A stretch of 21,389 nucleotides of DNA from a virus. The stretch is taken from positions 1 to 21,389 of the IMG/VR virus record IMGVR_UViG_3300005056_000113. One strand, given 5' to 3'. The notes under the pieces are model-generated. The model worked only from the letters and a program-made list of their open reading frames with translations. It did no database searches and had not been told where the DNA came from. Positions 1 through 21,389 of the stretch are shown piece after piece. The position numbers and the translations under genes were made by a program. How positions within the stretch are numbered: the stretch's first letter is position 1; each line of letters starts with the position of its first letter.

Positions 1-501
1 AACATCATTAAGCAATGAGTCGTCATCCCCATAAACAAGCTGCCATATCTCGCGGCGCATTGCAGGAGGAACCAGGTAACCCTCAGAAGAGCCGCCTTCA
101 CGGTGCGGGCTTCCTGGCGCAGCACTACCCAATACACTCAAGCGCGAATCTTGAGCCACCCCAAAATCACAGGATTGTTGAACAACCGTCGCAAACTCCC
201 CCATATTCTGAAAACCCATATTCTCGTCATCTTGAGAATTATTGCGAGAATAAGCAGGAGCAGAACCGCTTTGCGCTGGCACTTGCCGCCCGTCCGTTTC
301 ATCCATTGACTGGTTCAAATCCGCCATACTTTGATTGCGCTCAATTTGGCCCTGAATGTTTTCCGCTTCAACCATAAGGCCATCAAATGTTTTTTGATCA
401 ACTTCAGGCATGACACCTTCATGACTTTCGTCAGCAGCCGAAACCAATGTTTTACATTCCTGTTGAATTGCCGCTAGACGTGCTTTTAATTTCTTGTTCA
501 T
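1..501 (-). CDS. HK97-fold major capsid protein (N-terminal 167 residues, cut by window edge)
   Basis: The frame is open from an ATG at 501 to base 1, with no stop, so the C-terminal part lies outside the window. A GGAG sequence sits about 7 nt before the ATG. Residues 1-110 are charged and helical (MNKKLKARLAAIQQEC...), like the delta/scaffold domain removed from HK97-type capsid precursors. From about residue 138 the text EGGSSEGYLVPPAMRREIW matches the conserved start of the mature HK97-fold shell protein (typically E-G-G-Y-LVP followed by a helix). It follows the S49 protease gene, the usual protease-then-capsid order, and its delta domain is presumably that protease's substrate. The protease cut site is not visible as a motif but should fall between the linker (residues 85-125) and the EGYLVP segment. 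Family assignment is strong from the motif and gene order. Confidence 0.88.
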   Translation of the reverse strand, partial: MNKKLKARLAAIQQECKTLVSAADESHEGVMPEVDQKTFDGLMVEAENIQGQIERNQSMADLNQSMDETDGRQVPAQSGSAPAYSRNNSQDDENMGFQNMGEFATVVQQSCDFGVAQDSRLSVLGSAAPGSPHREGGSSEGYLVPPAMRREIWQLVYGDDDSLLNDV

Positions 502-586
502 TTAAAATCTCCAATATTTTTTCATTTTTAAGGTTATGTTCGGGAATCGTTCGACCAGCAAACCGATGCCCTGTCAGCTTTACCGT

Positions 587-1465
587 CTAGCAGTTCGTCT
601 GACTGATATTCAAAAGTTTTAATTTGTTGTGATTGTTCGCGATTGATTTTTTTGATGATGTGGCAGGACGCAATCCTAATAACGTTTTATCAATAGTGCT
701 TATGCCATCAATAAGCCCCATAGAAACAGCCTCTTCAGCAAAGTAAACCCGGCCATCTGCGTATTTTTCTAACTCCTCACGACTTATACCGCGCCCCTTT
801 ACCACCATTGATAGGAAGTCATCAAAATATACATCTACAATTCGCTGGAATTCCGCTATTTGTTCATCAGTTACCTTAGTACCCATAGCCCCGGCACTTT
901 TATGTTTTCCTGTATCGATGGCGATACTTTTTATTCCGTCCTTCTCGAACTTTTCCGAGAGGTCATAAAGCATCATTTTGGTTCCTATTGAACCAATCAT
1001 ATCCATCCTCCCCGCATAGATTTTTGACGCTTGAGAACCGAGGTATACGGCAGCGCTACACATCATCCCTTCCACTTGCACAATCACCGGCTTAATCTTG
1101 TTTACTTCTGCGATAACATCGCCCGCCTCTGCAAGACCATCAACAGAGCCGCCTGGTGAATTCACTTTCATAACAATATATTCAATATCGTCATCCGTTG
1201 ACGCGGCTAACATTGCCATTCGTATATGGTCTGTGGAAGCCAAGCCAAAGTAGCGTCCCCACATGCCAGCATTCCTGACCATCACCCCTTCCAACGAAAT
1301 AACCGATACATTGCCGACCTTTTGGACAGGCAAACCAACGCGTTCCGCATCATCAACCGGGCCTTGGGCTATTTTTGGTAAAACAGAAGACGTTAGTAAT
1401 TCTTTCCATTGTGCAAAATGATTAGGCTCCATTGCCCAAAAAAGACTAAATAAATTATGCAGCAT
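587..1465 (-). CDS. S49-family (SppA/lambda C-like) prohead protease
   Basis: This 292-aa protein is a ClpP-fold serine peptidase of family S49. An oxyanion-type glycine motif VNSPGGSVDGL is followed by VEGMMCSAAVYLGSQA, whose Ser is the predicted nucleophile, and by DTGKHKSAGAMG, whose Lys is the predicted general base. YFAEEAVSMGLIDGI near the C-terminus is also typical of the family. In phages, S49 enzymes mature the head shell by cutting the capsid precursor. It starts 11 nt inside the end of the portal gene, with AAGGA about 7 nt upstream of the ATG, so it is probably translationally coupled to portal. No extra C-terminal scaffold domain is seen; the protein stops about 30 residues after the protease fold with a Lys-rich tail. 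An 85-nt gap without a recognisable element separates it from the capsid gene. Confidence 0.9.
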   Translation of the reverse strand: MLHNLFSLFWAMEPNHFAQWKELLTSSVLPKIAQGPVDDAERVGLPVQKVGNVSVISLEGVMVRNAGMWGRYFGLASTDHIRMAMLAASTDDDIEYIVMKVNSPGGSVDGLAEAGDVIAEVNKIKPVIVQVEGMMCSAAVYLGSQASKIYAGRMDMIGSIGTKMMLYDLSEKFEKDGIKSIAIDTGKHKSAGAMGTKVTDEQIAEFQRIVDVYFDDFLSMVVKGRGISREELEKYADGRVYFAEEAVSMGLIDGISTIDKTLLGLRPATSSKKSIANNHNKLKLLNISQTNC

Positions 1466-3068
1466 TGGACTTTCCTTCTTTAAATATGTGAGTGATTAAA
1501 TTTTCAGTCATACCTATTGGTCGGCTTACTTCCCAACTCTGAACTAGCGAAGGTATTCGGTCTGCGTGGTACGCGTGAATTGCTTTTTCCCTGCTTTCCG
1601 CTATCCAGTTGTCAACAAAAGAATCTGCATTAACCGAAACACCCATGCTTTCAGATAAAAGCTTTACTGGGTTAACAAAGGAATCTCTGACTTTTCCCGC
1701 ATGCTCGGAATAAAATTGGTTAATGGCATTTACACCAGCATCACCAGACTTAGCTTTAATCTGTTCCAATCGCTTCACTTCGATTCTAGAAAGTCGCGTG
1801 GCTACATCTAAGAACACACCTTTTTGCGCAGCCGTAGCGTTTCTTTGTTTTGAAGTCGTCCCTTCTTTGTGAGCCTTTTCAACACTAACCATGTTAAGCG
1901 GCACCATTCGCAGATCACCAGCACCACTCGGGAGAGGGTTTCTGTCTTCTAGTTCCAAAATGTCATCAATGGAGAAAGCACCCAAACCAGACATTGTTTT
2001 GTAATACTTCGCTCTCGATTGCGAATCACCTCGAAGTAATGAATTAATATTCATCTTTGTATAGAAATTATGTTCTTCCACCGACATCAATTTGAAATTT
2101 GCTTCATTCTCCCAGCGAGACACCCAGGGCAATATTGCATCAGTAACAAATGAAATATTTTCTGACTCGATGTTGCTATGGGTAGATCTTTCTAAATCTG
2201 CAAGCTTATGTGGGGGGACGCGAAACCAACGGCACATTTCTTTAAGCTGAAACTTTCGAGTCTCCAAGAACTGGGCTTGATCAGGAGGTATACCAAGAGA
2301 CTCATAAGTAAGCCCTTTGTCCAAGTACTCTACCTTGTTGGATTTCCTCGCCCCCCGGTGTTTTGTATTAAATTTCTTTAAAAGGTTTTTCTTTCCTGCG
2401 GCATCTAAGTTTGAAGTTCCATCTTTGTCATAAATTATCCCGCCAAGTTGCGCTCCATTACCAAAAAACGCTGACCCGAACTCTTCGGCCGCCAACCCAA
2501 GGGCGATAGATTCTTTTGCCATGCGAACCACAGACCAGCCTTCAATACCATCAGGGGAAGGGCCGCGAATATGAAACATTTGATCTGGTCTCAGTGTTTT
2601 AGACTGCCCCGCAATGGAAACCTCATAATACAAACGCCCCCTTGAATCACGATCAATATTTACTGAGTCTGGATATATAGGCCATAACGCCGCCACATCA
2701 TTTCCAGGCTTGAATTTATACCGCTCAATCTCTGCATAACCGTTACCCCACGATAAACAGTGTGACGTCAAAACCTCCTTAAAAATAAAGGGTGTCATCT
2801 CTTCATTGGGCCTTCTTCTTAGTACACGATCCAGCCCGTGATCATTTGCAATCACCCGTTGACGGCCTTGCTCTTCATAAACCCGCCAAGATAACAACGC
2901 TATAGTTTCAGAAATTATTTTGACGCACGCCCAGAAAGCGGAGTACATCATTGCGCTATCTTCATCTACTTGCGTTCCCGCAATCGGCAACCCAAAAGAA
3001 AACGAACTTCCCCCTGCTCTCGGTGCTTCGTGGGGCGTACTTCTTGATGAAAATATTTTATCAAACAT
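1455..3068 (-). CDS. HK97-type portal protein
   Basis: The predicted protein is 537 aa. The ATG at 3068 is chosen because it forms a TAATG overlap with the small membrane gene upstream and has GAGAG about 7 nt before it; an in-frame ATG at 3134 would add 22 residues lying over that gene. Family signatures are AFWACVKIISETIALLSWRVYEE near the N-terminus (reduced here to its core AFWACVKIISETIA), YGMA-like HCLSWGNGYAEIER, and the clip/stem region HKLADLERSTHSNIESENISF, all typical of the HK97 portal superfamily. It forms the dodecameric ring at the capsid vertex through which terminase pumps DNA. The ordinary fold ends around residue 410; a further ~125 residues (from about KEGTTSKQRNA) form a helical, Lys-rich extension that many portals lack. 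Its role is not deducible from the sequence. Confidence 0.92.
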   Translation of the reverse strand: MFDKIFSSRSTPHEAPRAGGSSFSFGLPIAGTQVDEDSAMMYSAFWACVKIISETIALLSWRVYEEQGRQRVIANDHGLDRVLRRRPNEEMTPFIFKEVLTSHCLSWGNGYAEIERYKFKPGNDVAALWPIYPDSVNIDRDSRGRLYYEVSIAGQSKTLRPDQMFHIRGPSPDGIEGWSVVRMAKESIALGLAAEEFGSAFFGNGAQLGGIIYDKDGTSNLDAAGKKNLLKKFNTKHRGARKSNKVEYLDKGLTYESLGIPPDQAQFLETRKFQLKEMCRWFRVPPHKLADLERSTHSNIESENISFVTDAILPWVSRWENEANFKLMSVEEHNFYTKMNINSLLRGDSQSRAKYYKTMSGLGAFSIDDILELEDRNPLPSGAGDLRMVPLNMVSVEKAHKEGTTSKQRNATAAQKGVFLDVATRLSRIEVKRLEQIKAKSGDAGVNAINQFYSEHAGKVRDSFVNPVKLLSESMGVSVNADSFVDNWIAESREKAIHAYHADRIPSLVQSWEVSRPIGMTENLITHIFKEGKSNAA

Positions 3069-3205
3069 TAATTGGCTCTCGCTAATAGAAATGAAATCGT
3101 TAGAAAAGCACCACCCAAAAACATAGCAGTCCACGACAAACCGAATTGCAAGAACACCCCTGCACTAAATAATGAAAGCCCTGAAAAACCAAATACATTA
3201 ATCAT
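3068..3205 (-). CDS. 45-aa membrane peptide between terminase and portal
   Basis: A short frame starting MINVFGFSGLSLFSAG overlaps the end of the large terminase gene by 8 nt at its start and joins the portal ATG through a TAATG overlap at its end, so it fills the gap exactly. The peptide is almost wholly hydrophobic, with two possible membrane spans (about residues 5-22 and 25-41) and the ending LLARAN. No family can be named. Small hydrophobic ORFs at this position occur in other HK97-type modules. The exact tiling makes a real translated gene likely; it may serve partly to couple translation of portal to terminase. Confidence 0.65.
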   Translation of the reverse strand: MINVFGFSGLSLFSAGVFLQFGLSWTAMFLGGAFLTISFLLARAN

Positions 3206-4919
3206 AATCTTCGCTATCTTCTTCACCATCGCCATCCGTTAAGTCAGTTTCGTTATATATTGACTCGCCTTCCTCCTCTCTAAAGAGTGCGCGACCAATA
3301 GCCATGATGAGCGATATAACGCCATCAATTTTATTTTCTACTTTTTCTTTTCGTGGATAAATATTGTCTTTGGCATCAATCTTGGCGACCACGTTGGACA
3401 TCATCCAATTCATAACCGGGTTACCGTCATGATGTAATCGCTTCGACCTAACCGCCGCTTCAACCTCATACATTGGCTGTGACATGTTTTGCACGGTATT
3501 CCTATACTCGATAGCAATATCATCGTTATTGGCATCCTCCTTGATTTCCTGCATTAGCTGGGTTGCTCTCCAAGGGTCGTAAGCAATTTCCAATACATTG
3601 AAATCAACTAAGGCTTTTTTAACCTCTTCTCTGATAACACCAAAATCTAATTCGTCACCTTCCGTAGTTTGCAAATACCCGTCAATCGCCCAGCTTTCGT
3701 AGGCAAAAGTTGTTGTCTCTTGTACCGCAGCTTCAGGCAAAAAGAACTTGCCAAATATTGTGTAGTGTTTTTTTCCATTTCGGACTTCAGGAAATAAAAA
3801 AACCAAAGCGGCTATATCGCATTTCGACGCTAAATCTAACGCCAAAATGCAATCTTTGTTTTTAAAATCTTCTATTTTTAAACGAGAATTCTGGCACCGT
3901 CGCCACTTCAACATATTCATCCACGCAGACGAAGCGCTTACCCAGATATTAAGGTGTTTAGTTTTAAAACGATTTTGTTTTGAACTACTTTGCGCAGCTT
4001 GCCTTTGCTGAGATACTAACCATTCACGATTAACGCTTATTCCCATATTGGGATTGGCCATGATCAGCGCATCTACAGAATCCCACGAGTCCTCGTCATC
4101 AATCGTGTAAATAATCCCAAACAACTCTTCGTTGGGCAAAGAGCCATCCAACATTTTTTTAACTTCTTGGTGTTTCTCGTAGCATGGGCCGGCAATGTTG
4201 TGGCCTGCCGTGGTAATCGTTAACGCCAAAGCCTGGTCACGCGCACCCATACCTGTAATCATTGTGTCATATTGGACGCTATCGGAATGCTCGTGGTACT
4301 CGTCGCAGATATAACAAGAGGGGCTGGCCCCATCACCAGGATTGCCTATGACTGGTTCAAATTTTCCACCGGATTCTGGTATGCTCATGTTTTTGGCGTG
4401 AATTTCAACACCGTAGAACTCGCACATTTCCGGCGTTTTCTCTGCCATTATTTTAGCAGGCTTGAATACTTCCCAGGCTTGCTTTTCAGTAGTAGCCCCA
4501 CAAAATACTTCAGGAGAGTACTCGTCATCAGCCGTAAAACAAAAATTACCAATGCCCGCAGCAATCAGCGACTTCCCGCTTTTCCTTGGCAATTCGGTAT
4601 AGATTTCTCGAAAGCGCCTAAACCCTGTTTTCTTATTAACCCAACCAAAACCAGTAGTAAAAATAAAACACTGCCATGGCTCCAATTTTATAAGCTCTTT
4701 CTTACCAGCCCACCGCCCTTTGGTGTGGGGCATCAATTCGATATAATTACAGATCTTTTCGGCTTTATCAGGGTCAAACCGATAAGGCCAACGCTTCTTA
4801 GTTAAATCTTTAAGCTGTCGTTTACACGCAAGCTTTACCCATTTACAGGCTGGGATTGTACCGTCTACAACCTCCTCCGCGTAAAGCAAAGCCGCCTCTA
4901 CATGGGGCCATTGACTCAT
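3198..4919 (-). CDS. terL: Terminase large subunit (ATPase-nuclease)
   Basis: This 573-aa protein has the two-domain layout of phage TerL of the HK97/Terminase_1 type. The ATPase domain has a deviant Walker A, LPRKSGKS (residues ~110-117), a Walker B, CYICDEYHEH (~202-211, catalytic Glu 207), and a C-motif-like ALTITTAG. The RNase H-like nuclease domain shows acidic metal-ligand positions in ILALDLASKCDIAALV, in IAYDPWRATQL, and near the end in NKIDGVISLIMAIGRA. It cuts concatemeric DNA and drives packaging into the prohead through the portal. It starts with ATGA overlap on the small terminase gene, so the two subunits are translationally coupled. The C-terminus is strongly acidic (DLTDGDGEEDSEDYD). 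Confidence 0.95.
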   Translation of the reverse strand: MSQWPHVEAALLYAEEVVDGTIPACKWVKLACKRQLKDLTKKRWPYRFDPDKAEKICNYIELMPHTKGRWAGKKELIKLEPWQCFIFTTGFGWVNKKTGFRRFREIYTELPRKSGKSLIAAGIGNFCFTADDEYSPEVFCGATTEKQAWEVFKPAKIMAEKTPEMCEFYGVEIHAKNMSIPESGGKFEPVIGNPGDGASPSCYICDEYHEHSDSVQYDTMITGMGARDQALALTITTAGHNIAGPCYEKHQEVKKMLDGSLPNEELFGIIYTIDDEDSWDSVDALIMANPNMGISVNREWLVSQQRQAAQSSSKQNRFKTKHLNIWVSASSAWMNMLKWRRCQNSRLKIEDFKNKDCILALDLASKCDIAALVFLFPEVRNGKKHYTIFGKFFLPEAAVQETTTFAYESWAIDGYLQTTEGDELDFGVIREEVKKALVDFNVLEIAYDPWRATQLMQEIKEDANNDDIAIEYRNTVQNMSQPMYEVEAAVRSKRLHHDGNPVMNWMMSNVVAKIDAKDNIYPRKEKVENKIDGVISLIMAIGRALFREEEGESIYNETDLTDGDGEEDSEDYD

Positions 4920-5374
4920 ATTGCTCCAAAAGGATTTCCTTTTTTAACGTCGCCTTTACCAACATTTATTTTCGTTCGGCTAGAAGGATCAAGACCCAGC
5001 GAAGCCCCGAACGATGCGACAGCAGAGGCCGCGTCTTTAGCAATTCTTACTGCGGGGTGTGGTTTTTTTCCGCCACCAGGAGTATCAACAGAAATACCTT
5101 CAGCTTGATACATTTCAACCGCATCCTCCCATAACCGATAATTCTCACAGAAAATAACCAGATTATGTAAATCGCCCTGGGTCAGTATTTTACTTGCAAT
5201 CAGTATTGGCGCGTAATACTGCCAAGCTTCAATTGCTTTTCTGACTAATTGAGAAGGCACACCAAGATCAATAGACTCGATTACTTCAAGCTCTGGCTCT
5301 TGCTCAACCTCTCGATCTTTGCGGTATGTTCCTTCTATTAACTTAAGTGAAGTAGGCTTTTTTTTACGCCCCAT
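4916..5374 (-). CDS. terS: P27-family terminase small subunit
   Basis: The ATG at 5374 gives 152 aa beginning MGRKKKPTSLKLIEGTYRKD, the conserved start of P27-type (Terminase_4) small terminases; a longer in-frame start at 5440 adds 22 residues with no family resemblance. The body is helical (QLVRKAIEAWQYYAPIL, TQGDLHNLVIFCENYRLWEDA) and ends with the typical PSSRTKINVGKGD. It recognises the packaging site and loads TerL. The upstream Shine-Dalgarno is weak (GCGAGA directly before the ATG). Its stop overlaps the terL start as ATGA. The G-rich stretch just upstream is a candidate packaging (cos) site. Confidence 0.88.
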   Translation of the reverse strand: MGRKKKPTSLKLIEGTYRKDREVEQEPELEVIESIDLGVPSQLVRKAIEAWQYYAPILIASKILTQGDLHNLVIFCENYRLWEDAVEMYQAEGISVDTPGGGKKPHPAVRIAKDAASAVASFGASLGLDPSSRTKINVGKGDVKKGNPFGAI

Positions 5375-5564
5375 TCTCGCGCCCCAAAAAAAGTTGAAAT
5401 TTTGACAGTGTAAAAATCTGACTAGGGCGACGGTCTTCATTAATGCTGCCTATAAATAATCGACCCGCCCCCCCCCTCTCGCTGAGCGCCGACCTGCTCC
5501 GCTATCGCGCCACAACCCTTGGTACAGCATCAAATACTAACCCTCACAAGGCGATCTAGAGCCT
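5375..5564 (-). other. Non-coding gap between HNH nuclease and terS; candidate cos/packaging region
   Basis: This 190-nt stretch holds no convincing gene. It contains a run of nine C on the plus strand (5468-5476; nine G on the minus strand) flanked by GC-rich sequence, with GCGCTCAGCGAGAG next to it, and AT-rich TCGATTATTTATAGG on the terS side. HNH nuclease next to terS is the arrangement of cos-type HK97-like phages, in which the HNH protein assists terminase cutting and cos lies nearby. The cut position cannot be read from sequence alone. Confidence 0.4.
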
Positions 5565-5948
5565 CTAATGATCACTCTTTCGCATTGCAAAGCCGCCATC
5601 TTCAGTGGCTGTCTTTCTGTCGTGACACTGCTTGCACAATGATTGCCAGTTCTTTCTATTCCAAAACAAAACCTTGCACCCTTTGTGCGGCACGATGTGA
5701 TCAACCACCTGAGCTAACCTGTCTATGCCTTTCGCTAAACAATGAACACATACCGGATAACCAATCAAAAAGAACTTACTCGCGTTACGCCACTGCCGAT
5801 CATATCCACGCTGGTATGAGTTCGGCCTCAACCTGTCGCCCGCCGCCTTTCGCTTGACCTCTACCTTGATATGCTTGCTGCAAAACCTAGACCGAGTAAG
5901 TGCGCCGCACGCTGGATATGCACATAGCTTCTGAGAAGATCGAGGCAT
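5565..5948 (-). CDS. HNH endonuclease next to terminase
   Basis: The ATG at 5948 shares a TGATG junction with the preceding gene and gives 127 aa. The C-terminal half is a classic HNH/treble-clef nuclease: a zinc pair CVHC, then QVVDHIVPHKG (catalytic DH), then FWNRKNWQSLCKQCHDRKT with the Asn and His of the motif and the second zinc pair CKQC. The N-terminal part has a second small Cys cluster (CAYPACG...FCSKH). Phage HNH proteins at this position act with terminase in cutting at cos. The context (immediately before terS and a G-rich gap) supports that role here. Confidence 0.9.
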   Translation of the reverse strand: MPRSSQKLCAYPACGALTRSRFCSKHIKVEVKRKAAGDRLRPNSYQRGYDRQWRNASKFFLIGYPVCVHCLAKGIDRLAQVVDHIVPHKGCKVLFWNRKNWQSLCKQCHDRKTATEDGGFAMRKSDH

Positions 5949-7807
5949 CACTTATCAACCGAATGTATAACGATACTCCGATCATCAATGCGGCCACTAG
6001 CCGTGGTAAAACGCACTGTAATTTTATAAGGAGTTCCAGCGCTACCACCCGAAACCCACAGAACAATAACCGTCCCTACTGCATGAACAACTCCATCTGA
6101 ATCAGTTAGAGGGATAGTGTTTATGCTATGGATATCAACCAATATTCCTTCAGGTACGATCACTTGGTGAGAAACAATTAAATCCCCGCCAATCAAATTG
6201 GAAAAGCAACACCAGTAATCAAGAAAGGCATCCGGGTCTTGGTGTTTTTCTCTTTGTGAATCATCAAACACGATAACCCTACCAAGAGGAGCAAAAACAA
6301 AAGGTAAGACATTACCAACCAAAACACTAAAACTTAACGGCGTAGAATCAACCCCATCACTCCCGGAAAGAACAACAGGATTAGCTCCTATATCGCCATC
6401 CGCTGGCGTTCCAGACAGGACACCACCTACCAGCGTCAACCAAGATGGCAGAGTGGTTGACGTGAGCACCACTGCGTCGCCGTCAATATCATTTGTAGCT
6501 GGAGTAAATGAATACAAACTACCAACAGTCGCTACAGTGGGCGGGTTATTTGTAAATGTTGGTGGGTTATTTCCAGCAACCGTCGCATTAACTGTGATTA
6601 CTTGATCAGCACTCAGCGATCCATCACTAACCCGCACCGTGATATTTTGAGCGCCTTCGCTTGGAGCTACGATTGTAACCGTTGCTGTGCCATTGCCGTT
6701 ATCAACTAACGCATAACCAGCAGGCAATGAACCAACAGTAACAATTGTTAGAGCATCGCCATCAATATCATTAGTGGTAACCATATGGTTAGCGCTGACG
6801 TCAACAGTGACCGCAACAGTACTTGCACTTGTAATCGATGGAGCATTATTTCCCGCTGACGCTTCGGTGATCGTTAGTAGCATTGTATCGCTACCAGTCA
6901 ACCCTTCTGAATCAGCGGTAGAATTAAATTGTATTGTATGCGGCCCAGCGGGTATTGATCCTGTGAACGCGGTTAAATCAGGTGATACTGTCAGCGTGTC
7001 GCTATCGTCTACTACTGTAGCTGTAGCAAATAGCGCGACCAATTGAGCGTCATCTAATGCAAGGCCACCAGCGCCATTTAAAAATGATATTGGTGTATCA
7101 ATTGGGGCAGTTACAACGGGGGCGGTATTAGCGCTTGGTACTGCCGAAGCCAGAGGAATGCTTCCAAGAGAGCCCCAGACATTTAATACATTATCAAACG
7201 CCCTGACATTTCTAAATTCATACTCGCCTATTGGTAAATCACCATCACCAATAATTGAATACGATAAATCAGCATTAACTGAAATAGTAAAGCCAACAGC
7301 AGCCGCGCCACCAACGATAAAAACTTGCGGGTCATACGCAGCTTGATCATTATCAGCCGGGAGCCTATCCGATCCACTAACCAAAAAGGCAATTGATGTG
7401 GGGTTGCCAGCATCAAACACAATAGGATTGATAATATCAATCGCTTCGCGGGGCGCTACTGGATTAAATGCAGTTGCTTCGCTAGCGCTATCACCAAAAC
7501 CATTTGTTACTACAGCATTCGGCGAACCATATCGCAGAATAGAGCTTTCAATAATCGGCTCTGTTACCGTTATTTCTAAGTTAGCCCACGTTAACACCGC
7601 CGCGCTAAGTACGGCCTCATCTTGTACAAAATTAACAAAGCCGCTTAATTGATTTGCGCCAAAATTTGTTCCTTGTATGGTAATAACGCCGCCAGCTACG
7701 GCGACGCTAGAAATGGTAGGCAGTGGGTTACCTGCATTTATATTAGGCTTCCATAGATGCCCTGTGCCAACTAAATTGTTAGGCCCGAAATCATACGTTT
7801 CAGCCAT
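5948..7807 (-). CDS. IPT/Ig-like domain protein with C-terminal Gp77-like fibre-tail adaptor domain
   Basis: This is a 619-aa beta-rich protein. Residues ~30-112 look like an IPT/TIG domain (VITIQGTNFG). Residues ~113-222 form an unassigned domain. Residues ~223-318 and ~320-412 are Ig/cadherin-like (NDIDGDALTIVTVGSLPAGY). Residues ~413-500 resemble a He_PIG/dystroglycan-type repeat (PPTFTNNPP...TNDIDGDAVVLTS...LSGTPADGD). The last ~110 residues (QDPDAFLDYWCCFSN, WVSGGSAGTPYKITVRF, TTASGRIDDRSI) resemble the small phage Gp77-like fibre-tail adaptor family, normally a short standalone protein. An adaptor fused to a stalk of sugar- or surface-binding type modules suggests a tail-fibre or decoration role. 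It starts by TAATG coupling to the gene upstream. Domain calls are from memory of family motifs. Confidence 0.65.
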   Translation of the reverse strand: MAETYDFGPNNLVGTGHLWKPNINAGNPLPTISSVAVAGGVITIQGTNFGANQLSGFVNFVQDEAVLSAAVLTWANLEITVTEPIIESSILRYGSPNAVVTNGFGDSASEATAFNPVAPREAIDIINPIVFDAGNPTSIAFLVSGSDRLPADNDQAAYDPQVFIVGGAAAVGFTISVNADLSYSIIGDGDLPIGEYEFRNVRAFDNVLNVWGSLGSIPLASAVPSANTAPVVTAPIDTPISFLNGAGGLALDDAQLVALFATATVVDDSDTLTVSPDLTAFTGSIPAGPHTIQFNSTADSEGLTGSDTMLLTITEASAGNNAPSITSASTVAVTVDVSANHMVTTNDIDGDALTIVTVGSLPAGYALVDNGNGTATVTIVAPSEGAQNITVRVSDGSLSADQVITVNATVAGNNPPTFTNNPPTVATVGSLYSFTPATNDIDGDAVVLTSTTLPSWLTLVGGVLSGTPADGDIGANPVVLSGSDGVDSTPLSFSVLVGNVLPFVFAPLGRVIVFDDSQREKHQDPDAFLDYWCCFSNLIGGDLIVSHQVIVPEGILVDIHSINTIPLTDSDGVVHAVGTVIVLWVSGGSAGTPYKITVRFTTASGRIDDRSIVIHSVDK

Positions 7808-9132
7808 TAGCTAACGCCATCATACGAGTTATCAGCCGTATCCAAGTCAATACAAATAACCTCAAAATTATGATCTACGTTATCTGCTTTTGTTGCAGGA
7901 GTCGGACGATACAACCTTATGAATGACGTAGAACCTAACGCAGGAGTAATACCAAATGCACTATTCGCCATGTCACATTTTCCGCTAACGATTGCGGCGG
8001 TTGTGACGGCGATACCTATTTGGGTAGTATGCCCTCGATCAGAAAAAAGCTTAGCTGTTAATCCCGTTTCATCACCAGAAGGAACGCCCGGCGATACGGA
8101 TAACACTAAAGAGAATCCATGATTCAGTACGCCTACTGTTGCAAATGTACCTTTTAAGATTACCGAGTCATCTGAACCGTCACGTTGAAACATTGCGTAG
8201 GAATATATGGTTGCAGCCTCTAAGGTTGCAAGCATAGCGATGGAAATATCCCCATCACTCATGACTTGGCTCCCCGCCATAAGTGCTGCCAAATCCTGAT
8301 CATTTTGACCCAAAACAAGTTGATCTTCAGTGATCGCATCAATGTCCGTAGCGGCTCCAACGACTACATACACTGTACCCGTGAAAGTATCTGAACTTGC
8401 AGTAATAGTTGCACCAGCAATCGATACACCCGCACTTCCCGAGGCAGACAAGATGGGTAAAACTATAGGGGGTGTGTTGCCTAAAATTTCGATTAGCGTA
8501 ACTGTCGGATTTATCGCAGCCACATCTTCAGTATAAATAGGATCAACTATTGCAGTATCGGCAGCAAAAAAATGCTGATTTGAACTACCGGAAGAGGGAT
8601 TATATACGTGAGGCACGTACGTTAATCCTGGGAACCCTGCGTCTTTACCAGACCCATCCCCAATTACGATACCGTAAGTCGAGTTTAAGGCGTTCTGATA
8701 AGCTGAAGTATTTACAGTGAACACATCATAAGCGCCAGGATTACCGCTATTTTGATGAGCCCTTAGCTCAACCCCAGAAACATCACCAGTGAATAGAGAA
8801 ATATTCCAAGCTAAACCAGTAGCCTCCTCGCCGTTGTTTAGCGTACCGGTTATTGCTGTTGGGCTTCCCCCGACAAGCTTCCAATAAACATTAGAAGGGA
8901 TGTTCGAGTTTTGTAGCGGGACGTAACCAGCTAGCGGCGTCCAACCGTCATTCGTTAAAGTAGTCTCCGCTGCCCCAGTCATCGCAGAGCCAGCACCGTA
9001 AAATCCTACGGTGAGAATCATTAAGGAATTAGCTGGCGGAGTGTACGCCGCCCCATCATCTACAGGACGACCTCCAGCACCTTGCGTGCCGTAATAGTCG
9101 CCATCTTTTACTATCGTATGTAACTGACCCAT
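7807..9132 (-). CDS. Beta-rich phage structural protein of unknown function
   Basis: This 441-aa protein is Gly/Ala/Ser/Thr-rich with only two Cys and no signal peptide or membrane span. Residues ~1-205 look like one beta-sandwich unit (LMILTVGFYGAG, VYWKLVGGSPTAITG, LAWNISLFTGDVSG). After a linker at ~215, two repeats with an alternating beta pattern (TFTGTVYVVVGAATD; AATIYSYAMFQRDGSDDS) resemble fibronectin-III-like modules. AAGGA lies 6 nt before the ATG. It lies between two other large beta-rich genes and ends in a TAATG overlap with the Gp77-domain gene, so the two are probably made together. A tail-fibre or virion accessory protein is the best inference; no family can be named. Confidence 0.5.
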   Translation of the reverse strand: MGQLHTIVKDGDYYGTQGAGGRPVDDGAAYTPPANSLMILTVGFYGAGSAMTGAAETTLTNDGWTPLAGYVPLQNSNIPSNVYWKLVGGSPTAITGTLNNGEEATGLAWNISLFTGDVSGVELRAHQNSGNPGAYDVFTVNTSAYQNALNSTYGIVIGDGSGKDAGFPGLTYVPHVYNPSSGSSNQHFFAADTAIVDPIYTEDVAAINPTVTLIEILGNTPPIVLPILSASGSAGVSIAGATITASSDTFTGTVYVVVGAATDIDAITEDQLVLGQNDQDLAALMAGSQVMSDGDISIAMLATLEAATIYSYAMFQRDGSDDSVILKGTFATVGVLNHGFSLVLSVSPGVPSGDETGLTAKLFSDRGHTTQIGIAVTTAAIVSGKCDMANSAFGITPALGSTSFIRLYRPTPATKADNVDHNFEVICIDLDTADNSYDGVS

Positions 9133-9175
9133 TATAATTCCTTAGCTAAAATCGAAAACAGAGATGAGGGATTTT

Positions 9176-10648
9176 TTATGCATCAGCTGGTAATTGGAAC
9201 CTGAGTACAGAAGTGTCTGCGCTGTCTTCCGTAGAAAAAACACCACCTGATACAGATATTAATAAAACGCCATCTTCAGGGTCATATGTTGCGCTTCGAG
9301 GAGTGCCGGGTACGTCATCGAATAAAGGTAATGTGCCGTAAGCGTAGGGAGGTACAGAACCAATATCTGTAGCAGCCATCAACTCCTCCATATCATAAAG
9401 CCAGTAATACGCCACCCTATCACTAGGATCTACTGTACTACCACCACCGCCAGATCCTACGTAGTTACCTTGGTCATCATAAACACCAAGCTTATAGCCT
9501 GCGCCTGATTCACCACCACCCATTTCCCCAATAGCACAAAGCGTCTTTGTTCCACTAATTATGAATGTACCTGCCGCACTGGATAACTCTGTCCAGATGT
9601 CGTTATTACCCTTAACAACGAGTGCGGCATTGTATGGCTTACCAACACCTAGCCCTACATCATTATTATTAATATCCCACTTTGGCACGCCTTCGTTAGC
9701 GTCCCAATCGTTGAAGTTGTTATATTGATCGTAGTTTCTATGGACGTGTTTATTCGCTATAGCAGGATCATTGGCCCTGTCTGAACCTGGAGCATTACCT
9801 ACATAAAGTGACGCGCCTGTACCTAAAGAGAAAGTGCCGTCTTTCTCATAAACTACAACTTCTTGAGTTGATAAGACGGCATTGGCATCGCTGGTATCGA
9901 AAGACGCTAAATCTGCCATGTATGCCGAAGGGCCACTTGAGGCTCTTTCTTTGTTACTCATTCCCGCACCATTGCCGAACACGTGCGAGGCGTTAAATTC
10001 TTCTTTCCATGCCGCAGGTAACTCTTGCATCCATGTTGTGTCGTAATCTTTCGGCGATGTTGTTTCCCACGCGCCCAGTACAGTGGACGCTGCCAAGTTT
10101 GTATGATCTTCTATTTTAAAAAACGATGATGAAGTAGAGCCGCCGCTATACCAAATGTAGGATTGCACATACAAACCACCATTCACCTTATCGAGAGCCA
10201 TTCCTCCCATTTCATTGTAGTCATATATTCTGTTTGGTATCTTTGAATCGTCTGCTATGAAGCTAGTCCAATCCTGTAGCTTTACCATTGCCAATGGGAA
10301 TGTTGAATTATCTTTTGTTAACGCCTCTATTGCAGGCATCTGAATCTCTGCAATGGCGGCGATAGTATCTGTTGTAAAAATTGAATTGCCAGCTGGATTA
10401 TAAGCCAGCCTTGCGTTAGTGGATCTGTACGTACCCCCCAGGCTATTATTCATCTTGAAGCCGCCAACAAATCTATCTGTGAAATATGCTGTTACTACAG
10501 GGTTGTTCTTGATAGGCCCGCTACTGAATGCCGCCGCAAGAGGCAAAGCATAAACATCAGTAGAGCCGTTACGCACTTTCGAGTTGTAAACGGCCCCGTA
10601 TTTTTTGGTGAAGATAACTTTTTTTGTTGAATCTACATTTAATGACAT
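9176..10648 (-). CDS. Probable beta-propeller-like phage structural or host-contact protein
   Basis: This 490-aa protein begins MSLNVDSTKKVIFTKKYGAV, with no signal peptide. Repeating short phrases such as GGMALDKVNGGLYVQSY, FIISGTKTLCAIGEMGGG, and YDPEDGVLLISVSGG have the strand-turn-strand, 'this value is shown here' texture of beta-propeller blades. The spacing of about 50-60 residues fits several blades. A family with GTRTL(A/C)AIG phrases followed by YYWLYD is familiar from environmental bacterial proteins but cannot be named with certainty. A Gly-rich loop (SGGGGSTVDPSD) precedes the last blade. The gene begins by TAATG overlap with a small membrane-protein gene. A receptor-binding or enzymatic tail component is plausible, not shown. 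Confidence 0.5.
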   Translation of the reverse strand: MSLNVDSTKKVIFTKKYGAVYNSKVRNGSTDVYALPLAAAFSSGPIKNNPVVTAYFTDRFVGGFKMNNSLGGTYRSTNARLAYNPAGNSIFTTDTIAAIAEIQMPAIEALTKDNSTFPLAMVKLQDWTSFIADDSKIPNRIYDYNEMGGMALDKVNGGLYVQSYIWYSGGSTSSSFFKIEDHTNLAASTVLGAWETTSPKDYDTTWMQELPAAWKEEFNASHVFGNGAGMSNKERASSGPSAYMADLASFDTSDANAVLSTQEVVVYEKDGTFSLGTGASLYVGNAPGSDRANDPAIANKHVHRNYDQYNNFNDWDANEGVPKWDINNNDVGLGVGKPYNAALVVKGNNDIWTELSSAAGTFIISGTKTLCAIGEMGGGESGAGYKLGVYDDQGNYVGSGGGGSTVDPSDRVAYYWLYDMEELMAATDIGSVPPYAYGTLPLFDDVPGTPRSATYDPEDGVLLISVSGGVFSTEDSADTSVLRFQLPADA

Positions 10649-10887
10649 TATTTAGACACTACCCAGGAATCAATTACCATCAGAAACACTTTACCAATGC
10701 CGCCCAATACGGCTAACACAACTGAACCGATTAAACTTATTTGCATTTTTTCCCAGCGAGCCTGCCGAGTTTCTTCTCGAAGCATCATTGCTTTAATAAA
10801 ATCGTGATGATTGGCATGGTCTTTCTGGTCAAGGATTATTTTTCTAGCTATTACAGTCGCTAACTCTTCTAGCTTTTCCTGATCCAT
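10648..10887 (-). CDS. 79-aa coiled-coil/membrane protein (XhlA-like topology)
   Basis: A charged helical N-terminal part (MDQEKLEELATVIARKI...HHDFIKAMMLREETRQARWEKM) is followed by one hydrophobic segment (ISLIGSVVLAVLGGIGKVFLMVI) and a short tail. This topology is that of XhlA-type lysis helpers and some holin-associated proteins. It lies five nt after a 43-aa membrane ORF within the lysis cluster and overlaps the next gene by TAATG. A role in lysis is inferred from topology and place only. Confidence 0.6.
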   Translation of the reverse strand: MDQEKLEELATVIARKIILDQKDHANHHDFIKAMMLREETRQARWEKMQISLIGSVVLAVLGGIGKVFLMVIDSWVVSK

Positions 10888-10892
10888 TTAAC

Positions 10893-11024
10893 CTAATCCC
10901 CTGCATTTAATTTTCTTAGCTTGCACATCAGATAAACGTTAACCGCCAAAGGAACCGCGAAACATAAAGCCGATAAAAACAAGACAACAATAACCGCAGT
11001 TTTAGCAGCTTCGAGCGCCTTCAT
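10893..11024 (-). CDS. 43-aa single-span membrane protein of the lysis cluster
   Basis: An ATG at 11024 overlaps the stop of the holin-like gene as ATGA and opens a frame of 43 codons ending in TAG. The peptide (MKALEAAKTAVIVVLFLSAL...) has a long hydrophobic stretch from about residue 9 to 33 and a basic tail (CKLRKLNAGD). The junction fits exactly between neighbours, which supports translation. It may be a second holin, an antiholin or another lysis accessory; no family is recognised. It has no lipobox, so it is not an obvious Rz1-type spanin. Confidence 0.55.
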   Translation of the reverse strand: MKALEAAKTAVIVVLFLSALCFAVPLAVNVYLMCKLRKLNAGD

Positions 11025-11269
11025 TTTTCAGCTTTGTGTTTTTTATAGAGCATGAGAGCAATAGAAAGAACACCTCCCACAAAAGCCGTTATAGCCTGCT
11101 CTTCTGTTTGAACAGCTCCTACAGCGCCCAGCGTACCGATGGCAATAGCTGCGCCTGCCTTTGTCGTTTTAGTCGTCACTGATTCTTTTGCGAATTCTTT
11201 AGGTTTAGCAAACAGCGAAACAAGGCCGTTTATAATTGGGCCAATAAGTGGGATTATTAATGGGTTCAT
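11021..11269 (-). CDS. Holin-like two-span membrane protein
   Basis: The ATG at 11269 (AAGG about 9 nt upstream) gives 82 aa: MNPLIIPLIGPIINGLVSLF, a basic linker with KPKEFAKES and KTTK, then a second hydrophobic region (AGAAIAIGTLGAVGAV...ITAFVGGVLSIALMLY) and a basic tail KKHKAEK. A TTG two codons earlier is an alternative start. It directly follows the endolysin gene, so holin is the natural guess. It lacks a motif specific for any one holin family. Confidence 0.6.
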   Translation of the reverse strand: MNPLIIPLIGPIINGLVSLFAKPKEFAKESVTTKTTKAGAAIAIGTLGAVGAVQTEEQAITAFVGGVLSIALMLYKKHKAEK

Positions 11270-11271
11270 AA

Positions 11272-11685
11272 TCAAGCCTTAATTAATTCAAAATGCGGTA
11301 AGTCGAAAAACGTTTGATCTTTAAAATTTCCATTACAATTCCAATCACCACCCCAGCGTATCTTATGAGTGATTAAACCCTCTTCAAGCAATCGATAAGC
11401 AACGGTATTGATAACACCAGCCAAAAACATAAATCGGCCTTTGTCTTTCCAGTTGATTGGATAAGGCGCAACGTCTACAGCATGCGATGGAGTTCTATTG
11501 TGTTTAGAATCTGGGTAGCGTACTTGTGTTTTACATTCCTGAAATAAACGCTCTTGCTCCACCTTTGGACGATAGCCGCACAATACTGAAAAATCATAAA
11601 TAGAAATCGATTCTGTGAGGATCAGCTTTAAATCAGCATGACAAGTAAGCAAGTGTTGAATTGATTGGTTTCCGAATTTAGCCAT
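11272..11685 (-). CDS. M15-family peptidase endolysin
   Basis: This 137-aa protein is a single-domain zinc peptidase of the VanY/T5-endolysin group, which cuts peptide cross-links of peptidoglycan. The zinc/active-site motifs are SKHNRTPSHAVDVAPYPINW (His62, Asp71) and DLPHFEL (His131, catalytic Glu nearby), with RWGGDWNCNGN before the second. The start MAKFGNQS matches the family's usual N-terminus. There is no signal peptide, so a holin is needed for export, in keeping with the adjacent membrane proteins. The ATG lies only four nt after the T-run of an intrinsic terminator and has no clear Shine-Dalgarno (the nearest G-run is in the terminator stem), which is unusual for a lysis gene and may hold expression low until readthrough. 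Confidence 0.9.
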   Translation of the reverse strand: MAKFGNQSIQHLLTCHADLKLILTESISIYDFSVLCGYRPKVEQERLFQECKTQVRYPDSKHNRTPSHAVDVAPYPINWKDKGRFMFLAGVINTVAYRLLEEGLITHKIRWGGDWNCNGNFKDQTFFDLPHFELIKA

Positions 11686-11689
11686 AACG

Positions 11690-11721
11690 AAAAAAACCCC
11701 AGCGTATTAGGCCGGGGCTTT
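11690..11721 (-). terminator. Intrinsic terminator directly before the endolysin gene
   Basis: On the minus strand AAAGCCCC (11721-11714) pairs with GGGGTTTT (one G-U pair) across a 13-nt loop, followed by a run of seven T. It lies in the late leader, downstream of the promoter at 11887-11915, so it would block late transcription until an antiterminator acts. Confidence 0.75.
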
Positions 11722-11767
11722 CCAGGGGTTTGGTTTACTTGGGTAGGCAAACCGGGTCGAAAGGCAC

Positions 11768-11800
11768 AAAAAAAGCCGGAAGTTTCCAACCGACTTTTTT
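11768..11800 (-). terminator. Intrinsic terminator in the late leader (also plausible on the plus strand)
   Basis: On the minus strand AAAAAGTCGG and CCGGCTTTTT form a 10-bp stem with one G-U pair and a 10-nt loop, followed by seven T. On the plus strand the T-run is six, so it could act in both directions. It is the first terminator met by transcripts from the pR'-like promoter and fits a tR'-type target of the Q protein. A weaker hairpin (GGTTTG/CAAACC) lies between it and the second terminator. Confidence 0.75.
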
Positions 11801-11886
11801 CTATTTTTTAGAGAAACTGTTTAATGATTTACATTGCGCTTTTGCTCTTGTGTTGTGTGTAGGCGTTATTTCTCATCGTTGGAGCG

Positions 11887-11915
11887 AGAATAGGCCGTTT
11901 TGACCGGGTTGTAAA
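11887..11915 (-). promoter_or_regulatory. Candidate late promoter (pR'-like) after the Q gene
   Basis: On the minus strand TTTACA (11915-11910), a 17-nt spacer and TATTCT (11892-11887) make a good sigma70-type promoter. It starts about 35 nt after the Q stop codon and about 90 nt before the first terminator, exactly the lambda/82/21 pR' layout. The rest of the 263-nt gap (11686-11948) is leader RNA with the terminators and no gene. Confidence 0.65.
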
Positions 11916-11948
11916 CGACGAACTGTAATTAATTATAGGCATGGGTAT

Positions 11949-12572
11949 TTATACAGCATCCAGCAATTCATATTCCCTTGTAATATCAACCGCTTGCCCA
12001 GCTTCACGGACAGAAGAAATAAATATATTATTTAATTCCTGCTTTAGGGTTTTATGGTAATCCTTCCACCTGTCGTTCCATTGGGTTTTACTTATTTCTA
12101 ACTCCTCATAATAGAATTTCGCCTTTTGCTTTCGTAGCCCATTACCTATCTCGCTTCCACTCTCATTAATTCTAACATCAGCGCAATGTTTACAAGCACC
12201 ACCGCGACCATTAATCCCGGTAGCGCGACATTCTTTGCACCACACTCGCTTTAACTGTAAATTATCCTTAATCGCGCTCATTACACAAAAACGGATCGTT
12301 TCCTTACCTTTGATTAACCGCCAGCTCTCTTTAGCAGCGAATCCAGAAGCCCACTCATAAGCCATCGCACTCATCTTCGCTATTCTTTCGTCTGACCAAT
12401 TATTGTAATACGCATCAACATAATCAAACTCAAACCCCTTACACTCATTAGCACTAAAAGCTCTTAACGCCCCACCCAGTGACATTGTTGGCACCCCACC
12501 CCCAACACCACCATAATTAATACCCTTATGAGATAAATATCTAAGTATCCATTCGCCCTTAATGTCTTGCAT
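11949..12572 (-). CDS. Q-type late antitermination protein with zinc finger
   Basis: This 207-aa protein has a four-Cys zinc motif CKEC-x11-CKHC (Cys112/115/127/130) followed by a basic stretch, as in Q proteins of lambdoid phages, and a helical C-terminal part (YYEELEISKTQWNDRWKDYHKTL). Residues 1-90 contain a Trp/Tyr-rich helical region. Assignment rests mainly on context: it is the last gene before a promoter-terminator leader and the lysis genes. Q loads on RNA polymerase paused at the late promoter and lets it pass downstream terminators. The Shine-Dalgarno AAGGGGTAGG lies 6 nt before the ATG. It could in principle be another zinc-binding regulator. Confidence 0.75.
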   Translation of the reverse strand: MQDIKGEWILRYLSHKGINYGGVGGGVPTMSLGGALRAFSANECKGFEFDYVDAYYNNWSDERIAKMSAMAYEWASGFAAKESWRLIKGKETIRFCVMSAIKDNLQLKRVWCKECRATGINGRGGACKHCADVRINESGSEIGNGLRKQKAKFYYEELEISKTQWNDRWKDYHKTLKQELNNIFISSVREAGQAVDITREYELLDAV

Positions 12573-12599
12573 TGTTACCTACCCCTTACTTTAGATAAT
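12572..12599 (+). promoter_or_regulatory. Weak candidate antisense promoter over the Q start
   Basis: On the plus strand TTGTTA, a 16-nt spacer and GATAAT (12594-12599) could form a promoter pointing away from Q, across the Q mRNA leader and into the plus-strand terminator at 12658-12701. The predicted RNA would be about 95 nt. This is a hexamer match only. Confidence 0.3.
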
Positions 12600-12657
12600 T
12601 GCTACACTTGTATTTCGGCTGAGGAGCTGTAATACCGTTCTTACTTAGTAGGGACAT

Positions 12658-12701
12658 AAAGCCTCAAGGTGTTAGCGCATCTTGGGGCTTTTTCTTTTTT
12701 T
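12658..12701 (+). terminator. Plus-strand-oriented intrinsic terminator upstream of Q
   Basis: On the plus strand AAAGCCTCAAG pairs with CTTGGGGCTTT (one T-G pair, 12-nt loop), followed by TTTTTCTTTTTTT. On the minus strand the stem has a C/A mismatch and only three T follow, so it favours plus-strand transcripts although all neighbouring genes are on the minus strand. Confidence 0.65.
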
Positions 12702-13137
12702 ACTGTTGCTGTTTTTCCTTTCCACCCCCATACATGCTATTTACAATTGCTACTGCTTGTTCTGTTTTAGCCTCTACGGTATTAACGGCCTTGAGTTTCA
12801 TTATCACCTTGAGGGTTTCAATTGCCGCTCCTGACTTAACTATTGCCCCAGTGCAACGATATACAGTCCAGCCTAGTTTTTGAGCTTCACCATATTTAAT
12901 GCAGTCCTCTTCGATCCCCTTAGACGTTTGATGCCTACCTAATCTCATAGAGCCATTCTTGTTTTTGCCGTAGCTGGTTATGCCCTCAACCTCTACCGCT
13001 ATTTTCAATTCAGGCCATGCAAAATCAAACCGCCATTTTCTTACAGGGTGAAACTTATGCTCCCTTACCGGCTCTGGTAATTTCTCAGCCCTTATGTGAA
13101 GTGCAAAGGTTTCTTCTAATACGCTTTTCTTACCCAT
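12700..13137 (-). CDS. PD-(D/E)xK-type endonuclease (resolvase position)
   Basis: The ATG at 13137 is preferred because GGAGG lies 10 nt before it; an ATG three codons earlier is only 1 nt from the same GGAGG. The 145-aa protein has the restriction-endonuclease-like core: an early Glu in LEETFALH, then KWRFDFAWPELKIAVEVEG (Asp38, Glu49, Glu51), then a His/Lys-rich helix GRHQTSKGIEEDCIKYGEAQKLGWTVYR, here recognised by its parts HQTSKGIEED and LGWTVYRC. The fold resembles DUF559/Vsr-like nucleases. It sits just upstream of Q, where lambdoid phages keep Holliday-junction resolvases such as RusA, and near a RusA-like remnant, so a DNA-junction or recombination role is plausible. The C-terminal 40 residues are Lys/Ala-rich with no motif. 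Confidence 0.7.
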   Translation of the reverse strand: MGKKSVLEETFALHIRAEKLPEPVREHKFHPVRKWRFDFAWPELKIAVEVEGITSYGKNKNGSMRLGRHQTSKGIEEDCIKYGEAQKLGWTVYRCTGAIVKSGAAIETLKVIMKLKAVNTVEAKTEQAVAIVNSMYGGGKEKQQQ

Positions 13138-13348
13138 TGGCTGCATGCCTCCAATTGTAAAACCGTCTCAAGGTATAGCTGCGACCAAACGATATAAGCG
13201 TATAGATCACCCCCAACGTTAAATTTTGACTTAGTGATATTTCCCAGCCAAACAAAGGGAATATCAGGAAATTAGCCATCATGTTTATGGTGAAACCAAT
13301 AATGATATTCATTACCGCCTCTATGGCACTTTGCAATCTTGTTTGCAT
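13130..13348 (-). CDS. DUF7220-like small phage membrane protein
   Basis: This 72-aa protein (MQTRLQSAIEAVMNIIIGFT...) has two membrane spans (about residues 12-32 and 42-58) and ends in a basic segment RSYTLRRFYNWRHA. The pattern MQ(T/S)RL-S-IE, IFPLFG, SLSQNL-LG-I-T and RSY-LRR-FN is that of a small membrane family common in early regions of proteobacterial phages. Function is unknown. AAGGGGC precedes the ATG by 6 nt. It overlaps the nuclease gene by 8 nt. Confidence 0.75.
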   Translation of the reverse strand: MQTRLQSAIEAVMNIIIGFTINMMANFLIFPLFGWEISLSQNLTLGVIYTLISFGRSYTLRRFYNWRHAANG

Positions 13349-13350
13349 TC

Positions 13351-13395
13351 TTAGCCCCTTGGCTTAGGTACTGGTGTTATTAGGTACTGTTTCAT
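13351..13395 (-). pseudogene. 14-codon remnant resembling the N-terminus of RusA
   Basis: An ATG overlapping the YopX stop (ATGA) opens MKQYLITPVPKPRG followed by TAA. The phrase (Y)xITPxPKPR is the usual N-terminus of phage RusA Holliday-junction resolvases, which continues with M-T-x-x-D-K-W. Here the frame stops after PKPRG. A 10-bp direct repeat TTAGGTACTG (13364-13373 and 13380-13389) lies inside it. It may be the scar of a deleted rusA gene, or a short coupling ORF that feeds ribosomes to the next gene 2 nt downstream. The stretch is short, so the match could be chance. Confidence 0.4.
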
Positions 13396-13751
13396 GCCGC
13401 TAATAACTCCGGGTGTTCGCAGATATTACCAAGCACCTGACACCCATTACCGCCGTACAGCGCTATTCCGTCATAGACACAAAAGCAAGCAGACGAATCA
13501 CTCCATTTAACTTTTAACTTCCTGGTGTGATCTTCGATTGATAACACGTCTCCCTCAAAAATTTCCGTGCCCCACTTATCCTTTAGCCCGGTGTACTGCA
13601 TCAATTCAAAGTGATGGGTCATGACAGTGCAGCCAGCGAACAATATGGACCCATCCAAATCAATGGTATGCCCATCTTCGCGGAAGCTTTTAGCATTAAG
13701 CATTAGCCCGTAGGTCTTATCCCAAACCCTAAATTTTATCTCTCTACCCAT
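13392..13751 (-). CDS. YopX-family phage protein
   Basis: The ATG at 13751 (TAATG overlap with the gene upstream) gives 119 aa. It opens MGREIKFRVWDKTYGLML and has MQYTGLKDKWGTEIFEGDVL and QVLGNICEHPELL, the three hallmark blocks of the YopX family, common in phages of many bacteria. The molecular function of YopX proteins is unknown. A longer frame reaching 13967 was not used, because its first 72 residues overlap a better gene and look non-coding (Arg/Cys/His-rich). Confidence 0.88.
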   Translation of the reverse strand: MGREIKFRVWDKTYGLMLNAKSFREDGHTIDLDGSILFAGCTVMTHHFELMQYTGLKDKWGTEIFEGDVLSIEDHTRKLKVKWSDSSACFCVYDGIALYGGNGCQVLGNICEHPELLAA

Positions 13752-13948
13752 TAGTCCGCCCCTGGTGGTTCTGCGTTGCTCATTGAGCCTTTTGGTTGAT
13801 AGCCTCCAGCATTGCCTTTGATGACTATCTCCACTGTTGTGCGCTTTTCTCCTGTGGCCTCGCGGTATAGCCAGATCACGAACTGAGTGGCCACATAACA
13901 GATTGCAGCGAAACCAAGGCAAACAAGCCAATAAGGAATAACGGTCAC
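13751..13948 (-). CDS. 65-aa single-span membrane protein
   Basis: A GTG start overlapping the upstream stop (GTGA) opens MTVIPYWLVCLGFAAICYVA, with one membrane span at about residues 5-27, then a hydrophilic tail (REATGEKRTTVEIVIKGNAGG) probably facing the cytoplasm. It ends TAATG with the YopX gene. The tight junctions on both sides support it. No family is recognised. Confidence 0.6.
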   Translation of the reverse strand: MTVIPYWLVCLGFAAICYVATQFVIWLYREATGEKRTTVEIVIKGNAGGYQPKGSMSNAEPPGAD

Positions 13949-14139
13949 GCCACACCATCCCTAGCATTCTGACATTCCGCTAATGCATCGTTAACGTCGT
14001 CCATTGATACGCTTCCACATACTGAATGGTGAAAGTCTTTTAATATTTCTAACTCCGCTTTGACTGAGTTCTGTTCTGGTTCTGGACATACTGCCCCAAG
14101 GTCTTCACTGTCTAAAACTGATATTATTTTGTTTTGCAT
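13945..14139 (-). CDS. 64-aa acidic protein of unknown function
   Basis: This small acidic protein (MQNKIISVLDSEDLGAV...) has a predicted helical C-terminal half (SMDDVNDALAECQNARD). GGCGAGAAA lies before the ATG. It overlaps the neighbour upstream by 16 nt and the one downstream by 4 nt, within the run of coupled early genes. No family can be named. Confidence 0.5.
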   Translation of the reverse strand: MQNKIISVLDSEDLGAVCPEPEQNSVKAELEILKDFHHSVCGSVSMDDVNDALAECQNARDGVA

Positions 14140-14306
14140 TTTCTCGCCTTATTCCTGTTCTTGGCTGTTATGTTCAATCGTCGCCGCATATCGGTTTCTA
14201 ACTCTGTATCCTGAGCCTTTAACCAGATTTCAATTTGTGGCCTAGTGTTTGATGTTATGAGCTTCCACGATTGATGCCAGCGCTTCAGCTCTTCTTGGTC
14301 GCCCAC
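14124..14306 (-). CDS. 60-aa basic protein of unknown function
   Basis: A GTG at 14306, eight nt after the rdgC stop, opens MGDQEELKRWHQSWKLITSN and ends in a Lys/Arg-rich tail (RRRLNITAKNRNKARKCKTK). The GTG is itself part of the sequence TGGGGGTG, so the Shine-Dalgarno/start arrangement is unclear and the true start may be different. The basic tail could contact nucleic acid. It overlaps the next gene by 16 nt. Confidence 0.45.
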   Translation of the reverse strand: MGDQEELKRWHQSWKLITSNTRPQIEIWLKAQDTELETDMRRRLNITAKNRNKARKCKTK

Positions 14307-14312
14307 CCCCAG

Positions 14313-15224
14313 CTATATTTTGCGTTGAATGCCACCAAAGGCACTGAACAAGGATTTAAAGAAATTGGAGAATTCCAGTGTCATCACCGCAAAGTCACTA
14401 TCAAACTGATCGGCGTAGCTCTCTGCATCAGATTCACCCGCCTTTTCCATAACCATATCGGTGAACTTGATTCGCTTTAGGGTTAGGTCATTCTCAATGA
14501 TGCAAGTCAGGGCATCTTTCCAAAATACACCCAGCTTCTGCACTTGCTTTCCCGCGGCTAAATTTGCTGCCAACTCATTAGAATATAGGTCCTGTCCTTT
14601 ACACCGGATTACATTGTCGTCCTCTGCTGGGTTATACAGCTCACACTCTTGATCGATTTCGAAATCATCTGCTGCCTTTTGGTGCTGGAGCCAATTGGTC
14701 ATCACCTCACTAGGGATGTTTACAGTGTTAGGTAGGATGACTGGTAGCGATTCAATGCTGTTGCGCAGGAACCCTAATAACTCCTCTGCCTTGTTTGCAC
14801 TGGAGCAATTCACCACTAATAGATTTTCTGTTGGTGATATATAGGCGAATAGCGTTGACGACCGACAGAAGGCTTTAGGCAGTAGCGATAGCGTCACCTC
14901 GTCTTTTAGCTGCAATCGCTCTTTTCTGAACACCTTGCTCCCCTGCTTTTCTTCAAGTTCGTCAATTTTCTCCTGTACGGCTTCATTGATCACTGAGGCA
15001 GGCAATATCTTTTCCTCCTTCTTGGCACAGATCATTGTGTAGTCGCCTATGGTATGGGTTAGCATCTCCCCATGCTTGCCTAATGGTGGAACCCATCCGT
15101 ATTGTGATTGGTCTGCTTTGCCACACGGGTGAAACAAATGCTCCTGCAATTTTTCTTCTAGCTGCTCAGGCGTTAATGCGAATTCTTTGGTGAATCTGTA
15201 CAGACGAATATTTTTAAACCACAT
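14313..15224 (-). CDS. rdgC: RdgC-like recombination-associated protein
   Basis: The ATG at 15224, with AAGGA 8 nt upstream, gives 303 aa, the usual RdgC length. It begins MWFKNIRLYRFTKEFALTPE, close to cellular RdgC, and keeps FHPCGKADQSQYGWVPPLG and a C-terminal SDFAVMTLEFSNFFKSLFSA. RdgC is a ring-shaped DNA-binding protein known to inhibit RecA-promoted strand exchange in gammaproteobacteria. A phage copy would guard replicating DNA or bias recombination. An in-frame extension up to 15377 is rejected because it lies wholly inside the upstream gene. It overlaps that gene by 11 nt. It lies in the nin-like accessory region with other nucleases, so a phage recombination module is likely. Confidence 0.9.
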   Translation of the reverse strand: MWFKNIRLYRFTKEFALTPEQLEEKLQEHLFHPCGKADQSQYGWVPPLGKHGEMLTHTIGDYTMICAKKEEKILPASVINEAVQEKIDELEEKQGSKVFRKERLQLKDEVTLSLLPKAFCRSSTLFAYISPTENLLVVNCSSANKAEELLGFLRNSIESLPVILPNTVNIPSEVMTNWLQHQKAADDFEIDQECELYNPAEDDNVIRCKGQDLYSNELAANLAAGKQVQKLGVFWKDALTCIIENDLTLKRIKFTDMVMEKAGESDAESYADQFDSDFAVMTLEFSNFFKSLFSAFGGIQRKI

Positions 15225-15864
15225 TTTCAGTTTCCTTTTTAAATTTGTATTGCTCAGGCAGGTATCCCGCCACCCCCATATCATCAGCCCAATCAAATAA
15301 CACTCTTGGTGGAACTTGATTCCAACTGTCATAACCAAATTTCTTCTTGAGCTTTTCCCCGGCCCACTCCTTGACATAATCCACCGCCTGCTGCTCGAAC
15401 CAGTCTTTCCCGCCTACGGCAATGTAACCTTGGGAATGCTGCAACGCATGCAAGGAACGCAACAAAGGTATCCCGCTAAACTTAGGCTTTATTCCAGTTC
15501 CGCTACCGTTAGCAATCCCCCGATAGTGTGCGTATTCTATGCGGTCACCGTCATAGCCCTCTCTGCCAGATGAGGCGCACTTGTTTGGGCCTTTACACCA
15601 CTTTTGGTATTCGGCATCGGAACCAATAAATTCATACAATTCTCTCGTCTCAAAAAATTGGCTTTCCTGTAAGGCAATAGCTTGCATGCCATAGGAAGCT
15701 GGCTGGTACTGCAATGGAACCACCCCCAAGGGCTGACCTTCTAAAATGACTAACTCAAGCGTTTTAGGGTATTCGGCCGTCACTACGTCTATCCATATGC
15801 GAGTCATTCCATTAGGTAGATGCTTGTGACCAATTGTTTTGGCTGTTAATGCTAATTCAGTCAT
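15214..15864 (-). CDS. DUF968/Ref-like HNH-type phage protein with altered metal motif
   Basis: This 216-aa protein has a Shine-Dalgarno-like GGGGGCGG 4 nt before its ATG and overlaps the methyltransferase stop as ATGA. Residues ~90-170 recall the HNH core of phage DUF968 and RecA-dependent nuclease (Ref-like) proteins: a Cys pair (Cys90, Cys96), EYAHYRGIANGSGTGIKP (His113), SGIPLLRSLHALQHSQG (His139, His143), then GGKDWFEQQ, VKEWAGEKL and a C-terminal WNQVPPRVL. In relatives the second block normally reads PLCxxHHxLQH; here Cys135 and His138 positions are both Leu. Metal binding or catalysis may therefore be changed. Residues 1-70 form a beta-rich domain with no clear match. Neighbours rdgC and a methyltransferase fit a DNA-metabolism role. 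Confidence 0.6.
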   Translation of the reverse strand: MTELALTAKTIGHKHLPNGMTRIWIDVVTAEYPKTLELVILEGQPLGVVPLQYQPASYGMQAIALQESQFFETRELYEFIGSDAEYQKWCKGPNKCASSGREGYDGDRIEYAHYRGIANGSGTGIKPKFSGIPLLRSLHALQHSQGYIAVGGKDWFEQQAVDYVKEWAGEKLKKKFGYDSWNQVPPRVLFDWADDMGVAGYLPEQYKFKKETENVV

Positions 15865-16688
15865 GCTGCCGCCCCCATAATCGCCCTGCCTATCATTTCA
15901 GGAATTTGAGGAACTACCGCGTTACCTAGCCTTGCTAATCTAAGTCTGTCCATCCGACGGGAAACCCCATCATCTGCTCCACGAAGCGCGGGTTCGGTAA
16001 GGTCGAATCCGTCTCTGAAATTCTCAGAACCTCTTCTAAATTCCGTTTGTTGTTTAAGTAGGTGCGCGACTTTGCCGCACCGTTTGCTGTGCTTACTCTC
16101 GGGGTGGGCAGGTATTTCAACTCCGCTAATGCTTTTTCCAGATTCCTGTTCTTGTCCCCTAGCCTTGAGGGGGTTATGTGTCCCGTCATCCCTGTTCGCG
16201 GGGTAGGCAATAATCCAAACTCTGTCCCTATGGTGGATTGCGCCAACGTACGCAGCCGATATACAGTGCCATTCAGCATCGAGCCCGATCTCGGCCAAGT
16301 CATAGAGAAACTTGGCAAACCATCGCCCATTATCTCCAGTAATGAGCCCTGAGACATTTTCAAAAATTGCATATCGTGGCAAACACTCGCTAATAATTCG
16401 CAGCATTTGTTTGTATAGGCTTGATCGATCGCCATCAAATCCGTCTTGCTTTCCACTGATACTAAGGTCTTGGCAGGGAAACCCCCCACACACAACGTCA
16501 ACTGTTCCTCTGTACTCTGTCGCATCTAACAACCTCACATCTTCATGGATTTTCACGTCAGGCCAATGTTTTTTTAACACTGCTCGAGCATGAGCATCAA
16601 ATTCACAGAACGCTATTGTTTCCATTCCAGCTCTCTCAAGCCCTAACGAAAAACCACCAATGCCAGAAAACAAATCCAATACCTTCAC
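15861..16688 (-). CDS. C5-cytosine DNA methyltransferase
   Basis: This 275-aa protein shows the ordered motifs of m5C methyltransferases: I (LDLFSGIGGFSLGLE, AdoMet binding), IV (CGGFPCQDLSISG, catalytic Cys72), VI (FENVSGL), VIII (RDRVWII), and X (LGNAVVPQIPEMIGRAI). The target-recognition region between VIII and X is short (about 75 residues) and polar (KARGQEQESGKS, KHSKRCGK), unlike a full-size one. It would methylate cytosine in phage DNA, plausibly to escape host restriction; no partner endonuclease gene is adjacent. The start is GTG in a GTGA overlap with the upstream gene, with TGGGGGTG about 7 nt before it. A second long frame overlaps it on the same strand (see 15935-16525). Confidence 0.92.
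   Translation of the reverse strand: MKVLDLFSGIGGFSLGLERAGMETIAFCEFDAHARAVLKKHWPDVKIHEDVRLLDATEYRGTVDVVCGGFPCQDLSISGKQDGFDGDRSSLYKQMLRIISECLPRYAIFENVSGLITGDNGRWFAKFLYDLAEIGLDAEWHCISAAYVGAIHHRDRVWIIAYPANRDDGTHNPLKARGQEQESGKSISGVEIPAHPESKHSKRCGKVAHLLKQQTEFRRGSENFRDGFDLTEPALRGADDGVSRRMDRLRLARLGNAVVPQIPEMIGRAIMGAAA
15935..16525 (-). CDS. Overlapping ORF inside the methyltransferase gene (WPRSG/LPTP family)
   Basis: In a different frame of the same strand, 196 codons are open and begin with an ATG that has GAGGT 6 nt upstream. The product carries WPRSGSMLNGTVYRL (77-91), LLPTPR (105-110), LPTPR (139-143) and NPRFVEQMMGFPVGWTDL (178-195). These are the motifs of a family of small phage proteins often annotated as methyltransferase or hypothetical, usually with the closing phrase NPRFVEWxMGxPxGWT. 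GFPAKT near the N-terminus is the other-frame reading of the catalytic GGFPCQD block. Both frames keep family-typical text over the same bases. Either it is a true overprinted gene or the family is partly a database shadow of methyltransferases; sequence alone does not decide. Confidence 0.45.
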   Translation of the reverse strand: MRQSTEEQLTLCVGGFPAKTLVSVESKTDLMAIDQAYTNKCCELLASVCHDMQFLKMSQGSLLEIMGDGLPSFSMTWPRSGSMLNGTVYRLRTLAQSTIGTEFGLLPTPRTGMTGHITPSRLGDKNRNLEKALAELKYLPTPRVSTANGAAKSRTYLNNKRNLEEVLRISETDSTLPNPRFVEQMMGFPVGWTDLD

Positions 16689-17038
16689 GCTGACGCACCC
16701 CCAACAAGTGATTTAACAGAGCCAAGAGGCCACCAAACAAAACACGGGGTTTTCGTTACCGGGCATTTCTTTTTTCTACCCTGACGAGCCCTAAGCTCCT
16801 TAACTAGATCCGGTAATCGTCGTGCAACCTCTGTTCTTCGTTCGTGATAGCTAACACCAAAACCTTTGCACTCTGGTCGCTTGGCATATTGCGCACTGGT
16901 CAAGCCCGGAAGCTCTGCCACCAAAGCAGTTAAAATAATCTTGCGTTTCTCCTTTTCGCTTCCCGCATCTATCTCACCCGTTATTACATGCCCCGGTACA
17001 GGAGCCCCATTTAATTCTAACGCTGGTTGTATATTCAT
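16685..17038 (-). CDS. 117-aa protein with possible winged-helix region
   Basis: The N-terminal 30 residues are polar; then KRKIILTALVAELPGLTSAQ and YHERRTEVARRLPDLVKELRARQG form a helix-turn-helix-like pattern of the winged type, followed by a basic stretch and a Cys pair (CPVTKTPC). It could be a small DNA-binding regulator, but no family is recognised. AGGGGTAGGGGC lies just before the ATG. It overlaps the methyltransferase gene as GTGA, so the two are probably co-translated. Confidence 0.55.
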   Translation of the reverse strand: MNIQPALELNGAPVPGHVITGEIDAGSEKEKRKIILTALVAELPGLTSAQYAKRPECKGFGVSYHERRTEVARRLPDLVKELRARQGRKKKCPVTKTPCFVWWPLGSVKSLVGGASA

Positions 17039-17067
17039 TTTCGCCCCTACCCCTTAGTTACGATTGT

Positions 17068-17409
17068 TTAGCGTATACCTTGCTGATATTCGAATCTTGA
17101 AATCTCATGGCCCAAATCTTCACAGTCAAATCTTGTTGCATGCTCTTTGTCGAATAAATTAGCGAGGTTCTTTTTTTGGATCTTGGTTGCTCGGTCAGAC
17201 CTCACTTTCAGCGCATCCAATTTTTTATCAACGGACTTACTCATTTCTTTCGATTCTACAATTGCAGCAAACTCGTTATGAATGGCTATAAATTCCGAAC
17301 CTACCCCTATCACCTCGTCCGCGTCAGCCTTTGCCTTATCCGCAACTTTTGAAAGCCTGGTATGTTCTTTTTTCATTGCCGCAAGCGCCAGCTCTGCACC
17401 CCTTCTCAT
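17068..17409 (-). CDS. 113-aa coiled-coil protein of unknown function
   Basis: This highly charged helical protein has long Lys/Asp/Glu heptad-like stretches (MKKEHTRLSKVADKAKADAD; DKKLDALKVRSDRATKIQKK) and no Cys cluster or membrane span. The Shine-Dalgarno AGGGGTAGGGGAT is directly before the ATG. Such small coiled-coil proteins are frequent in phage early regions; no specific role can be given. Confidence 0.55.
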   Translation of the reverse strand: MRRGAELALAAMKKEHTRLSKVADKAKADADEVIGVGSEFIAIHNEFAAIVESKEMSKSVDKKLDALKVRSDRATKIQKKNLANLFDKEHATRFDCEDLGHEISRFEYQQGIR

Positions 17410-17424
17410 ATCCCCTACCCCTGT

Positions 17425-17862
17425 TTACTCTACGGTTGCATGTAATGCGTTTAAGCTGGCTGTTGCTCGATAGTGCACGCGATGAAAATCTTCTTTTGGT
17501 AACTCGGTCTTGGCTACCAGCACAAACATCGTGTGATAGCTTTCACCCGTCTTTTTCTCAAGTTCTGCATTGATCCCGTCTAACTGAACCTTTAGTTTTC
17601 GGTATTCAATAAGCTCCTTGTGCCAGTTTTTGTAATGCTTACGCTCAGAAGTCACAGGCCAACCCTTAGCCCTTTTTTTCACATCACTAAAATCAACCGT
17701 TCCAAACCTAGCAATATGCTTTTCAATCTCACCCCTGGAAACCTTTAAGCATTTCTCTGTAGATTCTTTGCGAGTCGCCAGACTTATATTCAATAAGTGC
17801 TTCTGATCTATTGGTGTATTCATGTTTTTATTAAATCCCCTTGCCCCGTCGCTTTTGTTCAT
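17425..17862 (-). CDS. 145-aa basic protein of unknown function
   Basis: The ATG at 17862 overlaps the upstream stop (ATGA). A second in-frame ATG 13 codons later (MNTPIDQ) preceded by AAGGGG is an alternative start. The protein is basic, with RGEIEKHIARFGTVDFSDVK suggesting a short helix-turn-helix, GWPVTSERKHYKNWHKELIE, and a helical C-terminus. It is probably a nucleic-acid-associated early protein, but the family is not recognised. Confidence 0.55.
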   Translation of the reverse strand: MNKSDGARGFNKNMNTPIDQKHLLNISLATRKESTEKCLKVSRGEIEKHIARFGTVDFSDVKKRAKGWPVTSERKHYKNWHKELIEYRKLKVQLDGINAELEKKTGESYHTMFVLVAKTELPKEDFHRVHYRATASLNALHATVE

Positions 17863-18041
17863 CTCGCCGCCCTTTCTTCGTGTAATGCCGCCATACCTTC
17901 AATGTGATCTAAACAGCTAACCAAGCAGAACTTCACTTGCTTTGGCCCTTCCCCTGATTGCATATTGGAAAGCTCTGGTTTGTTGCGGAGCAATCTTTCT
18001 CGACTTTCTGCAATCAATTTAGAATTAGGTTTTATGCTCAT
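17859..18041 (-). CDS. 60-aa protein following the helicase gene
   Basis: The ATG at 18041 overlaps the dnaB stop as ATGA and has GGAGAGAG about 8 nt upstream; a TTG five codons earlier would lie inside dnaB. The product (MSIKPNSKLIAESRERLLRN...) is basic at the N-terminus with two Cys (KFCLVSCLDHIEG) and a helical end. No family is recognised; coupling to dnaB suggests a replication-linked role at most. Confidence 0.5.
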   Translation of the reverse strand: MSIKPNSKLIAESRERLLRNKPELSNMQSGEGPKQVKFCLVSCLDHIEGMAALHEERAAR

Positions 18042-19321
18042 TGCCGCTCTCTCCAATATTCGTCAGGTTTTAAATCTTCGAAGCGCATGTACTGCCCTAT
18101 CCATGCAGCCTTGACGCACCCAATAGGGCCGTGCCTGTTCTTCTCAATATTTAATTCAGCAATGCCTTTGAATTCAGTGTCAGGGTTATAAACCTCATCC
18201 CGGTACAGCATGATTATTTCGTCGGCTTCCTGCTCAATTGCTCCTGAGTCTTTTAGATCACCCATACCAGGACGGCGGTCTGTTCGCTTTTCAACTTCTC
18301 GGTTAACTTGAGCCAATGCCACTATTGGAATATCAAGCTCTTTAGCGAGGGTCTTTAGACCTACAACGATTTCTTCAACCTGTTGATGTTTTGGTAACCG
18401 AGTATCTGTTGCTTGTAGGCGCTGAATGTAATCAACGTAGAGAATTTTAATTCCGTGTTTTAGTTTCCACTTACGGGCTTGGCGGCATACCTGGGCAATC
18501 GTTGGTCTTGATTTGTCATCGATAAATACATGCTTTTCCGCAAGAAGCCCGAGAGCGGCTGTTATCCCCGCCCAGTCATTATCATTTAACTTTGCAGTCC
18601 TTAGGTTTTGAGAGTTCACGCTACCCGTCATGGAAATACTTCGTAGAGCAATCTGATCGTGAGCCTGCTCAGTAGAAAATATTCCGCAAGGGATATTGCT
18701 GTTCAAGGCTAGATTTATCAGTAAGCCAGTTTTTCCCATTGCTGGACGAGCACCGATGATGCATAAATCGCTGTCATGAAACCCTCCCATCAAGTCATCC
18801 AATTCGGTCAAGCCAGTACGCACACCGGACAAGCCGTCCATGCCTTGTATTTTTTCAATGTGATCCATGGCTGCTCTCAAGCTTTCTTTGAGCGTGTGCG
18901 TGCTCTTTCTTGGTGTGGATTCCAAAGCCATCAATTGGGAGATTGCCGCATCCACAGCGCTTAGGCCGTCATGCCTCAAAGCCTCCAGAAGGTCTTGAGC
19001 AATTAGCGTTGCTTTGCGCTCTACAGCAAAACGCTTGATGTGTTTTGAATAGGTTCCGATATTTCGAGTAGAGATTGTGTTTTTCTGGATCGCCGCAAGT
19101 GACGGTAACCAGTTTTGTTCTGATCCACGATTAAGCCGATCAGCAACAGTGAATACATCTGCAACCTCGCCTTCGGATTGAATTCCCTTGATGGCTTCAA
19201 AAATAGCAGCGTAGTTAGCGTTCCCAAAATCAGAGGGTTCAACGTCAACCTCTGTGATAACGGAGCTATCGATCAACAGCCCGCCAATCAACGCCTGTTC
19301 CGCTTCGACGCAATCACTCAT
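18038..19321 (-). CDS. dnaB: DnaB-family replicative helicase
   Basis: This 427-aa protein has the full DnaB plan. The N-terminal helical domain (EAEQALIGGLLIDSSVI, residues 6-22) is followed by a linker and a RecA-type motor domain with Walker A GARPAMGKTG (190-199), the H1a-like catalytic Glu in FSTEQ, Walker B ILYVDYIQ, and motif H4 with VVALAQVNREVEKR and SGAIEQEADEIIMLYR. It unwinds DNA ahead of the phage replication fork and would be loaded by the upstream initiator. The start overlaps that gene as ATGA. Phages that bring their own DnaB do not need a lambda P-type loader to capture the host helicase; none is present here. Confidence 0.95.
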   Translation of the reverse strand: MSDCVEAEQALIGGLLIDSSVITEVDVEPSDFGNANYAAIFEAIKGIQSEGEVADVFTVADRLNRGSEQNWLPSLAAIQKNTISTRNIGTYSKHIKRFAVERKATLIAQDLLEALRHDGLSAVDAAISQLMALESTPRKSTHTLKESLRAAMDHIEKIQGMDGLSGVRTGLTELDDLMGGFHDSDLCIIGARPAMGKTGLLINLALNSNIPCGIFSTEQAHDQIALRSISMTGSVNSQNLRTAKLNDNDWAGITAALGLLAEKHVFIDDKSRPTIAQVCRQARKWKLKHGIKILYVDYIQRLQATDTRLPKHQQVEEIVVGLKTLAKELDIPIVALAQVNREVEKRTDRRPGMGDLKDSGAIEQEADEIIMLYRDEVYNPDTEFKGIAELNIEKNRHGPIGCVKAAWIGQYMRFEDLKPDEYWRERQ

Positions 19322-20151
19322 GATTTATTTCTCAAGTGGTCAGGCATTGGGGCTCGTTCTTTTTTTTCGTATACCGGTGCGGCTCTTTGAACTACCGCCA
19401 CAGGATTTACATTCTGCCCGGTTAGATTTGCCAGGTATTCAACAGTGATTCCAATCCAACCCTTTGCAACAGATGTATCTATGGCAGTCTCAGCGGTCAT
19501 TCCAATGCTTCGGGCCTTGAGTGCGGATTTCATATTCAAGTCGAAAGCTCTTTGGGTCATTTTTGGTTTGTTTTTAATTCCCGCCCGGTGATCAACAAAA
19601 CCCTTCATGGTCTCCACGTCGATGTGATCCACAAATTCAGAAAAACTGATCCCTTTGTATATATTTATATCTTTATTCTTCTCTTCTCTTCTCTTCTCTT
19701 CTCTGGTCTCTATTTTCGTCACATCGATGTCACAACTTTTTGTGACATCGATGTGACTTTCTTGTGAATCGATTTCTTTTCCATCAATATTTTGCAGATC
19801 TACAACTTTTTTCCTGCTTTCTGCTTTTCTTCGATTTGCTTCAGCTCTTTTTTTAGCGGACTCTCCATTGTGTCTACTGAACTTTGGAATGCTTATCGTA
19901 TTCTCGTCACACTCCATCCAACCAACGGTCACAAGAATGTCACAAAAGTTTGTGACATTTGTCTTAGAGTCGAGAAGCTTTTTTGTGACAATGCTGGCGC
20001 TACCATCTTCAGTGTGCTGATCAAACCAGGCCCATATTTTAATTAACTTACCGATTACCGAATCCGTATCTAATTGGAGGCGGTCGGCAATTTCCCAAAT
20101 CTCTGCTTTGTCGAGTGTTGCTAGCTCGAACTTGATCCAGTCTCCAGCCAT
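19318..20151 (-). CDS. O-like replication initiator with N-terminal winged-helix domain
   Basis: This 277-aa protein begins MAGDWIKFELATLDKAEIWE, and the region up to ~100 (IADRLQLDTDSVIGKLIKIWAWFDQHTEDGSA) matches the N-terminal domain of phage O-like and DnaT-like replication proteins. A charged linker (residues ~100-165) is encoded by repeat-rich DNA: SHIDVTKSCDIDVTK mirrors DNA inverted repeats, and REEKRREEK mirrors a CTCTT repeat. The C-terminal domain (FVDHRAGIKNKPKMTQRAFD...) is the type that contacts helicase. GAGGA precedes the ATG by 8 nt. It probably binds its own coding-region iterons (19718-19990) to open the origin and recruit the adjacent DnaB. Confidence 0.85.
   Translation of the reverse strand: MAGDWIKFELATLDKAEIWEIADRLQLDTDSVIGKLIKIWAWFDQHTEDGSASIVTKKLLDSKTNVTNFCDILVTVGWMECDENTISIPKFSRHNGESAKKRAEANRRKAESRKKVVDLQNIDGKEIDSQESHIDVTKSCDIDVTKIETREEKRREEKNKDINIYKGISFSEFVDHIDVETMKGFVDHRAGIKNKPKMTQRAFDLNMKSALKARSIGMTAETAIDTSVAKGWIGITVEYLANLTGQNVNPVAVVQRAAPVYEKKERAPMPDHLRNKS
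19650..19990. other. Putative replication origin: iterons plus AT/pyrimidine-rich tract inside the initiator gene
   Basis: A perfect 18-bp inverted repeat, GTCACATCGATGTCACAA (19718-19735) and its complement (19740-19757) with a 4-nt spacer, and a perfect 11-bp inverted repeat, AATGTCACAAA (19936-19946) with 19949-19959, belong to a cluster of nine GTCACA/TGTGAC hexamers at 19719, 19729, 19741, 19752, 19906, 19928, 19939, 19951 and 19984. Next to it lie a CTCTT tandem repeat (19681-19704) and a very AT-rich segment (19655-19680). Lambda places iterons followed by an AT/purine-rich unwinding segment inside gene O in the same order. Confidence 0.7.
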
Positions 20152-20182
20152 GTTATAATTCCTCTTGTTGGAAGTTTGTTTT

Positions 20183-20224
20183 AAAAAAGCCCGTAGTCCT
20201 GCCAGACGTAGCGGGCTTTTTTTT
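20183..20224. terminator. Bidirectional intrinsic terminator before the O-like gene
   Basis: AAAAAAGCCCG (20183-20193) pairs perfectly with CGGGCTTTTTT (20212-20222) across an 18-nt loop. T-runs follow on both strands (eight on plus, six on minus). On the minus strand it separates the C4-controlled gene from replication genes, so it probably requires antitermination or readthrough for their expression. Confidence 0.85.
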
Positions 20225-20247
20225 GCGTGGGTTTTCTTGAATAGCGC

Positions 20248-20463
20248 TCACACGGCCACCCCCAAGTCATTAATTAAATTCTCAAGGGTTTCTAGTTTGT
20301 TGAGCTGGATGAATGCTAAAGACGATATAGTGCCGTCAGGCGTCTCTCTTGGATCAAGGTATGCAATGGCCTCAGATAGAGCTAGAAGGTCACCTATATG
20401 GGTTTGTATTTGACATGAGATAGAATTAGACGCAACTGGTCTAGGGGAAATTGTTTGCGGCAT
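20248..20463 (-). CDS. 71-aa protein downstream of the C4-like RNA
   Basis: The ATG at 20463 has AAGGAG about 9 nt upstream and gives 71 aa starting MPQTISPRPVASNSISCQIQ, with a helical middle (THIGDLLALSEAIAYLDP) and ending KLETLENLINDLGVAV. The same frame stays open upstream through the RNA element, but the upstream part looks like the reading of a structured RNA rather than protein. In P1/P7 and P4 relatives this position after C4 holds icd, ant or kil-type genes that disturb the host cell or lift repression. No sequence similarity to those can be claimed here. Confidence 0.55.
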   Translation of the reverse strand: MPQTISPRPVASNSISCQIQTHIGDLLALSEAIAYLDPRETPDGTISSLAFIQLNKLETLENLINDLGVAV

Positions 20464-20472
20464 GATGGCTCG

Positions 20473-20560
20473 CTCCTTGGATAGTGGTGTAAGCCACAAA
20501 AAGGAGGTTGCAATCTCATTAGGGTGGCCGGAAGCACAGGTTGCAACAACCGCTCCAAGG
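20473..20560 (-). promoter_or_regulatory. Putative C4-type target/leader region before the 71-aa gene
   Basis: On the minus strand CCTTGGAG (20560-20553) can pair with CUUCAAGG of the small RNA (20664-20657; one G-U), and GGTTG (20551-20547) with CAACC of the same RNA. A second similar set follows: GAGATTGCAACCTCC (20517-20503) and CCAAGGAG (20480-20473), the latter containing the Shine-Dalgarno of the 71-aa gene. CCTTGG and CCAAGG can also pair with each other, hiding the ribosome site. A CCAGC-TTCG-GCTGG hairpin sits at 20569-20582. Confidence 0.5.
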
Positions 20561-20617
20561 AAACGGTCCAGCCGAAGCTGGCCCGTACTCCCGACCATAA
20601 CAGACGGAACACGACCA

Positions 20618-20709
20618 TAAAAAAAGACGCATAGAAAATTAGGCGTCTTTGGGTCGCCTTGAAGTTTCGGGGTTGCAATCCCGACAACTGATTTTGCAGT
20701 TGCACCCCC
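20618..20709 (-). ncRNA. C4/CI-type antisense immunity RNA (candidate)
   Basis: On the minus strand, about 90 nt begin near GGGGGTGCAA, which pairs with TTGCAACCCC (10 positions, one mismatch) to form a long hairpin, and end in a terminator: AAAGACGC and GCGTCTTT (perfect 8 bp, 12-nt loop) followed by seven T (20625-20619). The repeated TTGCAA elements inside and downstream, plus the two-part pairing potential with the leader of the next gene, match C4 RNA of P1/P7 and CI RNA of P4. These immunity RNAs bind the leader of their own operon and cause premature termination. The 5' end may be made by processing. No covariance model was run. Confidence 0.6.
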
Positions 20710-20739
20710 AGTATCGTATAAAGCTGGTGTAGCTGTCAA
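20710..20739 (-). promoter_or_regulatory. Candidate promoter of the C4-like RNA
   Basis: On the minus strand a perfect TTGACA (20739-20734) is followed after 18 nt by GATACT (20715-20710). Initiation would fall near 20703-20705, at the start of the structured RNA. Confidence 0.55.
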
Positions 20740-20839
20740 ACAAGCTGCGCCTATCCGGCCAACCATTCTATTAATTTTCCCTTCTTGAGTGGTATCCTTC
20801 GGCTGCAAAACTAAAAACCCACTCAAAAAGGAAAAAACT

Positions 20840-21094
20840 GTGGTAATACAAATATTCACCAAGAACTTTGCGATGACTGACGCAATTGAAGTCCCTGACG
20901 CTCCAGTACCTCGCATAGGGGAGACAATAACCTTGGGGCAAGATGCCGGGTACTTACAGGGAGCTAAGGAACTTTTAGTCCACGACATCACGTACGTGCT
21001 TAAAAACAACGAACTAACCCCGCACATTAGTTGCCACTCCAGTTCTGGTTCCATCAATCGTCGAATCATCCTTGAGGAAAACGGCTGGATTTAA
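20840..21094 (+). CDS. Lone plus-strand early protein of unknown function
   Basis: A GTG at 20840 with AAGGA 7 nt upstream gives 84 aa; an ATG at 20873 (MTDAIEVPDAPVPRIGETIT) is an alternative and may be the real start of the folded part, since a weak Shine-Dalgarno is the only drawback. The rest, QDAGYLQGAKELLVHDITYV and NNELTPHISC, has the alternating pattern of a small beta-barrel or beta-sandwich with a natural amino-acid mix. It is the only convincing plus-strand gene. It runs head-on into the minus-strand gene ending at 21014, overlapping by 81 nt. A perfect hairpin lies 13 nt after its stop. No family is recognised. Confidence 0.55.
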   Translation: MVIQIFTKNFAMTDAIEVPDAPVPRIGETITLGQDAGYLQGAKELLVHDITYVLKNNELTPHISCHSSSGSINRRIILEENGWI

Positions 21095-21274
21095 ACTTTC
21101 TGTTAGCTGCTCGATACTTTCTTGTATCGAGCACAACTGTTCGCAAATAGGTGATTCAGCATGACCACTAACCACTAACGCCCTGATCGCCTGACTCGCA
21201 TATGCATCGCACGCCAGGACAGCCTCTGTAAAACTATGCATAGCTTCCAAATTCATATTTACTTGCTTGCTCAC
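21014..21274 (-). CDS. 86-aa acidic helical protein
   Basis: A GTG start, in GTGA overlap with the gene upstream and with GGGGGTGG 5 nt before it, opens MSKQVNMNLEAMHSFTEAVL. The protein is acidic and helical up to about residue 65 (ICEQLCSIQESIEQLTESLN), then a tail that lies over the end of the plus-strand gene. Its general size and helical make-up recall the 71-aa gene at 20248, but no alignment is claimed. The overlap weakens confidence in the C-terminal third. Confidence 0.5.
   Translation of the reverse strand: MSKQVNMNLEAMHSFTEAVLACDAYASQAIRALVVSGHAESPICEQLCSIQESIEQLTESLNPAVFLKDDSTIDGTRTGVATNVRG
21108..21133. repeat. Perfect 10-bp inverted repeat
   Basis: TGCTCGATAC (21108-21117) and GTATCGAGCA (21124-21133) flank the 6-nt loop TTTCTT. 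It falls 13 nt past the stop of the plus-strand gene, but no T-run follows, so it may stabilise the 3' end of that mRNA or be an operator. It lies within the coding sequence of the minus-strand gene 21014-21274. Confidence 0.6.
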
Positions 21275-21389
21275 TTAGCCACCCCCAACCACTTATTAAT
21301 TAATCTAATCACCGCCATTGGCTTGGTGTAGAGATATGCGAACAAACAAACTATCGCTATCGCACCCCCAATGAATGGCATTGCAAACA
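21271..21389 (-). CDS. Small membrane protein (36 residues visible; may extend past window)
   Basis: From an ATG at 21381 the frame reads MPFIGGAIAIVCLFAYLYTK and ends in WLGVAK, overlapping the next gene's GTG as GTGA. It has one membrane span (about residues 3-18). The frame is still open to the window edge, so the start may lie further upstream. The TGGGGGTG octamer occurs at both ends of it. Function unknown. Confidence 0.45.
   Translation of the reverse strand, partial: FAMPFIGGAIAIVCLFAYLYTKPMAVIRLINKWLGVAK

Follow-up and report, generated by a model that had tools for sequence, protein, structure and literature searches.

Results

Two nested reading frames at the methyltransferase locus

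The DNA analyzed here, a stretch of 21,389 nucleotides (IMG/VR virus record IMGVR_UViG_3300005056_000113, positions 1 to 21,389; "the window"), carries a gene for a C5-cytosine DNA methyltransferase, and a second open reading frame is nested entirely within it. We call the product of the longer frame alpha and that of the shorter frame beta. The features of the locus are as follows.

15861-16688, minus strand: alpha, catalytic subunit of a C5-cytosine DNA methyltransferase; 275 aa, GTG start, motifs I to VIII and X
15935-16525, minus strand: beta, putative overprinted subunit with motif IX; 196 aa, ATG start, frame +1 relative to alpha; based on the open reading frame, its relatives and selection tests
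16532-16536, minus strand: Shine-Dalgarno sequence GAGGT of beta, 6 nt before the beta ATG, read from the sequence
16467-16487, minus strand: catalytic motif IV, dual-coded; GGFPCQD in alpha and GGFPAKT in beta, from both translations
16253-16297, minus strand: beta WPRSGSMLNGTVYRL over alpha DLAEIGLDAEWHCI, from alignments; a trough of synonymous change (0.226 at 4-fold sites)
16196-16210, minus strand: beta LPTPR, copy 1, from the sequence; LPTP region aligned in relatives
16097-16111, minus strand: beta LPTPR, copy 2, from the sequence and the LPTP alignment
15939-16181, minus strand: alpha residues 170-250, without a confident fold (pLDDT below 50 nearly throughout)
15947-15994, minus strand: beta NPRFVEQMMGFPVGWT, assigned as C5-methyltransferase motif IX by hhalign to canonical enzymes and single-chain relatives
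15906-15929, minus strand: alpha motif X, LGNAVVPQ, conserved columns in alpha alignments

The two starts are offset by 163 nt, which places beta in frame +1. An earlier note, made from the sequence alone, had described this second frame as open for 196 codons from an ATG with GAGGT 6 nt upstream, and its coordinates are exact. The motif correspondences that it listed also hold base for base: GGFPCQD with GGFPAKT, DLAEIGLDAEWHCI with WPRSGSMLNGTVYRL, and RGADDGVSRRMDRL with FVEQMMGFPVGWTDL. At 16467-16487, GGGGGGTTTCCC reads as GGFP in both frames, so that the same bases give alpha and beta a common tetrapeptide. Alpha residues 170-250 are the alpha-frame reading of the bases in which beta encodes its LPTP region and motif IX.

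The neighbors of the gene include head genes, a DnaB-like helicase and a member of an RdgC-like exonuclease family; no restriction gene was recognized among the neighbors tested. The RdgC-like match (phrog_724; window 14313-15377, minus strand) starts at residue 52, a methionine. Because of this, the start of the 14313-15377 ORF is probably listed too far upstream, and its overlap with 15214-15864 is probably mostly spurious.

Relatives of alpha and beta

Alpha matches PF00145 over residues 1-183 only (E = 1.8e-47) and phrog_363 over its full length. Beta matches phrog_1008 (E = 5.9e-21), a family labeled "DNA methyltransferase" whose entry, as returned, does not mention the position of an overprinted motif IX subunit. 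Scans of beta and 104 relatives against Pfam returned no family, the window's beta matched no NCBIfam model, and PDB sequence searches with beta and with a beta profile gave no match.

Relatives of beta, with identities down to about 30%, occur in records of cyanophage, Sulfitobacter, Bacteroides, Acinetobacter and mycobacteriophage. When IMG/VR loci were chosen by alpha, a beta-profile match was present in frame +1 in 157/157, half of these loci having been chosen by the window's alpha alone. When loci were chosen by beta, every one overlapped an alpha, and both frames were open in all of these beta-found relatives. A search of the window's own phage record returned only the alpha/beta gene itself, and E. 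coli DNA searched with a divergent relative as the query gave no match. From these comparisons, the overprinted arrangement is conserved across very diverse phages.

The pair also varies in size and context. In L018, both frames are open, alpha for 434 codons and beta for about 360, and in L010 an apparent single-base frame change moves both frames together. A Peregrinibacteria MAG (L019:1378-2856) has a long polar insert in its alpha ORF (493 codons); the second frame stays open across this insert (452 codons). L076:133-1952 holds a tandem pair of overprinted methyltransferase/beta sets, the second with additional WPTP repeats. At L272:4473-5894 (minus strand), a single ORF runs from motif IV directly into beta (WPQWGLMRNGE...LNPTWVEKLMGWP), then into an unrelated insert, and then into the alpha C-terminus; it is an apparent deletion/insertion hybrid.

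Most of the public records that we checked do not annotate beta. The second frame is open and alpha stands alone in the records of phiGT1, Nitzel, S-H1, Acinetobacter phage ABMM1 and a Bacteroides fragilis plasmid, for the last of which we used the PLSDB gene table, which is incomplete by design.

Selection on the second frame

Might the second frame be open by chance? When codons were redrawn from alpha's own usage without changing the alpha protein, the expectation for this frame was 6.8 +/- 2.1 stops, and it was open in 0 of 2000 resamplings. Among relatives, we used a null simulation in which alpha was kept and synonymous codons were mutated at the rate seen outside the overlap. The beta frame contained 0 stops, against 192 expected. 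Beta-frame identity was 0.61, compared with 0.45 under the null, and 49 of 56 pairs lay above z = 2.

In 57 independent pairs of relatives, codons for an unchanged alpha residue differed in 27.4% of cases inside the overlap versus 40.8% outside it, and the value was lower inside in 50 of the 57. At 4-fold sites, 27.4% were changed inside and 48.7% outside (57 pairs). This suppression extends exactly over the length of beta. The 4-fold rate was 0.486 before beta, 0.388 over beta residues 1-50, 0.226 at the WPRSG region, 0.300 at the LPTP region, 0.178 at motif IX and 0.465 past the beta end; the WPRSG region and motif IX are thus the two strongest troughs in alpha. Control single-frame methyltransferases (the L333 family) displayed no such dip (0.240 at the N-terminus and 0.225 in the middle).

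The internal start is conserved as well. An open +1-frame ATG with a Shine-Dalgarno sequence before motif IV was found in 104 of 202 alphas, compared with 20.4 +/- 3.6 under synonymous resampling. In several relatives, the codons for WPEV in alpha contain the Shine-Dalgarno sequence of beta.

The earlier note had proposed that a real dual-coding pair might exist, to be refuted by frequent stops in the second frame of relatives or by a lack of excess constraint at sites synonymous in the methyltransferase frame. Stops were absent, constraint was strong and the internal ATG with its Shine-Dalgarno sequence was conserved. We conclude from these sequence comparisons that beta is a real, conserved gene under selection.

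Motif IX lies in the beta frame

The note had also stated that the methyltransferase frame keeps every catalytic motif. This is correct for motifs I to VIII and X, but motif IX is missing from that frame. The conserved C-terminus of beta, NPxFVExMMGFPxGWT, aligns to canonical motif IX, RRLTPxECERLQGFPDxWT, in a short hhalign match of 25 columns (E = 2.6e-5, Prob 75). Against single-chain phage enzymes, beta aligns at the same motif IX position with E = 3.9e-10 and Prob 97.

Because any motif IV-VI casts a shadow that the N-terminus of beta can match, beta-profile matches alone were not taken as proof of beta, and we asked instead which frame carries motif IX. In 187 distinct enzymes, motif IX was in the alpha frame in 20, in +1 in 94, in +2 in one and in both frames in none; the remaining 72 had no motif IX in any frame by the patterns used, and in 53 of these the +1 frame was open. 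Where motif IX was in +1, the second frame was stop-free in 87/94, and the alpha frame had no motif IX in any of these 94 relatives. Where motif IX was in the alpha frame, the second frame was open in 0/20, a set dominated by one lineage.

Individual loci illustrate both states. L302:2898-4109 (plus strand) and L278:156-1256 (minus strand) carry RRLTPxECERLxGxPDGWT, a textbook motif IX, in frame +1 and motif X in the alpha frame. They form a second branch of overprinting, with S(P/L)AKT..., W(P/S)NSG... and a recognition-like region, LSPKACAGILRRA/LSAKAASGILRRA, in frame +1. At L077:1992-3044, the alpha frame holds LNPDWVEWLMGYPISWTD before motif X, and the second ORF is cut to 177 codons; as judged from its sequence, this locus is a natural frame exchange of motif IX. 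In the single-chain enzymes L457 and L458, motifs VIII and X flank a match, in the frame of alpha, to positions 106-198 of the 212 in the beta profile; these enzymes lack the N-terminal half of beta. In three divergent loci of isolate prophages (L412, L415 and L421; about 1400-2330), the +1 (or +2) frame ends in a motif-IX-like WLSG(S/K)ERL(S/T)MMGF(A/S)xxWM; motif X seems to have switched frame as well in L415 and L421.

Structure predictions

AlphaFold modeled alpha with very high confidence over residues 1-165 and the C-terminal helix, and with values below 50 over nearly all of residues 170-250. The Foldseek matches of alpha to M.HhaI and M.HaeIII span only the catalytic domain (about 164 columns). 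Modeled alone, alpha thus has no predicted folded recognition domain of its own. From the extent of the PF00145 match and the AlphaFold model, it does not combine motif IX and a recognition domain in one chain, as a single-chain enzyme would. These predictions support the suggestion of the earlier note that the overlap could account for this enzyme's short, polar recognition region.

Beta modeled alone gave a poor prediction (mean pLDDT 61), and a structural search with this model found no fold match. A model of this quality is what a partner-requiring subunit might give. Because of it, the case for beta as the target-recognition (TRD) element is drawn from its position and from single-chain relatives.

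Discussion

Comparison with known split enzymes

In M.EcoHK31I, the small gene sits in an alternate frame within the large gene, an arrangement that beta shares. This enzyme is a C5-methyltransferase of two polypeptides with the specificity YGGCCR, and the title of Lee, Kam and Shaw (1995) states that two proteins are required. Its motifs I-VIII and X are in the larger polypeptide and motif IX only in the smaller, and both are needed (PMC3404938). Alpha resembles the large subunit in having motifs I-VIII and X and in lacking motif IX, its PF00145 match ending at residue 183. Beta resembles the small subunit in carrying motif IX, which in L302 and L278 is canonical in +1. The likeness concerns the described motif partition of M.EcoHK31I (sequence X82231). 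The predicted recognition domain of M.EcoHK31I has been placed in the large polypeptide (PMC3404938). For alpha modeled alone, AlphaFold finds no fold at residues 170-250. M.EcoHK31I belongs to a bacterial restriction-modification system, while the gene described here is a phage gene without a recognized restriction gene among the neighbors tested.

M.AquI likewise has its catalytic motifs and motif IX on separate polypeptides (PMC3404938). Its motif X is on the small subunit, and its variable region is split. The separation is as in alpha and beta, but motif X differs: here, LGNAVVPQ is in the alpha frame.

The Corndog-type mycobacteriophages (Catdawg, L003) resemble the M.AquI partition. Cresawn et al. 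2015 (PMC4351075) described the overlap in Cluster O mycobacteriophages, with coding potential in both frames, and were undecided among two products, a frameshift, a hop and an intron for Corndog gp6/gp7. As in our family, the frames of Corndog/Catdawg gp6 and gp7 overlap and an ORF with WPTSG...MMGWPDGW follows an ORF with motifs I-VIII. However, their overlap is only about 209 nt, both ORFs are annotated and motif X is in the second. The halophage phiH, cited by the same authors, has a single long Dcm. We also considered as a parallel the out-of-frame HNH insertions in phage methylases described with ShiLan (PMC11855218) and set it aside; an inserted mobile element is a different phenomenon.

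A probable two-subunit enzyme and its alternatives

We think it very probable that the locus encodes a two-subunit C5-methyltransferase of M.EcoHK31I-like organization, with the motif IX subunit overprinted on the catalytic subunit. Alpha would be the catalytic subunit, contributing SAM binding, the PCQ nucleophile, ENV, motif VIII and motif X. Ribosomes would also initiate at the internal ATG, 163 nt into alpha, using its own Shine-Dalgarno sequence, and would produce beta from the +1 frame. Beta would supply motif IX together with a variable region in which the determinants of target recognition are expected to lie, and the two proteins would assemble into one active heterodimeric enzyme. 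Translation of beta, heterodimer formation, DNA recognition by beta and the biological role are all points that we infer. The enzyme most likely methylates the phage genome, for self-protection or as an orphan modification; self-protection seems the likeliest role because no recognizable restriction gene was found among the neighbors tested.

Perhaps the second frame is simply an untranslated shadow of the methyltransferase, open and conserved-looking through the conservation of alpha? Part of the beta N-terminus does lie over conserved motifs IV-VI and would resemble itself for this reason, as the null identity of 0.45 reflects. Yet the count of stops, the excess identity, the synonymous suppression and the conserved Shine-Dalgarno sequence all contradict a shadow, and the second frame is never open where motif IX is in the alpha frame. 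We therefore regard a shadow as exceedingly improbable. A single fused product made by programmed frameshifting is scarcely more credible, even though GGGGGGTTTCCC, with GGFP in both frames, is present as a candidate site in the window and frameshifting was among the options left open for Corndog gp6/gp7 (PMC4351075). We rejected programmed frameshifting: a shift at GGFPC would yield a product lacking motifs VI-VIII, and a late shift would lose motif X, which the alpha frame encodes. The internal ATG and Shine-Dalgarno sequence, moreover, occur far above chance frequency, and a fused product would leave the constraint on the N-terminal half of beta unexplained. For this family, the internal-start and selection evidence favors two products.

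It is very unlikely, finally, that beta is a separate protein (a regulator, an anti-restriction factor or a targeting factor) that merely overlaps a methyltransferase active without it. Single-chain enzymes have nothing that corresponds to the N-terminal half of beta, SPAKTS...WPRSG..., and this half is itself constrained, as a separate function would predict. Against this, the very motif that alpha lacks is in beta, and the second ORF is never intact where motif IX is in the alpha frame. The earlier note had raised the possibility of an unknown partner of the enzyme. That label does not fit: the C-terminus of beta, NPRFVEQMMGFPVGWT, is motif IX, and the arrangement matches the two polypeptides of M.EcoHK31I. 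The note had also opposed a real pair to a shadow or frameshift derivative of methyltransferases. Beta appears to be both half of a functional pair and a displaced piece of a C5-methyltransferase, comprising the recognition region and motif IX, and these possibilities do not exclude each other.

A two-subunit enzyme of this kind probably arose when frameshifts moved the recognition and motif IX segment of a single-chain enzyme into +1 and left motif X behind in the alpha frame. The displaced ORF would then have gained an upstream start and been extended over the catalytic motifs. We tentatively suggest that the N-terminal half of beta (SPAKTS...WPRSG...NGxxYxL) could be a domain born by overprinting on motifs IV-VIII that is now an essential interface or recognition element; a large fraction of the phage genes annotated as single "Dcm" methyltransferases would then be half an enzyme, with the other half concealed in the same bases.

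Significance

The two-polypeptide kind of enzyme was already known from M.EcoHK31I. New here are its breadth, the evidence of selection and an answer for the Corndog-type mycobacteriophages, a question that is addressed with sequence evidence. As a case of overprinting, the family is unusually clear and widespread, and what the overprinted protein does can be predicted. Among the cytosine methyltransferases of phages and plasmids that are annotated as one protein, many appear to be only the catalytic subunit, with the recognition subunit, usually unannotated, in the +1 frame of the gene. Codon optimization of the annotated ORF would destroy beta, and an inactive enzyme would be expected when such a gene is cloned and assayed.

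Follow-up and report, generated by a model that had tools for sequence, protein, structure and literature searches.

A C4-type antisense-RNA element that likely controls replication genes in a 21.4-kb viral DNA, with a long reading frame running through the RNA

The stretch of DNA analysed here, called the window throughout, comprises positions 1 to 21,389 of the IMG/VR virus record IMGVR_UViG_3300005056_000113 (21,389 nucleotides). On its minus strand, a sigma-70 promoter (20710..20739; TTGACA at 20739-20734, an 18-nt spacer and GATACT at 20715-20710) precedes an isrK-type leader sRNA (20620..20703) that ends at a terminator, T1 (about 20650-20620, placed by its fold). A C4 antisense RNA (20520..20602, identified by RF01695 and by its fold) comes next, followed by the C4 target in the mRNA leader (20473..20513) and by a 71-aa leader ORF (20248..20463) that stands in the place of P1 icd or P4 kil. 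The frame of this ORF is part of an eta-like continuous frame of 172 aa (20248..20766), whose putative start, ATG 20766, has a Shine-Dalgarno (SD)-like GAAGGG upstream. A second terminator hairpin, T2 (20183..20224), lies between the 71-aa ORF and the gene for a 277-aa replication initiation protein (19318..20151; phrog_2509, E 7.2e-50), which is followed by a DnaB-like replicative helicase of 427 aa (18038..19321; PF03796, E 2.4e-82; phrog_19). Downstream of the replication genes, the window also encodes an RdgC-like exonuclease (PF04381) and a C5 cytosine methylase (PF00145), at 14313-15377 and 15861-16688 (minus strand).

It is nearly certain that the locus belongs to the known C4 antisense-RNA family. 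Using cmscan, we obtained a C4 match (RF01695) at 20602-20520 of the minus strand with 56.5 bits (cut-off 45) and an isrK match (RF01394) at 20703-20620 of the same strand with 65.6 bits (cut-off 50); the two are adjacent and in order, C4 being downstream of isrK. The c4-a1b1 covariance model (RF03163) scored 37.4 bits at 20716-20664, below its cut-off of 46.7. Both C4 and c4-a1b1 are listed by Weinberg et al. (excerpts of PMC2864571). The first-pass annotation of this DNA had proposed C4/CI-type antisense immunity, and this proposal is upheld by the C4 match above the gathering score together with the covariation of both pairing blocks described below. It had also cast the first RNA, of about 90 nt, as the antisense repressor, an assignment that has to be reversed: the promoter-proximal RNA was rejected as C4 RNA on its isrK match above cut-off, and the covariance models make it the isrK/a1-b1 partner and place C4 in the downstream segment 20602-20520. 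No DNA relatives were found in phage records.

The TTGACA promoter, first recognised from the letters alone, is conserved in other C4 loci. Among the matches listed, TTGAC stands 30-52 nt upstream of the CAAAATC loop in 93/156 C4 loci, compared with 0/156 in a control window 90-112 nt upstream of the loop. The isrK segment (20708-20620) folds with -27.4 kcal/mol (z -2.9), and its hairpin and T-run form the terminator that closes the first RNA, despite the absence of T1 from the output of a simple terminator scan. The strong terminator claimed for the 90-nt RNA therefore stands, while its long hairpin is doubtful, as the GGGGGTGCAA/TTGCAACCCC stem is predicted only for an RNA start at 20709, whereas transcription is expected to start at about 20703, the first position of the Rfam isrK match, and an RNA from there is predicted to adopt the isrK two-hairpin fold. 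The C4 segment 20602-20520 folds on its own with -44.2 kcal/mol (z -4.9), and GGT is found at the start of its outer stem; GGW is a motif reported, in parts of PMC5320573, in connection with RNase P processing of C4, and the same parts describe Acinetobacter C4 RNAs as expressed and apparently processed. For the T2 hairpin we calculated -19.5 kcal/mol (z -4.35), and 0/200 shuffles were equally stable.

Two sequence blocks connect the RNAs with the leader. In isrK, a1 (TTGCAAC, 20678-20672) is complementary to a' (GTTGCAA, 20547-20541) in a C4 loop, and b1 (CTTCAAGG, 20664-20657) pairs with b' (CCTTGGAG, 20560-20553) in a C4 loop with one G-U. A second target copy lies before the 71-aa ORF and consists of a2 (TTGCAAC, 20513-20507) and b2 (TCCAAGGAG, 20481-20473), the latter pairing with b' with one G-U and covering the SD of ATG 20463. 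Pairing of the first RNA with a downstream segment in two blocks, and a second copy of the blocks around the SD of the 71-aa gene, had both been noted before; both are confirmed, the supposed leader segment being C4 itself. When the flanks were dinucleotide-shuffled, in a test whose C4 segments had been chosen after the sequence had been seen, all four matches of at least this length occurred together in 0/3000 shuffles, a1 and b1 alone in 7/3000, and a2 and b2 alone in 2/3000.

Both pairing blocks covary between C4 and its targets in relatives. A pattern of the isrK loop plus a1 was present in at least 120 IMG/VR stretches (by an untallied impression, apparently mostly enterobacterial prophages), which together with other loci gave 104 distinct sites. 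Among the matches listed, an exact 7-nt C4 partner of a1 is found at the C4 place in 93/104 distinct sites, and 89 of these 93 carry a further a2 copy; with a1 versions paired with other loci as a control, a match was obtained in 9/1209 trials. Among the 11 listed sites that lack an a1 partner, five run off the end of the stretch. Sequences of the b block vary widely, with 70 distinct b1 segments in 94 of the loci listed; here the mean best pairing is 7.8 versus 5.6 in mismatched loci, and 64% exceed the 95th percentile of the control. The first-pass annotation had set in advance that a missing RF01695 hit and missing covariation between RNA and leader in relatives would speak against the element; the covariance-model match and the compensatory changes in both blocks were found, so that neither point speaks against it. 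Two isrK-type sites, with a1 TTGCAAC and TTCGAAC, occur within a single prophage record, IMGVR_UViG_2834254687_000001 (L136, L143).

Downstream of C4, no antirepressor is present in the window; the 71-aa ORF (ATG 20463), which gave no Pfam or PHROG match, stands directly before the replication initiator, and DnaB helicase comes next. This is the order of a P4-type CI element, in which the replication genes come after the RNA and its leader ORF. No minus-strand promoter-like site was found in the interval from the 71-aa ORF to the initiator, including the part between T2 and the initiator start ATG 20151; expression of the replication genes therefore most likely relies on read-through of the transcript under C4 control. 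Judged by gene order, C4 likely controls replication genes here rather than an antirepressor. Because its product resembles nothing known, the 71-aa ORF is coupled to replication by position only. That the controlled gene is an unrecognised new effector, as had been suggested, is not supported by the icd/kil position of the ORF before initiator and DnaB, and a leader ORF that gates replication would be the more economical reading. The 71-aa product may have a toxic or effector role.

The combination of small ORF, initiator and DnaB also occurs in a Microbulbifer plasmid, L253, and in the Microbulbifer loci L310, L379 and L380. No close relatives of the window's initiator or helicase were found in IMG/VR, and no C4 was found in seven phages with a related initiator, which points to a link with the element rather than with the initiator gene. 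Of the 94 loci among the matches listed, 78 have at least 1 kb downstream, 51 of them in the main antirepressor cluster and 13 P4-like. A mixed P1/P4 layout is seen in L047, L088 and L125, where C4 is followed by an antirepressor and then by a putative replication initiator (Phage_rep_O in L047). C4 matches can also be crowded: two Vibrio genomes, G013 and G014 (L184, L186, L367-L370), contain 23 and 22, several of them close together, and four lie within 1.4 kb in a 1.5-Mb genome (G278:C9:1700-3092, L265). In L184, two near-identical small ORFs of 58 and 73 aa follow C4. The Vibrio clusters are possibly C4 cassettes or decayed satellites.

The annotated order in the c4-icd-ant region of P1/P7 (promoter, a1, b1, C4, a2, b2, small ORF) is that of the window, and the C4 model matches P1 with 68.8 bits. 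P1, however, controls icd and the antirepressor ant, whereas no antirepressor follows C4 in the window, and it lacks the long open frame through C4. The IsrK-STnc1160-orf45-anrP locus of Gifsy-1 (C4 match 69 bits) likewise combines an isrK-type sRNA and its terminator with a downstream C4 and a read-through mRNA. It differs in that it activates the antirepressor AnrP and, via AnrP, AntQ (parts of PMC4825925), while the window leads to replication genes, and in that its frame runs only 9 codons upstream of the first ORF found before it closes, while that of the window is open. The same parts of PMC4825925 report, from Gifsy-1 mutants, activation of the downstream mRNA by isrK supplied in trans, and an increase of about 140-fold in translation of the downstream operon when the short IsrK RNA acts in trans; its authors liken isrK to P4 seqA and STnc1160 to CI RNA, the P4 antisense CI RNA lying between two target copies, seqA and seqC. 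The P1/P7 and IsrK accounts are repeated in a review (extracts of PMC12197685).

The plasmid NZ_CP098024.1 of Microbulbifer sp. MI-G carries isrK and C4 matches and is 69.6% identical in DNA to the window over about 225 nt. Small ORFs, an HTH initiator and a DnaB helicase follow its C4, but the best-match initiator families of plasmid and window differ, and T2 was not obvious in the plasmid sequence when inspected by eye. The first ORF of the plasmid, of 86 aa, has no detectable similarity to the 71-aa ORF, and kinship between the two was rejected on that ground. A weak match to the upstream 86-aa ORF gave E 0.011 in a single comparison.

Satellite phage P4 matches RF01695 with 74.9 bits in the same search as the window. 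Its small first ORF (65 aa) is followed by the replication gene alpha, and the frame is open through the RNA region; P4 has the primase-helicase alpha, whereas the window has initiator and DnaB, plus T2 after the leader ORF. In P4 a longer frame, beginning upstream of the promoter, encloses the leader ORF (eta/kil), and P4 immunity involves Rho-dependent termination in the leader. We take the window's continuous frame into the 71-aa ORF to resemble eta/kil. A long ORF running through C4 is unusual for a C4 element and is shared with P4. A paper on P4 termination is listed among the references of PMC3349714.

We consider it fairly probable that the locus is a C4/CI-type immunity element, in which one promoter would supply a short isrK RNA and a processed C4 that silences the 71-aa leader ORF, thereby gating replication initiator and DnaB as CI RNA does in P4. 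From the single promoter, a short isrK-type RNA would end at T1, and read-through transcripts would be processed to a C4 RNA of about 80 nt. On the read-through mRNA, C4 would pair with both a2 and b2 and so mask the SD of the 71-aa ORF; with the ORF untranslated, transcription would stop, through Rho-dependent polarity and/or at T2, leaving the initiator and DnaB helicase off, as with CI RNA in P4. Because isrK carries the same a and b sequences (a1, b1) as the target, it would compete for C4, and this titration would relieve repression. Transcription that begins further upstream could circumvent the switch, since a continuous reading frame spans isrK, T1 and C4 into the 71-aa ORF and ribosomes could run through all of them.

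The locus could instead work as a P1/Gifsy-type switch, with C4 controlling a 71-aa product that is itself an antirepressor or cell-toxic effector and with the replication genes behind T2 under separate control. Antirepressor or Rha-like genes do follow C4 in 51/78 listed loci with at least 1 kb downstream, example loci have Rha/P22_AR domains downstream of C4, and T2 separates the 71-aa ORF from the replication genes. We nevertheless think this unlikely: at 71 aa and without a family match, the product contrasts with 179-270 aa in the antirepressor cluster (among the matches listed), no promoter-like site was found between T2 and the replication start, and a small first ORF is common in replication-type loci. 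It is very improbable that the window is a piece of a dead prophage with the RNAs as relics, because the promoter and both RNAs are intact, as are the four pairing blocks with their mutual complementarity, and the terminase, portal, helicase and endolysin frames are open, even if no repressor or integrase was visible among the ORFs searched in the 21.4-kb fragment. A C4 element gating replication remains the reading that we prefer, and the frame running through it was compared across C4 loci.

In the window, no stop codon interrupts the 71-aa ORF's frame across C4, T1, isrK or the promoter, ATG 20766 being in frame to 20248. For a census we called the first-ORF frame open when it continued through C4 and at least 100 nt beyond. 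Among the matches listed, 25/254 distinct cores were dropped because they had no SD-preceded ORF, which left 229 distinct C4 loci with an SD-preceded first ORF; these were assigned, without regard to frame and by HMMs from 28 hand-picked seeds, to 36 replication, 77 antirepressor-only and 116 other loci. Covariance-model checks covered only part of the loci found by pattern: the C4 identity of L065, L066 and L129 is uncertain, and they were kept if they passed the census filters; the pattern of the isrK loop plus a1 also gave false matches, L017, L043 and L082, in which the C4 partner is absent. The automatic choice of the first ORF is possibly wrong in L015, L033, L095, L104, L106, L252, L302 and L314, where another frame is open.

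Among the matches listed, the ORF's own frame was open in 26/36 replication loci, compared with 8/77 antirepressor-only loci (p 6.6e-11) and 24/116 other or unclassified loci; the other two frames were open in 6 and 8, 10 and 14, and 13 and 17 loci of these classes. An SD-preceded start upstream of the promoter was present in 17/36 replication, 2/77 antirepressor and 3/116 other loci (replication versus antirepressor, p 1.5e-8; matches listed), and P4 itself scored with such a frame. An earlier, smaller classification of listed matches gave 21/30 open replication loci versus 3.4 expected from a first-order Markov model, and 7/67 open antirepressor loci versus 7.2 expected. The distance from anchor to ORF was a multiple of three in 17/18 measurable loci drawn from these 21, at 9 different lengths, whereas antirepressor loci were spread 20/19/23 over the phases (all among the matches listed). 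Because many P4-like loci share ancestry, we recomputed the contrast without loci with a P4-type primase, and 6/8 replication versus 8/77 antirepressor loci were open (p 1.6e-4; matches listed). If any frame is counted as open, the numbers among the matches listed become 34/36 and 28/77.

The frame is not maintained everywhere, and its upstream limit in the window needs care. An alignment of eight Microbulbifer loci (there being no close relatives of the window itself) has its variable sites spread 46/47/46 over the three codon positions, and with no codon periodicity this test gave no sign of selection on a leader peptide in these loci. Single-nucleotide indels close the frame in two of the eight; one is the plasmid, where the loss of 1 nt disrupts the frame that begins at the upstream ATG though replication genes follow, another frame being open. 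Conversely, two Microbulbifer loci, L307 and L362, have a fused frame yet antirepressors downstream. In the window, a conserved 84-aa plus-strand gene (20840-21094) lies opposite the far upstream half of the long frame, so that the likely frame start is ATG 20766; the first part of a 273-aa frame from ATG 21069 was rejected as a real ORF, and from 21069 to about 20840 this frame is probably a shadow of the plus-strand gene. The 84-aa gene has a GTG start after AAGGA and is divergent from the C4 promoter; its protein has no PHROG match and a homologue that is clear by eye (L387:3271-3525), both ending in LLEENGWI.

How much of this reflects function is a matter of weighing. The long in-frame ORF may be accidental, C4 and isrK sequence constraints leaving one frame open and the link to replication being due to shared ancestry of P4-like satellites; the leader of the eight Microbulbifer loci has no third-position bias, P4-like loci are numerous and related, and among the matches listed 24/116 unclassified loci are open too. 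Such an accident would not predict, among the same listed matches, that only 6 and 8 of the 36 replication loci are open in the other frames, that 21 of 30 loci are open against a Markov expectation of 3.4 while antirepressor loci stay at 7 against 7.2, or that loci without a P4-type primase are still open in 6/8 cases; we give it somewhat less than an even chance. The functional counterpart is offered as tentatively: C4 elements before several unrelated replication modules (P4-like primase-helicase, initiator plus DnaB, antirepressor plus RepO) would be read through by a continuous frame whose start precedes the C4 promoter. A single stretch of DNA would then serve as immunity RNA when transcribed from its own promoter or as a translated leader under upstream transcription, with ribosomes melting the switch and turning replication on, and selection would act on the open frame and not on the peptide. 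For the window, read-through bypass by a nested frame is an open but testable idea. We found no report of a nested frame outside P4 in the literature searched, beyond the scope of which lay many subscription papers.

With this analysis, a stretch that had carried no annotation can be interpreted as a lysis/lysogeny switch, which would control replication and not an antirepressor. From the diversity of the b block, it may be possible to read in sequence which phages are expected to have C4 immunity in common. Should the nested frame prove functional, the eta/kil bypass of P4 would become a general rule for C4 elements that stand before replication genes.
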